Below are positions 1 to 64,000 of a stretch of DNA of 64,000 bases, piece after piece. Each line of letters starts with the position of its first letter. Positions within the stretch are counted from its first letter, which is position 1. The notes under the pieces are model-generated. The model worked only from the letters and a program-made list of their open reading frames with translations, had not been told where the DNA came from and did not search any database. A program made the position numbers and the translations under genes. Origin of the DNA: Zoogloea sp. (GTDB lineage Bacteria > Pseudomonadota > Gammaproteobacteria > Burkholderiales > Rhodocyclaceae); the NCBI GenBank assembly GCA_016703645.1, contig JADJBR010000009.1, positions 301,935 to 365,934 of the forward strand, given 5' to 3'.

Positions 1-1
1 G

Positions 2-289
2 GCCGCGATCATATTCGACCGCGTCGTCCATGGAAACGAATCTGGAGAATCAGGGCTTTTCTCTGCGGACGCGATCAGCAGCTACTCTGAGCAGATCGGC
101 ATGGCAGTGGATACGCCTCAGGTGCAAAACATGGTTGACCGCATGATCACGGCCAACGTCATCCATCGTCAGTCACATGGCGTCTATGCGGTGGCGGACC
201 CGTTTGTTCGGCAGGCCTGGCAGCAGCGCAAGACGATACAGGTGTCGGTCCGTCAATTGCAGACCCATCCCCCTGGGGATGCAGATTGA
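2..289 (+). CDS. C-terminal end of an ATPase-like protein (partial)
   Basis: The frame is open from the first bases of the window to a TGA at 287-289, so only about 95 C-terminal residues are visible. The segment around VQNMVDRMITANVIHRQSHGVYA followed by a VADPFVRQAW-type ending looks like the winged-helix tail that closes AAA+ ATPases of the archaeal-ATPase/DUF4143-like type, where the motif reports on the final domain. No Walker motifs are in view because the N-terminal part lies outside the window. The exact family is an inference from the tail only; it could be another winged-helix protein. A strong terminator follows about 45 bp after the stop. Confidence 0.55.
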   Translation, partial: AAIIFDRVVHGNESGESGLFSADAISSYSEQIGMAVDTPQVQNMVDRMITANVIHRQSHGVYAVADPFVRQAWQQRKTIQVSVRQLQTHPPGDAD

Positions 290-330
290 ACGATCCCGCC
301 GTCGGCCAGATTTAAAGAGCCACCCGATTG

Positions 331-368
331 GCAAAAAGGCCGGTTCCGCAAGGAACCGGCCTTTTGCT
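331..368 (+). terminator. Rho-independent terminator
   Basis: A long perfect stem (AAAAGGCCGGTTCC, loop GCAA, then the complement) ends in CTTTTGCTTT. It lies downstream of the partial gene at 2-289 and about 70 bp before the converging 3' end of the gene at 438. The A-rich left arm means it could also serve the minus-strand gene, so it is probably bidirectional. Confidence 0.8.
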
Positions 369-437
369 TTACCCGAGGGGTCGAATACATCCGACCCCAC
401 AAAAGCATCAGGCCACTGGCCCGTCTGCCCCCTGCCC

Positions 438-2789
438 TCAGAGCCGGCTCTGGATCTCCTCAATGAAACCCTGCATGCCGGTGCGGATGTTGCCTGCGTT
501 GCCTTCGTCGGTATCGATGTGCATGGCCAGGCGGTATGCCGGGTTCACCCGCACCACCACGTCACCGAAGATGAGTTCGCGCTCGCCTTCGATCCGCACG
601 CGGACGATGTACTTGTCGCGCACACGGAAACGCAGGGCGTCTTCGGGGGTCATGTGGATGTGGCGCTGGGCACAGATGACGCCGCGCTCGATGGTGGTGC
701 TGCCGGCCGGGCCTTCGAGGGTGATGCCCGGGGTGTTCACCAGGTCGCCGGATTCGCGGATGGGGGGCTGGATGCCGACCTTGAACTGCTCGGTCATGGC
801 GATCTCCACCTGAGTCTCCTTGCGGGTCGGGCCGAGGACACGCACGTTGGCGATGCGCCCCTTGGGGCCGACCAGGTGCACCTTCTCGGCGCAGGCGAAC
901 TGGCCGGGCTGGGACAGTTCGTGCTCGGGGGTGAGCTGGTGGCCGGGGCCAAAGAGCTTGTCCACATCGGCCTGGCACAGATGCACGTGGTGGGCGGAGA
1001 TCTCGATGGGGATGGCGGGCGCGTCTTCGGCACGGGCTTCGAGGAGGAGCTGGTTGCGTTCGATGGCGCGCAGGGTTTCCCAGGCCACCAGACGCTCATC
1101 GTCGTTGGTGATGACGAGGATGGTGACCGGTGAATCGTCGGCGGAGATGATGGCGTGGGAGCCCACCAGACCGAGGTTGCGGTTCTTCTCCTCATCCAGC
1201 TTGATGCCCATGTAGCCCAGGCCCTGGCAGGCCAGGCTGCGCACGGTGGCGCTGGTTTCGCCCACGTCGCCGGTGAAGGCCAGCACGTCGATGCCCCCCA
1301 TGGCCGCCACGTAGGCGCCGATGTTCTTGCGCACCTGGTAGCAGAAGGCCTTGTGGGCCAGCAGGGCGCGGTGGTGGCCGTCGCTGGCGGCGGTCTCGAT
1401 GTCGTGGATGTCGCTGGAGATGCCGGAGATGCCCTTCAGGCCGCTCTCGCTGTTGATCAGGCGGGAGAGATCCTCGGTGCTCATGCCGTGGTGTTCCATC
1501 AGGTGGATCATCACCGCCGGGTCGATGCTGCCGGAGCGGCTGGGCATGATCAGGCCGTCGGTGGGGGTCATACCCATGGTGGTATCCACCGAGCGACCGT
1601 GGTCGATGGCGCACAGGGAGGCGCCGATGCCCAGGTGACAGGACACCACCTCGAGTTCGCCGAGGGGGCGCTGGACGACTTCGGCAGCCTTCAGGGAAAC
1701 GTAGCGGTGGGACGTGCCGTGGAAGCCGTAACGGCGGATGCCCTCCTGCTTGTAGAGGTCGTAGGGCAGGCCGTAGAGGTAGGCGTAGGGCGGCAGGGTC
1801 TGGTGGAAGGCGGTGTCGAAGACCGCCACGTGGGGCACGCCGGGCAACTGCTTCATGGCCATGCGGATGCCCTCCACATTCACCGGGTTGTGCAGGGGCG
1901 CAAACACGGAGAGGGCTTCGATCTCGGCGATCACCTGCGGGGTGATGACCACGGCACTGGAGAACTTGCTGCCCCCATGGACGACCCGGTGCCCGACGGC
2001 AGTGACGTCCTCGGGATGGAAGGTGAAGGCGTCACCGAGCAGGTGGGTGGCTTCCTGCATGACCCGGAACAGCTCGGAGATGGGGAAGGGCTCGCGCATC
2101 TGCGTCTTGACCTGGGAGCCCACCATCACGGTGATGCACACCACGGCCGGATCGGCGTTGTCGACGATGCCATGGACGTCGGAACCCATGTCCTTGGTGT
2201 CGTAGATGCCGAAGTGGATCTGGCTGAGGCCCACGTTGAGGGCGACCACCTTGCCGGGCTGGCCGGTGACCAGGGACAGGGCGTAGGGGTCGTCGGACTT
2301 GGCTGCGCTGGGGGTCTGCCCGGCAACGATGTCCAGACTCATGTTGCGCATGCGGTCGAGCAGCAGGCGCGAAAGGTAGGCAATGGCCTTGGGATTGGTC
2401 AGGATGTGGGCGTTGAAGACCGCATGGGGGATCAGCAACACGTAGCAGCGGTTACCGGCGATCACGTCGGCGGACAGGCGCTCGCCGGTGAGGATGGACA
2501 TCACGCCAAAGACGTCACCCGGCCCCAGTTGGCTCAGCACCGAACGGGTGCCGGTGTTGTCGGTGACGGAGATCTCCGCATGGCCGGTGATCAGCACGCC
2601 GAGGTACTTGCTGTCGTCGCCGGTCTCAAGGATGGCCTCGTTGCCTTCATAACTGGCCAGTTGGCCCTGGCTGACGATGTCGTCCACCTTGTCGGCCGGG
2701 AAGTGCTCGAAGAGGCGCACCTGTTCGAGGAAAAACTGCTTCAGGTCAATTTCGCTCACGCTGATTCTCGCTTCATTGGGTGGTGCCAT
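438..2789 (-). CDS. cNMP-binding-like / acetate kinase / PduL phosphotransacylase fusion
   Basis: This protein of about 783 residues joins three units. Residues about 15-150 form a cyclic-nucleotide-binding-like beta barrel (GPGDVFG...GERLSADV). The acidic residue of the usual FGE phosphate cassette is replaced (FGVMS), so ligand binding is uncertain. Residues about 180-590 are an acetate/propionate kinase with GHRVVHGG, FDTAFH, RRYGFHGTSH and FTGDVGET. Residues about 594-783 are a PduL-type phosphate acyltransferase with zinc-site histidines in HHVHL and QRHIHM. Family knowledge says PduL and AckA interconvert acyl-CoA, acyl-phosphate and acetate with ATP formation, so this polypeptide could carry both steps. 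An ATG at 2789 was chosen; an upstream TTG at 2825 with TGAGG before it would add 12 residues. The kinase N-terminal NxGSSS-type loop is altered (NVGLSQIHF). Confidence 0.85.
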   Translation of the reverse strand: MAPPNEARISVSEIDLKQFFLEQVRLFEHFPADKVDDIVSQGQLASYEGNEAILETGDDSKYLGVLITGHAEISVTDNTGTRSVLSQLGPGDVFGVMSILTGERLSADVIAGNRCYVLLIPHAVFNAHILTNPKAIAYLSRLLLDRMRNMSLDIVAGQTPSAAKSDDPYALSLVTGQPGKVVALNVGLSQIHFGIYDTKDMGSDVHGIVDNADPAVVCITVMVGSQVKTQMREPFPISELFRVMQEATHLLGDAFTFHPEDVTAVGHRVVHGGSKFSSAVVITPQVIAEIEALSVFAPLHNPVNVEGIRMAMKQLPGVPHVAVFDTAFHQTLPPYAYLYGLPYDLYKQEGIRRYGFHGTSHRYVSLKAAEVVQRPLGELEVVSCHLGIGASLCAIDHGRSVDTTMGMTPTDGLIMPSRSGSIDPAVMIHLMEHHGMSTEDLSRLINSESGLKGISGISSDIHDIETAASDGHHRALLAHKAFCYQVRKNIGAYVAAMGGIDVLAFTGDVGETSATVRSLACQGLGYMGIKLDEEKNRNLGLVGSHAIISADDSPVTILVITNDDERLVAWETLRAIERNQLLLEARAEDAPAIPIEISAHHVHLCQADVDKLFGPGHQLTPEHELSQPGQFACAEKVHLVGPKGRIANVRVLGPTRKETQVEIAMTEQFKVGIQPPIRESGDLVNTPGITLEGPAGSTTIERGVICAQRHIHMTPEDALRFRVRDKYIVRVRIEGERELIFGDVVVRVNPAYRLAMHIDTDEGNAGNIRTGMQGFIEEIQSRL

Positions 2790-2962
2790 AACCGACAGGA
2801 TAGTCCCGCTGCTGCGATGCAGCAAAGCACATTTGCCTCATCGCCATCCGCAATCGCCGTTTGGTGGCCACGGCACGAGGGGCAGCATGCGGCGCCGCAA
2901 CAGGCTAATCCTCTCCTGTGACGGTCATTCGCGGGAAATCTGAAGGTTTGCTGCCGAAGAGT

Positions 2963-3151
2963 TCAGTTCGGGCCGTCGTCACGGCCCATGAAGCTTCTGC
3001 TCACCTTGCGGAGGACGTCGATGTTTTGCCGGAAGGCCCGGCAACCCCGACAAAAGAGGAGGTGCAAGCGCAGAGCCAGGTACTCACGCTTGCTCAGGGG
3101 TCGGTCAAGGGCTTCGGAGAGGAGCCGGGTGGTGTGCTTGCAGGTCAGCAT
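2963..3151 (-). CDS. Small zinc-finger anti-sigma factor (ZAS/zf-HC2 type)
   Basis: This 62-residue protein carries C4 and an H30-x3-C34-x2-C37 arrangement, the ZAS signature of zinc-binding anti-sigma factors. There is no membrane segment, so it would be a soluble regulator. Its start overlaps the end of the sigma factor gene by 7 bp, the usual sigma/anti-sigma coupling. By analogy with other hvf/buf/gig operons it should hold the sigma factor inactive until metal or thiol stress alters the zinc site; that is inference. It is the last gene of the operon starting at 5746. Confidence 0.75.
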   Translation of the reverse strand: MLTCKHTTRLLSEALDRPLSKREYLALRLHLLFCRGCRAFRQNIDVLRKVSRSFMGRDDGPN

Positions 3152-3732
3152 CGGGCCGCCTCCGCGCCGAACCAGCCCTCCGACAGGCACTGGCGCAGGC
3201 CGGCACGGGCCCGATGGAGGATCACGTTGCAGTTTCCGGTGCTCAGGTCGAGGGTGGTGCAGATCTCGTCGGTCTCGAGACCGAGGAACTCGCGCATCAT
3301 GAACACCCGGGCGGTGCGGGCCGGCAGCACGTCCAGGCAGATCTCGAAGACTTGCCAGAACTGCTGCTGTTCGAGGGCTTCCTCGGGGTTGCCCCACGGC
3401 CGCGGACGGCTCACCGGGCTCCAGTGTTCGTTCTCCCGGAACAGGGCGTCGAAGGCTTCGTCCATGTCGGCCTCGTCACGCTCCAGGCTGGAGACCTGGA
3501 CCGTGCGCCCCCGCTCGCGCAGGAAGTCGATGACCTTGTGGCGCACGATGGTGAACAGCCAGGTCTTCAGGGCCGAACGGCCGGCAAAACGCTCGATGCC
3601 CTTGAGGGCGGCCTCTATGGCCTCCTGCACGGCATCCTCGGCGGCTGCGTCATCCTGGAGCTGCAGGCGGGCAAACTTGAGCAGCTGGGGACGGAAGCCG
3701 GAGATGAGTTCGGCGTAGGAGATGGCAGTCAT
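3145..3732 (-). CDS. ECF RNA polymerase sigma factor of the hvf/bufferin operon
   Basis: A sigma-70 region 2 is visible (LQLQDDAAAEDAVQEA, SALKTWLFTIVRHKVIDFLR), as is region 4 (LPARTARVFMMREFLGLETDEIC, NCNVILHRARAGLR). At 195 residues the length is typical of ECF sigma factors. ATG 3732 was chosen because recognisable homology begins there. An ATG at 3810 overlaps the upstream hvfC stop as ATGA and would add 26 low-complexity residues, so translational coupling from 3810 is a real alternative. The gene sits between hvfC and the zinc-finger anti-sigma gene, and very probably autoregulates the operon from the candidate promoter at 5823-5847. Confidence 0.85.
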   Translation of the reverse strand: MTAISYAELISGFRPQLLKFARLQLQDDAAAEDAVQEAIEAALKGIERFAGRSALKTWLFTIVRHKVIDFLRERGRTVQVSSLERDEADMDEAFDALFRENEHWSPVSRPRPWGNPEEALEQQQFWQVFEICLDVLPARTARVFMMREFLGLETDEICTTLDLSTGNCNVILHRARAGLRQCLSEGWFGAEAARC

Positions 3733-3806
3733 GGCATGCAGATGAATGCGGTTGGGAACAGACGGCGGGGCCGGCTGCGCCCCTCTGTTCAGCATAGCAG
3801 GGAAGC

Positions 3807-4541
3807 TCATGCTTTCGTCCCCAGCAGTACGCCAAGCCGACGCAGATCGGCCAGACTGTGCCGGCCGAAATCCATGAAGGCGGCGTCCGGCGCCCGCCCC
3901 AGTTCGGCGGCAAGGCGTGCCAGGGCGTCGCCCCCGGATACCCGGCCGTCGGCCAGGAGGGCCAGCAGGCGCGCCGTGGCGGTGCTGGTCTCGACAAAAC
4001 ACACCTCATCGGCGGCATCGCGGAACACCAGCAGGTGCACGGGTGCCGGGCGCCGCGGACGGAAGGTCGGCCCGATGCGGTGCACGGGCCACTGGAAGGC
4101 CAGGGACAGGAGGGCCGGATTGACGACGGGACACCCGGCCATGAGATCGCCGTCGGCCAGGCCGGCGGGCGGCACGGTGTCCATCACGTCCACGGCCAGC
4201 TCGGCCCATTCGTAACGGGCCAGCTCGACAAACCAGCGCGGCAGGCGCTGGCCGCTGCCGGCCTCCAGGTAAGTGACGAACTCCCGCGGGATCTCGCGGA
4301 ACCAGGACGTGGCGCAGGGCCAGTCCCGGTAGAACGCCCGGCACAGGCGGGTCCACCGGACCTCGCCGAGGCAGTCCCGGCCCACCGGAAAGCAGCGGTC
4401 GAGGAAGCTGCGCAGGTTGTTGAAAAGCAGTTCCTCATACACCGCCATGCGCTGGCGCGGCACACCGGCCGGCACAGGGGCACGGGCGGCGGACCGGATG
4501 CGCCGGCCAAAGGCCAGCTGGAACTCGCGCAGGCGGCTCAT
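3807..4541 (-). CDS. hvfC: DUF2063 family RiPP maturation partner (HvfC/BufC)
   Basis: A 244-residue protein with the DUF2063 N-terminal domain (LREFQLAFGRRIR, RMAVYEELLFNNL, CFPVGRDCLG, IPREF) and a C-terminal region similar in layout to other HvfC/BufC proteins. In characterised systems this protein binds the precursor peptide and the MNIO enzyme and acts as the recognition partner. The start overlaps the hvfB stop as ATGA (4538-4541), so the two are translationally coupled. DUF2063 proteins are often labelled putative DNA-binding, but operon context favours a maturation role. Confidence 0.85.
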   Translation of the reverse strand: MSRLREFQLAFGRRIRSAARAPVPAGVPRQRMAVYEELLFNNLRSFLDRCFPVGRDCLGEVRWTRLCRAFYRDWPCATSWFREIPREFVTYLEAGSGQRLPRWFVELARYEWAELAVDVMDTVPPAGLADGDLMAGCPVVNPALLSLAFQWPVHRIGPTFRPRRPAPVHLLVFRDAADEVCFVETSTATARLLALLADGRVSGGDALARLAAELGRAPDAAFMDFGRHSLADLRRLGVLLGTKA

Positions 4542-5368
4542 CGCACGGCTCCGGCAGCCTGCAGGTGGGCGATGCGGGCCACCTCCTCCGCCAGTTCGGC
4601 CAGGGGCGGAAAGCCGAAATCCCGCTCCAGGCAGGTGGGCACCGGGCCGGTGTGGCGGTAGGCCTCGGCCAGCAGATCCCACACCGGGTCGATGACCGGC
4701 GCGCCGTGGGTGTCGATGAGCAGGCCGTCGTCCTCCACATGGTGGCCGGCCACGTGGATGTAGCAGGTGCGCGCCAGCGGTAGCGCGCGGAGAAAATCGA
4801 AGGGGTCGAAGCCGAAGTTGCGGGCATTGACCAGGATGTTGTTCACGTCCAGGTGGAGCAGGCAATCAGCCTCGTCGACAACGGCGCGGATGAAGCTGGC
4901 CTCGTCCATCTCGGCGCCGGGGGGCGTGACGTAGCGGGAGGCGTTTTCGATGCCGATGCGGCAACCGAGCACGTCCTGGGCCTGGCGGATGCGGGCCGCC
5001 GCCCAGTGCACCGCCTCGCCGGTACAGGGCAAGGGCAGCAGGTCGTAGAGCTGGCCGGCGTCGTTGCTCCAGGACAGATGTTCGGTGTACAGGCCGATGC
5101 CGTGCGTAACCATGAAGTCGCGGGTGCGCAGGAGCAGGTCGGTATCGAGGGGCCGTTGGCCGCCCACCGACAGGGACAGGCCGTGGCACACGAAGGGGTA
5201 GCGTTCGGTGAAAGCACGCAACTGGCGGGCCGAACGCCCGCCCATGCCGGCCCAGTTCTCCGGGGCCAGCTCGAAAAACTGCACGGCGTCCGGAACACCG
5301 GCTTCCAGCTCGGGCAACAGCTCGCGGCGGAAACCCAGCCCCGCCCCGACGGGCATGCGTGCGTGCAT
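4538..5368 (-). CDS. hvfB: MNIO-family (DUF692) multinuclear iron oxidase (HvfB/BufB)
   Basis: A 276-residue TIM-barrel-type DUF692 protein with the expected metal-ligand stretches: GLYTEHLSW, IGIENASRY, LLHLDVNN, YIHVAGHH, DTHGAPV and CLERDF. The family (MbnB, ChrH, HvfB, BufB) uses a di- or tri-iron centre to convert peptide cysteines to oxazolone/thioamide or thiooxazole groups. ATG 5368 was chosen because AGGAG lies 8 bp upstream; a longer reading to 5416 lacks this. The precursor gene ends 54 bp upstream. The neighbouring DUF2063 gene, Cys-rich precursor and ECF sigma pair make the assignment firm at family level; the exact modification chemistry is inferred. Confidence 0.92.
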   Translation of the reverse strand: MHARMPVGAGLGFRRELLPELEAGVPDAVQFFELAPENWAGMGGRSARQLRAFTERYPFVCHGLSLSVGGQRPLDTDLLLRTRDFMVTHGIGLYTEHLSWSNDAGQLYDLLPLPCTGEAVHWAAARIRQAQDVLGCRIGIENASRYVTPPGAEMDEASFIRAVVDEADCLLHLDVNNILVNARNFGFDPFDFLRALPLARTCYIHVAGHHVEDDGLLIDTHGAPVIDPVWDLLAEAYRHTGPVPTCLERDFGFPPLAELAEEVARIAHLQAAGAVR

Positions 5369-5422
5369 GTCAGAGACTCCTGGCACGGGGCGGGGCTGCC
5401 CAACCCCGTGCAGCACGGATTC

Positions 5423-5746
5423 TTACTTCTTGTCGGCGGCGCACTTGCCGTCCATCTTCTTGTCGCCGCCGCAGCTGGCGTCCTTCTTCTTGTCGGCGGC
5501 GCATTTGCCATCGGCCTTCTTGCCGGCAGCACACTTGCCCTCCATCTTCTTGTCGCCGGCACACTTGCCGTCCATCTTCTTGTCCCCGCCACACTTGCCG
5601 TCCTTGGCCTTGGTGTCGGCCTGGGCCAGTTGATAGCCCCCTTCCAGGGACTTGGCGGCAAAGGGGTTTTCACCGGCGTGGGCGGCACCGGCCAGGGCCA
5701 GGGAAGTGGCAAGGGCAGCGGTCAGGCCGGAAGTGGTCTTTTTCAT
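5423..5746 (-). CDS. hvfA: HvfA/bufferin-type RiPP precursor with six Cys decapeptides
   Basis: A 107-residue precursor. Residues 1-24 are a Sec signal peptide ending AHA; residues 25-45 hold the ENPFAAKSLEGGYQLAQA leader typical of HvfA/bufferin precursors. Residues 48-107 are six tandem 10-residue units of the form x-D-G-K-C-x-x-D-K-K, with cysteines at 52, 62, 72, 82, 92 and 102, exactly 10 apart. Unit 5 reads DASC. In the family, the Cys of EGKCG motifs is modified by the MNIO enzyme and the product is exported to the periplasm to bind copper or another metal. The start is firm: CAGGAGAG precedes the ATG. The gene heads the operon hvfA-hvfB-hvfC-sigma-antisigma. Confidence 0.9.
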   Translation of the reverse strand: MKKTTSGLTAALATSLALAGAAHAGENPFAAKSLEGGYQLAQADTKAKDGKCGGDKKMDGKCAGDKKMEGKCAAGKKADGKCAADKKKDASCGGDKKMDGKCAADKK

Positions 5747-5822
5747 GATGATCTCTCCTGTTGGAATCGGGGGCGCCGGCAGGTGGCCGACGGGCCACGC
5801 AGATACCTGGTGCTGGTCATTG

Positions 5823-5847
5823 GTCGGGCGGACGGGGCACTTGTTAC
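5823..5847 (-). promoter_or_regulatory. Candidate ECF sigma promoter of hvfA
   Basis: On the minus strand GTAAC (5843-5847) and CGAC (5823-5826) are separated by exactly 16 bp, close to the GTAAC-N16-CGA layout used by SigF-like ECF factors that drive DUF692 operons. Transcription would start near 5815, leaving about a 70-nt leader before hvfA. This is inference from the motif and position only. Confidence 0.45.
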
Positions 5848-5955
5848 ACGCACCATGAAAATATTTTTCGGCAGGCTGGATCCGTGCTGCCGCGCGGGCG
5901 CCCCCAAAGCATGGCGCCCATTGCCCCGAGGGCCATCCGCCCTGCCGGAGGCCGC

Positions 5956-6429
5956 TCAGTGATCGGCCAGGTTGTTGAAGATCTCTTCGAGATCCTGGCT
6001 GATCCGCATCAGGCGGGCTTCGCTGAGGTCGCCGTAGCCACGTATGAAGATCTTGCTGGTGGCCTGCTGGATCTCGGCCAGCAGGTTTTCGCCCTTGGGC
6101 GTCATGGAGACATCGGTGATGCGCGCGTCGTCCGGGTTGGTGGCGGTCTGCACCAGGCCCTCGTCACGCATGCGCTGCACGATGCGGGTGATGGTGGACA
6201 GCTTGATGATGGCGTGGGTCGCGATCTCGGAGACGCTGAGGGTGCCGTGGTTCTTCAGCAGATGGAGCACGCGCCGGGTCGGAACGTCGGTGCCCAGTTT
6301 CTTGAGGATCTGCTCCATCTGCTGGGTGTAGATGGCATGAACCCGGGCCAGCCAGTAGAAGGGAAACTCCTCGTAACGGAAGTTCTCGCTGGTCGGCAGG
6401 AAGCGGCTGTTCTTTTTTGCGCGTGGCAT
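5956..6429 (-). CDS. MarR-family transcriptional regulator (candidate IacR)
   Basis: The protein of about 157 residues carries a winged-helix MarR domain: VPTRRVLHLLKNHGTLSVSEIA, then the recognition helix region IKLSTITRIVQRMRDEGLV and the wing DDARITDVSMTPKG. ATG 6429 was chosen, where the basic start MPRAKKNSRF begins; a longer frame to 6495 is possible. iac clusters for indole-3-acetate degradation usually carry a MarR repressor (IacR). This gene sits on the same strand downstream of the iac/liv island, separated only by a degraded IS5-family element, so it is the best local candidate. A role in hvf regulation is less likely because that operon has its own sigma pair. Confidence 0.75.
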   Translation of the reverse strand: MPRAKKNSRFLPTSENFRYEEFPFYWLARVHAIYTQQMEQILKKLGTDVPTRRVLHLLKNHGTLSVSEIATHAIIKLSTITRIVQRMRDEGLVQTATNPDDARITDVSMTPKGENLLAEIQQATSKIFIRGYGDLSEARLMRISQDLEEIFNNLADH

Positions 6430-6557
6430 ATCGGAATGACGGTTTGAAGCCCTTGAAACCCGGAGTCGGCCAGGCCGGCCACCGGCCTCGGGCATGATAC
6501 CCGCTCGGGCGCCTGTCCGGCAGCGCGCTGGACGACACCCCGCCTGCCCTGCCCTCA

Positions 6558-7776
6558 GAGGGTGTACCCAAAATGATTAGCTTGCCAGTCTGGTTGCAAG
6601 GATACGCGCTTCGACCAGCCAGACCCAAGCGACCGGTGCCCACGAGGAGCGATCGTGATGGGCCATGAGGCGACGGGCGCGCTCGTTCCATGCGTGGGTG
6701 CGCTCGACCACCCAACGCTTGGCCTGAACGACGAAACCGCTGGGGACCACTTCCGGCCACAGCGGCTGTTGGGCATCGCGCCAGGTGCCGGTGCTGCGGT
6801 TGCCAGGGTGGCGAACGACCTCGACGCTCATGTTCGGGTGCGCGGTCTCGATGGCCTGCGCACATTGGCCGCCGTACGCGGCGTCGGTATAGAGCTTCTT
6901 GAGGCCGGGCACCTTGGTAGCGGCCTGTGCGACCACGTCAGCCGCGGCATCACGATCCTGCACGCTGGCCGCCGTGACGGTGACGGCCAGCAGCAGCCCC
7001 AGGGTGTCGACAACGAGGTGGCGTTTGCGCCCCTTGACCTTCTTGCCGGCGTCGAAGCCCGTCATGCCGCCCTGGGCGGTGCTGCGTGTGCTCTGCGCGT
7101 CGATGATGGCCGCAGTCGGCTCGGGGTTGCGGCCCACGCGGGCGCGCCACTGCGCGCGCAGCCGGTCGTGCATCGCTTCGAAGGTGCCGGCCGCCGCCCA
7201 GCGGCAGAAGGCCTTGTACACCCCCGCGCCAGGGCGGAAAGCTCTTGGGCAGCAAGCGCCAGGCGCCGCCCGTACGGACCACGTAGCAGCACGCATCGAC
7301 CATGCGCTTGCGGGCGTGCGGCCGGCGCGCCGCGCCCGCCTTGACGCTCGAACAGGTCCGCCACCAGCGCCCATTCCGCGTCGGTCAGATCGGTGTTCAT
7401 GCCGCTGGGGCCATCCTGGCGCCGATGGGCGTCCGTGTACCCGAAGCGCAGCGGCGCCCCGCCTTGCACGGCAGCGCGCTCGCTGGGCTTGCGCTGCGGC
7501 TTGAGCCTGTCGATGCCCGCCTGCCGCAGCGCCTTGCGGACCGTGGCCGTGCACACCTCAGCGCCCGTGCGCCGGTGCAGCTCGCGCGTCACTTCCTCCA
7601 GCGACGAGCGCGGCTGCTCACGCGTGATCGCGCGCAGCGTTTCGATGTGCTGCGCGTTCAACGCCGGCTTGCGCCCTACTCTGCCTTGATTTGTTCCGTC
7701 GTTCTCCACCGAGCGCTCCATCCATTCTGGGTCCGGAGTGAGCATAGACGGAATTGTTTATTTTGGCTACACCCTC
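6558..7776 (-). mobile_element. IS5-family insertion sequence, degraded
   Basis: The element is 1219 bp with near-matching terminal inverted repeats: GAGGGTGTACCCAAAAT at the left and, on the other strand, GAGGGTGTAGCCAAAAT at the right. Its size and transposase fit IS5/IS1031-like elements. The flanking trinucleotides are TCA and TGA, not an exact direct repeat, so a target duplication is not demonstrated. The right end abuts a palindromic repeat (7776-7904) whose own arm begins with a similar GAGGGTGTG string. The insertion separates the MarR gene from the hemerythrin/liv operon. Confidence 0.8.
6577..7745 (-). pseudogene. IS5-family transposase, broken by two frameshifts
   Basis: Three reading frames must be joined to give a full transposase. 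One encodes an HTH segment and MNTDLTDAEWALVADLFERQ (to about 7310). A second encodes VDACCYVVRTGGAWRLLPKSFPPW (about 7230-7310). A third encodes VYKAFCRWAA through IIDAQSTRS, FDAGKKVKGRKRHLVVDTLG and the C-terminal WVVERTHAWNERARRL. DDE-type motifs are recognisable, but two frame changes imply an inactive copy. One of the shifts might be a programmed frameshift; two are unlikely to be. Confidence 0.8.
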
Positions 7777-7904
7777 TGAGAGGGTGTGAAGAAATCGTAG
7801 CGAGCGGTTCGAGTTCGCCCGGAGAAGCGCAGCCGTACAAGAGTACGGTGAGCATCGCAGGGGCGAAATCGGGCCGCGCAGTAGATTTATTCACACCCTT
7901 TCAG
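7776..7904. repeat. Palindromic 3'-end repeat, copy A
   Basis: This 129-bp segment is bounded by inverted arms of 21 bp that match at 19 positions (7776-7796 and 7884-7904). A central hairpin, GCCGTAC-loop-GTACGG, is also present. The right arm includes the stop codon of the hemerythrin gene. The same sequence recurs twice at 42720-42972. It encodes no plausible protein. Confidence 0.8.
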
Positions 7905-8500
7905 TCGGCCTTGTAGGGGCCGGCCCCCAGGCCGATGGGCTCGGGGGCGGCGGCCACCAGGCGCGAGAAGATGCGTGCAAAATCCTCCGGGCCATCGGGC
8001 GGACGGGTGCCGCCCATGGGGTCGGGCTTGCCGGCAAAGCCGGCATTCGCAATGGCCCAGTCCTCGGCGGTGAAATACTTGTGCACCAGGGGCAGGATCT
8101 CCCGCTCCTCGCGCATCATGTGCTCCCGATAAAAGGCGGCGAAGGCCTCGAAGGCGGCCACGAAACCCTCGAAGGCGCCGGGCTCGCCGTCGGCATAGCG
8201 CTGCACGGCCACTTCGAGGGCCTTGATGCGGTCGTTGCCGCGGGCATGCTCCTCCTCCAGGGCCGCGATGGCTTCGGCCCCCTCGGCGGTGCGCTGCTTG
8301 AGCAGGGCGAAGATGAACTGGTCTTCCTTGGGGTGGTGACGTTTCTCGGGGTAGGCGTCCAGGTAGTGAACCATGGCCCGCAGCAGGCCCATGTCGGGCT
8401 GCAGGGTGCCGGAGCCGATGTCCCGGAGCATCAGCCGGATGGCATGCAGGATTGCCGCCAGGGACTGATGTTCGTCGATCATGATGCGCAGGGCTTCCAT
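7901..8500 (-). CDS. Hemerythrin HHE-domain protein
   Basis: A 199-residue four-helix hemerythrin-like protein. The ligand-type motifs MIDEHQSL, HYLDAYPEKRHHPKED and the later FYREHMMREEREILP supply the histidine and acidic residues expected for a di-iron site. AAGGAG lies before the ATG. It starts 22 bp after the livF stop on the same strand, so it is the last gene of the liv operon. A role in oxygen or NO sensing/storage linked to the oxygenase pathway upstream is speculation. Its stop codon lies inside palindromic repeat copy A. Confidence 0.85.
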   Translation of the reverse strand: MEALRIMIDEHQSLAAILHAIRLMLRDIGSGTLQPDMGLLRAMVHYLDAYPEKRHHPKEDQFIFALLKQRTAEGAEAIAALEEEHARGNDRIKALEVAVQRYADGEPGAFEGFVAAFEAFAAFYREHMMREEREILPLVHKYFTAEDWAIANAGFAGKPDPMGGTRPPDGPEDFARIFSRLVAAAPEPIGLGAGPYKAD

Positions 8501-8522
8501 TCGTGTGTCTCCTTGATTGCGC

Positions 8523-9284
8523 TCAGGTGGCGAGCATCGCCTGGTGTTTGCTGCCGAGGCCCAGATAGGCGTCGATCACGCGGGGGTCGTCGGCGAGCTG
8601 ATGGGCCGGGCCGTGCATGGCGATCTGGCCGGTCTCAAGCACATAGGCATAGTCGGCCACCTGCAGGGCGGCGCGGGCGTTCTGCTCCACCAGCAGAATC
8701 GACACGCCGCGACGGCGCAGCTCGGCGATGATGCGGAAGATCTCGCGCACGATCAGCGGCGCCAGGCCCAGGCTGGGCTCGTCCAGCATCAGCAGCTTGG
8801 GCTTGGCCATCAGGGCGCGGCCCACCGCCAGCATCTGCCGCTCGCCCCCCGACAGGGTGCCGGCCAGCTGGCTGCGCCGCTCCTTGAGGCGCGGGAACAG
8901 GGTATAGATCTCTTCCATGGTGTTGGCGTGATCGCGCAGGCCGCTGCGGTAGCGCTGGAAGGCGCCGAGCAGCAGGTTGTCCTCCACGCTCATCTCGCTG
9001 AACAGCTCGCGCTTCTCGGGCACCAGGTTCATGCCCCGGGCCACCATGCGCTCCACCTCGGGCACCACCTCGATGCTGCCGTCGAAGGCCACCTGCCCCT
9101 TCGATTCGAGCACCCCCATGATGGCCGACAGCATGGTGGTCTTGCCGGCACCGTTGGGGCCGATCACGGTGACGATCTGGCCCTCGCCCACCGTCAGGCT
9201 GGCATTGCTGAGGGCTTCGACCTTGCCATAGGAGACGCTGAGGTCGCGGATCTCCAGCACGGTGTTGTTCGGATTTGCCACCAC
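8523..9284 (-). CDS. livF: Branched-chain-type ABC transporter ATPase LivF
   Basis: A 253-residue ABC ATPase with Walker A GPNGAGKTT, signature LSGGERQ, Walker B LLMLDEPSLGLAP and H-loop region ILLVEQNA, all in the LivF pattern. Two adjacent GTG codons (9284, 9281) are the possible starts, both inside the 3' end of the upstream livMG gene, which it overlaps by 91 bp in another frame. It forms the second ATPase of the importer encoded by 8523-13369. Linkage to the iac genes suggests uptake of indole-3-acetate or a related aromatic acid, an inference from position and the shared operator. Confidence 0.88.
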   Translation of the reverse strand: MVANPNNTVLEIRDLSVSYGKVEALSNASLTVGEGQIVTVIGPNGAGKTTMLSAIMGVLESKGQVAFDGSIEVVPEVERMVARGMNLVPEKRELFSEMSVEDNLLLGAFQRYRSGLRDHANTMEEIYTLFPRLKERRSQLAGTLSGGERQMLAVGRALMAKPKLLMLDEPSLGLAPLIVREIFRIIAELRRRGVSILLVEQNARAALQVADYAYVLETGQIAMHGPAHQLADDPRVIDAYLGLGSKHQAMLAT

Positions 9285-11083
9285 TCCACCCCTCCCAGAT
9301 AGGCTTCGAGCACTGCCGGATTTTGCTGCACCTCGTCGGGCAGGCCTTCGGCGATCTTCTGGCCGAACTCCATCACCACCACCCTATCCACCAGGTTCAT
9401 CACGAAGTCCATGTCGTGTTCGACGATCAGCGTGGCCAGACCTTCGGCGCGCAGTTTGCGCAGCAGGTCGGCGAGGGCCTGCTTCTCCTTGTGACGCAGG
9501 CCGGCGGCCGGCTCGTCGAGGAGGAGCAGGCAGGGGTCGGCACACAGGGCCCGGGCGATCTCCAGGATGCGCTGCTGGCCCAGGGCCAGGCTGCCCGCCT
9601 CGGCGTGCATGAACTCCCCCAGCCCGACCCGCTCGATCTGCCGGGCGGCCTCCTTGAGCAGGCGTGCCTCCTCGGTGCGGTCCAGGCGCCAGGCCGCCGA
9701 CAGCACGCCCTTGCCACCGCGCAGGTGGGTGCCGATGGCCACGTTCTCGAGCACGCTCATGGTGGGCAGCAGCTTGACGTGCTGGAAGGTACGGCTCATG
9801 CCCATACGCGCGATCTGGCGCGAATCCTTGCCGGCCACCGGCTGACCCAGGAACAGCACCTCGCCGGAAGTCGGCGTATCCACCCCGGAGAGCTGGTTGA
9901 ACATGGTGCTCTTGCCGGCGCCGTTGGGGCCGATCAGGGCCAGGATCTCGCCCGCCTTCACCTGCAGGTTCATGTTGTTGTTGGCCACCAGGCCGCCGAA
10001 CTTGCGGGTCACGTTGCGTGCTTCGAGGATCACCTCGCCGGCCTTCGGCGGGGTGCGGCGGGGCAGCGCTTCGGCGGACGCGTCAATGTGCTTGTGGTCC
10101 ACCCGCACCGGCACCAGCCGGCGCAGCAGCGGCCACAGGCCGCCCCGGGCGCGCTGCAGCACGACGATCATCATCAGACCGAAGACGATCACCTCGAAGT
10201 TGCCCGCCTGACCCAGCAACTTGGGCAGGATGTCCTGCAACCACTGCTTGAGCAGGGTGATCACCCCCGCCCCCACCAGGGCGCCCCAGACATGCCCCGC
10301 ACCGCCGACCACGGCCATGAACAGATACTCGATGCCGATGTGCAGGCCGAAGGGCGTCGGATTGACGAAGCGCTGCATGTGGGCATACAGCCAGCCCGAG
10401 GCACAGGCGTGCAGGGCGGCGATCAGGAAGATCACCATGCGCGAGCGGGAGGTATCCACGCCCATCGCCTCGGCCATCACGATGCCGCCCTTGAGGGCAC
10501 GGATGGCCCGCCCCTCGCGGGAGTCGAGCAGGTTCTGGGTGGTGAGCACCGCCACCAGCACGAAGGCCCAGATCAGGTAGAAGATGCGCTCGCCGGTATC
10601 CAGGCTCAGGCCGAAGAGGCTGATCGGCGGAATGCCGTTGAGGCCGGAATGCCCGCCCAGGCTCTCCGAGGTGCCGAACAGGAAGTACAGGCTCATGCCC
10701 CAGGCCATGGTGCCGAGGGGCAGGAAGTGGCCCAACAGGCGCAGGGTCAGGGAGCCCAGCAGCACGGCCACCACGGTGGTCAGCAGCAGGCCGGCCAGCA
10801 GGGTCAGCCAGGGGGAGGCGCCCACCCAGGCAATCCAGCCCGGCAGGGAAGGCAGGGTGGTGAGGGCCGCGGTGGTGTAGGCGCCAAGGCCCACAAAGGC
10901 CGCCTGACCGAAGCTGGTGAGGCCACCCACCCCGGTGAGCAGCACCAGCCCGAGGGCCACCAGTGCATACAGGCCGATGTAGTTCAGCAGGGTCACCGAG
11001 AAGGGCGACAGGACGACGGGCGCCAGTGCGAGCAGGGCCAGGAAGCCCCCCAGCACCAGGCGCGGCGAGAGCTTGGCGTTCAT
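9194..11083 (-). CDS. LivM-LivG fusion: ABC permease joined to ATPase
   Basis: A 629-residue protein. Residues 1 to about 330 form a LivM-type permease with many hydrophobic segments and the GLTSFGQAAFVGLGAY motif. From about residue 355 comes a LivG ATPase with Walker A GPNGAGKST, signature LALGQQR, Walker B LLLLDEPAAGL and H-loop LIVEHDM. No stop or restart separates them, so permease and ATPase are one chain. The LivG part would normally end near EAYLG; here it runs on about 30 residues across the start of livF. GGAGGAAGAAGA precedes the ATG at 11083, and the start overlaps livH as ATGA (11080-11083). Such fusions are known in some aromatic-acid transport operons. Confidence 0.85.
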   Translation of the reverse strand: MNAKLSPRLVLGGFLALLALAPVVLSPFSVTLLNYIGLYALVALGLVLLTGVGGLTSFGQAAFVGLGAYTTAALTTLPSLPGWIAWVGASPWLTLLAGLLLTTVVAVLLGSLTLRLLGHFLPLGTMAWGMSLYFLFGTSESLGGHSGLNGIPPISLFGLSLDTGERIFYLIWAFVLVAVLTTQNLLDSREGRAIRALKGGIVMAEAMGVDTSRSRMVIFLIAALHACASGWLYAHMQRFVNPTPFGLHIGIEYLFMAVVGGAGHVWGALVGAGVITLLKQWLQDILPKLLGQAGNFEVIVFGLMMIVVLQRARGGLWPLLRRLVPVRVDHKHIDASAEALPRRTPPKAGEVILEARNVTRKFGGLVANNNMNLQVKAGEILALIGPNGAGKSTMFNQLSGVDTPTSGEVLFLGQPVAGKDSRQIARMGMSRTFQHVKLLPTMSVLENVAIGTHLRGGKGVLSAAWRLDRTEEARLLKEAARQIERVGLGEFMHAEAGSLALGQQRILEIARALCADPCLLLLDEPAAGLRHKEKQALADLLRKLRAEGLATLIVEHDMDFVMNLVDRVVVMEFGQKIAEGLPDEVQQNPAVLEAYLGGVEWWQIRTTPCWRSATSASPMARSKPSAMPA

Positions 11084-12117
11084 TCTTCTTCCTCCACATG
11101 GCGGCTGGTCAGGGAGCGCCACAGCAGCACGGGGATGATCAGGGTGAAGACGATGACTTCCTTGTAGGCGCTGGCCCAGAAGGAGGAGAAGGACTCGAGC
11201 TGGCCCACCAGCAGGGCGCCGACGGCCGCCAGCGGATAGCTGGCCAGCCCGCCGATGATGGCGGCCACGAAGCCCTTCAGGGCGATCAGGAAGCCGGTGT
11301 CGTAATAGACGGTGGTGATGGGCGCGATCAGCACCCCCGACAGGGCGCCGATGAAGGCCGCCAGGAAGAAGGTGAGCTTGCCGGCCAGGGCCGGGGAGAT
11401 CCCCATCAGGCGGGCCCCCACCCGGTTCATGGCGGTGGCCCGCAAGGCCTTGCCGTACAGGGTGCGCTCGAAGAACTGGAACAGGGCGACGATCAGCGCC
11501 AGCGACACGGCGACGATGACCAGGGTCTGGCCGGGCACGGTGAGCGGGCCGAGTTCGAGGGAGGCATCCGAGAAGGCCGGTGTGCGCTGACCTTCGGCGC
11601 CGAAGAACAGCAGGCCCAGGCCCACCATGGTCAGGTGCGCCGCCACCGACACGATCAGCAGGATCAGGATGGGCGCCGAGGCGATGGGCTGGTACACCAG
11701 CCGGTACATCTGCGGCCCCATCGGCACCACGACGGCCAGGGCCAGGGCCACCTGGGCCAGCTGCGGCAGGCTTTGGAGGGGCAGCACCGATACCAGCGCG
11801 GCCACCCCCAGGGGGTAGGCAAGGTTCCAGCCGGCCACGCCGAGCAGGCGCCCGGGGCGGCCCGAGCGGAGAGCCGGCACGCCATCCACCACCGTCACCG
11901 CCACCCCGAGGCCGACCAGCAGCCACACGGTGGTCGGCACCACGCCGGCCTGCAGCATGGCCAGGGTCAGGGCACCATAGGCCACGAACTCGCCCTGGGG
12001 AATGAAGATCACCCGGGTGACCGCAAACACCAGCACCAATGCCAAGGCCAGCAATGCGTAGATCGCACCGTTGGTGATGCCGTCCTGCACGAGCATCAAC
12101 GCAATCTGAAATTCCAT
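11080..12117 (-). CDS. livH: Branched-chain-type ABC permease LivH
   Basis: A 345-residue inner-membrane permease with LivH features: N-terminal DGITNGAIYALLALALVLVFAVTRVIFIPQGEF and the C-terminal GFLIALKGFVAAIIGGLASYPLAAVGALLVG stretch. It pairs with the LivM half of the fusion to form the translocation channel. ATG 12117 was chosen (GAGGG six bases upstream). It follows the substrate-binding protein gene after a 106-bp gap holding a strong stem-loop. Confidence 0.88.
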   Translation of the reverse strand: MEFQIALMLVQDGITNGAIYALLALALVLVFAVTRVIFIPQGEFVAYGALTLAMLQAGVVPTTVWLLVGLGVAVTVVDGVPALRSGRPGRLLGVAGWNLAYPLGVAALVSVLPLQSLPQLAQVALALAVVVPMGPQMYRLVYQPIASAPILILLIVSVAAHLTMVGLGLLFFGAEGQRTPAFSDASLELGPLTVPGQTLVIVAVSLALIVALFQFFERTLYGKALRATAMNRVGARLMGISPALAGKLTFFLAAFIGALSGVLIAPITTVYYDTGFLIALKGFVAAIIGGLASYPLAAVGALLVGQLESFSSFWASAYKEVIVFTLIIPVLLWRSLTSRHVEEEE

Positions 12118-12161
12118 GGGGAAACCCTCGTACAAGACACCGCCCGGGGGCGGAAAAGCAG

Positions 12162-12181
12162 GGCGCTCCGGACGGAGCGCC
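12162..12181 (-). promoter_or_regulatory. Intercistronic stem-loop between livK-like gene and livH
   Basis: GGCGCTCC and GGAGCGCC pair perfectly around a GGAC loop, with no U tract on the minus strand. It sits in the 106-bp gap after the binding-protein gene. Such hairpins often stabilise or attenuate mRNA so that the binding protein exceeds the permease; that role is inferred. Confidence 0.5.
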
Positions 12182-12223
12182 AGCCCGCGGAAGCCGGGTT
12201 GCCCCGGCCTCCGCCCATGGGCA

Positions 12224-13369
12224 TCAGGGGATCAGGGTCCACTTGCCGCCGCTGACGGTGATCAGCTCGCGGCCACGCTCGTCAAAGCCGCTGTGGTCAG
12301 CCGGCGACATGTTGTACACACCCTGGGTGGCGGGCATGTCCTTGGTCTGTTCGAGGGCGTCGCGCAGGGCCGAGCGGAAGGCCGGCGTGCCCGGCTTGCC
12401 CTTGGTGGCCGCAACGGGAATGGCCGCCTTGAGCAGCAGGCCGGCATCAAAGACGTTGCCGCCGAAGGTCGCCGGCTTGACGCCGTGGAGCTTCTCGTAG
12501 GCATTCACATAGTCGATGGCGATCTTGCGGGACGGGTGGGCATCGGTCACCTGGTCGAGCACCAGCATCAGGCTGGCGGCGAGCACGGTGCCTTCCACCT
12601 TCTTGCCGCCGAGCTTGAGGAACTCGGGCAGGGCTGCGCCGTGGGTCTGGTAGAACTTGCCCTTGTAGCCCTGATCGTAGAGGGTGATCTGGGGCAGTAC
12701 CGCGGGGGTGCCGGGGGCGGCGATCAAGACCGCGTCGGGCTTGGCCATCAGCAGCTTGAGGCCCTGGGCGGTGACGGAGCTGTCGCTACGCTGGAAGCGC
12801 TCGCTGGCCACCACCTTGATGCCCTTGCGGCCGGCGCTCTCGGTGAACACCTTGGCCCAGTTTTCACCATAGGGGTCGGACGAGCCGATGAAGCCCACCG
12901 TCTTGATGCCATGCTTGGCCATGTGGCCCACCAGGGCATCGGCGATCAGCTGGTCGTTCTGGGTGGTCTTGAAGACCCACTTCTTCTTGTCGTCCATCGG
13001 CAGCACCACGGCGGCGGTGCCGACCGGCGCCAACAGGGGCACGCCGGCCTCGGCGGCAAACTGGATCACGCCCATGGCGTTGGGAGAGCCGGAGGGGCCG
13101 ATGATGGCGTCCACGTTCTCCTCGCTGATCAGTTTCTTGATCGCCACCACCGAGGCGGTGGGGTCACTGCCGTCATCCAGGGGGATGTATTGCACCGTGA
13201 GGTTGCCGACCTTGGTCGGCATCAGGGGGACGGAGTTTTTCTGGGGAATGCCGACCATGGCGATGGGCCCCGTGGAGGACGAAATCACGCCCACCTTGAC
13301 CTGCGCAAAAGCGGCCCCGGAAAACAGGGCACCCATCACTACCGACGCTACGAGACGCTTGAATTTCAT
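12224..13369 (-). CDS. Periplasmic substrate-binding protein of the liv-type transporter
   Basis: A 381-residue Leu/Ile/Val-binding-protein fold (peripla_BP_6). It begins with a clear signal peptide (MKFKRLVASVVMGALFSGAAFA) followed by VKVGVISSSTGPIAMVG. ATG 13369 was chosen because the signal peptide starts there. Members of this family in aromatic-degrading bacteria bind aromatic acids as well as amino acids. Its position between the iac genes and the permease genes, and an operator upstream shared with iacH, suggest an indole-acetate-type ligand. It is the first gene of the transport operon with its own promoter region. Confidence 0.85.
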   Translation of the reverse strand: MKFKRLVASVVMGALFSGAAFAQVKVGVISSSTGPIAMVGIPQKNSVPLMPTKVGNLTVQYIPLDDGSDPTASVVAIKKLISEENVDAIIGPSGSPNAMGVIQFAAEAGVPLLAPVGTAAVVLPMDDKKKWVFKTTQNDQLIADALVGHMAKHGIKTVGFIGSSDPYGENWAKVFTESAGRKGIKVVASERFQRSDSSVTAQGLKLLMAKPDAVLIAAPGTPAVLPQITLYDQGYKGKFYQTHGAALPEFLKLGGKKVEGTVLAASLMLVLDQVTDAHPSRKIAIDYVNAYEKLHGVKPATFGGNVFDAGLLLKAAIPVAATKGKPGTPAFRSALRDALEQTKDMPATQGVYNMSPADHSGFDERGRELITVSGGKWTLIP

Positions 13370-13443
13370 GATGTTCAATCTCCAGTCAAAGAATGGAACG
13401 GCCTGCATCGAGATTTCGTGTGATCCCGCCTGGAAAAACACGA

Positions 13444-13473
13444 TTCACAAATCTATTCACGTGATTTTTCACG
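13444..13473. promoter_or_regulatory. Candidate operator upstream of the transporter operon
   Basis: ATTCACGTGAT (13455-13465) is the reverse complement of the site at 21648-21658 before iacH. Around it, TTCAC occurs at 13444, 13456 and 13468, a 12-bp period. It lies about 75-105 bp upstream of the binding-protein start. Inferred to be bound by the iac regulator, possibly the MarR protein at 5956-6429. Confidence 0.5.
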
Positions 13474-13739
13474 TTTATATCCAAAAATAAAGCCGCTTGC
13501 ACTGCCTGGTTTTGAAGGACGACTTCCGAATGGGTCCATTCGCTGCAGCGCATCACGGACATCATTCAAGAGCATTCTTCATGCCATTTCCGCCTATTTG
13601 GCGGGATTCAGGCGCCGGGGCCATTTGAGGGCCTTGGGTGACTCCGGGAAAAAGCGCCCTTTTCAACGCTGCCATATTGCAGTGCAGTGACCGCCCATTT
13701 CGCACCAATTACGTGCCCAATAGCGGCCCAATCGCGCCC
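13474..13739. other. Intergenic region between the iac operon end and the transporter promoter
   Basis: No coding sequence is supported here. A CCGCC-TATTT-GGCGG hairpin near 13590-13604 could terminate transcription arriving from the tautomerase gene (stop at 13740), but it lacks a good U tract. The remainder shows only AT-rich upstream sequence of the transporter promoter. Confidence 0.5.
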
Positions 13740-14144
13740 TCAACGGCCCATGGCCCGGGCGGTCTTTCCCTCCATGCCGAAATCGGTATTAGCCACATCG
13801 AAGATCATGATGCGTACCGGCGCCGGCGGGATGTCCAGCACCTCGCCGATCACGCCGGTGAGACGCCCGATCAGGACTTCCTTCGCCGCCTCGCCACGCC
13901 CGGCGATCAGGAACACATGGACGGTCGGGCCGCCGGCAGGAACCGGCTCACCGGCCCGCGCGGCGGCCGCCAGGCAGACCCCGCCCACGCTGACATGAGT
14001 CCTGGGCAACTCGATCAGAAAGATCCGGACCGAAGCCTTCGGTGCGGCAATACTGTCCACGACGGCGTCGGTCATGCGCGCCAGCAGCAATTCCTTCTGT
14101 GCGTCGGAATGGCCTTCCAGCAGATAGACATTCAGGTTTGGCAT
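13740..14144 (-). CDS. Fused-dimer 4-oxalocrotonate tautomerase-like protein
   Basis: A 134-residue protein made of two tandem tautomerase domains: PNLNVYLLEGHSDAQKELL and PTVHVFLIAGRGEAAKEVL. Each starts with a proline in the family's Pro-1 position and continues with a VRIFLIELP / VRIMIFDVA strand. The start ATG 14144 places proline directly after methionine, as the catalytic mechanism requires once Met is removed. It ends the iac operon, 66 bp after iacG. A tautomerase acting on a ring-oxidation or catechol-derived intermediate would fit, but no substrate is evident. Confidence 0.75.
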   Translation of the reverse strand: MPNLNVYLLEGHSDAQKELLLARMTDAVVDSIAAPKASVRIFLIELPRTHVSVGGVCLAAAARAGEPVPAGGPTVHVFLIAGRGEAAKEVLIGRLTGVIGEVLDIPPAPVRIMIFDVANTDFGMEGKTARAMGR

Positions 14145-14210
14145 GGCTTCAGCCCAATTGGGTAATGAATGAATCGGCGAATTCAAAAGCAATAACACTG
14201 GACCCGGCAT

Positions 14211-14714
14211 TCACCCGGCCGCACGGCTCTCGTCACCGACCCGGTGGTAATTGCGATTGAAATACACCAGGCCGGGGCGTTGATCGCCCTGACGCATCTG
14301 CTCCACCTCGCAATAGAAGATGCTGTGGGAACCGACGTCGTGGATCTGCGCAATGCGACAGTCGAAGCTCACCAGGGCGTCGTCCAGGGCCGGACTGCCG
14401 GTTGCCAGGGCCTGCCAGCGGGCGCGCTGGAAACGCTCCTCCATGCTCACGTTGCGGTCGGCAAACAGGCCCGACAGATCCTGCTGGTCACCGCCGAGCA
14501 GATTGACGCAGAGCACGCCGTTGGCGGTGAAGAAGCGGTGGGCATAGGACGAACGGTTCATGCACACCAGCAGCATGGGCGGCTGGTCGGTGACGCTGCA
14601 CACCGCCGTGGCGGTGAAGCCGGCCAGCCCGTCGGCGCCGGCGGTGGTGATCACGTTGACGGCGCCAGTGAGCATGGCCATGCCGTTACGGAACTCATGG
14701 GTATCGATCATCAT
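14211..14714 (-). CDS. iacG: Flavin reductase (IacG-like)
   Basis: A 167-residue flavin reductase of the HpaC/ActVB type. It carries [44 protein letters not shown] and the C-terminal [12 protein letters not shown]. It would supply reduced flavin to the flavoprotein monooxygenase-like IacA. Two ATG codons (14714, 14711) follow AAGGAGAG; the second has better spacing. The position after iacF matches known iac cluster order. Confidence 0.8.
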
Positions 14715-14737
14715 GTCTCTCCTTGGGGATGATCCGG

Positions 14738-15700
14738 CTAGAGGTCCAGCACCAGGGTATCGCTGAGGGCGCGGGAACAGCACAGGAGGATCTGGTCGTT
14801 GTCGGCCTTCTCCTCGTCGGTCAGGAAGACGTCCCGGTGGTCGGGCGTGCCTTCCAGTACATTGCACAGGCAGGTGCCGCATACGCCTTGCTCGCAGGAC
14901 ACCTTGATCTTGATGCCGACACCGGCCAGGGCGTCGACGATGGTCTGGCCTTCGGCCACATGCACGGTCTTGCCGGATTTCTTCAGGGCCACGTCGAAGG
15001 CCTTGCCGCCCGCACTGGGCGCCTCGACCTGGAAGTACTCCTTGTGGATCTGCCCGGCGGACAGCCCCAGGCGGCCCGCTTCGGCGATGACCCAGTCCAT
15101 GAAGCCGGAGGGGCCGCAGACGTAGAGGTGGGTGCCCGCATCGGCGCCGGTCAGCACTTCGACCAGGTTCAGGCGCTGCTCCACCGCACCGTCGTCGAAG
15201 TGGGTGTGCACCTGGGCGCTGAAAGGCGCCGCCGCGAGCTCATCGAGAAAGGCACAGGACGAACGGGTGCGCCCGCTGTAATGCAGCGCGAAGGGCTTGT
15301 CCTGGGCCGACAGGGTATGTGCCATGGCGATCATGGGCGTCACGCCGATACCGCCGCCCACCAGGATGCTGCGGCGCGCGCCGGCCTCCAGGGGGAAGAG
15401 GTTGCGCGGCACGCCGATCTCCACCACGGAGCCTTCGCTGAGGCGCTCGTGGGCGGCGATGGAGCCACCGCGGGAGTTCGGATCCTTGAGGATGCCCAGG
15501 CGATACACCTGGCGGTCGGCGGGATTGCCGCACAGGGAATACTGGCGCACCAGCCCCTCGCCCAGGTGCAGGTCCACGTGGGCCCCGGCCTCGAAGGGGG
15601 GCAGTTCGCCGCCGTCGGCCAATGCCAGGTCGAGGACAAGGACACCCTGGCCCTGGGACTCCCTGCGGCGTACGACGACCCGGAGCGTTTCTTCAGACAT
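14738..15700 (-). CDS. iacF: Phthalate-dioxygenase-type ferredoxin/flavin reductase (IacF-like)
   Basis: A 320-residue class IA-type oxygenase reductase. It has an FMN-binding barrel ([12 protein letters not shown]), an NAD domain ([27 protein letters not shown]) and a C-terminal plant-type 2Fe-2S domain with CEQGVCGTC plus a later cysteine (LLCC). It passes electrons from NADH to the Rieske dioxygenase encoded just upstream (alpha 16994-18259, beta 16489-16977). ATG 15700 was chosen, where the conserved barrel begins. Confidence 0.85.
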
Positions 15701-15737
15701 TCTTGTGTTTTCCCTTCTGTTGGTTTCGCTTCGCCGC

Positions 15738-16478
15738 TCAGCGCATGAAGATGCCGCCATTCACATCCCAGGCTGCACCAGTGGCGAAGTCGGCTTCGAC
15801 GGAGGCCAGCTGCACGACCAGGTTGGCGACGAACTCGGGGTTGCCGAGGCGCTTCACCGGGATCATCTCGATGAGCTTCTCGAGACGCTCGGGGGGCACG
15901 GCGGCACGCACCGAGGGCAGCTCCATGGGGCCCGGGGCGATGGCGTTGACGGTGACACCGGAGGCCGCCAGCTCCCGGGCGAAGATCTTGGTAAGGGTCA
16001 GGATGGCGCCCTTCGACGCGGCGTAGTGAGCGCCGGACGCAGTGCCACCGTTCTGCCCGGCCAGGGAGGCGACGTTGATGAGGCGGCCATAGCCGGCCGC
16101 GCCCATCGCCGCACCAAACACCTGGCAGCCGAGGAAGGTACCGCGCAGGTTGATCGCCAGCACCGTGTCGAATTCTTCCGGGGTGATCTGCATCACCGGT
16201 GTGGTGGGCGTGATGGCGGCGTTGTTGACCGCCACATGCAGCCCGCCCCAGCGCTCGCGCACGGCGGCCAAAACGGCCTCGAAGGCGGCCTTCTGCATCA
16301 CGTCCAGGGCCAGCGGCAGAACCGTGTCGCCGCTCGCATCCAGCTGCGCGGCGGCGGCGCGGGCCATGTCCTCGGTCCGGTCGGTGAGGACCAGCTTGTA
16401 GCCGGCCCCATGCAGGCGCCGGGCGATGATGTTGCCGAGGCCCTGGGCGGCACCGGTGACGAGGGCGACTTGGCTCAT
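15738..16478 (-). CDS. iacE: Short-chain dehydrogenase/reductase (IacE-like)
   Basis: A 246-residue classical SDR with the cofactor motif TGAAQGLG near the N-terminus, NNAA, an active-site region with S and YAASK (AHYAASKGAILTLTK), and the PG motif NAIAPGPM. GAGGAG precedes the ATG at 16478. In iac clusters the SDR at this position is IacE, which acts on an oxidised indole-acetate intermediate. The specific step cannot be read from this sequence. Confidence 0.82.
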   Translation of the reverse strand: MSQVALVTGAAQGLGNIIARRLHGAGYKLVLTDRTEDMARAAAAQLDASGDTVLPLALDVMQKAAFEAVLAAVRERWGGLHVAVNNAAITPTTPVMQITPEEFDTVLAINLRGTFLGCQVFGAAMGAAGYGRLINVASLAGQNGGTASGAHYAASKGAILTLTKIFARELAASGVTVNAIAPGPMELPSVRAAVPPERLEKLIEMIPVKRLGNPEFVANLVVQLASVEADFATGAAWDVNGGIFMR

Positions 16479-16488
16479 GCTGCGCTCC

Positions 16489-16977
16489 TCAGGGGATGTA
16501 GCCGATGCACTGCAGCGCATCGGAGGCGTTGAGCAGGCGCACCACCTTCTGCTGGATGCGGAAGCTGTCACCCTCAGCGTCACCCGTGCGGACCAGGGTG
16601 TAGGTCAGGTTGGCGGTGTAGTGCTTCTGGATCTCCTTGCGGAACTCCCGCAGGTTCTGGGCACAGCGCACGGTGACCGTCGTGCCGTCATCGGCGAGGA
16701 TGCGGAAGCGCGACACGCTGCGGATGGTGCGCGGCGCCGGGGAGGTGGAGATGGATTCGCCGCTACCCAGGCGGGCCACGCGCAGGCTGCGCATCTTGGC
16801 GTCGTCGCAGGCGTAGTTGAGGGTGTTGGCGAAGTCGGTCTCGTCCGGGTTGATGGGCACGATGTAGAGGCCCTTGTCTTCCCACAGGGCGAGCCATTCG
16901 GCGTATTCGCCGTGGTCGAGCATGTCGGCCTCCTGGCAGATGAAGGCGCTGGCTTGGTTGAGCAGTTCAATGTTCAT
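16489..16977 (-). CDS. iacD: Ring-hydroxylating dioxygenase small (beta) subunit (IacD-like)
   Basis: A 162-residue SnoaL/NTF2-fold beta subunit with the typical early LNQASAFICQEADMLDHGEYAEWLALW helix and the late RVARLGSGESISTSPAPRTIRSVSRFRI strand region. It contains no metal ligands, as expected, and stabilises the alpha-subunit hexamer. It lies 16 bp downstream of the alpha-subunit gene. Confidence 0.85.
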   Translation of the reverse strand: MNIELLNQASAFICQEADMLDHGEYAEWLALWEDKGLYIVPINPDETDFANTLNYACDDAKMRSLRVARLGSGESISTSPAPRTIRSVSRFRILADDGTTVTVRCAQNLREFRKEIQKHYTANLTYTLVRTGDAEGDSFRIQQKVVRLLNASDALQCIGYIP

Positions 16978-16993
16978 GGCTTCGTCCTCCGCC

Positions 16994-18259
16994 TCAGGCG
17001 GTCATCAGTTTTTTCCATTGGCGGTAGGCGGCACGCATGCCGGTTTCCGCACTCACGTCGCTGCGGCGGCCGTCGGCCGTCTCCTGTTCCTTGGCCAGGC
17101 CCCGGTTGAGCAGGATCCACTGGTCGGTGCCGGCGTTTGAGCCCTTCTGCACGCGCTCCCAGGCTTCCGAGTCATCGGGGGTGCCGAAGCCCATCGGCCC
17201 CTGGAAGTGTTCGTGCATGCGCAGGCGGGCACGGTTGCCGGCCTCGGGGCCACCGTCCATGGTGATCACCGCGTGGTGGATCTCGGTCTCGGTCACCGAC
17301 ACCGGGCGCAGCACCCGGAAGAAGGCCATGGAGCAGGCGATGTTGGGGAAGATGTTGAGGTTGAAGCCGGACCCGCCCACGGCACGCACGATGCGGCGCA
17401 CCTGGTCTTCGGGGTAGTCGGCACGCAGCTCCTCGGCCAGCGCGGCGAAGCGCTCGGGGATGGGGGCGTCCAGGTTGGCTTCCAGGTCCACCAGGTCGGG
17501 GATCATGACCATCACGCTGTGGCCGTTGCCCAGGTCTTCCACGAAGCCCGGCCCTTCGACGAAGTCGAGCATCTCTTCGGTCTGCTTGTCCACCGAGGAC
17601 AGGAAGGACTTGTGCACCAGCGGGAAGTGGTAGGCGTCGGTGGTGTTCTCGAGCTGGATCTTCCAGTTGCCGGGGAAACGGAAGCGGTGCTCGCCGCCCA
17701 CCTTGATGGGGAAACCACCGCCCTGCTTCATGAACAGGTCCATCCACTTCTTGGCCGGGCCGAGGAAGTCGACCAGGGGCTCGATGTCGTCCTTGAAGGT
17801 GGCGAAGATCATGCCGGCGTACTCCTCGACGCGCAGCTTGACCAGGGGGTAGTCGGCCTTGTCCAGCAGGTCGCCGTAGCTCTCCGGGCTGGGCACGCCG
17901 CGCAGGGCGCCGTCCAGGGAGTAGCTCCAGCCGTGGTAGGGGCACACGAAGCTGTTGGTCTTGCCCTTGTGGCCTTCGCAGACGGTGGCGGCCCGGTGGC
18001 GGCAGCGGTTGAGCAGCACATGCACCTGCTGCTTGCGGTCGCGCACGGTGACCACCGGCTGGCGGCCGATGTAGCCGGTCTTGTAGCTACCGGCCTCGGG
18101 GATCTCGCTAGCGTGGGCAACCCACACCCAGGTGTTGGCGAAGACCTTCTCCATCTCGTCTTCGAAGATGGCCGGGTCGGTGTAGAGGGAGGTATGCACC
18201 CGGTCGTGCTGGACCAGGTCGGCCAGGGTGTGGCCCTTGCTGGTGGTTTGGCTTGTCAT
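16994..18259 (-). CDS. iacC: Rieske ring-hydroxylating dioxygenase large (alpha) subunit (IacC-like)
   Basis: A 421-residue alpha subunit. The Rieske cluster ligands are C86-R-H88 and C106-P-Y-H109. The mononuclear iron site is in DAYHFPLVH (H211, H216), with an acidic partner expected in the C-terminal region. With the beta subunit, reductase and SDR it forms a two-electron dioxygenase. In characterised iac pathways the dioxygenase acts late, converting a dioxindole-acetate-type intermediate to catechol. The catechol ring-cleavage genes are not in this window. Confidence 0.88.
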   Translation of the reverse strand: MTSQTTSKGHTLADLVQHDRVHTSLYTDPAIFEDEMEKVFANTWVWVAHASEIPEAGSYKTGYIGRQPVVTVRDRKQQVHVLLNRCRHRAATVCEGHKGKTNSFVCPYHGWSYSLDGALRGVPSPESYGDLLDKADYPLVKLRVEEYAGMIFATFKDDIEPLVDFLGPAKKWMDLFMKQGGGFPIKVGGEHRFRFPGNWKIQLENTTDAYHFPLVHKSFLSSVDKQTEEMLDFVEGPGFVEDLGNGHSVMVMIPDLVDLEANLDAPIPERFAALAEELRADYPEDQVRRIVRAVGGSGFNLNIFPNIACSMAFFRVLRPVSVTETEIHHAVITMDGGPEAGNRARLRMHEHFQGPMGFGTPDDSEAWERVQKGSNAGTDQWILLNRGLAKEQETADGRRSDVSAETGMRAAYRQWKKLMTA

Positions 18260-18304
18260 GGTGTTGTCTTCCTTGTTTCTCGATCTGATGAGAGGGACGG
18301 GGGG

Positions 18305-18826
18305 CTAGCGCGGCACCGGCAGGGCCGCGCTGGCGTTCCAGGCCGTCACCGGACGGCTGAACAGGTTCTCGGTACGAAAATGGGCCATCCGCCAGACGCC
18401 GTCCTGGCGGGCGAAGTCGATGCTCAGACGCGCCGCGTTGAGGTGGGAGGCGCCGCTGGCGAAAGTCGATGTCTGCAGCATGACCCACGCGCCGGTGGCC
18501 GCATCCGGGGCATGCACGCGGATCGTCTCGCTGGTCAGGAAATGCACGTTGAGAGCAAAGTGCGCCGGCTCGACCATGTACTTGGCCATCATCGCGGCGA
18601 TGGCCTCGCGCCCTTCGATGCGCCCGAAGGTGCCCTTGTACTTCTCGCCAATGCCTTCCCACACCGCATCCACGGTGAACAGCCCGGCCAGTTCATCCAG
18701 GGGCGTGCGGGCATCGAGGGTGTCGCACAGGAACATGTAGCGATTGATGCAGGCGCGGATGGCGCCTTCGCTTTCCAGGCGGTCGAGGCGTGCCTCGAGC
18801 TGACGGAGGTGGGCAAGGTCGGTCAT
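18305..18826 (-). CDS. iacI: SnoaL-like/NTF2-fold protein (IacI-like)
   Basis: A 173-residue protein with the SnoaL-like pattern: an amphipathic helix AIRACINRYMFLCDTLDARTPLDELAGLFTVDAVWEG, then a beta-rich half with VHFLTSETIRV and WRMAHFRTENLF. It resembles the small NTF2-like proteins placed between iacB and iacC in other iac clusters. Function in those clusters is poorly defined. It could alternatively be a dehydratase/cyclase. Confidence 0.7.
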   Translation of the reverse strand: MTDLAHLRQLEARLDRLESEGAIRACINRYMFLCDTLDARTPLDELAGLFTVDAVWEGIGEKYKGTFGRIEGREAIAAMMAKYMVEPAHFALNVHFLTSETIRVHAPDAATGAWVMLQTSTFASGASHLNAARLSIDFARQDGVWRMAHFRTENLFSRPVTAWNASAALPVPR

Positions 18827-18845
18827 GGTCGGCTCCCCGGCGGCC

Positions 18846-19205
18846 TTACTCGGGAATCACCAGCTCGCGGCCGATGCGGGCCTCGACGCGGATGTACTTC
18901 CACAGCTTGTAGGTGCCGTCGCCCACCGGGGTGGCGCGGAACAGGTTGCAGGCGGCAGTGACCGTCTCCAGGTCGGGCACGTCGGCCAGCACGTAGGTGG
19001 TCCAGGGGAAGGCGACGGAGGGGCCGACCATGATCTGGTCGTCATCCATGTTGCCCAGCACGCGCACGCCGGGCAGGCGCGCGATGCCCTGCATCATGGC
19101 CACGAAGGCGCCCCACACGTCCTTCATCTCGTCGGCGGTGCCGTCCATGAAGTTCTGATTGACGCCCATGCAGAACAGCACGCGCAGCGGTTTCTTGTCA
19201 CTCAT
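18846..19205 (-). CDS. iacB: Small conserved protein of the iac cluster (IacB-like)
   Basis: A 119-residue protein with no strong motif. It starts MSDKKPLRVLFCMGVNQNFM and ends with an RATPVGDGTYKLWKYIRVEARIG stretch, compatible with a small alpha/beta dimeric barrel (EthD/ABM-like) fold. The name rests mainly on position between the iacA- and iacI-like genes. Its biochemical role in the pathway is not known to me. Confidence 0.65.
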   Translation of the reverse strand: MSDKKPLRVLFCMGVNQNFMDGTADEMKDVWGAFVAMMQGIARLPGVRVLGNMDDDQIMVGPSVAFPWTTYVLADVPDLETVTAACNLFRATPVGDGTYKLWKYIRVEARIGRELVIPE

Positions 19206-19231
19206 CTCTATCTCCCGTGGATCGTTGGGTG

Positions 19232-20395
19232 TTACAGGTAGCCCGGCAGCGGCTTGTGCCCGAAGAGCATGGCGCCGGCGTTCTGGTAGGTGATGTCGCC
19301 CATGAAGGCGTGCTGGGTGATCATCTGGGCGTCGCGGACCTGGGCGGCCAGGGGGCTCGACTCATACACGCCGGTGCCGCCGGAGAGCATCTGGGCGCGG
19401 CGGGCCACGTCGGCCCCGACGCGGGAGGCGTGGGTGGTGGACAGGCGCAGCATGCTCACCTGGTGATCGGTGGGCGTGCCACCGGCCAGCAACACCTGCC
19501 ACACATCGTCGATGGCCTCGTAGAACCAGGAGCGCGCCGCCCGCAGTTCGGCCTCGATCCGGGCGATCTCGAGCTGCACATAGATGCGCTCACCCAGGTT
19601 GGGGGCGCCCGTTACGGAGGCGCGCCCGGCGGCCATGCCCAGCACTTCGTTGATGGCGGCACGGCCGATGCCGAGGCCTACCACGGTGAGCACCTGGGCG
19701 GCGAAAGACAGGGTCGGGTAGCGGTAGAGGGGCGTGTCGAGGGAGGCGGCGCCGCCCCGCACGAAGGTCCATTCCTCAGGCACCACCACGTCCTTCACCA
19801 CGATGTCGTGGCTGCCGGTGCCAAGCAGGCCCATCACATCCCAGTTGGGCACGATCTGCACCTTCTCCCGCGGCATCACGGCCATGCGCGGCAGCCCGGA
19901 ACCCTCGGCGTTCTTCGGCAGGATGCCGGCGCCCACCACCTCGGCGCCCATGCTGCCGCTGCCCCAGCTCCAGCGCCCGCTCACCTTGAAACCACCTTCC
20001 ACCAGCTCGGCCGGCTGGGGCGGAAAGATGCCGCCGGCGAAGACCACGTCCGGGCCGTTGGCGTAGAGCTTTTCCAGGGTCGCCAGGGGCAGGGCCGCCA
20101 GGTAGACGCCACCAATGCCGAAGCTCGCCACCCAGCCCGCGGAGCCGTCCGCCTCGGCGATCCTCTCGATCAGCTGGCAGAACTCCGCCGGCGACTTCTC
20201 GTCGCCACCGAAGCGCTTGGCCACCAGGGCGCGATACACCCCGACGTCCTTGAAGCGCTGGATGATGTCCGGCGAGATGTGCTGCTGTTTTTCGAATTCC
20301 TTCCGACGCTGCCTGATTTCCGGCAGCAGCGCCTCCAGGGCGGCCGCCGGATGGGCGGCGTCACTTTCCCGGGTCTCTTTCATAGCCACTAACAT
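19232..20395 (-). CDS. iacA: Acyl-CoA-dehydrogenase-like flavoprotein monooxygenase (IacA-like)
   Basis: A 387-residue acyl-CoA dehydrogenase/HpaH-type flavoprotein with the fold's middle beta domain (FKVSGRWSWGSGS, GLLGTGSHDIVVKDVVVPEEWT) and C-terminal helices (MLSGGTGVYESSPLAAQVRDAQMITQHAFMG). In iac pathways IacA performs the first oxygenation of indole-3-acetate using reduced flavin, supplied by IacG. ATG 20395 was chosen (GGAGA five bases upstream); MKETRES at 20383 is a close alternative. Confidence 0.82.
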   Translation of the reverse strand: MLVAMKETRESDAAHPAAALEALLPEIRQRRKEFEKQQHISPDIIQRFKDVGVYRALVAKRFGGDEKSPAEFCQLIERIAEADGSAGWVASFGIGGVYLAALPLATLEKLYANGPDVVFAGGIFPPQPAELVEGGFKVSGRWSWGSGSMGAEVVGAGILPKNAEGSGLPRMAVMPREKVQIVPNWDVMGLLGTGSHDIVVKDVVVPEEWTFVRGGAASLDTPLYRYPTLSFAAQVLTVVGLGIGRAAINEVLGMAAGRASVTGAPNLGERIYVQLEIARIEAELRAARSWFYEAIDDVWQVLLAGGTPTDHQVSMLRLSTTHASRVGADVARRAQMLSGGTGVYESSPLAAQVRDAQMITQHAFMGDITYQNAGAMLFGHKPLPGYL

Positions 20396-20420
20396 GGGTG
20401 TCTCCGCTTGAGAGTTGGTG

Positions 20421-21530
20421 TCACTGCAACCGACTGGCCACATGCCGCGCCACGGCACACAGCAGTTCGTCGTGCCCCCTGGCCGCGACCAGTTGCAGGC
20501 TGACGGGGAAACCGCTCCGGGCTGGCAGCGGGATGGCAATGGCCGGATGGCCGGACAGATTGAAGGGGCGCACCAGCGAGGTCATGCTGACCAGCCGGGA
20601 GGTATCGGCAGCCTGGTCCAGGCTGGGCGGGGCATCGGCCATGGTCGGCAGAGCGAGCACGGAGAAGCCTTCCAGTGCGGCATCCACTTCGGCGGTGAAG
20701 GCATCGCGGACGGCGTTGGCCGCATCCACGTCGGCCGAAGTGGTGCGGGAGGCGGCCACCAGGCGCTGGGCCACGTCGGCGCCCACCTTGCCGGTCTCGA
20801 CCAGATGGCCGCAGGCCGCCCAGGTTTCGGCGTTGATGATGACGAGCCCGGCCTGGTAGGCCGCATCGAAATGGGCAAACCGGACCGTACCGGCCGGCAG
20901 GCCGCTACCGGCCACCGCCCCGGCCACGGCCTGGCGGATCTCCGCCACTGCCGGGACATCCAGCAGGCCGATGGACACCTCCTCCAGCCCCGGCAGCGCG
21001 CCGAAGCTCGGGTCAATAGCCCGCATGCAGGCAATCAGGCTGTCCATGTCGGCCGCAAACGGCCCCACACAATCCAGGCTGGTGAGCGCAGGCATCACGC
21101 CCTGACGGCTGACCCGTCCGAAACTCGGCTTGAACCCGAAGACGCCGCAACAGGCTGCGGGAATGCGGATGGAGCCGCCGGTATCGGAACCCAGGGCCAC
21201 ATCCACCACCCCCGCCGCCACCGCCGCGGCCGAACCACTGGACGAACCACCGGGAACGAGATCCGGAAAACGGGGATTCACCGGCGTGCCGGCCCAGGCG
21301 TTGATGCCGGTGGTGCCGAAGGCCAGCTCGTGCATCGTCACCTTGCCGGTGATGCGGTAGCCCGCGGACAGCAGACGCTCGACCACCTCGGCATGCCCCG
21401 CGGCGGGGGCCGCATCGGCCAGCGCCTGGCTGCCCGCCTGGGTCGGCACGCCGGCCACGTCGATGGAATCCTTGATCGCCACGGCCGGGCCGGCACCGCC
21501 CAGGTTCAGGGTCTTCACAAACATGCTCAT
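20421..21530 (-). CDS. iacH: Amidase-signature family hydrolase (IacH-like)
   Basis: A 369-residue amidase-signature enzyme with the Ser-cisSer-Lys triad: AIKDS (Lys), PGGSSSGSAAAVAAG and ALGSDTGGSIRIPA (serines). Amidases of this family head iac clusters; a role in hydrolysing an amide such as indole-acetamide or a ring-opened product is plausible but not shown. ATG 21530 (MSMFVKT) was chosen; ATG 21524 is also possible. It is the first gene of the iac operon, with a TTGACA-type promoter about 100 bp upstream. Confidence 0.8.
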   Translation of the reverse strand: MSMFVKTLNLGGAGPAVAIKDSIDVAGVPTQAGSQALADAAPAAGHAEVVERLLSAGYRITGKVTMHELAFGTTGINAWAGTPVNPRFPDLVPGGSSSGSAAAVAAGVVDVALGSDTGGSIRIPAACCGVFGFKPSFGRVSRQGVMPALTSLDCVGPFAADMDSLIACMRAIDPSFGALPGLEEVSIGLLDVPAVAEIRQAVAGAVAGSGLPAGTVRFAHFDAAYQAGLVIINAETWAACGHLVETGKVGADVAQRLVAASRTTSADVDAANAVRDAFTAEVDAALEGFSVLALPTMADAPPSLDQAADTSRLVSMTSLVRPFNLSGHPAIAIPLPARSGFPVSLQLVAARGHDELLCAVARHVASRLQ

Positions 21531-21611
21531 CCCGCCACCCCTTGAAAAGAGCGCCTCGTTGCCGGCCCTCTGCGACCCGTCAGGGCCGGTGAATAACAAC
21601 CATTGATGAAA

Positions 21612-21640
21612 AGATTAGTTTTGTTAATTCTTAATGTCAA
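21612..21640 (-). promoter_or_regulatory. Candidate sigma-70 promoter of the iac operon
   Basis: On the minus strand a perfect TTGACA (21635-21640) is followed after 17 bp by TAATCT (21612-21617). This puts the start about 75 nt upstream of iacH. The operator-like palindrome at 21648-21658 lies 7 bp upstream of the -35 element. Confidence 0.5.
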
Positions 21641-21647
21641 CGGAAAT

Positions 21648-21658
21648 ATCACGTGAAT
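21648..21658. promoter_or_regulatory. Candidate operator upstream of iacH, site 1
   Basis: ATCACGTGAAT contains the palindrome TCACGTGA and matches, in inverted orientation, the site before the transporter operon at 13455-13465. Its position next to the iacH -35 box suits a regulator site. Confidence 0.5.
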
Positions 21659-21781
21659 GTTCAATTAAATTTCCAAAAAATTTTGACCTTCTGAACGACC
21701 GAACCCACCCAGCAAGAGTCCGACAAGCCCTTGATCAAACTGGCTACACAGGGACAAATGCACATAACGTGCCAGTAATTT

Positions 21782-21792
21782 TTACGTGATAA
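21782..21792. promoter_or_regulatory. Candidate operator upstream of iacH, site 2
   Basis: TTTACGTGAT differs at one base from TTCACGTGAT in the transporter operator. It lies about 125 bp upstream of site 1 in an AT-rich stretch. It may serve as a distal or weaker site. Confidence 0.35.
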
Positions 21793-21799
21793 CTCAACT

Positions 21800-21996
21800 A
21801 AAAATTAGCAAAAATCAGTCTTTATCGCACCACAACAAGGCGCTCGGCACTGAAGCGGTGCAGACCCGATGGCACGCCCTCCGCCGGCGAAAGGCCGACA
21901 GCATCCAAGCTCATCTTGTGAGCCGCACCTCCAGGACCGAACCCCGTCGCTGTTCGGCGCAGCACCTCTCAAACGCGCCAGCCAAACAATTTCTCA
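21800..21996. other. Intergenic region between iacH and rpoH
   Basis: The divergent gap 21531-22065 holds the iac promoter and operators on the left and CIRCE with a candidate rpoH promoter on the right. In this middle part I see no gene and no clear motif. Confidence 0.5.
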
Positions 21997-22025
21997 GGAA
22001 CCATTCGCCCCCTTAGCACTCTCAA
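21997..22025 (+). promoter_or_regulatory. Candidate RpoE-type promoter of rpoH
   Basis: GGAACC (21997-22002) and TCTCAA (22020-22025) with a 17-bp spacer resemble the GGAAC...TCTGA layout of extracytoplasmic-stress promoters, which drive rpoH in other proteobacteria. The -10 element overlaps the CIRCE operator. Motif-based inference only. Confidence 0.3.
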
Positions 22026-22039
22026 GCCGGGAGTGCTAA
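22013..22039. promoter_or_regulatory. CIRCE element (HrcA operator)
   Basis: TTAGCACTC and GAGTGCTAA are separated by exactly 9 bp, a perfect CIRCE inverted repeat. It ends 26 bp before the rpoH start codon. HrcA would repress rpoH here until heat or misfolded protein titrates GroEL, its helper. Confidence 0.92.
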
Positions 22040-22065
22040 TATCTGAGCGAAGGAGGTAGTTGCAG

Positions 22066-22920
22066 ATGTCCCACACCCTGTCGTTTCCCGTTCCGTCCGC
22101 GGTTGGCAGCCTGGATCAGTACATCCAGAGCGTGAATCGCATCCCGCTGCTGACCGAGAAGGAGGAATCCGATCTCGCCCACAGCTTCCGGGAGAAGGAA
22201 GACCTGGAAGCGGCGCGCAAACTGGTGCTTTCCCACCTGCGCCTGGTGGTGGCCATTGCCCGCGGTTACCTGGGCTACGGCCTGCCCCATGCCGACCTGA
22301 TCCAGGAAGGCAACGTGGGCCTGATGAAGGCCGTCAAGCGCTTCGACCCCGACCGTGGCGTGCGTCTGGTGTCCTTCGCGATCCACTGGATCAAGGCCGA
22401 GATCCACGAGTACATCGTCAAGAACTGGCGTCTGGTCAAGATCGCCACGACTAAGGCCCAGCGCAAGCTGTTCTTCAACCTGCGCAGCATGAAGAGCAGC
22501 AGCAGCACGCTGCAGGGCGAGGAAGTGATGGCCGTGGCCCAGCAACTGGGCGTCAAGCCGGAAGAAGTCCGCGAGATGGAAACCCGTCTGTCCGGGCAGG
22601 AGATGGCACTGGAAGGCGGCAACGACGATGACGAGGAGCGCTTTGCCCCCATCGCCTATCTGGCCGACCCCCACGCCGAACCCTCGGATGTGCTGGCGCG
22701 GCGTCAGGCTGCCCGCCTGCAGGACGAAGGCTTGCATGAAGCACTTTCCACCCTGGACGAGCGCAGTCGCAGCATTGTCTGTCGGCGCTGGCTGACCGAA
22801 GGGGACGCTGCCACGCTGCACGAACTGGCCGCTGAGTACGGCGTGTCCGCCGAGCGCATCCGCCAGATCGAGGCCAAGGCCATGCAGAAGATGCGCACCC
22901 AGCTTGCCGCACTGGCCTGA
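22066..22920 (+). CDS. rpoH: RNA polymerase heat-shock sigma factor RpoH (sigma-32)
   Basis: A 284-residue sigma factor with region 2 (LVLSHLRLVVAIARGYLGYGLPHADLIQEGNVGLMKAVKRFDP), the RpoH box QRKLFFNLR, and region 4 (LDERSRSIVCRRWL, YGVSAERIRQIEAKAMQKMR). ATG 22066 follows GGAGG at 9 bp; a TTG six bases earlier is a weaker candidate. A CIRCE element immediately upstream puts it under HrcA control in addition to whatever promoter is used. Confidence 0.95.
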   Translation: MSHTLSFPVPSAVGSLDQYIQSVNRIPLLTEKEESDLAHSFREKEDLEAARKLVLSHLRLVVAIARGYLGYGLPHADLIQEGNVGLMKAVKRFDPDRGVRLVSFAIHWIKAEIHEYIVKNWRLVKIATTKAQRKLFFNLRSMKSSSSTLQGEEVMAVAQQLGVKPEEVREMETRLSGQEMALEGGNDDDEERFAPIAYLADPHAEPSDVLARRQAARLQDEGLHEALSTLDERSRSIVCRRWLTEGDAATLHELAAEYGVSAERIRQIEAKAMQKMRTQLAALA

Positions 22921-22935
22921 GCGCCACGCTGCCGA

Positions 22936-22967
22936 CAAAAAGGGCAACCCTCGGGTTGCCCTTTTGC
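22936..22967. terminator. Bidirectional terminator between rpoH and the SCO1-like gene
   Basis: AAAAAGGGCAACC, loop CTCG, GGTTGCCCTTTT forms a stable stem with an A tract on one side and a T tract on the other. It separates the convergent genes rpoH and the SCO1-like gene. Confidence 0.85.
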
Positions 22968-22987
22968 ATTTCAACGCACCGGGAAGA

Positions 22988-23596
22988 CTACTTCCCCGCC
23001 AACAGTTTGCGCAGATCCCCGGCGATCACTTCGGGCTTCTCACCGTGTTTCACGTAAAGGCGCAAGCGCCCCTCCGGATCGAACACATACGTGCCAGTGG
23101 AATGATCAATCGTGTAGGCCATACCCTTGGTGTCTCCCTGCTTCTGATAGAAGACCTTGAAGTCCCTGGCCACGGCGGCCGTCGTTTCGACATCACCGTA
23201 TAGACCGGCGAAGCGCTTGTCGAAGGCCGGGACATACTCGGCAAGAAGCGCCTGGGTGTCACGCTCCGGATCCACCGTGATGAACAGCACCTGCACCTTT
23301 TCGGCATCCGGCCCCAACTGGCGCATCACTTCAGCCATGCCAAGCAGGTTGGTCGGGCACACGTCCGGACACTGGGTGTAGCCGAAGAACAGGGTGACCA
23401 CCTTGCCCCGATAGTCGGTCAGGCTGCGCGGCGCCCCGGTGTGATCGGTAAGCTGGAAGCCTTTTGCATAATTGGCACCCGTGATGTCGGTACTGGCAAA
23501 GCCGTTCGCCGCACCGCCCTCCCCGGTGGGAGAACAGGCCGCCAGCACGGCCAGCGCAACAAAGGCCGACATGATGCGACGCAACAACGCACTCAT
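22988..23596 (-). CDS. SCO1/SenC family copper chaperone lipoprotein
   Basis: A 202-residue thioredoxin-fold protein with a lipoprotein signal (ALAVLAAC), the copper-binding CPDVC motif after LFFGYTQ, and a conserved histidine in TIDHSTGTYV. SCO1 proteins deliver copper or electrons to the CuA site of cytochrome oxidase. It is divergent from the cox operon that starts 130 bp away. It could also have a wider thiol-redox role. Confidence 0.88.
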   Translation of the reverse strand: MSALLRRIMSAFVALAVLAACSPTGEGGAANGFASTDITGANYAKGFQLTDHTGAPRSLTDYRGKVVTLFFGYTQCPDVCPTNLLGMAEVMRQLGPDAEKVQVLFITVDPERDTQALLAEYVPAFDKRFAGLYGDVETTAAVARDFKVFYQKQGDTKGMAYTIDHSTGTYVFDPEGRLRLYVKHGEKPEVIAGDLRKLLAGK

Positions 23597-23681
23597 TTAA
23601 TTTTCTCCGTAATTTCAAATGCTTGCATCTTATTTCAGTGCACTGCAAAAGGAAAAGTCGATGCTACACTGAGCCCACAAT

Positions 23682-23695
23682 TTGATCTGCGTCAA
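23682..23695. promoter_or_regulatory. Candidate FNR/ANR box
   Basis: TTGATCTGCGTCAA matches the TTGAT-N4-ATCAA consensus except for one base. It lies 31 bp before the DUF2244/cox operon start and 85 bp before the divergent SCO1-like gene, so it could tune either to oxygen. Inference from motif and place. Confidence 0.45.
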
Positions 23696-23726
23696 ATAGT
23701 CGCAGACAGGGCCTGGAGGAGACGCC

Positions 23727-24212
23727 ATGGCTATGACAAAAACAGAGGCAGCGGGCGCGCAGGAATGGACTGCGCGTCCCAACTGCTCCCTGACCCCGAC
23801 AGCACGCCGCAATCTCGTCTGCGGCATTCTTGCAATCAGCCTGCTGGTGAGCGGCGGCTTTCTGCTGGCCGGCGCCTGGCTGGTTCTTCCCTTCGCGGGC
23901 CTTGAGCTCGCCGCGCTCTATATTGCCCTGCGCGCACTCGATCACGCCGACTCGGCCAGTGAAACCATCCGCCTTGAGGGTGACCGCCTCACGGTCACCA
24001 CCCGCTTCCTCGGCCGGGATAACCAACAGAGCTTTTCCACAGCCTGGGCCCGCGTCAGCCTGGAGGCCGGCAATGCCCCCGACCCGCTGATCTGTATCCG
24101 CTCCCATGGCCGTAGCTGCCAGGTGGGGCGTCTGATGACCCCGCCCCAGCGGCACCAGTTCTTCTCCGATCTATCCCGGCGGCTTCGCAGCCAGACCGTG
24201 AAGCCGAATTGA
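23727..24212 (+). CDS. DUF2244 membrane protein
   Basis: A 161-residue protein with two adjacent hydrophobic helices (VCGILAISLLVSGGFLLAGAWLVLPFAGLELAALYIALRAL) followed by a soluble beta-rich C-terminal domain, the usual DUF2244 layout. DUF2244 genes commonly sit at the head of aa3 oxidase operons, as here; their function is unknown. GGAGGAG precedes the start. Confidence 0.85.
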   Translation: MAMTKTEAAGAQEWTARPNCSLTPTARRNLVCGILAISLLVSGGFLLAGAWLVLPFAGLELAALYIALRALDHADSASETIRLEGDRLTVTTRFLGRDNQQSFSTAWARVSLEAGNAPDPLICIRSHGRSCQVGRLMTPPQRHQFFSDLSRRLRSQTVKPN

Positions 24213-24240
24213 TCATCCCACGAAAAGACGAGGCCGAGAC

Positions 24241-25416
24241 TTGACCCGACTCAACCCCCGACCCCATGGCAGGTTTTTCGCAGGACTCAGCCTCCTTCTC
24301 GCCACCGGCGCCGCCCGCGCCGACTACACCTGGAACTTCCCCACCCCGGTCACCCCCATCGCCCGGGACACACTGAACATCCACAACGAGTTCATGGTGA
24401 TCATCACCGTGCTCTTCGTGGTGGTGTTCTCGATCATGGTCTATTCCATGGTCAAGCACCGCAAGAGCAGCGGGGTCGAGCCGGCCACCTTCACCGGCCC
24501 CACGGGTGCCTTTCAGTGGTTCTGGGTACTGGTGCCCTTCGCGATCCTGCTCTTCATCGACTTCGTGCTGATGGGGATCCCGGCCTTCCATGCGGTGATC
24601 GAAATGGAGGACACCCGCACCAAGGCCGACATGGTGCTCAAGGTCACCGGGCTGCAGTGGAAATGGCAATACGAGTACCCCGACTCGGGCATCAAGTTCA
24701 TCAGCACCATGTCCACCCCCCGGGAGCAGATCGAGGGCAAGGAAGCCAAGGGCGAGAACTACCTGCTCGAGGTGGATAACGAAGTCGTGCTGCCGGTGGG
24801 CAAGAAGGTGCGCGTGCTGCTCACCTCTACCGACGTGATCCACACCTGGTGGGTGCCCCAGTTTGGTGTCAAGCGCGACGCGATTCCGGGCTTCCTGCGG
24901 GAGACCTGGGTGCGCATCGAGGAGCCCGGCGTGTATCGCGGCCAGTGCGCCGAACTGTGCGGCAAGGACCACGGCTTCATGCCCGTGGTGGTGCGCGCCG
25001 TCCCGGAGGCCGAATACGCCGCCTGGGTGGACAAGAAGAAGACCGAGATGGCGGCGGCAGCCGCCGGCAGTGACCGGGCCTGGACCAAGGACGAACTGAT
25101 GGCCGCCGGCAAGGCCGGCTATGAAAAGAACTGCGCCGCCTGCCACCAGGCGGAGGGGCAGGGCCTCCCGCCGGCCTTCCCGGCCCTGGCAGGCAGCAAG
25201 ATCGTCACCGGCCCGCTGCTCTCGCCGGAGGGCAAGCTGATCCCCGACAGCCACGTGGACCGGGTCTTCAACGGGAAGGCCGGCACTGCCATGCAAGCCT
25301 TCAAGGCCACCCTGTCGGACGCTGACCTGGCCGCCATCATCACTTACGAACGCAACGCCTTCGGCAACAACAAGGGCGACATGATCCAGCCCGCCCAGAT
25401 CAAGGCCCTTCGCTGA
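24241..25416 (+). CDS. coxB: Cytochrome c oxidase subunit II with fused cytochrome c domain
   Basis: A 391-residue protein: signal peptide (to ARA), two membrane helices, a cupredoxin domain with the CuA site GQCAELCGKDHGFM, and a C-terminal cytochrome c domain with CAACH and a distal methionine region (GTAMQAF). The fused heme makes it a caa3-type subunit II. The start is TTG at 24241; no ATG fits the signal peptide. It precedes coxA by 10 bp. Confidence 0.95.
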   Translation: MTRLNPRPHGRFFAGLSLLLATGAARADYTWNFPTPVTPIARDTLNIHNEFMVIITVLFVVVFSIMVYSMVKHRKSSGVEPATFTGPTGAFQWFWVLVPFAILLFIDFVLMGIPAFHAVIEMEDTRTKADMVLKVTGLQWKWQYEYPDSGIKFISTMSTPREQIEGKEAKGENYLLEVDNEVVLPVGKKVRVLLTSTDVIHTWWVPQFGVKRDAIPGFLRETWVRIEEPGVYRGQCAELCGKDHGFMPVVVRAVPEAEYAAWVDKKKTEMAAAAAGSDRAWTKDELMAAGKAGYEKNCAACHQAEGQGLPPAFPALAGSKIVTGPLLSPEGKLIPDSHVDRVFNGKAGTAMQAFKATLSDADLAAIITYERNAFGNNKGDMIQPAQIKALR

Positions 25417-25426
25417 GGAGCATCGG

Positions 25427-27034
25427 ATGAACACCGCCACCCACACCCTCGACCCCCATGCCGGCCACGCCCATCACCCCACCGGGCTGATGCGCTGGCT
25501 GACCACCACCAACCACAAGGACATCGGCACGATGTACCTGACCTTCTCGCTGCTGATGTTCTTTGTCGGCGGCGCGATGATCCTGGCGGTGCGGGCCGAA
25601 CTCTTCCAGCCCGGCCTGCAGCTCATGAAGCCGGAGTTCTTCAACCAGCTGATCGGCGTCCATGCGCTGGTGATGATCTTCGCGGCGCTCATGCCGGCCG
25701 CCACCGGCTTTGCCAACTGGATGATCCCGCTGATGATCGGCGCCCCCGACATGGCCCTGCCGCGCCTCAACAACTGGGGCTTCTGGCTGCTGCCGCCCGC
25801 GGCGCTGCTGCTCACGATGCCCTTCATCCTGGCCCTCTTCGGCATCGGTGATGGCGCCGTGGCCACCGGCTGGACCCTCTACGCGCCCCTGTCGGTGCAG
25901 GGCGGCATCGGGGTGGACTTCGCCATCTTCTCGATCCACATCCTGGGCATCAGCTCCATCATGGGCTCGATCAACATCATCGCCACCCTCCTCAACATGC
26001 GCGCCCCGGGCATGACGCTGATGAAGATGCCCCTCTTCTGCTGGGGCTGGCTGGTCACCGCGGTGCTGCTGATCATCACCCTGCCGGTGCTCGCCGGCGG
26101 CGTGACCATGCTGCTCACCGACCGCCACTTCGGCACCCACTTCTTCGACGCGGCCGGTGGCGGCGACCCGATCCTGTTCCAGCACCTGTTCTGGTTCTTC
26201 GGCCACCCGGAGGTGTACATCCTGCTGCTGCCGGTATGGGGCCTGATGCCCCACGTGCTGTCCACCTTCACCCGCAAGCCCATCTACGGCCACACCGCCC
26301 AGGTCTATGGCTTCATCGCCATCGGCGTGCTGGGCCTCATCGTATGGGCCCACCACTTCATGACCGCCGGCCTGCCGGTGCCGGCCCTGCTCTACTTCAT
26401 GTACAGCACCATGGCCATCTCCCTGCCCCTGGCGGTGCTGTTCTTCTGCTGGATCGCCACCATGTGGCGGGGCGCCATGAGCTTCGAGACGCCCATGCTG
26501 TTCGCGGTCGGCTTCATCGTGCTGTTCGGCATCGCCGGCCTCACCGGGCTGGTACTGGCCGACGTGGCCGCCGACGCCCAGTACCACCACAGCTACTTCG
26601 TCGTTGCCCACTTCCACTACGCGCTGTTCGCCGGCGGCATCATGGGGGTGATGACCGGCGTGTACTACTGGCTGCCCAAATGGACCGGCCACATGTACAG
26701 CGAGCGCCTCGGCAAGCTGCACTTCTGGCTCACCGTGGTCAGTTTCAACCTCACCTTCATGCCCCAGTTCTTCCTGGGCCTGGCCGGCATGCCCCGGCGC
26801 ATCCCCGACTACGCCCTGCAGTTCACCGAGTTCAACGCCATCTCCACCGTCGGCGCCTTCGTGCTGGGCCTGTCGCAACTGCTCTTCGCCTGGAACATCT
26901 GGCGCTGCGTGAAGGGCGGAGACAAGGCCACCGATCAGGTCTGGGAGGGCACCAGCGGCCTGGAATGGGAGCTCAGCTCGCCGCCGCCCTACCATTCCTG
27001 GGACACCCAGCCCGTCATCAAATCCAGTACCTGA
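25427..27034 (+). CDS. coxA: Cytochrome c oxidase subunit I
   Basis: A 535-residue heme-copper oxidase catalytic subunit with 12 predicted helices. Landmarks are NHKDIGTMYL, the low-spin heme ligand in IGVHALVMIF, the CuB/active-site stretch FFGHPEVYILLLPVWG with its His-Tyr pair, the HH pair in WAHHFMTAG, and the heme ligands in VVAHFHYALFAGG. It reduces O2 to water with proton pumping. Confidence 0.97.
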   Translation: MNTATHTLDPHAGHAHHPTGLMRWLTTTNHKDIGTMYLTFSLLMFFVGGAMILAVRAELFQPGLQLMKPEFFNQLIGVHALVMIFAALMPAATGFANWMIPLMIGAPDMALPRLNNWGFWLLPPAALLLTMPFILALFGIGDGAVATGWTLYAPLSVQGGIGVDFAIFSIHILGISSIMGSINIIATLLNMRAPGMTLMKMPLFCWGWLVTAVLLIITLPVLAGGVTMLLTDRHFGTHFFDAAGGGDPILFQHLFWFFGHPEVYILLLPVWGLMPHVLSTFTRKPIYGHTAQVYGFIAIGVLGLIVWAHHFMTAGLPVPALLYFMYSTMAISLPLAVLFFCWIATMWRGAMSFETPMLFAVGFIVLFGIAGLTGLVLADVAADAQYHHSYFVVAHFHYALFAGGIMGVMTGVYYWLPKWTGHMYSERLGKLHFWLTVVSFNLTFMPQFFLGLAGMPRRIPDYALQFTEFNAISTVGAFVLGLSQLLFAWNIWRCVKGGDKATDQVWEGTSGLEWELSSPPPYHSWDTQPVIKSST

Positions 27035-27045
27035 GGAGGCCCGAC

Positions 27046-27162
27046 ATGCACCTCGACGATTCCGATCTCGCCCTGCGCCGCCGCGCCTCCACCCGCTTTG
27101 CCTGGGTGCTGGGTGCCGTGGCCGCCGGCCTCTACATCGTCGGCTTCTTCATCCAGCGCTAG
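27046..27162 (+). CDS. Cytochrome oxidase small assembly protein
   Basis: A 38-residue single-span membrane protein with a charged N-terminus (LALRRRASTRFAWVLG) and one hydrophobic helix ending FFIQR. Small one-helix proteins of this type are consistently found between coxA and ctaG in betaproteobacteria. GAGGAGG precedes the ATG. The function is presumed to be in assembly. Confidence 0.8.
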   Translation: MHLDDSDLALRRRASTRFAWVLGAVAAGLYIVGFFIQR

Positions 27163-27170
27163 GCCTCACG

Positions 27171-27725
27171 GTGAACGAAGCCACCCTGCCCCCACCCCGC
27201 AAGCACGGCCGCCTGGTTGTCCGGCTGCTGCTGCTGGCGGTGGGCTTCTTCGCCTTCGGCTTCGCCCTGGTGCCGCTCTACGACACCTTCTGTGAGGCCG
27301 TCGGCTTCAACGGCAAGACCCTGCGCGACGCCACCCAGGCAAAGGATCTACCGCCCAGCGCGGTGGACTACAGCCGCAAGCTGGGCGTTCAGTTCACCTC
27401 GACCCTGATGCCCGGCCTGCCCTGGGAGATCCGCCCCCTGGAGCCGGCCATCGAACTGCACCCCGGCGAGCTGCGCACCACCCGCTTCCTGGTGCGCAAC
27501 CTGTCCGACCAGACCATCGTCGGTCAGGCCGTACCCAGCGTGTCGCCCACGGTGGCGGCGCGCAGTTTCCAGAAACTCGACTGCTTCTGCTTCACCCAGC
27601 AAACCCTGGCCCCGGGCGAAAGCCGCGAGATGGCCCTGACCTTCGTCGTGGACAGCGGCATCAGCAAGGACATCTCCGAACTGACGCTGGCCTACGCCTT
27701 CTTTCCCGCGCCACCGAAACCGTGA
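27171..27725 (+). CDS. ctaG: Cytochrome oxidase CuB assembly protein CtaG/Cox11
   Basis: A 184-residue Cox11 homologue with a short cytoplasmic N-terminus, one membrane helix (LLLLAVGFFAFGFALVPLYDTFCEAVG) and a periplasmic domain carrying the copper-binding CFCFTQQ motif. It delivers copper to CuB of subunit I. It starts with GTG 9 bp after the small assembly gene. Confidence 0.93.
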   Translation: MNEATLPPPRKHGRLVVRLLLLAVGFFAFGFALVPLYDTFCEAVGFNGKTLRDATQAKDLPPSAVDYSRKLGVQFTSTLMPGLPWEIRPLEPAIELHPGELRTTRFLVRNLSDQTIVGQAVPSVSPTVAARSFQKLDCFCFTQQTLAPGESREMALTFVVDSGISKDISELTLAYAFFPAPPKP

Positions 27726-27753
27726 TTCAACCCCTTGCCTTCGGGAGCACGCC

Positions 27754-28626
27754 TTGACCGCATCGCACGCCACCACCGCCGCGCCCCACGCCACGCACTA
27801 CTACGTGCCGCAGCCCAGCCTGTATCCGATCTTCCTGTCGGCGGGCATGTTCCTGCTGGCACTGGGGTTCATCCTGCTGATGAACAAGTTCGCCCCCGGC
27901 CCGTGGGTCATGGGCACCGGGACCGCGGTGATCATCTTCGTGCTGTTCAAATGGTTCGGCGCAGTGATCGCCGAGAACCAGCGGGGCGACTATACCGACT
28001 GGGAGGACAAGTCCTTCCGCCAGGGCATGGTGTGGTTCATCGGCTCGGAAGTGATGTTCTTCGCCGCCTTCTTCGGCGCCCTGTTCTATTGCCGGGTCAT
28101 CTCGGTGCCGGCCCTGGCCGGCATGGACCCGGCTTTCACCTTGTACGAGGGCTTCACCGCCGCCTGGCCGACCTCCGGCCCCAAGGGCGCCAGCTTCACC
28201 CCGATGGGTGCCTGGGGCGTACCGGCCATCAACACCGCCCTGCTGCTGACCTCCGGCGTCACCCTCACCTGGGCCCACTGGGGCCTGATGAAGGGCAAGC
28301 GCAGCCAGCTCAACCTGGGCCTGATCCTGACGGTGCTCCTCGGCGTGATCTTCCTGGGCTTCCAGGCCTGGGAATACCACCACGCCTACACCGAACTGGG
28401 CCTCACCATGGGGGCCGGGGTGTATGGCGCCACCTTCTTCATGCTCACCGGCTTCCACGGGTTCCACGTCACCCTCGGCGCCATCATGCTGGCCGTGGTG
28501 GCTGGCCGCTGCCTGTCGGGGCACTTTGACGCCAAGCGCCACTTCGCCTTTGAGGCGGTGGCCTGGTACTGGCACTTCGTGGATGTGGTGTGGCTGCTGC
28601 TGTTTGTGGTGGTGTATTGGCTTTAG
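27754..28626 (+). CDS. coxC: Cytochrome c oxidase subunit III
   Basis: A 290-residue subunit III with seven hydrophobic segments and the family stretches WFIGSEVMFFAAFFGALFY, GFHGFHVTLGAIML and AWYWHFVDVVWLLLFVVVYW. The start is TTG 27754, 28 bp after ctaG. Subunit III stabilises the catalytic core of the oxidase. Confidence 0.95.
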   Translation: MTASHATTAAPHATHYYVPQPSLYPIFLSAGMFLLALGFILLMNKFAPGPWVMGTGTAVIIFVLFKWFGAVIAENQRGDYTDWEDKSFRQGMVWFIGSEVMFFAAFFGALFYCRVISVPALAGMDPAFTLYEGFTAAWPTSGPKGASFTPMGAWGVPAINTALLLTSGVTLTWAHWGLMKGKRSQLNLGLILTVLLGVIFLGFQAWEYHHAYTELGLTMGAGVYGATFFMLTGFHGFHVTLGAIMLAVVAGRCLSGHFDAKRHFAFEAVAWYWHFVDVVWLLLFVVVYWL

Positions 28627-28642
28627 GGGCAAGCCGCCGGGC

Positions 28643-28837
28643 TCACCCGGCGTAGCCACCAAAACGCCCGGCCAGCAGCAGGCCGGCAAAGAGCAAGAGG
28701 GAGAGGGAGATGCGCAAGGTGAGCGCCCGCACAACCCGGTCACCATTGCCTTTGTCGCGATAGAGAAAAACGAGGCCCGAAAAGAGGCTGCCGATGACCA
28801 GCAACAGCATGAATACCACCGCCAACTTGAACAGCAC
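28643..28837 (-). CDS. DUF2909 twin-transmembrane protein
   Basis: A 64-residue protein with two hydrophobic helices (LAVVFMLLLVIGSLFSGLVFLY and LSLLLFAGLLLAG) joined by a charged loop. DUF2909 members are found with surf1 in cox operons, typically antisense as here. It is convergent with coxC and divergent from surf1. Confidence 0.8.
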   Translation of the reverse strand: MLFKLAVVFMLLLVIGSLFSGLVFLYRDKGNGDRVVRALTLRISLSLLLFAGLLLAGRFGGYAG

Positions 28838-28865
28838 AGCGCGCTCCTCCAGGGTTTTCAGCCGA

Positions 28866-29600
28866 TTGTGCGCCCGCCTTCAGGCCGCCACAAGCAGCCG
28901 GCGCTTTCGCCCTTCGGTGTGGGGTGGCGCGCTGGCCATCGTGATCGCAGCCGGCTGCATCCAGCTGGGCAACTGGCAGCACGCCAAAGCCGACCGCAAG
29001 CAGGCTGCCCAGGCGCTCCTCGACCAGCGGGGCACCGACGCACCGGTGAGCCTCGGCGCCACCCCGGTCGATGCCGAAGCCCTGCGTTCCCGCCCGGTGG
29101 TGGTGCGTGGCCGCTTCGACACCGCCCGGCAGATTCTCCTCGACAACCGCATTCACCGGGAGCAGGCCGGCTACCACGTCATCACACCCCTGCACATCGA
29201 AGGCAGCGACATGCGCGTGCTGGTCAACCGGGGCTGGATCCCGGCCTCGGCCCTGCACAGCGACCTGCCGCAGGTGGACACCCCCACGGGCCCGGTGGCC
29301 CTGCACGGCACGGCCGTGGTGCCGGGCACCCGCTTCTTCACCCTGGGCAGCGAACCCACCGGTGAAGGCTGGCAGCCCGTGTGGCAGAACCTCGACCTGA
29401 GCCGTTTCACCCGGCTGGCGCCGTGGCCGCTGCAGCCGGTGGTCCTGCAGCTGGCCCCCGACGCGCCCGCCGGCTTTGCCCGGGAGTGGCCCCGCCCCGA
29501 CGAGCGCTTCGAGCGCCACCTGTCCTATGCCTGGCAGTGGTACGGCTTTGCCGCCTCGGCCGTGCTGATCTGGCTGGCCCTCGGCTGGAGGCCCCGCTGA
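28866..29600 (+). CDS. surf1: SURF1-family cytochrome oxidase biogenesis protein
   Basis: A protein of about 244 residues with the SURF1 pattern: an N-terminal helix (WGGALAIVIAAGCIQLGNWQ), a beta-rich middle (RPVVVRGRFD, ILLDNRIHREQAGYHVITPL, VLVNRGWIPA) and a C-terminal helix ending LGWRPR. The start is uncertain. TTG 28866 avoids overlap with the divergent DUF2909 gene; the frame stays open back to an ATG at 28794 inside that gene. It assists heme a insertion. Confidence 0.85.
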   Translation: MCARLQAATSSRRFRPSVWGGALAIVIAAGCIQLGNWQHAKADRKQAAQALLDQRGTDAPVSLGATPVDAEALRSRPVVVRGRFDTARQILLDNRIHREQAGYHVITPLHIEGSDMRVLVNRGWIPASALHSDLPQVDTPTGPVALHGTAVVPGTRFFTLGSEPTGEGWQPVWQNLDLSRFTRLAPWPLQPVVLQLAPDAPAGFAREWPRPDERFERHLSYAWQWYGFAASAVLIWLALGWRPR

Positions 29601-30151
29601 TGCGCGGAAACCGCACCCTGGCGCTGGTCCTCGGCCTGCTCCTGCTGCCCTTTGTCGTGGCGGCAAGCCTCTACGCGGTGGGCTGGCATCCGGAGCGTTC
29701 AGGCAACCATGGCGAACTTCTGTCCCCTCCGCGTGCCCTGCCGCCCCTGGTCGACGCCAGGGGTGCCCCCCTGGTCCGCAGCGCCGCCCCCCACTGGCGC
29801 CTCGTGATAGCCGGTGCCGGCCCCTGTGACGACGCCTGCCGCAAGTGGATCGTCCTGACCCGCCAGGTGCATGTGGCGCTCTACAAACAGATGTCACGGG
29901 TGGAGCGCACCTGGCTCACCGACCAGGCCAACCCCAATGACGCCGCCCTCCTCACCCTCCAGCCCGACCTGCACACTGCCGTCGCCGCCGATGCGGCCTC
30001 CCGCGCCGCCTTCGACCTGGAAAGCGGCGGCCACCGGGTGTACGTGGTGGACCCCGAGGACAGGATCATCCTGCGCTACGCCTCCGATGCCGACCCCCGC
30101 GGCATCCTGAAGGACATGGAACGCCTGCTGCGCTATGCGTGGGCAGGCTGA
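29600..30151 (+). CDS. Membrane-anchored thioredoxin-fold protein of the cox operon (SCO-like)
   Basis: A 183-residue protein with one N-terminal membrane helix and a periplasmic domain with a CDDAC (CxxxC) pair after WRLVIAGAGP and a YVVDPEDRIILRY strand, as in SCO/thioredoxin-like proteins. It overlaps the surf1 stop by one base (TGATG). Such proteins are conserved in this spot in betaproteobacterial cox operons, with a presumed role in CuA maturation. Confidence 0.75.
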   Translation: MRGNRTLALVLGLLLLPFVVAASLYAVGWHPERSGNHGELLSPPRALPPLVDARGAPLVRSAAPHWRLVIAGAGPCDDACRKWIVLTRQVHVALYKQMSRVERTWLTDQANPNDAALLTLQPDLHTAVAADAASRAAFDLESGGHRVYVVDPEDRIILRYASDADPRGILKDMERLLRYAWAG

Positions 30152-30186
30152 CACGACGCACCGCCCCATTTCCCCGGAGACACCCG

Positions 30187-31086
30187 ATGCCGACGCTCCT
30201 TCGCAGCACCACCGCCCCCACCCCCCTCGGCCTGCGTCTGGCGGCCTTTGCCACCCAGTGCAAACCGCGGGTCAACAGCCTGATCGTGTTCACCGCGATG
30301 ATCGGCATGTTCCTCGCCGTTCCGGGCTGGCCGCCTGCCGGGCTGATGCTGGCCGCCACCGTGGGCATCGCCCTGGTGGCCGGTGCAGCGGCGGCCATCA
30401 ACTGCCTGGTCGAACGCACCATCGACGCCCGCATGGCGCGCACCCGGGGCCGGGCCCTGCCCCTGGGCCTGATCACCCCCACCGAAACCCTCACCCTGGC
30501 CTGCCTCACCGGCGGCGCCGGCCTGTGGCTGCTGCACGTGGCGGTGAACCCCCTGACCATGTGGCTGACCCTGGCCACCTTCATGGGCTACGCCATCGTC
30601 TATACCCTGATCCTCAAGCCCGCCACGCCCATGAACATCGTCATCGGCGGCGCCTCCGGGGCCATGCCACCGGTACTCGGCTGGGCCGCCATGACCGACA
30701 GCATCGGCCTGCCCGCCCTAGCCCTGTTCCTCATCATCTTCCTGTGGACCCCGCCCCACTTCTGGGCCCTGGCCTGCTACCGCCGCGAGGAATACGCCCG
30801 TGCCGGGCTGCCCATGCTGCCGGTGAGCCACGGCGTGCCCCTCACCTGCCTGCACATCCTGCTGTACACCGTGCTGCTCGCCGCCGTCTCCTACCTGCCC
30901 TGCACCCTGGGCCTGTCGGGTGCGGTGTACGCCGCCCTGGTCACCCTGCTCAACCTGGGTTACCTGCGGGAAGCCTGGGTGCTGTGGCGCAACTACTCCG
31001 ATACCCGCGCCCGCCATGCCTTCCGCTATTCCCTGATCTACCTCACCGGGCTGTTCGCCGCCCTCTTCCTCGACCGCCTGGCCTGA
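30187..31086 (+). CDS. ctaB: Protoheme IX farnesyltransferase (heme O synthase)
   Basis: A 299-residue UbiA-family polytopic membrane enzyme. The prenyl-diphosphate motif appears as NCLVERTIDARMARTRGRAL, and the second motif region as YTLILKPATPMNIVIGG. It farnesylates heme B to heme O. ATG 30187 was chosen; the longer frame from 30139 lies over the upstream gene end. The order ctaB before ctaA is inverted relative to many clusters. Confidence 0.93.
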   Translation: MPTLLRSTTAPTPLGLRLAAFATQCKPRVNSLIVFTAMIGMFLAVPGWPPAGLMLAATVGIALVAGAAAAINCLVERTIDARMARTRGRALPLGLITPTETLTLACLTGGAGLWLLHVAVNPLTMWLTLATFMGYAIVYTLILKPATPMNIVIGGASGAMPPVLGWAAMTDSIGLPALALFLIIFLWTPPHFWALACYRREEYARAGLPMLPVSHGVPLTCLHILLYTVLLAAVSYLPCTLGLSGAVYAALVTLLNLGYLREAWVLWRNYSDTRARHAFRYSLIYLTGLFAALFLDRLA

Positions 31087-31108
31087 GCCCGGATCCGAGA
31101 CCACGCCC

Positions 31109-32149
31109 ATGACCCGAACCTATCGACGGCTCGCCCTCGCCGCCCTGCTCCTGGCCCTGGTGGTGGTGTCCCTCGGGGCTTACGTGCGCCTCTCCGATGC
31201 GGGGCTGGGCTGCCCCGACTGGCCCGGCTGTTATGGCCAGCTGGTCGGCGTGCCCGACGAGGCCCATGAGATCCATGCCGCCGAGCATCGCTTCGGGCAG
31301 CCCGTGGAAGCCCCCAAGGCCTGGAAGGAGATGATCCACCGCTACGCCGCCGGCCTGCTGGGCCTGGCCATCCTGGCCCTGGCGGTGCTCGCCTGGCGCG
31401 AGCGCGGGCGGCGCAGCCCGTGGCTTGAGGTGCTGCTGCTGGCTGTCGTCGCGGGTCAGGCCCTGCTGGGCATGCTCACCGTCACGCGCTTGCTCAAGCC
31501 CGTGATCGTCACCAGTCACCTGCTCGGCGGAATGAGCACCCTGGCCCTGCTGGCGGTGCTGGTCTTGCGCGACATGGCCACGCGGCGTGCGCAGGCCAAG
31601 GTTCTGCCCGGTGGTCTGAGACTGCTGGCAGCGCTCGCGCTGCTGGCCCTCTTCATCCAGATCGCCCTGGGCGGCTGGGTGAGCAGCAACTACGCCGCCG
31701 CCATCTGCGCCGATTTCCCCACCTGTCAGGGTAGCTGGTGGCCGGAGATGGACGCGCACCACGCCTTCACCCTGGATCGGGAGCTTGGCGCCACGGCCAA
31801 CGGTGCGCTGCTGTCGGGCGCCGCGCTGACCGCCATCCACTGGACCCACCGCCTCTTTGCCGGCCTTGTGCTGGTACTGGCTGGCGGCTTCGGTCTGCGC
31901 CTGCTGGTCAGGGCCGAAACCCGCGTCTACGGCCAATGCCTGCTCACCGCCCTGCTGCTGCAGATCGGCCTGGGCATTGCCAACGTGCTGCTTCAACTGC
32001 CCCTGGCCCTGGCCGTCGCCCATAACACGGGGGCGGCACTATTGCTGTGCGCTACCCTGGCTGCCACCTTCCGGGTCTTCCAGCGCAGCGAAGCCCGCCA
32101 GCCTTACCCGGCGGCGGGCTTCACGAGACATTTCCAGGCGGTCCGCTGA
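31109..32149 (+). CDS. ctaA: Heme A synthase (COX15/CtaA)
   Basis: A 346-residue eight-helix membrane protein with the COX15 pattern LGAYVRLSDAGLGCPDWPGCYG, conserved histidines in IHAAEHRF, MIHRYAAG, VTSHLLGG and IHWTHRLFAG, and a C-terminal AVAHNTGAALLL helix. It oxidises heme O to heme A. It ends the oxidase biogenesis operon. Confidence 0.93.
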   Translation: MTRTYRRLALAALLLALVVVSLGAYVRLSDAGLGCPDWPGCYGQLVGVPDEAHEIHAAEHRFGQPVEAPKAWKEMIHRYAAGLLGLAILALAVLAWRERGRRSPWLEVLLLAVVAGQALLGMLTVTRLLKPVIVTSHLLGGMSTLALLAVLVLRDMATRRAQAKVLPGGLRLLAALALLALFIQIALGGWVSSNYAAAICADFPTCQGSWWPEMDAHHAFTLDRELGATANGALLSGAALTAIHWTHRLFAGLVLVLAGGFGLRLLVRAETRVYGQCLLTALLLQIGLGIANVLLQLPLALAVAHNTGAALLLCATLAATFRVFQRSEARQPYPAAGFTRHFQAVR

Positions 32150-32175
32150 AAGGTCGGCCGAAAGGAGGTCGGGGG

Positions 32176-33522
32176 CTATTGACCGAGGGCCGCCAGCAGC
32201 TTGCCGTGGATGCCGCCAAAGCCGCCGTTGCTCATGACCAGGATGCGGTCGCCATCCCGAGCCTCGGCGACGATGGCCGCCACCAGGGCATCCAGATCGT
32301 CCTCCACCACCGTCTTGGCGGCAATGGGCTGGAGGGCCGCCCGGGCATCCCAGCCCAGGTTGGCGGCATAGCAGAAGACCTTGTCGGCCTGGGTCAGACT
32401 TGCGGGTAGCTGGTCCTTCATCACGCCCAGCTTCATGGTGTTGGAGCGGGGCTCCAGCACCGCAAGGATGCGCTCCTCCCCAACCTGGCGACGCAGGCCC
32501 TCGACGGTGAGGGTGATGGCCGTCGGGTGGTGGGCAAAGTCGTCATAAACCGCCACGCCGCGCACGCGGCCCCGCAGCTCCAGCCGGCGCTTGACGCCCT
32601 CGAAGCGGGTCAGCGCATCCAGAGCCACCTCGGGGGTGACCCCCACGTGGCGTGCCGCGGCGATGGCGGCCAGGGCATTGGCTCGGTTGTGGCTGCCCGA
32701 CAGGGGCAGGCGCCTGCGACCGATCTCCTTGCCGAGATGGCGGACCACCACTTCATCCTCACTGGCGCCCTCGGCCACCGACCAGCCGGCGGCATCATTG
32801 AACCACTCCAGCTCCGACCAGCAGCCCCGCTGGATCACCCGCGGCAGGGTCTCCTCGGCGGCATTGGCGATGATGCGGCCGGAGCGCGGGATGATCCGCA
32901 CAAGGTGGTGAAACTGGGTCTCGATGGCCGCCAGATCGGCGAAGATGTCCGCGTGATCGAACTCCAGGTTGTTCAGGATGGCCGTCCGCGGCCGGTAATG
33001 GACGAACTTGGAGCGCTTGTCACAAAAGGCCGTGTCGTACTCGTCAGCCTCGATCACGAAGAAGGGCGTCTCGCCAAGGCGCGCCGACAGGCCGAAGTTC
33101 TTGGGCACGCCGCCCACCAGGAAGCCCGGCTTTAGCCCGGCATCTTCCAGGATCCACGCCAGCAGCGACGTGGTGGTGGTCTTGCCGTGGGTGCCGGCTA
33201 CAGCAAGCACCCAGCGCCCCTGCAGCACGTTCTCGGCCAGCCACTGGGGGCCGGACACATAAGGCAGCCCCTGGTCGAGGATCGCCTCGAGGAGTGGATT
33301 GCCCCGGGAGATGGCATTGCCCACCACGAACACATCCGGCTTGAGATCGAGCTGATCAACACCGTAGCCCTCGACAAGGCGGATGCCCTGCTCCTCCAGC
33401 TGGGTGCTCATGGGGGGATAGACATTGGCATCGCAGCCCGTCACGGTGTGGCCGGCCGCCCGTGCCAGCAGGGCGATACCGCCCATGAAGGTGCCGCAGA
33501 TACCGAGGATGTGAATGTGCAT
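32176..33522 (-). CDS. mpl: UDP-MurNAc:L-Ala-gamma-D-Glu-mDAP ligase (murein recycling)
   Basis: A 448-residue Mur ligase. MHIHILGICGTFMGGIALLARAAGH begins the nucleotide domain; the ATP loop is AGTHGKTTT; later landmarks are FFVIEADEYDTAF, LPLSGSHNRANALAAIAAA and VYDDFAHHPTAI. The GICGTFMGG start distinguishes Mpl from MurC. It re-attaches recycled tripeptide to UDP-MurNAc in the cytoplasm. ATG 33522 was chosen on homology; the frame stays open much further upstream, over the next gene. Confidence 0.93.
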   Translation of the reverse strand: MHIHILGICGTFMGGIALLARAAGHTVTGCDANVYPPMSTQLEEQGIRLVEGYGVDQLDLKPDVFVVGNAISRGNPLLEAILDQGLPYVSGPQWLAENVLQGRWVLAVAGTHGKTTTTSLLAWILEDAGLKPGFLVGGVPKNFGLSARLGETPFFVIEADEYDTAFCDKRSKFVHYRPRTAILNNLEFDHADIFADLAAIETQFHHLVRIIPRSGRIIANAAEETLPRVIQRGCWSELEWFNDAAGWSVAEGASEDEVVVRHLGKEIGRRRLPLSGSHNRANALAAIAAARHVGVTPEVALDALTRFEGVKRRLELRGRVRGVAVYDDFAHHPTAITLTVEGLRRQVGEERILAVLEPRSNTMKLGVMKDQLPASLTQADKVFCYAANLGWDARAALQPIAAKTVVEDDLDALVAAIVAEARDGDRILVMSNGGFGGIHGKLLAALGQ

Positions 33523-33606
33523 GAGTTCTGCGCGGCGGAAACAGCGCCGCAATAGTCGTGTGTAGAATGATCGGCATTCTAATCGAACGGGGAGCTCCGA
33601 CCGCCC

Positions 33607-34233
33607 ATGCCGCGCCCTACCGTTCCCCATCGCAGCAACCTGCGCCGCGAGATCGCCGCCCTGGCGGCCCGCATGATCGCCGAGGACGGAATCAACGACT
33701 ACGGCTTCGCCAAGCGCAAAGCCGCCCGTCAGCTTGGGGCCATCAATGCCGACGAGCTGCCCAACAATGCCGAGATCGAAGCGGAGGTCCGCACCTACCT
33801 GGCGGTCTTTCAGGACGACGAACATCTGGAGCGTCAGCAGGCAATGCGCATGGCCGCCGCCGAGATCATGCGCGAACTGGACGCCTTCCGCCCCTATCTG
33901 ACCGGCGCCGTGCTGGAAGGCACCGCCGGACGCTATTCGGAAGTGGAAATCGACCTCTTCCCGGAAAGTGCCAAGGAAGTGGAGATCTTCTTCCTCAACC
34001 ACGACGTGGCCTATGAGCACCGGGAGCCCCGTCGCAATCAGCCGGATGGGCCCGAAGCGATCCTCGTCTTCGACTGGGATGACATCCCGGTCAAGCTGCG
34101 CATCTATTCACCCGACGTGGAACGCCTGCACCGCCGTGGCGCCCATGGATCACGTCAGATGGAACGGGCGCGCCTGTCCGTCGTCGAAGCCCTGATCAGC
34201 GAAACACCGGCGCCCGCCGAACTCCCGCCATGA
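33607..34233 (+). CDS. Conserved hypothetical protein
   Basis: A 208-residue soluble protein divergent from mpl. The N-terminal half is helical (LRREIAALAARMIAEDGINDYGFAKRKAARQLG) and the C-terminal half holds a GRYSEVEIDLFPESAKEVEIFFLNHDV segment with acidic and beta character. That stretch faintly recalls nucleotidyltransferase-fold strands. No catalytic motif is complete, so no function is assigned. It overlaps the tlpA-like start by 4 bp (ATGA), so the two are probably co-transcribed. Confidence 0.7.
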   Translation: MPRPTVPHRSNLRREIAALAARMIAEDGINDYGFAKRKAARQLGAINADELPNNAEIEAEVRTYLAVFQDDEHLERQQAMRMAAAEIMRELDAFRPYLTGAVLEGTAGRYSEVEIDLFPESAKEVEIFFLNHDVAYEHREPRRNQPDGPEAILVFDWDDIPVKLRIYSPDVERLHRRGAHGSRQMERARLSVVEALISETPAPAELPP

Positions 34234-34775
34234 AACGTGGATTCAACTTTCTTCTTGTCGTCATCGTCGCCTTTGCAGCGGGTGCGGCAGGTCTTTACAC
34301 CGCCCGCCAGAGCCCCTCGCAGCCGGCGCCAACGCCCGCCCTGAACGCGGCGGTGGCCAAACTGATGGCGCTGGACCTCCCCGACACCACGGGCAAATCG
34401 CAGCCCCTGGCCCAATGGCAGGGCAAGGTGCTGGTGGTGAATTTCTGGGCCACCTGGTGCCCCCCGTGCCGCAAGGAGATCCCGGCCTTCTCCGCAATGA
34501 GCCAGAAATATGCTGACAAAGGGGTGCAGTTTGTCGGTATCAGCATCGATACGCCGAAGAACGTGGTGGATTTCCAGGTTGCCCAAAAGGTGGCCTATCC
34601 ACTGGTGATTGCCTCACCGTCCGTGGTCAGCCTGACAGAAGAACTGGGCAACACCTCCCAAGGCCTGCCCTTCACCCTGATCCTCGACCGCAAGGGCGGC
34701 ATCAGTCTGGTCAAGCTGGGCACGCTTTCGGAGGAAGAGCTGGATCGCAAACTGGCGGATTTCAGCAAGAACTGA
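34230..34775 (+). CDS. TlpA-like thiol:disulfide oxidoreductase
   Basis: A 181-residue membrane-anchored thioredoxin-fold protein with an N-terminal helix (FLLVVIVAFAAGAAGLY) and the redox motif VNFWATWCPPCRKEIP, then GLPFTLILDRKG with the cis-proline. TlpA/ResA proteins reduce periplasmic apocytochromes or copper-site cysteines. Its exact partner is not indicated by the neighbours. Confidence 0.88.
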   Translation: MKRGFNFLLVVIVAFAAGAAGLYTARQSPSQPAPTPALNAAVAKLMALDLPDTTGKSQPLAQWQGKVLVVNFWATWCPPCRKEIPAFSAMSQKYADKGVQFVGISIDTPKNVVDFQVAQKVAYPLVIASPSVVSLTEELGNTSQGLPFTLILDRKGGISLVKLGTLSEEELDRKLADFSKN

Positions 34776-34835
34776 ACGTCCGTCGTCATCCCGCGCGGTG
34801 GACAAATTGCGTCAAACTACGGCAAACTTGCACCC

Positions 34836-35333
34836 ATGACGCGGAAAAATCGCACCCAGGACGCCACCGCCGAGGATCTTCCGCAGAACCGCATTCTCGT
34901 TCTGCATGGACCCAACCTCAATCTGCTCGGTCGCCGGGAGCCCGGCATCTACGGGCACACCACGCTCGCCGACATCCATGAGGCGATGGAGAGCCGCGCC
35001 CGGGCCGACGGGGTGCTGCTGGAGTCGTTCCAGAGCAATCACGAGGGTGAACTGATCGACCGGGTGCAGGCCGCCGCCACTGAAGGCGTCGACTTCATCG
35101 TGATCAATCCGGCCGCCTATACCCACACCAGCGTGGCCCTGCGTGACGCCCTGACTGGCGTCGATATTCCGTTCGTCGAAGTGCATCTCTCCAACATCCA
35201 CGCCCGCGAGCCCTTCCGCAAGCACTCCTATTTCTCCGACAAGGCTGTCGGGGTGATCTGCGGGCTGGGAGCCCAGGGTTATCAACTCGCCCTCGAGTTC
35301 GCCCTCTCCCGTCTCCGCGCCGAGCGCGGCTAA
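34836..35333 (+). CDS. aroQ: Type II 3-dehydroquinate dehydratase
   Basis: A 165-residue enzyme with [21 protein letters not shown] (catalytic tyrosine), [30 protein letters not shown] and the [19 protein letters not shown] active-site stretch. It catalyses 3-dehydroquinate to 3-dehydroshikimate in the shikimate pathway. The N-terminus is about 18 residues longer than usual. Linkage to accBC is standard in betaproteobacteria. Confidence 0.95.
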
Positions 35334-35391
35334 ACCAGATACAGGCAGGCCCGCCGTCCGGCGGGTAGCCGCATACATCAAGGGGAATACT

Positions 35392-35844
35392 ATGGATCTT
35401 CGCAAGCTCAAGAAATTGATCGACCTGGTCCAGGAATCCGGCATCTCCGAGCTGGAAGTCACCGAAGGCGAGGAAAAAGTCCGTATCGCCAAGCACATCG
35501 CCGGCCCCGCGCCGGTGAATTACGTGACCCACGCCCCGGCCGCCGCACCGGCCCCCGCCACAACGGTTGCGGCTGCGCCCGCCGCTGCCGCCGAGCCCAC
35601 CCTGCCGGAAGGGCACGTGGTCAAGTCGCCAATGGTCGGCACCTTCTACCGCTCCAGTGCGCCGGGTGGCAAGCCCCTGGCCGAAGTCGGCCAGAGCATC
35701 TCCGCCGGTGAGCCCCTGTGCATCATCGAAGCCATGAAACTGATGAACGAGATCGAGGCCGACGCCACTGGCGTCATCAAGGCCATTCTGGTCGAGAACG
35801 GCGAGCCCGTGGAGTATGGCGAACCTCTCTTCATCATCGGCTGA
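35392..35844 (+). CDS. accB: Biotin carboxyl carrier protein of acetyl-CoA carboxylase
   Basis: A 150-residue BCCP. An N-terminal helix region is followed by an Ala/Pro-rich linker (about residues 48-70) and the biotinyl domain with [15 protein letters not shown], where the lysine is biotinylated. It shuttles carboxyl groups from AccC to the transferase. accC follows 3 bp after. Confidence 0.95.
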
Positions 35845-35847
35845 GTC

Positions 35848-37214
<1,367 letters not shown>

Positions 37215-37215
<1 letters not shown>

Positions 37216-38117
37216 TGTGGATTTCGGTCATCCTGCAGGCTGACGCGCACCGCGCCGAAGCCCTTTCCGAAGCGCTGATGGAGCACGGCGCCCTGTCGGT
37301 GAGCATCGACGACGCCGACGCGGGCACCGAAGCCGAGAAACCCCAGTTCGGCGAGCCCGGCATGTCTCCGGCCAGCCTGTGGGACCACAGCCGCGTCATC
37401 GCCCTGTTCGACACCGATACCGACCTCGCCACGGCCCTGGCCACCGCCTCGGCCGCAGCGGGACTCGACGCCGTGCCCCCCTTCACCGTGGAAGAGGTGG
37501 CAGAACAAAACTGGGTGCAGCTCACCCAGAGCCAGTTCGACCCGATCCGCATTACCGACCGCCTGTGGATCGTGCCCTCGTGGCACGAGTCCCCCGACGC
37601 CAGCGCCATCAACCTTGTCCTTGATCCGGGCATGGCTTTCGGCACCGGCTCCCACCCTACGACCCGGCTGTGCCTCGAATGGCTGACCACCGAGATCCAG
37701 CCGGGGGTGAGCGTGCTCGACTATGGCTGCGGCTCCGGCATCCTGGCCATCGCCGCCGCCCGGCTGGGGGCGGGTGAGGTCACCGGCGTCGACATCGACG
37801 AGAAGGCAGTCGAGACCGCGGCCGACAACGCCGCCAACAACGACGTGAGCCTGCGTCTGCAGGTTTCCGCCAAACCCCTTGAGGGCACCTTCCAGCGAGT
37901 GGTCGCCAACATCCTGACCAATCCATTGAAGATGCTCGCCCCGCTGCTGGCGGCCCGCGTCGCCCCGGGCGGAAAGCTGGCTCTGTCGGGCGTCCTGGAA
38001 GCCCAGGCCGAGGATGTCATCGCGGCCTACGCCCCCTATATCACCCTGCGGGTCGGCGCCACCCACGAGGGCTGGGTTCGCCTCGAAGGCGACCGGCCGG
38101 AGCAGGCGGTGTCATGA
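37215..38117 (+). CDS. prmA: Ribosomal protein L11 methyltransferase
   Basis: A 300-residue SAM-dependent methyltransferase with PrmA landmarks: DPGMAFGTGSHPTTRLCLEWL, VLDYGCGSGILAIAAARLGAGEVTGVDID and VANILTNPLKMLAP. It trimethylates L11. accC-prmA coupling is common in betaproteobacteria. It overlaps the next gene by 4 bp (ATGA). Confidence 0.95.
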
Positions 38118-39616
38118 TCCTGGCGCGCTGCCCGGCGTGCTCGACCACCTTCCGGGTGCGCCCCGAGCAATTGCGCGCCCGTCAGGGGCGCGTGCGCTGC
38201 GGCCAGTGCAATCACGCCTTCAACGCCCTTGAGGCCCTGGTTGACGAGGGCATCACTGACCCCGCCGCTCCTGCCGCTGTCTCGCCAAGCGAACCCGCCC
38301 TCTTCGTTCTGGAAGAGAAGCCCCCCGCGGAAATCGCAGCGGATCAACACTTCGACCCTTACGACACGTGGCCCCCCACCGGGCTTGAAGCAGACGACGT
38401 GGAACCGGCTGCCGCCCCACCCGTGGTGCAGGAGGGGGAGATTGAACCCATCATCGAGTTCGGCGCCGTCGAGCCGGAATCCACCCCGCAGTCTTCGGCA
38501 GACGAAGACAGCGCCTCCGCCGACATTTTCAGTGTCGTGGCCGAGGACAACGCTGCGGATGAAAGCCCCTTGCTGCCCATCCTTGAAGATGGCCGTCAGG
38601 AACCAGGAGGGGAGATTCTCGCCGAGGAGTGGCCACCACGGGTGTCGCAAGAGCCCGCCGGGATTGACCTGACGGCAGACCTTCCCGAACCGGACATCTT
38701 CGCGGTGCCGGCGGCGCCCGAGAGCCCGGTTCAGGCCGACCCCGAGGCCATCTACACCGTGCCCGACACGGCTTTCAGCGGGGATGACGAAGCCTGGCCG
38801 CCTTCGGCGAGCGTGCCCATCTCCGATGATGCACCGTCCATCGGCCTGGACACACCCGCCCCCGCACCATCAGGCGACTCGGATGCCAGCCCGCCTGCCG
38901 ACGCGTCACCCATCGCCTTCGCTCTTCCCGAGGCGGAAATGGGCGACCCTCCGGTTGATTTCGATACCCTGATTCACACCCGCGATCCGGGGCAGGCGGT
39001 CGAGCCCCTGGCACGTGCCATCAGCGCAGTCGACCGTGCATCGGCCCCCGCACCGGAACCACAAGCCCCGGACGAGAACGACGAGCCCGACACAACCGAT
39101 GCGGCGGACGCGGCCGATGCAGCCGAAGCCCGCGGGGAGCCTTTCCGTCAGGCCCTGTGGGCCGCGGCGGCAACCTTGCTCACCCTGGCAGTACTGGCCC
39201 AGGGCGTGCTGGTCTTCCGCAACGAGATCGCCCTCTCCTCGCCCGAGATGCGCCCTGCCCTGGAAAGCCTGTGTGCCGGCCTGGGCTGCGAGCTGCCCCT
39301 GCCACGCCACGCCGCCGACATCGCCATCGAGAGCTCGGACATCCAGCCCGATGCCAGTCGTGAGGCCTACTTCACCCTCCATGCCACCCTGCGCAACCGT
39401 GCGGCGTTCCAGCAAGCCTGGCCCCATGTGGAGATCACCCTCACCGACGCCCGCGACAAGGCCCTGGTCCGGCGCGTCCTGGCCCCCGCCCAATGGCTCC
39501 CGGCGGATGCGCCAAAAGAGGCCTTCCCCACCAAGGGTGAGGTTGCCATCCGGGTCGCCTTCGAAGCGCCAGGTGTGGCGGCCGCCGGCTACCGGGTTTA
39601 CGCCTTTTACCCCTGA
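38114..39616 (+). CDS. Zinc-ribbon / DUF3426 membrane protein
   Basis: A 500-residue protein. Residues 1-40 form an MJ0042-type zinc ribbon (CPACSTTFRVRPEQLRARQGRVRCGQC). A long acidic, Pro/Ala-rich low-complexity region follows to about 340, then one membrane helix (LWAAAATLLTLAVLAQGVLVF) and a C-terminal DUF3426 domain. The architecture is standard for proteins next to prmA; function is unknown. The disordered region is unusually long. Confidence 0.85.
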   Translation: MILARCPACSTTFRVRPEQLRARQGRVRCGQCNHAFNALEALVDEGITDPAAPAAVSPSEPALFVLEEKPPAEIAADQHFDPYDTWPPTGLEADDVEPAAAPPVVQEGEIEPIIEFGAVEPESTPQSSADEDSASADIFSVVAEDNAADESPLLPILEDGRQEPGGEILAEEWPPRVSQEPAGIDLTADLPEPDIFAVPAAPESPVQADPEAIYTVPDTAFSGDDEAWPPSASVPISDDAPSIGLDTPAPAPSGDSDASPPADASPIAFALPEAEMGDPPVDFDTLIHTRDPGQAVEPLARAISAVDRASAPAPEPQAPDENDEPDTTDAADAADAAEARGEPFRQALWAAAATLLTLAVLAQGVLVFRNEIALSSPEMRPALESLCAGLGCELPLPRHAADIAIESSDIQPDASREAYFTLHATLRNRAAFQQAWPHVEITLTDARDKALVRRVLAPAQWLPADAPKEAFPTKGEVAIRVAFEAPGVAAAGYRVYAFYP

Positions 39617-39703
39617 CGCCACGCGGCCGGGCGGATGCCCGCAGCCACGCGCCCACGGGCCCACCCGATATCAACCAGACCCTCCACCTTCCAAAGTCCG
39701 CCC

Positions 39704-40639
39704 ATGTCCACGCTCATCTGCGGTTCCATTGCCTTCGACTCGATCATGGTTTTCCATGACCGCTTCCGCAATCACATCCTTCCCGAGCAGATCCACATCC
39801 TCAACGTCTCCTTCCTGGTACCGGAGATGCGCAGGGAATTCGGGGGCTGCGCCGGCAACATCGCCTACAACCTCAAGCTGCTGGGCGGCGACCCCCTGAT
39901 CATGGCCACCGTGGGCGATGACGCCGGCCCCTATCTGGAGCGCCTCGACCGCCTCGGTCTGGCCCGCACCCACGTCACCCAGGTGCCGGGCACCTTCACC
40001 GCCCAGTGCTTCATCACCACCGACCTGGACGACAACCAGATCACGGCCTTCCATCCGGGTGCCATGGTGCATTCCCACCGCAATGAAGTGGCCCATAGCC
40101 GCGGGGTCAGCCTGGGCATCGTCTCCCCCGACGGCCGTGAAGGCATGCTTGAGCACAGCCGGCAATTCGCCGAAGCCGGCATCCCCTTCATCTTCGACCC
40201 GGGCCAGGGGCTCCCCATGTTCAATGGGAACGAACTCCTGCAATGCCTGCAACTGGCAGACTACTGCGCGGTCAACGACTACGAGGCCCGCCTGTTGTGC
40301 GAGCGCACCGGACGCAGCATCGAATCCCTTGCCGGTGAAGTCAGTGCACTGATCGTCACCCTCGGTGGAAAAGGCTCGGAAATTCACACGGGCGGCCGGA
40401 AGCTGGACATACCCTGTGCCACACCGACGGCCCTTGAAGACCCTACCGGCTGCGGCGACGCCTACCGGGCGGGCCTGCTCTACGGCATCGACAAGGGAAT
40501 GGACTGGGACCAGACTGGCCGCCTCGCCTCCCTGATGGGCGCCATCAAGATCGCCAGCCGCGGCGGGCAGAATCATGCCCCCTCCCGCGAGGAGATCGGC
40601 GACGCCTTCCGGGCGGCATTCGGAACACAACTCTGGTGA
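39704..40639 (+). CDS. PfkB-family sugar/nucleoside kinase
   Basis: A 311-residue ribokinase-fold enzyme with a GGCAGNIAYNLKLLGG N-terminal substrate motif and the anion-hole/catalytic motif DPTGCGDAYRAGLL. The overall pattern resembles adenosine kinase-like PfkB proteins of proteobacteria. The substrate cannot be fixed from sequence. ATG 39704 was chosen where homology begins. Confidence 0.85.
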   Translation: MSTLICGSIAFDSIMVFHDRFRNHILPEQIHILNVSFLVPEMRREFGGCAGNIAYNLKLLGGDPLIMATVGDDAGPYLERLDRLGLARTHVTQVPGTFTAQCFITTDLDDNQITAFHPGAMVHSHRNEVAHSRGVSLGIVSPDGREGMLEHSRQFAEAGIPFIFDPGQGLPMFNGNELLQCLQLADYCAVNDYEARLLCERTGRSIESLAGEVSALIVTLGGKGSEIHTGGRKLDIPCATPTALEDPTGCGDAYRAGLLYGIDKGMDWDQTGRLASLMGAIKIASRGGQNHAPSREEIGDAFRAAFGTQLW

Positions 40640-40650
40640 AAGGAAACACA

Positions 40651-41106
40651 ATGCGACTTCTCAACATCGGCCTGTCCCTTCTGGCCGCGGTGACCATCAC
40701 CGGCTGCGCCTCGGGCCTGGGTGGTGGCGACTACGAACGTACCGAGGCCCGCCGCGTGATGAGCGTGCGCATGGGCGTCGTCGAAGGTGTCCGTCCGGTA
40801 AAGCTTGAAGGCACCAGTTCCCCCATCGGCACCGTCGCCGGTGCGGCTGTCGGCGGCATTGCCGGCAGCACCGTGGGCGGGGGCAAGGGCGCCAACATCG
40901 CGGCAGTGGTCGGTGCCGTGGTGGGTGGCCTGGCTGGCGCCGCCGCAGAAGAGGGAATGACCCGCAAACAGGGTATCGAGGTCACCCTCAAGATGGACAA
41001 TGGCGAACTGCTCGCCATTGTCCAGGAAGACGGCGGCGAGAACTTCGTGCCCGGCGAGCGGGTGCGCCTGCTGCAGGATGGCCGCAACACCCGCGTCACC
41101 CGCTGA
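40651..41106 (+). CDS. Glycine-zipper outer-membrane lipoprotein (SlyB/Pcp-like)
   Basis: A 151-residue lipoprotein: signal with lipobox TITGC, then a glycine-zipper membrane-spanning region (GTVAGAAVGGIAGSTVGGGKGANIAAVVGAVVGGLAGAAAEE) and a C-terminal beta segment (VTLKMDNGELLAIVQE, FVPGERVRLL). SlyB-type proteins stabilise the outer membrane. AAAGGAAACACA precedes the ATG at 40651. Confidence 0.88.
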   Translation: MRLLNIGLSLLAAVTITGCASGLGGGDYERTEARRVMSVRMGVVEGVRPVKLEGTSSPIGTVAGAAVGGIAGSTVGGGKGANIAAVVGAVVGGLAGAAAEEGMTRKQGIEVTLKMDNGELLAIVQEDGGENFVPGERVRLLQDGRNTRVTR

Positions 41107-41112
41107 GAAAAG

Positions 41113-41134
41113 GCGGGCCTCGTAACAGGCCCGT
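41113..41134 (+). terminator. Possible terminator after the lipoprotein gene
   Basis: GGGCCT-CGTAAC-AGGCCC forms a six-pair GC stem after the stop at 41106, but the following GTCATCACCCTTT is only weakly T-rich. Confidence 0.35.
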
Positions 41135-41201
41135 CATCACCCTTTCACGCCAGCGCAATGCAGCATTTTCACAATGGCGGAAACCCCATGAGGATTCCGC
41201 C

Positions 41202-41960
41202 ATGCTGCACAAGGAACAAGGTGTCACCCCCCGTCCCGGCCGCAATCTGCACGTCGGTCTGGCCACCTGCCCCACCGAGATCCTGGAAGCCCAGAAGCTG
41301 CGCTACCGGGTGTTCGGCGAAGAGATGGGCGCCCGTCTGCCCAGCCGCGTTCCGGGCGTCGACCGGGATCTCTACGATGCCTTCTGCGACCACCTGATCG
41401 TCCGTGACGAGAACGCCGGCCGCATCGTCGGCACCTACCGCATCCTGTCGCCGGCCTCGGCCCGGGAGGTGGGCAGCTACTATTCCGAGAACGAGTTCGA
41501 CCTGACCCGCCTGCGCCACCTGCGCGGCCGCATGGTTGAAATCGGCCGCTCCTGCATCGACGCAGACTACCGTTCCGGCGCGGTGATCACGCTGCTGTGG
41601 GCCGGTCTCGCCCGCTACATGCTGGAGAACAACTACGACTACCTGATCGGCTGCGCCTCAATCAGCATGGCCGACGGCGGGCATGCTGCGGCAAGCCTGT
41701 ATAATCGCCTGAAGGACGAGCACCTGTGTCCGCTTGAGTATCGCATGTTCCCGCGCACGCCCCTGCCCCTGCAGGCCCTGCGCCAGGATCTCGATGCCGA
41801 CACACCGCCGCTGATCAAGGGCTATCTGCGCGCTGGCGCCTGGATCTGCGGCGAGCCCGCGTGGGATCCAGATTTCAACACGGCCGACCTGCCCATCCTG
41901 CTTCTGGTATCCCGGCTTGATGCACGCTACGCCAAGCATTTCATGGGAAACAAGGACTGA
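41202..41960 (+). CDS. olsB: GNAT-type N-acyltransferase (OlsB-like)
   Basis: A 252-residue acyltransferase of the OlsB/hemolysin-like GNAT family: AQKLRYRVFGEEMGA, YDAFCDHLIVRD, GRIVGTYRIL and MVEIGRSCIDADYRSGAVITLLWAGLARYM. OlsB adds a 3-hydroxyacyl group to ornithine, giving lyso-ornithine lipid. The next gene is an O-acyltransferase that would complete the lipid (OlsA), which supports the call. Some homologues act on other amino acids. Confidence 0.8.
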   Translation: MLHKEQGVTPRPGRNLHVGLATCPTEILEAQKLRYRVFGEEMGARLPSRVPGVDRDLYDAFCDHLIVRDENAGRIVGTYRILSPASAREVGSYYSENEFDLTRLRHLRGRMVEIGRSCIDADYRSGAVITLLWAGLARYMLENNYDYLIGCASISMADGGHAAASLYNRLKDEHLCPLEYRMFPRTPLPLQALRQDLDADTPPLIKGYLRAGAWICGEPAWDPDFNTADLPILLLVSRLDARYAKHFMGNKD

Positions 41961-42700
41961 AACCCACCCACCGACTCGAGCGCTTCACCCGCTACAGCCT
42001 GCTGGCCGGCCATCTGCTTGCCGCTGTCGTACTCACGGTAGCGGCCGTCCCCTTCCTGTCGCCCGCGCAGCAGTTGGGTCTCAGACAACGTTGGTCGGCC
42101 CGTCTGCTGAAGATCCTCGGCATCCACCTCAGCGCCGATGCCCCCTTCATCGGGCCCGGCAGCCTGATCGTGGCCAACCACGTGTCGTGGCTCGACATCT
42201 TCGTGATCAACGCCGCCTTTCCGACCACCTTCGTATCGAAGGCCGAGGTCCGCGGATGGCCCCTGGCCGGCTGGCTGGCCGCGAAGCACGAAACCGTCTT
42301 CCTGCGTCGGGGCAGCCGGGGACATGCGCGCATCGTCAACGGAGAGATCACGGCCCTTCTCGCCCAGGGCCGTCATGTAACGATCTTTCCCGAGGGCACG
42401 ACCACCGACGGCAGCCATGTACTGGGCTTTCACGGGGCCTTGTTGCAGGCCGCCATTGAGGCCAGGGCGCCGCTGCAACCCATCGCCATTGCCTATCGTC
42501 TGCCCGACGGGAGCTACACCCGGGCGCCAGCCTACGATGGCGACCTGAGCCTGCTGGACAGCCTGCGCGCCATCGTGGCGGAACCCCGGATCCTTGCCCG
42601 CCTGCGGGTCGCCGACCCCCTGTCCGTCACCGACACGCCGGACAGAAAGGCCCTCTCCCATTTGGCGCGAGACGCCATCGTCGCAGGCATCGCCGACTGA
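41957..42700 (+). CDS. olsA: PlsC-family O-acyltransferase (OlsA-like), non-ATG start
   Basis: The 1-acyl-glycerol-3-phosphate acyltransferase fold shows NHVSWLDIFVIN (the HxxxxD motif), RRGSRGHARIV and the FPEGTTTDG motif. An N-terminal hydrophobic stretch (YSLLAGHLLAAVVLTVAAVPFLS) is encoded upstream of the first ordinary start (TTG 42074), in a frame opening with CTG 41957. That codon overlaps the olsB stop as CTGA, the position where homologues have ATGA. So initiation is probably at CTG 41957, or an A-to-C change or error removed the ATG. It would acylate lyso-ornithine lipid. Confidence 0.75.
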   Translation: MKPTHRLERFTRYSLLAGHLLAAVVLTVAAVPFLSPAQQLGLRQRWSARLLKILGIHLSADAPFIGPGSLIVANHVSWLDIFVINAAFPTTFVSKAEVRGWPLAGWLAAKHETVFLRRGSRGHARIVNGEITALLAQGRHVTIFPEGTTTDGSHVLGFHGALLQAAIEARAPLQPIAIAYRLPDGSYTRAPAYDGDLSLLDSLRAIVAEPRILARLRVADPLSVTDTPDRKALSHLARDAIVAGIAD

Positions 42701-42719
42701 CAGGCCGGCAACCTCACCC

Positions 42720-42845
42720 CGAAGCAAGTCAAGGAATCATCGCAAGGAGCTCGGTCAGGGCCTGAGAAGCCCGGCCATACGAGGAGTACGGCGAGCATCG
42801 CAGGATGCGAAATCGAGCCGCGCAGTAGATTTATGACAAGCCCGC
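42720..42845. repeat. Palindromic 3'-end repeat, copy B1 (diverged)
   Basis: A diverged copy of the element seen at 42846-42972 and 7776-7904. The right half is nearly identical (for example GAGTACGGCGAGCATCGCAG and CGAGCCGCGCAGTAGATTTA); the left half has drifted but keeps the GCAAGTCAAGGAATC arm. It follows the olsA-like stop by about 20 bp. Confidence 0.7.
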
Positions 42846-42972
42846 AAAGCTTGTGAAGAAATCGTCGCGAGCGGTTCGAGTTCGCTTCGAGAAGCGCAGC
42901 CGTACCTGGCGTACGGCGAGCATCGCAGGAGCGAAATCGAGCCGCGCAGTAGATTTATTCACAAGCCTTCAG
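42846..42972. repeat. Palindromic 3'-end repeat, copy B2
   Basis: Arms GCTTGTGAAGAAATC and, inverted, GCTTGTGAATAAATC enclose about 127 bp with the central hairpin GCCGTAC-CTGGC-GTACGGC. The right arm runs into the apaH stop codon, mirroring how copy A runs into the hemerythrin stop. It lies in tandem with B1, so the convergent olsA/apaH gap is almost wholly made of two copies. Confidence 0.8.
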
Positions 42973-43802
42973 GATGGCTTGAGCTTTCCGTGGGTCAACC
43001 CAGGGCAGGGCACCTGGAACACCACGCGGTCCTCCAGGCGGACGGCCGTCAGCTCCCGCCCCCACAGGCACCCGGAATCCAGGGCCAGCAGGCCGGGCTC
43101 GATCTTCAGCCCCAGGGCAGACCAATGCCCCACCACGAGGGTCGTGTCGGCACTCCGACGCCCCGGAACCTCGAACCAGGGCAGATAGCCCTTGGGTGCG
43201 CGAGCCACCTCACCCTTGACCTTGAAGTCCATGATGCCCTCCGGCGTACAGAAACGCATGCGCGTCATGGCATTGACGATCACCCGCATGCGCTCATAGT
43301 CGCGCAGATCATCGCGCCAGGCGGCCGGTTCGCTGCCCCACAGGTTATTCAGCAGATCCGCATGGTAGGGGCCGGCCAGCGCCCCCTCCACCTCCCGGGC
43401 CAGCGCACGGGCCTGGACGACAGTCCAGCCGGGCAGCAGGCCCGCATGAACCATGGCGAAACCGTTCTCCACGTGCATCAATGGCCGGGTGCGCAACCAG
43501 CCGAGGAGGGCCTCCCGGTCGGGGGCATCAAGCACGGCCTGAATCGTGTCGTCCTTGCCGCGGCTGCGCAGGCTGCCATAGGCCACCATCAGGAGATAGA
43601 GATCGTGGTTGCCCAGGACGGTCACCGCCGCTGGCCCCAGGTCACGGACATAGCGCAGGGTCCGCAGGGAATCCGGACCCCGGTTGACCAGATCTCCCAC
43701 CAACCACAGGCGGTCCCGGGCCGGGTCGAAGGCCACCCGCTTGAGAAGGGCCATGAGGGATGCAAAGCAACCCTGAATGTCGCCGATGGCGTAGGTGGAC
43801 AT
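42969..43802 (-). CDS. apaH: Symmetrical bis(5'-nucleosyl)-tetraphosphatase
   Basis: A 277-residue metallophosphatase with GDIQGCFASL, VGDLVNRGPDSL and LGNHDLYLL metal motifs, and FTVHAGLLPGWT-like (MVHAGLLPGW) downstream. It cleaves Ap4A to two ADP. Normal length. Its stop lies in repeat copy B2. Confidence 0.95.
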   Translation of the reverse strand: MSTYAIGDIQGCFASLMALLKRVAFDPARDRLWLVGDLVNRGPDSLRTLRYVRDLGPAAVTVLGNHDLYLLMVAYGSLRSRGKDDTIQAVLDAPDREALLGWLRTRPLMHVENGFAMVHAGLLPGWTVVQARALAREVEGALAGPYHADLLNNLWGSEPAAWRDDLRDYERMRVIVNAMTRMRFCTPEGIMDFKVKGEVARAPKGYLPWFEVPGRRSADTTLVVGHWSALGLKIEPGLLALDSGCLWGRELTAVRLEDRVVFQVPCPGLTHGKLKPS

Positions 43803-43874
43803 GATCAGTACCGTCCGGCCAGCCGGAGGGATTCACATGTCCTTGAGGCCATGTGGAGGGGATGGGATTTCATG

Positions 43875-45752
43875 TCAGGCGCGATGGGCGTTCTTTTCCA
43901 CCACCTGCAGGGACGGGGCGGAAGGATGGGATGGGGAATACTCAGGAACCCAGCGGCGCAATTCGCCGCGGACTTCAGATGCACCCACTGCCCGACGCTG
44001 ACGCAGCCACAGCAGCAAGGCATCGAGCCAGCCGTCTTCAACGGACTGGGCGCGGGCGATTCGCAACTTGGGGTGATGGGTGGCGCGGGTGTGCTCGCTG
44101 TCCGCCAGCACTTCTTCGTAGAGCTTTTCACCCGGGCGCAGACCGGTGAACACGACACGCACCTCTTCTTCCGACCGGCCGGAGAGGCGGATCATGTCCC
44201 GGGCCAGCTCGGCAATGCGCACCGGCTCCCCCATGTCCATGACGAAGATCTCTCCGCCCTGCCCCATCGAACCGGCCTGCAGCACCAGTTGTGCGGCCTC
44301 GGGAATGGACATGAAAAAGCGGGTGATCTCCGGATGGGTCACCGTGACCGGCCCGCCCGCGGAAATCTGCTCCTGGAACTTGGGAATCACGCTACCGGCA
44401 CTGCCGAGCACATTGCCAAAACGGACGATCTCGAACTGGGTCTTGCCACGGCTCGCCAAGGCCTGGCAGACCCGCTCGGCAAGACGCTTGGTGGCCCCCA
44501 TCACGTTGGTGGGATTGACCGCCTTGTCGGTGGACACCAGCACGAAGCGCGACACCCCGTAAGCCACCGCACTGCGGGCCACCTGCCAGGTGCCGAGCAC
44601 ATTGTTGCGCACGGCCTGCCAGGCATTGTCGTCCTCCATCAGGGGCACATGCTTGTAGGCCGCCGCGTGAAAGATCACGTGGGGGCGGTAGCGGGCGATC
44701 ACCTCGTCCACCCGGATCGCGTCCTTCACATCCCCCGCCAGGGCCACTAGCTGGACATTCTGAAAATGCAGCGAAAACTCCTCGGTCAGCCGGTACAGGC
44801 CGAACTCGCTGACATCGAAGCAGACCAGCACGGAGGGCTCGAAGCGGGCGATCTGGCGGCACAGCTCGGAACCAATGGAACCACCGGCCCCCGTCACCAT
44901 GACCGCCTTGCCACGCAGGTATTCGCGCACCTCCACATCATCGATGCGCACCGGATCACGCCCCAGCAAGTCCTCCACGTCCACCTGGCGGACTTCGCTG
45001 AACTTGACACGCCCGGTCATGACGTCATCGAGGGCCGGCACGATCATCGCCTTGACCCCTGCACGCACGCAGGCGCTGGCCACCGACCGGCGGACCTGAT
45101 GGCGCTCGCCCGGCATAGCGATGATGGCGTGGCGAACCTTGAGCTCCTGGGCCAGACGTTCAAGGTCGGCAATGCGCCCGATCACCTTGCACCCATACAC
45201 TTCCCGCCCTTGACGGGCACTGCTGTCGTCTAGCAGGCCCACCACCCGCCATTCGGCGGACCGGGACAACTCGCGCACCAGGCTCACCGCCGCATCTCCG
45301 CCCCCCAGCACGATCACCGGCTGCCCCAGGGCGCGCAGGGCGCCATACAGGTGGAACTCCTTCCAGGTACGGTAGAGCGCCCGCGTCCCCCCCGCATAGA
45401 TGGCCAGCAACAGGGGTTGCAGCAGCAGAACGAGGCGCGGCACACCGGGGTTGTAACGCACCGCCACCACCACGACCAGCGGTGTCACCACGGCGGCCAC
45501 CACCACGGCCCGCGTAATGCGCAGCAGATCCGGCAGGCTGGCGAAGACCCACACCCCCCGGTACAGCCCAAAGGCACGCAGGATTCCACCCTGAACGATC
45601 ACCGCCACCCCCAGCCCCACCAGGCAGGCGGGCATGAACTCGGGTTGCACGTCGAAATTGAAGCGCACCAGGTAGGCCAGCCACCACGCCAGCCCCACCC
45701 CGACCAGGTCGGACAGGAACACCAGGAAGGAGTAATAGTTCTTGTTGATCAA
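43875..45752 (-). CDS. WbpM/CapD-type UDP-sugar 4,6-dehydratase
   Basis: A 625-residue protein: four N-terminal membrane helices (FLVFLSDLVGVGLAWWLAYLV and onward), a first Rossmann unit (VIVLGGGDAAVSLVREL) and a second, catalytic SDR domain with VTGAGGSIGSELCRQI, YRPHVIFHAAAYKHVPLME and VSTDKAVNPTNVMGATKR, where the Met/Lys pair is typical of WbpM. It makes UDP-4-keto-6-deoxy sugars for O-antigen or capsule. The start TTG 45752 overlaps the upstream stop as TTGA. Confidence 0.9.
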   Translation of the reverse strand: MINKNYYSFLVFLSDLVGVGLAWWLAYLVRFNFDVQPEFMPACLVGLGVAVIVQGGILRAFGLYRGVWVFASLPDLLRITRAVVVAAVVTPLVVVVAVRYNPGVPRLVLLLQPLLLAIYAGGTRALYRTWKEFHLYGALRALGQPVIVLGGGDAAVSLVRELSRSAEWRVVGLLDDSSARQGREVYGCKVIGRIADLERLAQELKVRHAIIAMPGERHQVRRSVASACVRAGVKAMIVPALDDVMTGRVKFSEVRQVDVEDLLGRDPVRIDDVEVREYLRGKAVMVTGAGGSIGSELCRQIARFEPSVLVCFDVSEFGLYRLTEEFSLHFQNVQLVALAGDVKDAIRVDEVIARYRPHVIFHAAAYKHVPLMEDDNAWQAVRNNVLGTWQVARSAVAYGVSRFVLVSTDKAVNPTNVMGATKRLAERVCQALASRGKTQFEIVRFGNVLGSAGSVIPKFQEQISAGGPVTVTHPEITRFFMSIPEAAQLVLQAGSMGQGGEIFVMDMGEPVRIAELARDMIRLSGRSEEEVRVVFTGLRPGEKLYEEVLADSEHTRATHHPKLRIARAQSVEDGWLDALLLWLRQRRAVGASEVRGELRRWVPEYSPSHPSAPSLQVVEKNAHRA

Positions 45753-46756
45753 GGTGTTTGAGCTCCGATCCGGTGACGCCGCCAGGCAGTGTCGATCCGG
45801 TAGCCCAGGACCAAGTGAAGGAATACGCACATTGTAATGATGACGCACTGCAGCGAGAACCCCACCGACAACGCCAGTACCGCTCCGACCCCGGATCCCG
45901 CCATCAGGGCATAAGCCAGCAGTGCCGTCCGGCGATGTCCCAGGCCCATCTGCACCAGCCGCTGATAGTAGTGGGAGCGGTGGGCCTCCCACACCCGCTC
46001 GCCCCGCAGGGCACGGCGCAACAGGGTCACGGTGGCATCCAGGATGAAGGGGGCAAAGACCAGCAGCGGAAACCACAGGGGCCAGGCGCCGCTCTCCCGC
46101 CCGGCCAGCCCCAGGGCACCGGCCAGAAAACCCAGGGGCACCGACCCGGCATCCCCCATGAAGATCCGCGCCGGATGGAAGTTGAATACGAGGAAACCGG
46201 CCGCCGCAGCCGCCACCCCGGCACTCACCAGGGCCAGCCCCTCCTCGCCGGCCAGTGCCGCCGCCACGGCGAAGGCTGAAAAACCGATCAGGGCCATCCC
46301 CCCGGCCAGGCCGTCCGACCCGTCCATGAAATTGTAGAGATTACCCATCCAGACCAGCCCTACGCCAAGGGCCAGCACCTCAAGCCAAGCACCGGAAGTA
46401 CCCAGCAGGGCCAGGTACCCCCCGGCCACCAGCACCTGTGCGAGAAGCCGCAGCCGCGCCGACAGACCAACCCGGTCATCCGCAAGGCCCACCAGGGCCA
46501 GCCCTCCCGCACCCGCCAGGGCCGCCCCCAGGGGCAGGTCGCCCAGACCGCCAACCCCCACCAGCACGCCTCCCGCCAAGAGCCCCGCCATCACACCCAC
46601 CCCACCGGTACGGGGCGTGGGCGTGACGTGCAGGGAACGCGCATTGGGCTGATCGAGGAAATACAGCCAGGACCCCGGCCGGCAACACACGCGGGTCACC
46701 CCCCAGGCCACCGCGAAGGCCAGCACCGGCGCCAGCAGGGCCATCAGCTCACGCAT
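45749..46756 (-). CDS. WecA/WbpL-family glycosyl-1-phosphate transferase
   Basis: A 335-residue polytopic MraY/WecA-like enzyme: TPRTGGVGVMAG, LVGLADDRVGLSARLRLLAQ, MGNLYNFMDGSDGLAGG and the cytoplasmic AHRSHYYQRLVQMG motif. It starts glycan assembly by linking a sugar phosphate to undecaprenyl phosphate. ATG 46756 overlaps the upstream epimerase gene by 8 bp. With its neighbours it forms a WbpV-WbpL-WbpM-like set. Confidence 0.9.
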   Translation of the reverse strand: MRELMALLAPVLAFAVAWGVTRVCCRPGSWLYFLDQPNARSLHVTPTPRTGGVGVMAGLLAGGVLVGVGGLGDLPLGAALAGAGGLALVGLADDRVGLSARLRLLAQVLVAGGYLALLGTSGAWLEVLALGVGLVWMGNLYNFMDGSDGLAGGMALIGFSAFAVAAALAGEEGLALVSAGVAAAAAGFLVFNFHPARIFMGDAGSVPLGFLAGALGLAGRESGAWPLWFPLLVFAPFILDATVTLLRRALRGERVWEAHRSHYYQRLVQMGLGHRRTALLAYALMAGSGVGAVLALSVGFSLQCVIITMCVFLHLVLGYRIDTAWRRHRIGAQTP

Positions 46757-47716
46757 GCAGCATCTCCCGAAGGCCCGCTTCCAGCCCCATACCCGCCCGC
46801 CAGCCCAGCTCGGCCTCGATGCGCGCCGGCGAATAGCAGGCCGACGCCAGCAGGCGGGCCAGCGCTTCGCTGTCCAGGGGCACACGCCGCCGGACCAGCC
46901 CTTCCAAAAGATCGCCACAGCGGGCCAGCCCATGCAGCACCGCCCGGGGCACCGCCCAGCCGACCGGCGGCATGCCCATGCTCCGGCGCAAGGCGTCGTA
47001 CAAACCGCGGCCCGACGGGGTCACCGGATGGGCCACGATGTAGGTTCGACCCGCCGCCCGGGCATCCGCCGCCACCAGGCGCATGGCGGCCACCAGATCA
47101 CTCACATGCACGAGGGAGCGCCGGTTGCCCGTTTCCGGCAAGGGTGGAAAGAGGCCACGCCGCACCAGTGCGGCCATGCGCTCGAGATTGCCGCGGCCAC
47201 CGGCGCCAAACACCATGGCCGGACGCAGCACCGTAACCCGCATGCCGTAGCGCTCACCCGCAGCCAGCACCGCCGCCTCGGCCGCCCGCTTGGCGCGGCC
47301 GTAGGCTGAATCGGGCGGCACCGGCCAGTCCTCGTCCACACAGGCCTGCCGGGCTCCCCCACCGCCTTGACGCTGGACAGAAACACGAAGGAGGCCACGC
47401 CGGCCCGGCCTGCGGCCTCGGCCAGTGCCTGGCTGCCTTCAAAATTGACACGCCAGTGCAGCGCCTCCTCCTCCGCCCCGAGGGCACCGAAGGCATGCGC
47501 ATGGCCCGCGCAGTGAAACACGGTCTCGATGCCGGAGCAGGCCAGGTCGAGGGCGGCCCGGTCCGTCAGATCCGTCAGGTCGCCCTGCACCTCATCCGCC
47601 TCCGGCTGATCGCGGGTCAACACCCGCGGGACAATGCCATCGGCCCGCAGCGCCATGACCAAGCGCCGGCCGATGAAGCCGCGCCCGCCGGAGACGAGGA
47701 TCCGATGGCCGCGCAA
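46749..47716 (-). pseudogene. NAD-dependent sugar epimerase (WbpV-like), frameshifted
   Basis: The N-terminal half (47716 to about 47345) carries ILVSGGRGFIGRRLVMALRADG and FVFLSSVKAVGEPG; the C-terminal half (about 47340 to 46749) carries DEDWPVPPDSAYGRAKRAAE and RRSLVHVSDLVAAM. They are in different frames, and the change occurs at a run of five G (minus strand) near GTGGGGGAGCC. One extra base there restores a continuous reading frame. This may be a real inactivation, slippage, or a sequencing error. Confidence 0.8.
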
Positions 47717-48600
47717 AAGGCCTCCCGGCGGCGCAGATAGCTGGCGAAGCGCGGTACCCCGTCCGGAGTCAGGGCGCGATACTGGTAAGTGACGAGGGAG
47801 CCCACCGGCGGCGGGTTGCGCCGCTCCGCATCGCTCAAGCCAGTGCCCAGTTCAAAGCGCAGGCCGGTCGGCGTTTCCACCTGCAGCGCCCCCAGCAGGC
47901 CACTCAGACGGCCCTTGCCGGGCAGATGCCCGACCACCCGGGCCTCCGCATCGAACAGGGGCTTGAGCTTGAGCAGCGCATCGCTGCGACCGGTCACATA
48001 GAGGGCGTCGTCCCGGTGCAGCATCAGGCCTTCGCCACCGCCCGCCACCACCTCGTCGAGGCGGGCCTGCAGGGCCTGGCGGTCGGCCACGCGAAACTGC
48101 TCCACCATCTGCAACCAGGGCATGCCGGCCCTGGCGACGACCGTGCGCAGGCTTTCGATCCGGTCGGTGAAGGTGCCGGCCCCGTCTGGCTGCTCGAACA
48201 CCATGTACTTGACCTGCCGCCAGTCGGCATCGCGGGGCACCTGACGGCGCACGATGCCCGACAGCGCGTCAAAACGCCCGCGGGCGATCCAGAGCTCCCC
48301 GTCCAGGGGCTCGGGCGGCAAACCGGCAATGAACCAGGCCGGCGCATGCACCGCACGCCCGCTGCGAAAACGCAGGCTGCGCCCGTCCCACACCGCCCGG
48401 GCGCCATCGAGCTTCTCGCTGACCCAGTAGCGGGCAACATCCACCTCGCCACGCAACACCTCGGCCAGAAGCAGCGGTGGCGCATTTCCACCCGCGAGCA
48501 CTAGCGGAGATACCGAAATCAGCAACATTACGCTGACAATGAGATGAACCAGCTTTCGGGGGCATCTGGATCTGCACATCAGGGACACAACCAACCTCAT
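47617..48600 (-). CDS. ligE: Periplasmic ATP-dependent DNA ligase (LigE type)
   Basis: A 327-residue minimal ATP-dependent ligase with a secretion signal (KLVHLIVSVMLLISVSPLVLAGG) and motif I SEKLDGAR (lysine at about residue 63), then LDGELWIARGRFD, VVAGGGEGLMLH and LLKLKP motifs plus an OB domain. LigE enzymes act on extracellular or incoming DNA. The usual end near PRFASYLRRRE is extended by about 35 residues into the next gene, overlapping it by 100 bp in another frame. ATG 48600 was chosen; ATG 48579 is possible. Confidence 0.88.
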   Translation of the reverse strand: MRLVVSLMCRSRCPRKLVHLIVSVMLLISVSPLVLAGGNAPPLLLAEVLRGEVDVARYWVSEKLDGARAVWDGRSLRFRSGRAVHAPAWFIAGLPPEPLDGELWIARGRFDALSGIVRRQVPRDADWRQVKYMVFEQPDGAGTFTDRIESLRTVVARAGMPWLQMVEQFRVADRQALQARLDEVVAGGGEGLMLHRDDALYVTGRSDALLKLKPLFDAEARVVGHLPGKGRLSGLLGALQVETPTGLRFELGTGLSDAERRNPPPVGSLVTYQYRALTPDGVPRFASYLRRREAFCAAIGSSSPAGAASSAGAWSWRCGPMALSRGC

Positions 48601-48613
48601 CGTCCTATCATCA

Positions 48614-48770
48614 GTTAGCAGGGTGATGCAAGAGTAGAAATCCGGGCCCGGAAAAATATGACGACCTCTCAGAACGGCCTGTATGCCATTTTTTCGGGGC
48701 GGTAGGGGTGAAGAGACCCCCGATAACATCGTTTATGACGCCGCAAAATAGTTTTGCATCACCCCGTTAG
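48614..48770. mobile_element. MITE-like insertion with terminal inverted repeats
   Basis: GTTAG occurs at both outer edges (48614-48618 and 48766-48770), next to inverted ends CAGGGTGATGCAA and, on the other strand, GGGGTGATGCAA. The 147-bp interior has no gene. This fits a small non-autonomous element with a 5-bp target duplication, inserted just upstream of ligE; the one-base difference between ends leaves doubt. Confidence 0.5.
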
Positions 48771-48842
48771 AGAATCGGGCCCCGACAGGCCGTTCAGGAT
48801 ACAAAGGAAAGCACGATGCAGCCTCAGACCTCCCAGTCGGGT

Positions 48843-49011
48843 AGAGCTGGGGGCTTGCGCTCCCGGCCCCCCCACAGATCCGGACGTGCGCGATTGACGC
48901 ATCCGGCTCTTCAGATCACAGCTTCGCTGCACAACAAGTCGAGTCACCCGCGGGAACCGCCCCGTCGGGTGCTCACGGAACCAGACGTGAACGTCTCCGC
49001 TCATCCGGCTC
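48843..49011 (-). ncRNA. Two tandem group II intron 3' ends (domains V and VI)
   Basis: Minus-strand 49011-48978 is a 34-nt domain V: GAGCCGGA paired with its GU-wobble complement, a distal UGAGCG-GAGA-CGUUCA hairpin and the AGC/GUU triad. A second domain V-like hairpin lies at 48909-48877, again opening GAGCCGGATG. Each is followed by a domain VI-like GC stem and an end of the type C(T/C)CGACT. This suggests two introns inserted one behind the other. Confidence 0.6.
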
Positions 49012-49014
49012 TTC

Positions 49015-50120
49015 CTATCCAGCCTGCCCATAAAGCGACCGCCAATGCGCAAACAATCCCACCTGACGACGCGCCCCCCCCTTGCAACCATTGTGAGGCA
49101 CGCCGACGGTAGCCGCGCAGTCGCTTGAACTTGCGGAGTCGCCCACAGCACAAGTTTGCGGTCCAGATGACGCAGCGTGGGGTATTACCCCGACTTGTAG
49201 AACGCAGCGAAATACACAATCCAGCCACGGATGATCGCATTGAACATCCGCCCCAGCCCCTCCAGAGTCTTGTCGCTGAGCAAGTGCAACTTCCAACCCC
49301 GGACCTCCTGCTGAATGGCCTTCACAACCTTGTTGATGCCCCCCGGACTGAAGTTGATAAAGGCCTTGTCGTACCGGTTCTTCGATCGCCGGGGCCGAAA
49401 CGTGTAGCCCAGGAAGTCGAAGTCCGTACTGACATGCTCCGCTCGACGGTCATCGTCCTTGCAGTAGATGATCCGCGTCTTCAGCGGATGAAGCCCCAGT
49501 CCGCAGTCGGCGAAGCGACGGTCCAGCACGTCTCTCAGCATCTCGGCCTGCTTTCCGCTGCGGCAGTGCGCCACACCATCATCGGCATACATCTCGAAGG
49601 GAATGTGGGGGCAGTGCATGATCATCCACCTGTCGAAGGTGTAGTGCAGAAAAAGGTTGGCGAACAGCGGGCGCACGACAGCGCCCTGCGGCGTACCACG
49701 GTCGCGCTGCTGTTGGTTACCGTCTGCCATCTGCAGCTACGCCCTGAAGCATCGCTCGATATACAGCACCGCTCATTTTTCCTGGGTGTGGCGGCGCACC
49801 ACGCGCATCAAGAGGTTGTGAGCGATGTTTTCGAAATATCCCTTGATATCAAGCTCTACGACTCCGTCATAGCGCCAACAGATCTCACGCGCCGTCGCCG
49901 GCGCCTTACGGGCGGACTTGCCCGGTCGGTAGCCATAGGAGGCTGGATGGAAATGCTTTTCCAGTTCTGGCTCCAATGCCTGCTTAACCAAAGTCTGGAC
50001 GATGCGGTCGGCCAGGGCAGGTATCCCCAGCTGCCGGACACCCCCATTCGCCTTGGGTATTTCAACCCGCTTAACTGGCGGGCGCTTGCAGCATACCATT
50101 CCACACAATTCATAACGCAT
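49015..50120 (-). pseudogene. Group II intron reverse transcriptase/maturase, degraded
   Basis: RT motifs are clear: VEIPKANGGVRQLGIPALADRIVQ, SYGYRPGKSA, VVELDIKGYFENI, GTPQGAVV and the catalytic YADD, then the maturase stretch LGRMFNAIIRGWIVYF and, in shifted frames, KFKRLRGYRRRASQWL. The frame has two in-frame stops (TGA at about 49773 and TAG at about 49740). The 3' part is frameshifted and the N-terminus is missing where an IS4-type fragment begins. It is inactive. Confidence 0.85.
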
Positions 50121-50145
50121 GAATCGAGCGCATCTGCTCCACCCC

Positions 50146-50872
50146 TGGCGAAGCTGGTGAGCCTGGCGAAGTCCTGCCGGAGGGTTTTGACACCGAGCTC
50201 AGCATCACCTTTGCGGGCGAGGAAGCCTCCCTGCATAGCGATACGGCGAATCACTTCGCGTAGGGTGAGCGTTCTTTGGGGGGGTGGCTTTTCGGCAAGC
50301 AGCCAGGCGGGCTGCCGGGTGGCGTGGGCCCAAAGTGAATTCGATTTCGCCCAGAGAGGGCGTGGCCGGCGTCGCTGGCCACAGTTTGCCGCCTTGGGGC
50401 AGGCACCGGTTGTGCTGGGCACGCAGCACATAGTCCGCCGGATAGGCCAGCGCATGGGCGCGCTGCATCAATTCAAGCATGTCGGCCTCGCGGTCAGCGA
50501 CATAGACCAAGCGCGTGCCCGGCAATTTCTGCGCACGCTCGGCCACCCGTTCATACCCCTTCAACCCAGCGCCGGCTCTCCAGCGTGCCCAGCGGTCGTG
50601 CCCACATCCAGTTGTCCAGAATACCCAGCGGCAGCCGCTGGAGCGTCACCGCATAGGTCGGATGCACATACATGCCGCGCTGTGCTGCATAGGACAGCGT
50701 CCCAAGCCGTCGATGTCTTGGCCGTTGAAATCCAGCTCGGTCGTGTCCTGCAGGCACAGCACTACCGGGTGCGCTGCCATACGGGCCTCGGTGCGCGCCA
50801 TGTGCGGCGCCAGAACGGACTCCCAGCCCAACCCGCGTTTGTCCGCACGCGCCTGACCGAAGAATCGGTAAG
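50146..50872 (-). pseudogene. IS4-type transposase fragment, left copy
   Basis: In broken frames the minus strand encodes YRFFGQARADKRGLGWES, LCLQDTTELDFNGQDIDGLG, LPGTRLVYVADREADMLEL and the C-terminal EVIRRIAMQGGFLARKGDAELGVKTL, all Tn5/IS4-type transposase pieces. The N-terminus is cut exactly at the IS21 end (50873). Several frameshifts show it is dead. Confidence 0.8.
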
Positions 50873-51066
50873 TATCACCGACCGGCACATTGGAGCCACC
50901 CCGTGACCGGCGTAATGGAGCCACCCGCGGATCGGCACATAGGCGCCAGCGCCGGATCGGCGTAATGGAGCCAGTTTCACTCTGACGGACGTCTCGACCT
51001 TGAGCGGTCCATCGCTACCCTGCCGGGTTTGGCAGGAGAAAGCCGGTGGCCCGCAGGAGTATCGAG

Positions 51067-52596
51067 ATGCACAAGTACCGCCAGGCCCTGATGCGTTTGC
51101 GTCAGGGCGACTCGGAGCGCGAGATTGCGCGCTCCGGTTTGATGGGACGGGCCAAGGCGGCCCGTTTCCGGGAGTTGGCCTGCGAGAAGGGGTGGCTTGA
51201 GCTCACTCGGCCCCTGCCGGCAGACGCTGAGATCGCAGCCGCACTGGCCCCGCCGCGTGTGCCGCTGACGGCCCAGTCGACGCTTGCCGCGTATCGCCAG
51301 CTGGTCACCCAGTGGCTCGGCCAGGGCGTCTCCGGCGTGGCCATCCACTCAGCCCTCGTCCGCGAGCATGGTTTCACGGGCCACTACTCCAGCGTCCGGC
51401 GCCTGATTGCGGCGCTCGCCCAGGCGCTTCCGCCCGACACCACGGTGCGCCTCACCTTCGATCCGGGGGACGCGGCGCAGGTGGACTTCGGCGCCGGCCC
51501 CGAATTGGTCGATCCGGCCACCGGGGCGCTTCGCCGCACCTGGGCCTTCGTGATGACGCTCGCCTTCTCCCGGCACCAGTACGTGGAGTTCGTGTGGGAC
51601 CAGAGCGTGCGCACCTGGCTCGGTTGCCATCAGCGCGCCTTCGAGTGGTTCGGCGCGGTGCCGGCGCGGCTCATCATCGACAACGCCAAGTGCGCCATCA
51701 CCAAGGCCTGCGCGCGTGACCCCGAGGTGCAGCGGGCCTACGCCGAGTGCGCCGAAGGCTACGGCTTTCGGATCGACGCCTGCCCGCCGCGCGACCCGCA
51801 GAAGAAAGGCATCGTCGAGGCCGGCGTGAAGTACGTGAAGGGAAACTTCCTGCCCACCCGCAGCTTCCGGGACATGGCCGACCTCAATGCCCAGGTGCGC
51901 GACTGGGTGCTGCAGGTGGCCGGGCAGCGCATCCACGGCACGACCCGCATCAAGCCGCTGGAGAGCTTCACGGTGGAGCGCGCGCTGCTGTTGCCCCTGC
52001 CGGCGGTGCCGCCTGACCTGGGCACCTGGCACCAGGTGGCGGTGCATCGGGACTGCCACGTGAGTTTCGAGCGCGCCCTCTACTCGGTGCCCTGCGCGCT
52101 GGTGGGCAAGCGCCTGTGGCTGCGTGCCACCGACAGCGTGGTGACGGTCTATCAGGACTTCCAGTCGGTCGCCATCCACGCTCGCGCGCGCCGGCCCGGC
52201 GAGCGGCGCACTGTCACGGACCATCTGCCGCCCGAGGCCCGCACCTTCTTTGCCCATGACCGCGCCTGGTGTCTGCAGCAGGCCGCCGGTATCGGGCCGG
52301 CCTGTGCCGGGCTCATCCAGCGCCTCCTGTCGGACCGGATCAGCGAGCGCCTGCGCGCGGCCCAGGGCGTCCTTCACCTCAAGACGAAGTACGGCGCCGG
52401 GCGGCTCGAAGCCGCCTGTGAGCGGGCGCTCGCCCACGACAGCCCGCACTACCGCACCGTCAAGACCATCCTCGTCGGCGGCCACGACCTCACGCCGGCC
52501 GCCGGGGCGATCAGCCCCGAGCCCTACGCGGGCAGGGCCCGCTTCGCCCGCGGCACAGCAAGCCTCTTCGCCGACGAACCCCCTTCGATTCACTGA
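51067..52596 (+). CDS. istA: IS21-family transposase IstA
   Basis: A 509-residue integrase-type transposase: N-terminal HTH region (MHKYRQALMRLRQGDSEREIARSG), catalytic DDE residues in AAQVDFGAG, LIIDNAKCA and KGIVEAGVKYVK. ATG 51067 was chosen; a GTG at 51046 would add 7 residues. The frame is intact, so the element may be active. Confidence 0.93.
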   Translation: MHKYRQALMRLRQGDSEREIARSGLMGRAKAARFRELACEKGWLELTRPLPADAEIAAALAPPRVPLTAQSTLAAYRQLVTQWLGQGVSGVAIHSALVREHGFTGHYSSVRRLIAALAQALPPDTTVRLTFDPGDAAQVDFGAGPELVDPATGALRRTWAFVMTLAFSRHQYVEFVWDQSVRTWLGCHQRAFEWFGAVPARLIIDNAKCAITKACARDPEVQRAYAECAEGYGFRIDACPPRDPQKKGIVEAGVKYVKGNFLPTRSFRDMADLNAQVRDWVLQVAGQRIHGTTRIKPLESFTVERALLLPLPAVPPDLGTWHQVAVHRDCHVSFERALYSVPCALVGKRLWLRATDSVVTVYQDFQSVAIHARARRPGERRTVTDHLPPEARTFFAHDRAWCLQQAAGIGPACAGLIQRLLSDRISERLRAAQGVLHLKTKYGAGRLEAACERALAHDSPHYRTVKTILVGGHDLTPAAGAISPEPYAGRARFARGTASLFADEPPSIH

Positions 52597-52642
52597 CCCG
52601 AGACGCCTTCCCGGCGTCTCTCCATCCCCAAGGAGTTGCACC

Positions 52643-53431
52643 ATGAATCCCGCCACCGAACTGGCCCCACAACTGAAGCAGCTACGTCTGTCGGGCATCC
52701 TCGATTCTCTCGAGGCCCGCAACCGCCAGGCCATCGACGCCAAGCTCGCCTACACCGAGTTCCTCGCCTTGCTGATCCAGGACGAGGTGGCTCGACGCGA
52801 ACAGAAGAAATTCTCAACCCGGCTGCGCCGCGCGGCTTTCCGGGCTACCAAGACCCTCGAAGGCTTTGAGTTCGACCGACTGCCCTCGACCAATCGGGCG
52901 CTGGTCCATGACCTGGCCACCGGCCGCTACATCCAGGAGAAGGCCCCGGTGCTCATCGTCGGCCCCTGCGGCACCGGCAAGAGCCACCTGGCCCAGGCCC
53001 TCGGGCACTGCGCGGTGCGCCAGGGGCAGGACGTGGTCTTTGCCTCCTGCGCGCAGCTCGTGGCGAGCCTCAACGCGGCACGCGCCATCGGCAACTACGA
53101 GCGAAAGCTCCAGCAACTGGCCCGCGTGCCGGTACTGATCATCGACGACTTTGGGTTGAAACCCTTGCGGGCACCGGCCGACGAGGATCTGCACGATCTG
53201 ATCGCCGAGCGCTACGAGCAGGCCGCCACCATCGTCACCAGCAACCTCGACTTCACCGAGTGGGACCAGGCCTTCCCGGGCAACCGGCTGCTCGCCTCGG
53301 CCACCGTCGATCGGCTGCGCCACAACGCCTATTGCCTGACCCTTGACGGGGCCTCCTACCGGGCCCCGCGGCAGGGGCCAAACAAGGCCAAAACAGCACT
53401 TGCCAGCACCCCGAAAAACAACCAACCTTGA
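52643..53431 (+). CDS. istB: IS21-family helper ATPase IstB
   Basis: A 262-residue AAA+ ATPase related to DnaC: Walker A GPCGTGKSHL, Walker B PVLIIDDFGL and TSNLDF sensor. AAGGAG precedes the ATG. IstB assists target selection and complex assembly with IstA. The frame is intact. Confidence 0.93.
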   Translation: MNPATELAPQLKQLRLSGILDSLEARNRQAIDAKLAYTEFLALLIQDEVARREQKKFSTRLRRAAFRATKTLEGFEFDRLPSTNRALVHDLATGRYIQEKAPVLIVGPCGTGKSHLAQALGHCAVRQGQDVVFASCAQLVASLNAARAIGNYERKLQQLARVPVLIIDDFGLKPLRAPADEDLHDLIAERYEQAATIVTSNLDFTEWDQAFPGNRLLASATVDRLRHNAYCLTLDGASYRAPRQGPNKAKTALASTPKNNQP

Positions 53432-53515
53432 ACCCCCGAAGACGTTCGTCAGAGCTTATTCAAACTGGCTCCTATATGCCGATCATCGGTGGCTCTATTG
53501 TGCCGGTCAGTGACA

Positions 53516-54098
53516 CGAGGAGAGCGACATAGACCAGGGCGTGCCCGGCAATTTCTGCGCACGCTCGGCCACCCGTTCATACCCTTCAACCCAGCGCCGG
53601 CTCTCCAGCGTGCCCAGCGGTCGTGCCCACATCCAGTTGTACAGCCCCCCCGCGTCAGCCGCTGGGGCCGTCACCGCATAGGTCGAATGCACATACATGC
53701 CGCGCTGTGCTTCACAGGACAAGCTTCCCAAGCCGTCGATGTCGTGGCCGTTGAAATCCAGCTCGGTCGTGTCCTGCAGGCACAGCACCACCGGGTGCGC
53801 TGCCATACAGGCCTCGGTGCGCGCCATGTGCGGCGCCAGAACGGACTCCCAGCCCAACCCGCGTTCTGTCCGCACGCGCCTGATCGAAGAATCGGTAAGC
53901 CGCCTGCGTTTCAGTGCGCCCATTACACGCCCCCGGCATGCTCGCCGACGGGGCATCACCGAGCCGATCTGCCAACTTGATCAGGCGACGGCCCAGACGC
54001 ACATCCTCCACCTGCGCCCCGCAAAACTCGTCCATTGCCCAGCTCCCTTGGTGGTTCATGATCGTGCCTTGGTCGATAAAATGGCATGAAGCGAGCAC
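53516..54098 (-). pseudogene. IS4-type transposase fragment, right copy
   Basis: This retains the N-terminus (MNHQGSWAMDEFCGAQVEDVRLG, ETQAAYRFFDQARAD) and continues, with frameshifts, through LCLQDTTELDFNGHDIDGLG to the GTRLVYVA-equivalent region, where it stops at the IS21 end. The YRFF-to-YVA part duplicates the left copy with scattered substitutions. It is a second, differently truncated copy. Confidence 0.8.
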
Positions 54099-54338
54099 GA
54101 GGCATAGCAGACTAAAGCCAAGGGTTATTCGGGGCGGGCCTCAGCCGGCAGGGTTATGGCGGATGAGTTGTGTGGAATGGGATGCCGCTTGCCGCCATCA
54201 GCACAGGCATCAATCCGCGCTGACTCACCACATGGACCGAGTAGCTCTCTGCGTCTCGTTACACCGGACACCTATGCAGACCAAGGAGTTGTGCGTACAG
54301 CACCTCCAATAGACTTCATATAGGACTAATGTTAGTAT
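54099..54338. other. Region without a supported gene after the IS4 fragment
   Basis: No supported gene. A 13-bp string TTGTGTGGAATGG (54168-54180) occurs inverted at 50096-50108 at the cut end of the intron RT gene, with weaker similarity beyond, so it may be debris of the same mobile element. Confidence 0.4.
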
Positions 54339-54419
54339 CTGATCACGAATAAGGTACTGCATGTAAATCTCGATCTACCTTCGGAAGAAAGCCATCGGCT
54401 CACAGCCCTACAATCAGCG

Positions 54420-54959
54420 GTGGCAGACGTATGTAACGCACTGACCCCCATCGTGCAGCAAAGCAGATGTTGGAACCGGGTCGGGTTACATCACCTTGCC
54501 TACCGGGACATGAGGGAACGCTTTCCCCACGTAGGATCCCAGATGATTTGCAACGCAATTTATGCTGTCTCGCGTACATGCAAGCTTCTATTCCAGAACC
54601 CCTTGAGTCCTTTCAGCCTGAATCTGAACCAAGACAAACCTCTGCCGTTACTGCGTTTTCTGCCAAACAGCCCTGTTTATTTTGATAGACACACGCTGAG
54701 CATCAAGTCAAGGCAGCTGTCCATGTACACACTTAATGGAAGAATCAAATTTGAAGTCGCCTTGACGAATGACGATGCTGCCCTTTTTACGCGACAAAGA
54801 CTTCGCGAGATCGTTTTGAACCGCTTTGGCGATAATTTTCGGCTTTCCTTTTACTTCTCCCCAAACGAACAGCCCCAAATCAGCCACACAGCCGCCCCAA
54901 CAGACACCTTTCCAGACTACGTCAACGTCATTTCTCCGGAAACCATCCTGAGCGCCTAG
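54420..54959 (+). CDS. Hypothetical protein resembling a TnpB N-terminal region
   Basis: About 179 residues from a GTG at 54420. The frame is open back to 54336 and the upstream codons (VLHVNLDLPSEESHRLTALQSAV) look coding, so the true start may be a CTG at 54339. WNRVGLHHLAYRDMRERFPHVGSQMICNAIYAV and VYFDRHTLSIKSRQLSMYTLNGRIKF recall the N-terminal domain of IS605 OrfB/TnpB proteins. No RuvC or zinc-finger region follows. Codon use is more AT-rich than in the housekeeping genes. Not confidently assigned. Confidence 0.5.
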   Translation: MADVCNALTPIVQQSRCWNRVGLHHLAYRDMRERFPHVGSQMICNAIYAVSRTCKLLFQNPLSPFSLNLNQDKPLPLLRFLPNSPVYFDRHTLSIKSRQLSMYTLNGRIKFEVALTNDDAALFTRQRLREIVLNRFGDNFRLSFYFSPNEQPQISHTAAPTDTFPDYVNVISPETILSA

Positions 54960-55017
54960 CGTTAGCCTCTCTGCGTCTGCCACCTGACACGCTGCACCTC
55001 TCATAAATATTAAGGCC

Positions 55018-56757
55018 ATGAAGCCAGGCAACAAAACCAATGCACTACTTGGCGAAGCCCTGAAGAACCAAACGACACCTTTTCGCAAGGTGATTTTCTT
55101 CAGCTTCTTCATCAATCTTCTGGTCATGGCTCCGACCGTATACATGCTGGAAGTGTACGACCGTGTCGTAAACAGCCGCAGCATAGCTACCCTCGTCATG
55201 CTTACGGGGCTCATCGTTTTCGCGTACATCATCCTAGAGTCACTCGAGTGGATCAGAACGCGGATGCTGACGGAAATAGCCAATGATTTCGATGCAAAGA
55301 TACGAAGCACCGTCTTCAAGACCGTCTTTGAAGCAAATTTACGGCGACTGCCGAGCGGCAACCATCAGGCTCTCCAAGATCTGAAGACCGTACGAGAGTT
55401 TATTTCAAGCCCGGCAACCATGGCCGTCATTGACGTCCCCTTGGCAATGCTTTACATCATCGCCATTTTTTTGATTAATACCATCATGGGCTGGATGGCC
55501 ATCATAGGCGCACTCTGCGTTGTGGCTCTTGCCTGGCTCACCGAGCGCGGCACGGGGCGCCCGCTCAAGGCAGCCAATGCCGCAGCGGTAGCGGCTCAAT
55601 CCTATGCCAATAACAGCCTGCATAACGCCCAAGTTATTGAGGCGATGGGCATGGAGAAAGGCATACACCGCCGATGGCTTGAACGGCAACTGGAAATGCT
55701 GAAGCAGCAGGCAGACGCCTCGGACAAGGCGGGAAACTATTCCGCACTGTCCAAATTCGTACAGCAGGCCCAAGCATCCTTGCTGTTGGGCGCAGGCTGT
55801 TTCTTGACCATTGCTGGATTGTTTCCCGGCGGAGGGGGCATGATGATCGTAGCCTCTACACTTGGTGGACGACTGCTCAGCCCCATCGTGCAAGTCATCG
55901 CCGCCTGGAAACAAATTGCTGGAGCAAGAGACGCTTTTCTTCGCCTGCGAAATCTGCTGAATAGCGTTCCCTTACGGGAAGCTGGAATGCCCTTGCCCGC
56001 CCCCTCAGGCGTCTTGACGGTGGAGAGTGTTTCGACCGCCCCCCCAGGCTCTACCAATCTGGCTCTACGCAACGTGAGTTTCAAAGCGCTGCCCGGTAGG
56101 GCATTAGCATTGATAGGGCCGTCCGCCTCCGGAAAATCCACCCTCGCTAGACTCTTGGTCGGGGTCTGGCCAGCCACCAGCGGAAAAGTACGTCTTGACG
56201 GAGTCGATATCTACCCCTGGAACAAACTCGAACTGGGCCCTCACTTAGGCTATCTTCCCCAAGAAGTCAATTTGTTTGACGGGTCCCTCGCCGAGAACAT
56301 CGCACGGTTCGGTTCGGTGGATATGGCTAAGGTCGAAGTGGCGGCCAGAGCCGTCGGAATCCACGACATGATTCTCAATCTCCCCGAAGGCTACGCAAGC
56401 AACATCGGCGAGGAGGGCTGCTTCCTTTCCGGCGGCCAGCGTCAAAGAATCGGTCTGGCTCGGGCTCTCTACAACTCCCCGCAGCTAATCGTCCTTGACG
56501 AACCTAATTCCAGCCTCGACGAAGCCGGCGAACTCGCTCTTGCTCAGACAATTACTGAGGAAAAACGACGTGGCGCAACCATCGTTGTCATCACTCACCG
56601 TACGAGCATCCTCGCCGTAGTGGATGATTTGTTGATCCTTCACGAAGGCGAGATCAAAGCCCAGGGGCCTAGAGATGAAATCCTGGCTGCGCTACAACGG
56701 AACGCCCAGCAAAGTCCGGCGCCTGCGGAAACACGTCTGACAGCCTCCGCAGCCTGA
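55018..56757 (+). CDS. Type I secretion ABC exporter, first of two (PrtD-like)
   Basis: A 579-residue half-exporter: membrane domain with helices from FFINLLVMAPTVYMLEVYDRVVNS onward, and an ATPase with Walker A GPSASGKST, Q-loop GYLPQEVNLFDGSLAENIARFG, signature LSGGQRQR and Walker B LIVLDEPNSSLD. It lacks the C39-like N-terminal domain, as PrtD/RsaD types do. The next ABC gene starts inside its stop codon (TGATG). Confidence 0.9.
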   Translation: MKPGNKTNALLGEALKNQTTPFRKVIFFSFFINLLVMAPTVYMLEVYDRVVNSRSIATLVMLTGLIVFAYIILESLEWIRTRMLTEIANDFDAKIRSTVFKTVFEANLRRLPSGNHQALQDLKTVREFISSPATMAVIDVPLAMLYIIAIFLINTIMGWMAIIGALCVVALAWLTERGTGRPLKAANAAAVAAQSYANNSLHNAQVIEAMGMEKGIHRRWLERQLEMLKQQADASDKAGNYSALSKFVQQAQASLLLGAGCFLTIAGLFPGGGGMMIVASTLGGRLLSPIVQVIAAWKQIAGARDAFLRLRNLLNSVPLREAGMPLPAPSGVLTVESVSTAPPGSTNLALRNVSFKALPGRALALIGPSASGKSTLARLLVGVWPATSGKVRLDGVDIYPWNKLELGPHLGYLPQEVNLFDGSLAENIARFGSVDMAKVEVAARAVGIHDMILNLPEGYASNIGEEGCFLSGGQRQRIGLARALYNSPQLIVLDEPNSSLDEAGELALAQTITEEKRRGATIVVITHRTSILAVVDDLLILHEGEIKAQGPRDEILAALQRNAQQSPAPAETRLTASAA

Positions 56758-58523
56758 TGCACGCAACGCAAGAAATGCACCTAATGACACAATCGTCCAC
56801 GTCCACGTCCACGTCTGGTGAATTGAAGTCCACCCTATGGATGTTCCGGCAAGAATTCATCATATGCGCAGTATTCAGCGCATTGGTGAACTTGCTGATG
56901 CTTACCCCCACCATGTACATGCTGCAGCTTTTCGATCGGGTCATGATCAGTCAGAACACGCTAACCCTCGCGGGGATCACGCTGGTTACGCTGTTTTTCT
57001 TTTCTGTCATGGCTTTTTCCGAATGGTCACGCTCAAGGCTACTGGTCAGACTGGGTATCAAGATGGATCTAGACATGAGCCCACGGATTTTCGGAGCCAG
57101 CTTTGCCACAGCATTGCGACAGGGCGGGCAGCAAGCCTCACGTGCCTTAACGGACTTTACCAGTATCCGGCAATTTGTCACGGGAAGCGGACTTTTCGCA
57201 TTTCTCGATGCTCCGTGGACGCCGATATACATCGCTGTTCTATTTCTTCTCCATCCCATCTTGGGCGTCATGGGGATCCTCTTTTCCCTGATGCTTATCA
57301 TTATTACCTGGATTTCGAACAGGCTGACCCAAAAGCCTGTAGAGGGCAGTGTGGAAGCAGCCCAAAACACCCAGGGCTTTATCATAAGCAAGCTACGAAA
57401 TTCCGAAGTCATTGAAGCCATGGGGATGCTGGGCAACCTAGAGCAGCGTTGGCAGGAAAAACATGCCGACCATCTGACTCAGAGCAGCAAATCTGCCGAC
57501 TTGGGCACGCGTATCCGCACCTTCACCAAGTTCGTCCGCTACACCCAGCAATCTCTTGCCCTCGGGGCAGGAGCGTACTTGGTCATCCGTGGCGAGCTTA
57601 CACCTGGTGCCATGATTGCGGCTAACGTGCTCATGACTCGGGCAACTCAACCTATCGATCTCATGATTGGAGCCTGGAGGCCTTTCCTTGAAGCCCGCAA
57701 AGCTTACCGGCGCCTTGAGATACTTTTGACCGAACATCCGGCAGCATCCGGAAAGTCCATCCACGCCCCTCCCCTTGGGCAGATCACCTTGCGCCAGTTA
57801 TCCGCCAATGCGCCAAATCGTCAGCAGCCCATTCTGGACGATATCAGCATCGAACTTCAAGCTGGCCAAGTTATTGGCATAATCGGTCCGTCGGGCTCCG
57901 GAAAGTCGACGCTCGGACGTGCCATCATCGGGATATGGCCCGACACCAATGGAGATGTTCTCCTGGACGGCAATACTCTCGGCAGCTGGCAACGGGAGGC
58001 ACTGGGACCTCATATCGGCTTCCTTCCCCAGGATGTAGAACTTTTCGAAGGCTCAATCGCCGAAAATATTGCCCGTTTTGGAGAAGTAGATGCGGACAAG
58101 GTCATTTCTGCCGCAAAGCGCGCCGGGGTGCACGACATGATTCTTCGTTTTCCCAACGGATACGATACTGCCATCGGAGACTCGGGTGGTCAGCTCTCTG
58201 GTGGCCAACGACAACGAATCGCTCTTGCCCGCGCCTTATACGGAACACCTCGACTGGTGGTTCTCGATGAACCCAACTCTAATTTGGATGACGCCGGCGA
58301 AGCCGCATTGCTAGCTGCTATCAACGACCTCCGGACGAATGGCAGCACTGTATTCATCATTACCCATCGCCCCGGCCCCTTAGCGGCCGTCGACCAGCTT
58401 CTCGTCATTGAGAAAGGCCACGTTGCACACCGCGGCCCGCGAGCCGAGGTAATGGCAGCCCTTAAAGCCAAGTCATCCCTCTCGACCCCGACCTCCGGTA
58501 GCGCACAGCAACAACCCGCTTGA
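56757..58523 (+). CDS. Type I secretion ABC exporter, second of two (PrtD-like)
   Basis: A 588-residue PrtD-like protein, clearly homologous to its upstream neighbour (LTPTMYMLQLFDRVM, GPSGSGKST, GFLPQDVELFEGSIAENIARFGEVD, LSGGQRQR, VVLDEPNSNLDDAG). ATG 56757 overlaps the upstream stop; an ATG at 56784 (MTQSSTS) is an alternative start. Both copies keep intact ATPase motifs, so a heterodimeric exporter or two separate homodimers are possible. Confidence 0.9.
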   Translation: MHATQEMHLMTQSSTSTSTSGELKSTLWMFRQEFIICAVFSALVNLLMLTPTMYMLQLFDRVMISQNTLTLAGITLVTLFFFSVMAFSEWSRSRLLVRLGIKMDLDMSPRIFGASFATALRQGGQQASRALTDFTSIRQFVTGSGLFAFLDAPWTPIYIAVLFLLHPILGVMGILFSLMLIIITWISNRLTQKPVEGSVEAAQNTQGFIISKLRNSEVIEAMGMLGNLEQRWQEKHADHLTQSSKSADLGTRIRTFTKFVRYTQQSLALGAGAYLVIRGELTPGAMIAANVLMTRATQPIDLMIGAWRPFLEARKAYRRLEILLTEHPAASGKSIHAPPLGQITLRQLSANAPNRQQPILDDISIELQAGQVIGIIGPSGSGKSTLGRAIIGIWPDTNGDVLLDGNTLGSWQREALGPHIGFLPQDVELFEGSIAENIARFGEVDADKVISAAKRAGVHDMILRFPNGYDTAIGDSGGQLSGGQRQRIALARALYGTPRLVVLDEPNSNLDDAGEAALLAAINDLRTNGSTVFIITHRPGPLAAVDQLLVIEKGHVAHRGPRAEVMAALKAKSSLSTPTSGSAQQQPA

Positions 58524-58554
58524 ACAGTATTAACAGATCATCCAGCGAACTGAA

Positions 58555-59919
58555 ATGCTTAACCAAAATATCCCAAAGATTCGAGATGCAACGCAATCCG
58601 CCTCCGGACAGACAGATCAGGCGCAAGCCAAACTCTCTACGGACACTCGTCGCCCCGCCCGATTGGGTCTATGGGTACTGGGGCTGGGGTTCGGTGGGTT
58701 CCTCCTTTGGAGCGCCCTCGCTCCACTGGACGAAGGGGTTCCCACAAGCGGAGCTGTTTCCATCGACACCAAGCGCAAGAGCGTACAGCACCTTTCAGGT
58801 GGGATCATCAGCGAAGTACATGTCAAGGAAGGTCAATTCGTCAAGGCACACACCCCCTTGATCAAGGTTGACACCGCCATTGCCCAGGCCAACTTTGAAT
58901 CCATTCGTCTTCATTACCTCACAGTGCGGGCGATGGAAGGTCGTCTTCTGGCCGAGCAAAGCAATCAAAACCGCATCGATTTTCACCCCGACCTTAAGCA
59001 GGCGGCAGACAACACTCAACTCAAAGAAATCCTCGCAAACCAACGCAGCCTCTTCGACTCCCGCCGCAACGCCCTGAAAGCCGACGCGGATGCCAGCCAG
59101 GAGGGAATTCGTGGCCTTGAGGCATCTATTCAAGGTTTCCAGGGCCTTCTGAGCAGCCGCAAGAGCCAGATGGAGTCTATCAAGGAAGAACTGAACGGTA
59201 TCCGTGATTTGGTCAAAGAAGGCTATGTTGCGCGCAACAAGCAACTGGAAATAGAGCGCATGCTAGCTGATGTGAGCGGTTCAATCGCCGATTATCAAAG
59301 CAACATACTGCGTGCCCGTCAGTCAATTCTGGAAGCACAGACCCGGATTCGTCAGCGCAAGGAAGAATATCGCAAGGAGGTGGATTCCCAGCTTGCCGAG
59401 ATCCGCCGTGAAGTTCAGGCGGACGCGGAGAAACTCAAAGCGGCTACCGACGAGCTCGCTCGCACGACCATCCGCGCTCCTGTGGACGGGCAGGTGGTCG
59501 GGCTAGCAGTTCAAACCGTGGGTGGCGTCATCACTCCGGGGCAGAAGCTGATGGATATCGTCCCCCAAGATGAAACCCTGCTGCTCGAGACCCGCATTCC
59601 TCCTCATCTGATTGATCGTGTAGAACCCGGAAAGCTGACAGACGTGCGCTTCTCCGCCTTCGCCCACTCTCCCGCGCTGGTTGTAGAAGGTAGGGTGGAC
59701 TCGATTTCTACCGATTTGATCTTGGATCCGGCCAACAACACATCCTATTACCTTGCACGCATCTCCCTGACACCTGAAGGGCTCAAGACCCTTGGCAACA
59801 GACAAATGCAAGCAGGAATGCCAGCTGAAGTGATCATCAAAACAGGAGAGCGCATTGTTCTCGAATACATCCTGCATCCGTTGCTCAAGCGCATTGCAGC
59901 AACCATGAAGGAAGAATAG
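58555..59919 (+). CDS. Type I secretion membrane-fusion protein (HlyD/PrtE family)
   Basis: A 454-residue adaptor: a membrane helix near residues 38-58 (LGLWVLGLGFGGFLLWSALAPLDEGVP), a periplasmic lipoyl/barrel part (KSVQHLSGGIISEVHVKEGQFV), a long coiled coil (roughly residues 120-290) and the returning barrel (TTIRAPVDGQVVGLAVQTVGGVITPGQKLMDIVP). It bridges the ABC exporter and the TolC-like porin. Confidence 0.92.
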   Translation: MLNQNIPKIRDATQSASGQTDQAQAKLSTDTRRPARLGLWVLGLGFGGFLLWSALAPLDEGVPTSGAVSIDTKRKSVQHLSGGIISEVHVKEGQFVKAHTPLIKVDTAIAQANFESIRLHYLTVRAMEGRLLAEQSNQNRIDFHPDLKQAADNTQLKEILANQRSLFDSRRNALKADADASQEGIRGLEASIQGFQGLLSSRKSQMESIKEELNGIRDLVKEGYVARNKQLEIERMLADVSGSIADYQSNILRARQSILEAQTRIRQRKEEYRKEVDSQLAEIRREVQADAEKLKAATDELARTTIRAPVDGQVVGLAVQTVGGVITPGQKLMDIVPQDETLLLETRIPPHLIDRVEPGKLTDVRFSAFAHSPALVVEGRVDSISTDLILDPANNTSYYLARISLTPEGLKTLGNRQMQAGMPAEVIIKTGERIVLEYILHPLLKRIAATMKEE

Positions 59920-59921
59920 CC

Positions 59922-61313
59922 ATGAGCACGACCACAGCCTCCTATATGGCATGCCGGCTCACCGTCGTCTGTCTCTTCGGCTTGGCCCTTTCATCGCAAC
60001 CGGCGCATGCGATCGACTTAGCGGGCGCATACAGGCGCGCACTCTCCGAGGACCCTGCATACCAAGCTGCAGCAGCCGACACCGAAGCACGTCGGGAAGC
60101 CATTCCGCAGGCGCGCGCGCAATTCCTGCCAAGCATCAGCGGCAGCCTTATGCGCAGCAAGAACCAGACGGACCAGCGCAGCCTCAGTGCGACGACACCG
60201 ATCGATCGAGAGTACGAGTACTTCAGTAGCAACTACGCGATCAGCCTCAAGCAACCAATCTACCGAAGATACAACTTCGCCCTCTATCAGCAGGCAAAGT
60301 CCGACGTCGCAAGCGCTGAAGCTAACCTCGACCGCAACCTTCAGGATCTCGCCGTACGGACGGCTAACGCCTACTTCGACGCACTGATGGCGCGGTATCA
60401 ACTCGAACTCATCCTCAGCCAAAAGAAAACTGCACAGATTCAGGTCACCGCGTCAGTTCTCGCGTTCGAAAAAGGGCACGGCACCCGGACAGATCCCGAC
60501 GATGCCAAAGCCCGCCTTAAGGTGCTTGAAGCCCAGGAGATACAGGCGCGTCAGAATATTTCCTACCGACATCAGCAACTAGAAAGCATCATCAACGAGC
60601 CCGTAACAAGCTTGGCCGAACTTGACCCAAGCCAGATGAAGCCCACCTTGCCGATACCGACCGATCTAAAGGAATGGACGAGCAAGGCAGAAGAGGTCAA
60701 TCCAGAACTGGTGGCGCTACGTGCCAGTGTTGAGTCTGCAAACCAAGAACTGGAAAAAGCTCGTGCGGGGCATCATCCCACAGTGGACCTTTTTGTGCAG
60801 CGAAGTCAAAGCCAGAGCGAGAACAACGTGTCGATCAACAACCGCTACCTGACGTCCCAAATAGGACTGCAAGTTAACATCCCGATTTTTTCGGGTGGGG
60901 GTGTTAGCTCGCAGACTCGCCAAGCCCGCGCAAACATAACCAAACTCGAACAGCAATACGAGGCACGGCGCAGAGACGTCGCGGTGCAGGTACGCAAGGA
61001 ATTTCAAGGGGTTGTAGAAGGTGCAGCACGTATTGATGCCATCAGTGACGCAGAAAAGGCTGCCGCCCAAGCATTGGAATCAAACAAAAGGAGCATGCAG
61101 GCGGGCACTCGCAACCTGCTTGATGTCTTCAATGCCGAGCAACAACTCGCCAGCACTCGACGTGATCTGGCAGACGCTCGCATCCAGTACATTCTTTCGC
61201 GCCTGCGGCTTCAGGCTCTCACCGGCTCCTCGAACGAGGTCGAGATCGAGGCTGTGAACGCGTGGCTCATTGATAAGACGCCGACGGCGGGCGTTCACCT
61301 CAGCAAACACTAA
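59922..61313 (+). CDS. TolC-family outer-membrane efflux/secretion protein
   Basis: A 463-residue outer-membrane protein with a signal peptide (ends PAHA), two TolC repeats (LAGAYRRALSEDPAYQAA and VNPELVALRASVESANQELEKARAGHHPTVDLF) and a C-terminal GTRNLLDVFNAEQQLASTRRDLADARIQYILSRLRL stretch typical of type I secretion porins. It starts 2 bp after the HlyD gene and completes the secretion operon. Confidence 0.93.
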   Translation: MSTTTASYMACRLTVVCLFGLALSSQPAHAIDLAGAYRRALSEDPAYQAAAADTEARREAIPQARAQFLPSISGSLMRSKNQTDQRSLSATTPIDREYEYFSSNYAISLKQPIYRRYNFALYQQAKSDVASAEANLDRNLQDLAVRTANAYFDALMARYQLELILSQKKTAQIQVTASVLAFEKGHGTRTDPDDAKARLKVLEAQEIQARQNISYRHQQLESIINEPVTSLAELDPSQMKPTLPIPTDLKEWTSKAEEVNPELVALRASVESANQELEKARAGHHPTVDLFVQRSQSQSENNVSINNRYLTSQIGLQVNIPIFSGGGVSSQTRQARANITKLEQQYEARRRDVAVQVRKEFQGVVEGAARIDAISDAEKAAAQALESNKRSMQAGTRNLLDVFNAEQQLASTRRDLADARIQYILSRLRLQALTGSSNEVEIEAVNAWLIDKTPTAGVHLSKH

Positions 61314-61350
61314 CTCCAATATTCATCTGCATTCGCAGAGTCCAATTAAA

Positions 61351-64000
61351 GTGAACGAAGCCCTGCAGTCTCTAAACCTGCCAGCCCATCCTCGTGTCCT
61401 CGTCTTTGCTCCTCATCCGGATGACGAAGTCTTTGGCTGTGGCGGCCTACTCGCCCTTCTTGCTGCCAGCGGGGCCTCCATCAGCGTTCATGTGGTCACC
61501 GACGGCGGCTACGGAAAGTTCGGTCAGAACAAGGACGTCCGTAAGAGAGAAAGCCTGGACGCAGCGGCACTCCTTGGCTATCCAGCCCCTCACTTTTGGG
61601 ATCTCCCTGACCAGGGGCTGCGCCTTGACACCCCCCTGATATCCCGTATTCAAGCGGAGCTCGAAACGCAGCGCCCCGATCTCATACTGTGCCCATCCAT
61701 CTGGGAGACCCATCCGGATCATCTTACGCTTGCCCACGGCGTGATCGAGGCAGCCCGAGGCACCGCATACAGCGCTTGCATCCTGTTTTATGAAGTCGGC
61801 GCCCCCATGCCAACCTCTCTGATCATCGACATCTCGACGGTGGCAGATCGCAAGCGGGCCGCCATGCAGTGTTTTCCCTCCCAACTGGCTGTCCAGAATT
61901 ACGATCTTCACATCGAAGGGCTGAACCGATACCGAACCTATACCCTCGGCAAGGAAGCCATTCTGGCGGAAGGCTATTGTCGTCTAGACAAGGTGTTGAT
62001 GAACGCGGGAGGCGTTTCGCTGCCACGACTTTCAGGGCCGCCCCATCATGCTTCCCGCCCTGCCAGGGTGAGCATCCTGATTCGTAGCACCAACCGTCCG
62101 GAGCTCCACCAAGCGGTCGAGTCCGCCCTTGCCCAGACCCATCCCAACATCGAACTGATCGTCCTCAACGCCACCAAAGCTCCGGACTTTCCAAAGCTTC
62201 AGGGCTATGGAACACGGACCGTACAGGTGCTTGATCCGGCAATCCCGCTGGAGCGGGCCGCGGCAGCCAACTATCTACTCGCTCATCATACGGGCGAGTA
62301 TTTCCTGCTCCTCGATGACGATGACTGGATTCTCCCAACGCACGTTTACGCGCTTCTGAAGACACTTCTCCTGCGCACGGACATCGCTGGCGCCTACGGT
62401 GATACCCAGTGCCTGGAACATCGGAACGGGGAATGGATCGAGCTTCGTCGTTTCGAGGATCTGTCGCACCTCAGCACCTGCTGTTCGACAATCATTTCCC
62501 GATTCACTCCGTCCTGCTTAGAAGCGCCGCGGTCCAAGGACTTCAGTTCGACACGCGATTCGACCTCTACGAGGACTGGGACTGGTGGCTACAAGTCAGC
62601 TCCAGGGGGCCCCTCCTGCATGTTCCCGGAATCGGCGCCATCTATCGAATCCACGGCAATTCTGGCGAAGGCGTGCGCGCGGAGCCGGAACGGGCACAGA
62701 GAGCCCTCAAACAGATCGCCGAGAAATGGCACCGTAACGCAGATCTCGAACAAACTGTCGAACGCTTGGCCTACGTCCGGCAACTTGCGCAGGCACTGAC
62801 TCAGGAACAGAACCGATCCTCTGCCCTGAGCGCTCAGCAGGACGAAGCCCAACGAGAGATGGCGCGTCTCAAGGCACAGCATGAGGATGCACTCCGACGT
62901 TACGCCGATACCCTTGCACTCAGGGACGAGGAGATCAGGACGCTCCTGGCAGCCCACCAGCAACTTCAGACCGGACTCCTGCAAACATCCTCGCAGATTC
63001 ACCTTGCCACGCAGCTTCAGCCAGCCCTAGAGCAACTCCACACCCACGTCGAGGAGCTGGAAGCCTCGCTCCTCCAAGCGCGCAATGACGCAGCGGCTCA
63101 TGAGGCAACCATCGCCGGACTGCGCTCCACCGTCCAGAACCAGGAAGAAACTGTAGAGCATCTGCGCCAGCATGTACAGATGCTGCAAAAACAGCTAAAC
63201 ATTATCCACAACTCCCATTCGTGGCTAATGACCAAACCCGTGCGCGCCACTGGGCGGCTTGTGAGGCGTCTTGCTCAGCACCGCAACGAAGACAATACGA
63301 ACAGCCTATCCCATAATGCCTATACCCACGGCAGCCTGGTACAAAAGATCCTGCATCTGGCCAAAGGCTCTCATCTGGTAAGGCAGGTTTACTACCGGCT
63401 TCCCCTCTCAGACGAACAGCGTTTCAAGCTCCGCACCCTTGGGCGGGGGGCCCCCCCCTCATCCCGGGTCACACCACGCATGCAGGTGTCCGCGGAGCAT
63501 CCCTCGCCCCCCTCAGCCCCTTTACTGACCTACCTCGACATTCCCGCCCATCACACCGTTGCACCGACCTTGAGCGTCGAGAACCTGCCCCAGGTGTCCA
63601 TCATCATCCCCTGCTTCAACCAGGGGCATTTCCTCGTGGACAGCCTTGCCTCCGCCCATGCGTCCTATTCCGGCCCTGTGGAGGTCATTGTGGTCAACGA
63701 TGGCAGCACAGACCCCTTCAGCCTACGCTGCCTCAGGGACATGGCCGCCATTTATCCCGATGTCCACTTCATCCACCAAGAGAACAGCGGACTCTCGGCC
63801 AGCCGGAATACGGGTATCGCCGCAGCAAACGGGGACTACATTCAGTTTCTGGACGCGGACGACCTGCTGGTGCCGGGCAAGCTGGATGCCCAGGTCGCGC
63901 ATCTACTGGATCAAAATCAGGACGTCTCCATCTGCAACTACCTGATTGCAGACGCCCAGTTGAACAATCACTCAAAAACGGATGAGACCATTGCCACCCA
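61351..64000 (+). pseudogene. PIG-L deacetylase / double glycosyltransferase, one frameshift, runs off window
   Basis: From GTG 61351: a PIG-L/LmbE deacetylase domain (VLVFAPHPDDEVFGCGG, WETHPDHLTLAHGV), then a GT2 domain (VSILIRSTNRPELHQAVESAL, YFLLLDDDDWILP). Near 62465 the frame changes by one base. The continuing frame (QHLLFDNHFPIHS, YEDWDWW) stays open to the window end. It encodes a coiled-coil region (about 62770-63230), a basic linker and a second GT2 domain (VSIIIPCFNQGHFLVDSL, VVNDGSTDP, FLDADDLLVPGKLDAQ). It probably glycosylates a surface or secreted product. The shift may be real or an error; the stop lies beyond 64000. Confidence 0.8.

Follow-up and report, generated by a model that had tools for sequence, protein, structure and literature searches.

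The five genes on the minus strand at 2963-5847 of the 64,000-nt Zoogloea sp. stretch analyzed here (the window) raise the question of whether a secreted peptide, two modifying enzymes and a sigma/anti-sigma pair form a complete and self-contained unit for sensing and buffering a metal, as the initial annotation proposed. The precursor, MNIO, DUF2063, ECF sigma and ZAS anti-sigma genes were all found where that annotation had placed them, and the five-gene operon was thus upheld, with its limits refined as follows:

5858-5869, minus strand: A/T-rich block GAAAAATATTTT preceding the -35 box in an alignment of 17 upstream regions, putatively UP-element-like
5819-5848, minus strand: ECF-type promoter TGTAACAA-N14-CGACCAAT upstream of the precursor gene, from the same alignment
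5423-5746, minus strand: precursor gene, 107 amino acids with six Cys
4538-5368, minus strand: MNIO gene (B; HvfB family, DUF692), 276 amino acids counted from the ATG, within a longer open reading frame that extends to 5416 with a GTG start
3807-4541, minus strand: DUF2063/RRE partner gene (C; HvfC family, PME1), 244 amino acids, overlapping the MNIO gene by 4 nt
3790-3805, minus strand: likely DoxX remnant CTTCCCTGCTATGCTG, 16 nt, between C and the sigma gene, one letter off a stretch inside the intact doxX of locus L044
3145-3732, minus strand: ECF sigma gene, 195 amino acids, with Sigma70_r2 and r4_2
2963-3151, minus strand: soluble ZAS anti-sigma gene, 62 amino acids, with zf-HC2 and NF052368, overlapping the sigma gene by 7 nt

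An HvfC-type gene scored above the cut-off in 18 of the 23 Zoogloea genomes, and in all 17 of these with a contig running past C the order B-C-(DoxX)-sigma-anti-sigma is kept, which places the operon beyond chance. The gene set is not new, since the Neisseria operon NMB2140-2145 already has all of it plus DoxX (PMC2893595). No RNA family reached its gathering threshold in 2700-6500. Six terminator-like sites were found compared to 1.8 in shuffles, none of them on the 3′ side of the anti-sigma gene. The host, Zoogloea, is a bacterium of wastewater type.

The precursor has a signal peptide that, judged by eye, ends in AHA, followed by a NPFAAKSLEGGYQLA segment and six [DE][GA][KS]C[GA] motifs, with a distance of exactly 10 residues in all five gaps; five of the six read [DE]GKC[GA] and the remaining one DASCG, and Ala follows Cys in four. 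It matched no Pfam family, DUF2282 included, and the HvfA equivalog model NF050188 gave it 19.3 bits, under the cut-off of 95, so that it is not an HvfA in the narrow sense and its class rests on its anatomy: with Lys-Cys repeats and the signal peptide seen by eye, it is predicted to be a captophorin-type precursor. The MNIO scored 321 bits with PF05114 and 375.9 bits with the NCBIfam HvfB model NF003818 (cut-off 360), and its closest solved structure by sequence is 3bww (E = 1.9e-66). It contains R14-R15 and D250-F251, the Arg-Arg and Asp-Phe pairs being the specificity residues of Lys-Cys MNIOs (PMC13097082), and in a residue comparison the second Arg and the Phe were missing from 8/8 MNIOs of other types. 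The partner protein scored 79.7 bits with PF09836, 87.1 with NGO1945_C and 255.8 with the HvfC model NF050145 (cut-off 142), and 3dee (NGO1945) is its closest solved structure by sequence (E = 2e-15). These HvfB and HvfC matches, the Lys-Cys motif and the Arg-Arg/Asp-Phe residues indicate that the operon belongs to the Lys-Cys captophorin/oxazolin branch; the profile matches, together with the sigma-type promoter in front, bear out the view of an HvfABC/oxazolin-like RiPP operon that carries a sigma/anti-sigma pair of its own.

Captophorins, as this peptide class is now named, are 5-thiooxazole copper binders, and the oxazolin chemistry has been revised in print from oxazolone/thioamide to 5-thiooxazole (PMC13097082). 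Of the two chemistries initially named for MNIO/DUF2063 pairs, thiooxazole is the one in print for the Lys-Cys branch; 5-thiooxazoles on the precursor Cys, and copper binding, would be expected here. Fontiphorin (Fontimonas thermophila fonABC) similarly combines a Lys-Cys precursor, an Arg-Arg/Asp-Phe MNIO and a PME1 partner, although its minimal substrate repeats lie 5 residues apart rather than 10, and no sigma pair is described for fonABC in the text consulted (PMC13097082). In the fontiphorin work modification was seen on a substrate with two repeats, its motifs 5 residues apart, and not on one with a single repeat (PMC13097082), so that full modification at the 10-residue spacing is a candidate only.

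The sigma factor (62.3 bits for region 2 and 41 bits for region 4) is 53-99% identical to the sigma factors at the same place in 17 relatives. The anti-sigma protein scored 33.2 bits with zf-HC2 and 72.7 bits with the antisigmaE model NF052368 (cut-off 50), showed no membrane segment across its 62 residues, and carries the ZAS site Cys4...His30-x3-Cys34-x2-Cys37. These four residues are present in all 20 aligned rows, one place earlier in L051, and match positions Cys4, His30, Cys34 and Cys37 of MseR (PMC2893595). From the ZAS site and the promoter, the two proteins probably form a Neisseria-type sigma-E/MseR pair. The N. meningitidis rpoE operon NMB2140-2145, which corresponds to gonococcal NGO1948-1943 and gonophorin ngoABC (PMC2893595; PMC2954202; PMC13097082), likewise brings a secreted precursor, MNIO, DUF2063, ECF sigma and ZAS anti-sigma together, is autoregulated by its sigma factor, and shares the ZAS residues and a similar promoter (PMC2893595); unlike the Zoogloea operon, from which DoxX is absent, it has DoxX as its first gene. 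The Haemophilus influenzae hvf operon (oxazolin) has the same HvfB/HvfC families and is controlled by the HOCl-induced ECF sigma factor RpoE2/HrsE with a small ZAS anti-sigma (PMC7907618), but there the sigma pair is unlinked to the peptide operon, DoxX is present, and the repeats are EGKCG rather than [DE][GA][KS]C[AG] at 10-residue spacing.

The promoter is similar to GTMAGBWTT-12/13-CGTCTAAH, the sigma-E consensus of Neisseria (PMC2893595), with two differences in the -10, and its position ahead of the operon is consistent with autoregulation by the sigma pair. As a strict pattern it has a single match in the 4.99 Mb genome (reversed pattern, 0) and 15 in the 23 Zoogloea genomes (reversed control, 1), 11 of these before the operon and 4 before a thioredoxin-CcdA pair. 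It precedes 29/33 related MNIO operons, compared to 56/6600 random windows, the other four operons being without the motif as written, and it lies within 200 nt of the precursor in 16 of 18 MNIO operons outside both the motif-deriving set and Zoogloea. A scan of 199 family genomes gave 35 sites (4 with the reversed pattern). Of these, 15 precede MNIO operons and 4 precede Trx or CcdA; a sigma/anti-sigma pair follows directly after 1 site and approximately 1.3 kb downstream of another; 1 precedes a secreted MsrB-MsrA, and 13 lie elsewhere (5 arsenosugar-type, 1 DUF1223-like by eye, 6 without a known link and 1 at a contig end). MsrAB is the known target in Neisseria and Haemophilus. The genome's own msrB was rejected as a target of the operon sigma, no site being found at that locus, and a scan of 2700-6100 with the sigma-70 promoter consensus found none.

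A like promoter stands in front of a distant pair of genes in the same genome, encoding a periplasmic thioredoxin and CcdA. A thioredoxin orthologue is present in 10 Zoogloea genomes, all of which also have the operon, whereas a search of the 5 genomes of the genus that lack an HvfC-type operon, three of them only 72-82% complete, found none. A loose form of the pattern precedes the thioredoxin gene in 9 of the 10, the tenth being off by one -10 base; as this form is no commoner in the genome than its reversed control (4 matches compared to 5), the case for the thioredoxin site is one of position and conservation rather than of counts. In Curvibacter/Hylemonella and one Burkholderiaceae record (L122-L125) the gene order is Trx-CcdA-sigma-anti-sigma, and in Azonexus, Dechloromonas and a betaproteobacterium (L160-L162, L165) it is Trx-sigma-anti-sigma. 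For 8 of 11 thioredoxin loci inspected in other genera than Zoogloea, the start of the gene could be read, and TGTAAG-N-CG[AT]C lies upstream of it in every one of these 8, with the -10 end altered in three (L191, L122 and L123). The operon's sigma factor appears to control the distant thioredoxin-CcdA pair too, which would be the second target where Neisseria has MsrAB. Given the like promoter before this pair, and its place next to the same sigma genes in other genera, the unit is not self-contained as had been supposed. In a small literature search no paper linking captophorins to thioredoxin or CcdA was seen among the 12 of 188 matches listed, and the word "thioredoxin" is absent from the main texts of PMC12452194 and PMC13097082.

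Nor can the operon be called complete: it lacks DoxX, a gene of the reference operons that is frequent though not universal in such clusters, and the PF07681 profile found no match in the genome. The likely DoxX remnant holds an extended -10-like TGCTATGCT (3791-3799), which, as a guess, might be a promoter element before the sigma gene. A decayed doxX remnant is also present in G021, and the C and sigma genes overlap by 4 nt in four relatives without DoxX. The literature names DoxX as merely a possible extra factor (PMC13097082) and suggests that it protects against other stresses (PMC12452194). Thioredoxin was present with 14/16 operons without doxX versus 3/17 with it (raw table 14, 2, 3, 14; Fisher p = 8.6e-5), an association that was not significant when corrected for ancestry on a "quick" tree (5 independent pairs: 2.8 opposite, 0 alike, 2.2 tied; p = 0.25). 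This table omits the DUF2282-type or incomplete loci L120, L128, L152, L163, L168, L170, L177 and L180, the omitted rows including G062 and G070, two genomes whose thioredoxin score was middling, and it counts G007 as without doxX because its contig stops after C and its genome has no PF07681 match. Greedy clustering of open reading frames at 41 loci without an MNIO contained much reverse-frame noise and was kept out of the counts. The thioredoxin-CcdA pair may stand in for the lost DoxX. In a broader reading, possible but doubtful in our estimation, DoxX and thioredoxin-CcdA would be interchangeable within one sigma/ZAS regulon: Zoogloea, the L160/L162/L165 group and L175 would have lost DoxX where thioredoxin shared the promoter, and DoxX would be a membrane thiol-redox partner that keeps the thiooxazole peptide or its targets reduced.

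We consider it highly likely that the locus represents a Neisseria sigma-E/MseR-type operon for a Lys-Cys captophorin (oxazolin/fontiphorin-like), in a reduced form from which DoxX has been lost. This reading builds on the observed anatomy, gene families, promoter conservation, position and linkage of the second target and absence of DoxX, and adds a putative autoregulation, signal, chemistry, metal and localization. The small cytoplasmic ZAS anti-sigma would hold the ECF sigma factor until damage to its thiols or zinc site, by an oxidant or by Cu, Au or another thiol-reactive metal, releases it to transcribe from 5819-5848, and the sigma gene, lying inside the operon, would amplify its own production. 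The HvfB/HvfC-type enzymes would convert precursor Cys to 5-thiooxazoles, and the peptide, once exported, would bind periplasmic Cu(I). The operon's sigma factor would also induce the distant thioredoxin and CcdA/DsbD-like membrane protein, which would pass electrons outward and repair oxidized thiols. By analogy, a thiol- or oxidant-type signal, although unproven, would fit the relatives better than the metal sensing initially proposed: RpoE2/HrsE responds to hypochlorite (PMC7907618). Against such a signal, the meningococcal sigma-E pair responded to no oxidant tried (PMC2893595).

A complete copper or gold unit, in which the anti-sigma senses the metal and the operon is the sole responder, would agree with copper binding by captophorins (PMC13097082), with the gold and copper response of the Legionella GIG operon and the heavy-metal response of an ECF sigma factor in Caulobacter, both in papers naming DUF692/DUF2063, and with a ZAS site of Cys and His that would be open to soft-metal attack. 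We regard it as unlikely, since DoxX was not found and no metal regulator or transporter was recognized among the open reading frames inspected, partly by eye, in 1-9300 of the window; its metal-only, self-contained form was set aside because the promoter has a second target and a relative responds to HOCl. That thioredoxin-CcdA is instead a housekeeping cytochrome-c or disulfide system with a chance motif is very unlikely: CcdA-like proteins frequently act in cytochrome c maturation, and the loose motif does not exceed its reversed control, but the pair takes 4/15 strict genus sites and 4/35 family sites, and is linked to sigma/anti-sigma genes in two other groups of genera, and no orthologue was found in the Zoogloea genomes lacking the operon, incomplete as three of these are.

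It is still less probable that DoxX loss and repeat drift have left the operon degenerate or silent. The loss in its own lineage, the decayed remnant in G021, the DASCG motif and the weak HvfA score point that way, whereas the five intact reading frames, the retained promoter, the conserved key residues and the 4-nt C/sigma overlap in four DoxX-less relatives argue for function. The bufferin 1 and 2 operons of Caulobacter and Legionella, which buffer copper, also pair MNIO and DUF2063 with a signal-peptide precursor, but that precursor is of the DUF2282 or 6/12-Cys type and the MNIO of a different subfamily, and in Buf1 clusters a sigma factor with NrsF is reported (PMC12452194). A bufferin 1 (DUF2282) operon under NrsF-type control, as in Caulobacter, is scarcely credible here, even though G008 (Z. 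ramigera) and G005 carry a DUF2282 precursor with MNIO, DoxX, a related sigma/ZAS pair and a like promoter (the L060 precursor scores 85.5 bits with DUF2282), and both peptide classes share one regulator type. The precursor does not match DUF2282, the MNIO reaches 248.8 bits with the BufB model NF050167 where 310 are needed, L057-L060 have Lys-Pro and Asp-Asn/Ser in place of Arg-Arg and Asp-Phe, and the anti-sigma is a ZAS protein rather than NrsF. On the precursor and MNIO models and the MNIO residues a bufferin 1 identity was rejected, and the earlier label of bufferin-type does not hold in the strict sense.

For the favored reading of a DoxX-reduced captophorin operon, the promoter evidence links captophorins, as copper binders, with the repair of periplasmic thiols in environmental bacteria, a connection comparable to the one already known for the methionine sulfoxide reductases of Neisseria and Haemophilus. 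A genus where some species have doxX and others perhaps a thiol-reducing pair, under one promoter, also makes the role of DoxX in the widespread captophorin clusters testable by swaps. If the two are interchangeable, thiol repair in the periplasm would be no less a function of the system than copper buffering.

All five genes claimed in the initial annotation (precursor, MNIO, DUF2063, ECF sigma and anti-sigma) are present, and models confirmed the families of all except the precursor. The operon, its promoter and the gene behind a putative second target promoter lie as follows, C7 being a contig of the same genome (GCA_016703645.1):

5746 down to 2963, minus strand: five-gene operon in the order precursor, MNIO, DUF2063, ECF sigma, ZAS anti-sigma
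5819-5848: promoter TGTAACAAGTGCCCCGTCCGCCCGACCAAT, upstream of the precursor gene, letters read directly
C7:1200155-1200535: thioredoxin-like gene, with its motif at C7:1200066-1200094

The MNIO gene shares 4 nt with the DUF2063 gene, and the sigma gene 7 nt with the anti-sigma gene; the precursor and MNIO genes are 54 nt apart, the DUF2063 and sigma genes 74 nt. The MNIO (HvfB) and DUF2063 protein (HvfC) scored above their family-model cut-offs and are the only ones of their types found in the whole genome, and the anti-sigma factor was assigned to the antisigmaE subfamily. Across the genus, an HvfC-type gene exceeded the cut-off in 18 of 23 genomes and is followed by sigma and anti-sigma genes in all 17 whose contig continues. 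Anti-sigma residues Cys4, His30, Cys34 and Cys37 were found in 20/20 aligned rows (shifted one place earlier in L051), the positions given for meningococcal NMB2145/MseR (PMC2893595). Directly downstream of the operon, a single frame (438-2825, minus strand) encodes three fused parts, a cyclic-nucleotide-binding domain (58.9 bits), acetate kinase (430.1 bits) and a PduL-type phosphotransacylase (257.2 bits), a one-chain acetate pathway with a possible nucleotide sensor. On the other side, ORFs judged by eye to be pieces of an insertion-sequence transposase, spread over several frames (6577-7745, minus strand), lie upstream of a MarR-type gene (5956-6447).

The precursor had no match in a Pfam search and scored 19.3 bits against the HvfA model, below the cut-off of 95. 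Its 107 residues comprise a signal peptide judged by eye, the segment NPFAAKSLEGGYQLA and six motifs (DGKCG, DGKCA, EGKCA, DGKCA, DASCG and DGKCA), spaced by 10 residues at every gap. This differs from the fontiphorin substrate, whose motifs are 5 residues apart; the 5-residue spacing occurs in relatives L032, L034, L044, L045, L047-L049 and L052 and is absent from the window precursor. Since the segment NPF...GY(x)QLA is retained in 18 of 19 precursors compared (L052 is the exception) and the Cys motifs vary among them, we infer that the DUF2063/RRE partner may bind there. The MNIO retains R14-R15 and D250-F251, at the Arg-Arg/Asp-Phe positions that PMC13097082 names as substrate determinants. 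In a comparison of 29 MNIOs, the 21 of Lys-Cys type all share these pairs apart from two that carry Asp-Thr and L038, whose Arg sites could not be read; the remaining 8 all keep Asp but have neither the second Arg nor the Phe. The chemistry initially proposed, oxazolone/thioamide or thiooxazole groups, is updated by PMC13097082, which concludes that oxazolin contains 5-thiooxazole, not oxazolone/thioamide.

Aligned upstream regions contain an A/T-rich block, TGTAAGAA, a 13-15 nt spacer and CGACTAAT or a close variant. Eighty named sigma loci yielded 37 with a clear MNIO, 33 of them with a findable precursor; the motif lay within 200 nt upstream of the precursor in 29 of these 33, compared to 56 of 6600 random windows from the same loci, and in 16/18 operons after exclusion of Zoogloea and one outside locus used for motif derivation. 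A strict pattern matched once in the genome (reversed control, 0) and 15 times in the 23 genus genomes (reversed, 1): 11 upstream of the captophorin operon and 4 upstream of a thioredoxin-like gene.

The copy of the thioredoxin-like gene in this genome scored 40.8 bits with PF00085 and, by eye, encodes a signal peptide; next downstream is a gene for a membrane protein resembling CcdA/DsbD_TM (PF02683, 58.6 bits in the L122 copy). Orthologues (64-100% identity to the query) occur in 10 of 23 Zoogloea genomes, this one included, all 10 of which also possess the captophorin operon. A loose pattern precedes the orthologue in nine, the tenth being off by one base. Genome-wide, the loose pattern is no commoner than its reversed control (4 versus 5 matches), and therefore position is the evidence for this site. 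Among 11 thioredoxin loci outside Zoogloea, the gene start was read in 8 (L192, L124 and L125 were left out), all with TGTAAG and CG[AT]C at the correct distance upstream; the pattern as written misses L191, L122 and L123 because their -10 end is altered. The order is thioredoxin, CcdA, sigma, anti-sigma in L122-L125 (two Curvibacter-named, one Hylemonella-named, one Burkholderiaceae-named), and in L160-L162 and L165 the thioredoxin gene, with its own motif, is directly upstream of sigma. L160 and L162 carry three same-type promoters within ~5 kb, before ccdA, the captophorin operon and thioredoxin-sigma-anti-sigma.

A doxX gene separates DUF2063 and sigma in 6 Zoogloea genomes and in 11 of the 15 operons compared from other genera; it is missing from ten Zoogloea operons, including the window's, and L043 holds a decayed piece there. 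The window's 74-nt gap retains CTTCCCTGCTATGCTG, and the intact doxX of L044 has CTTCCTTGCTATGCTG at its FLAML codons, so that the gap likely contains a DoxX remnant, judging from sequence. A PF07681 search of the genome gave no match, and was positive in 7 of 14 control genomes. TGCTATGCT is retained in 12/17 Zoogloea operons, whether or not they have doxX. It may act as an extended -10 for a basal sigma/anti-sigma transcript, much as an NMB2144-2145 transcript was observed in meningococci in the absence of longer ones (PMC2893595); a promoter scan there found nothing.

Among 33 genomes with a Lys-Cys operon, 14 had thioredoxin without doxX, 14 doxX only, 3 both and 2 neither (one 77% complete, one with a doxX remnant), for a Fisher p of 8.6e-5, G022 being scored without operon doxX as its single DoxX match sits in a separate DUF2282-type operon. 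A quick tree of operon proteins implied six changes each for doxX (five forced by well-supported branches) and thioredoxin, and ancestry correction left five independent pairs (2.8 opposite, 0 alike, 2.2 tied; p 0.25). The apparent mutual exclusion is a lead, not a result. Co-occurrence in G072, G066 and G067 is what one would predict from a thioredoxin pair older than the loss of DoxX, but gain and loss are inseparable on this tree. In other Zoogloea genomes (L057, L058, L059, L060), a like promoter precedes a bufferin 1 (DUF2282) operon that includes a DoxX-like gene; in L059 and L060 a related sigma/ZAS pair comes next (DUF2282 model-checked in L060 only). The two peptide classes thus share a type of regulator in this genus.

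Across 199 family genomes, a strict pattern matched 35 times and its reversed control 4 times, three Zoogloea sites being assigned from earlier analysis. Of the 35 sites, 15 precede MNIO operons, 5 arsenosugar-type cluster genes (one ArsS and one glycosyltransferase model-checked, others by eye), 4 a thioredoxin or CcdA gene, and one each a sigma/anti-sigma pair directly, such a pair at about 1.3 kb, a secreted MsrB-MsrA pair and a DUF1223-like gene (by eye); 6 had no known link and 1 was at a contig end. In Neisseria and Haemophilus the sigma factors have MsrAB as their known second target, so the MsrB-MsrA site supports the reading that this is the same kind of promoter. Arsenosugar-type genes behind this kind of promoter are in L223 (ArsS, 436.3 bits, cut-off 300), L243, L245 and L234 (TIGR04283 glycosyltransferase, 268.7, cut-off 182), and in part of L134-L159 such genes have a related sigma/ZAS pair nearby (by eye). 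Arsenosugar clusters may be controlled by this kind of sigma.

The window architecture is that of the Neisseria operon minus DoxX. As far as the literature searched shows, four things are new: the Zoogloea set as such, the even spacing of its motifs at 10 residues, DoxX loss with a likely remnant and the thioredoxin-CcdA promoter link. The hvf/doxX operon of H. influenzae is switched on by RpoE2 after exposure to HOCl (PMC7907618), and related operons of Caulobacter and Legionella are reported as metal-responsive. In Zoogloea, a signal probably damages the ZAS site and releases sigma, which would then probably transcribe both the operon and thioredoxin-ccdA; the peptide would probably be modified in the cytosol, exported and bind copper, and the thioredoxin pair probably serves thiol repair.
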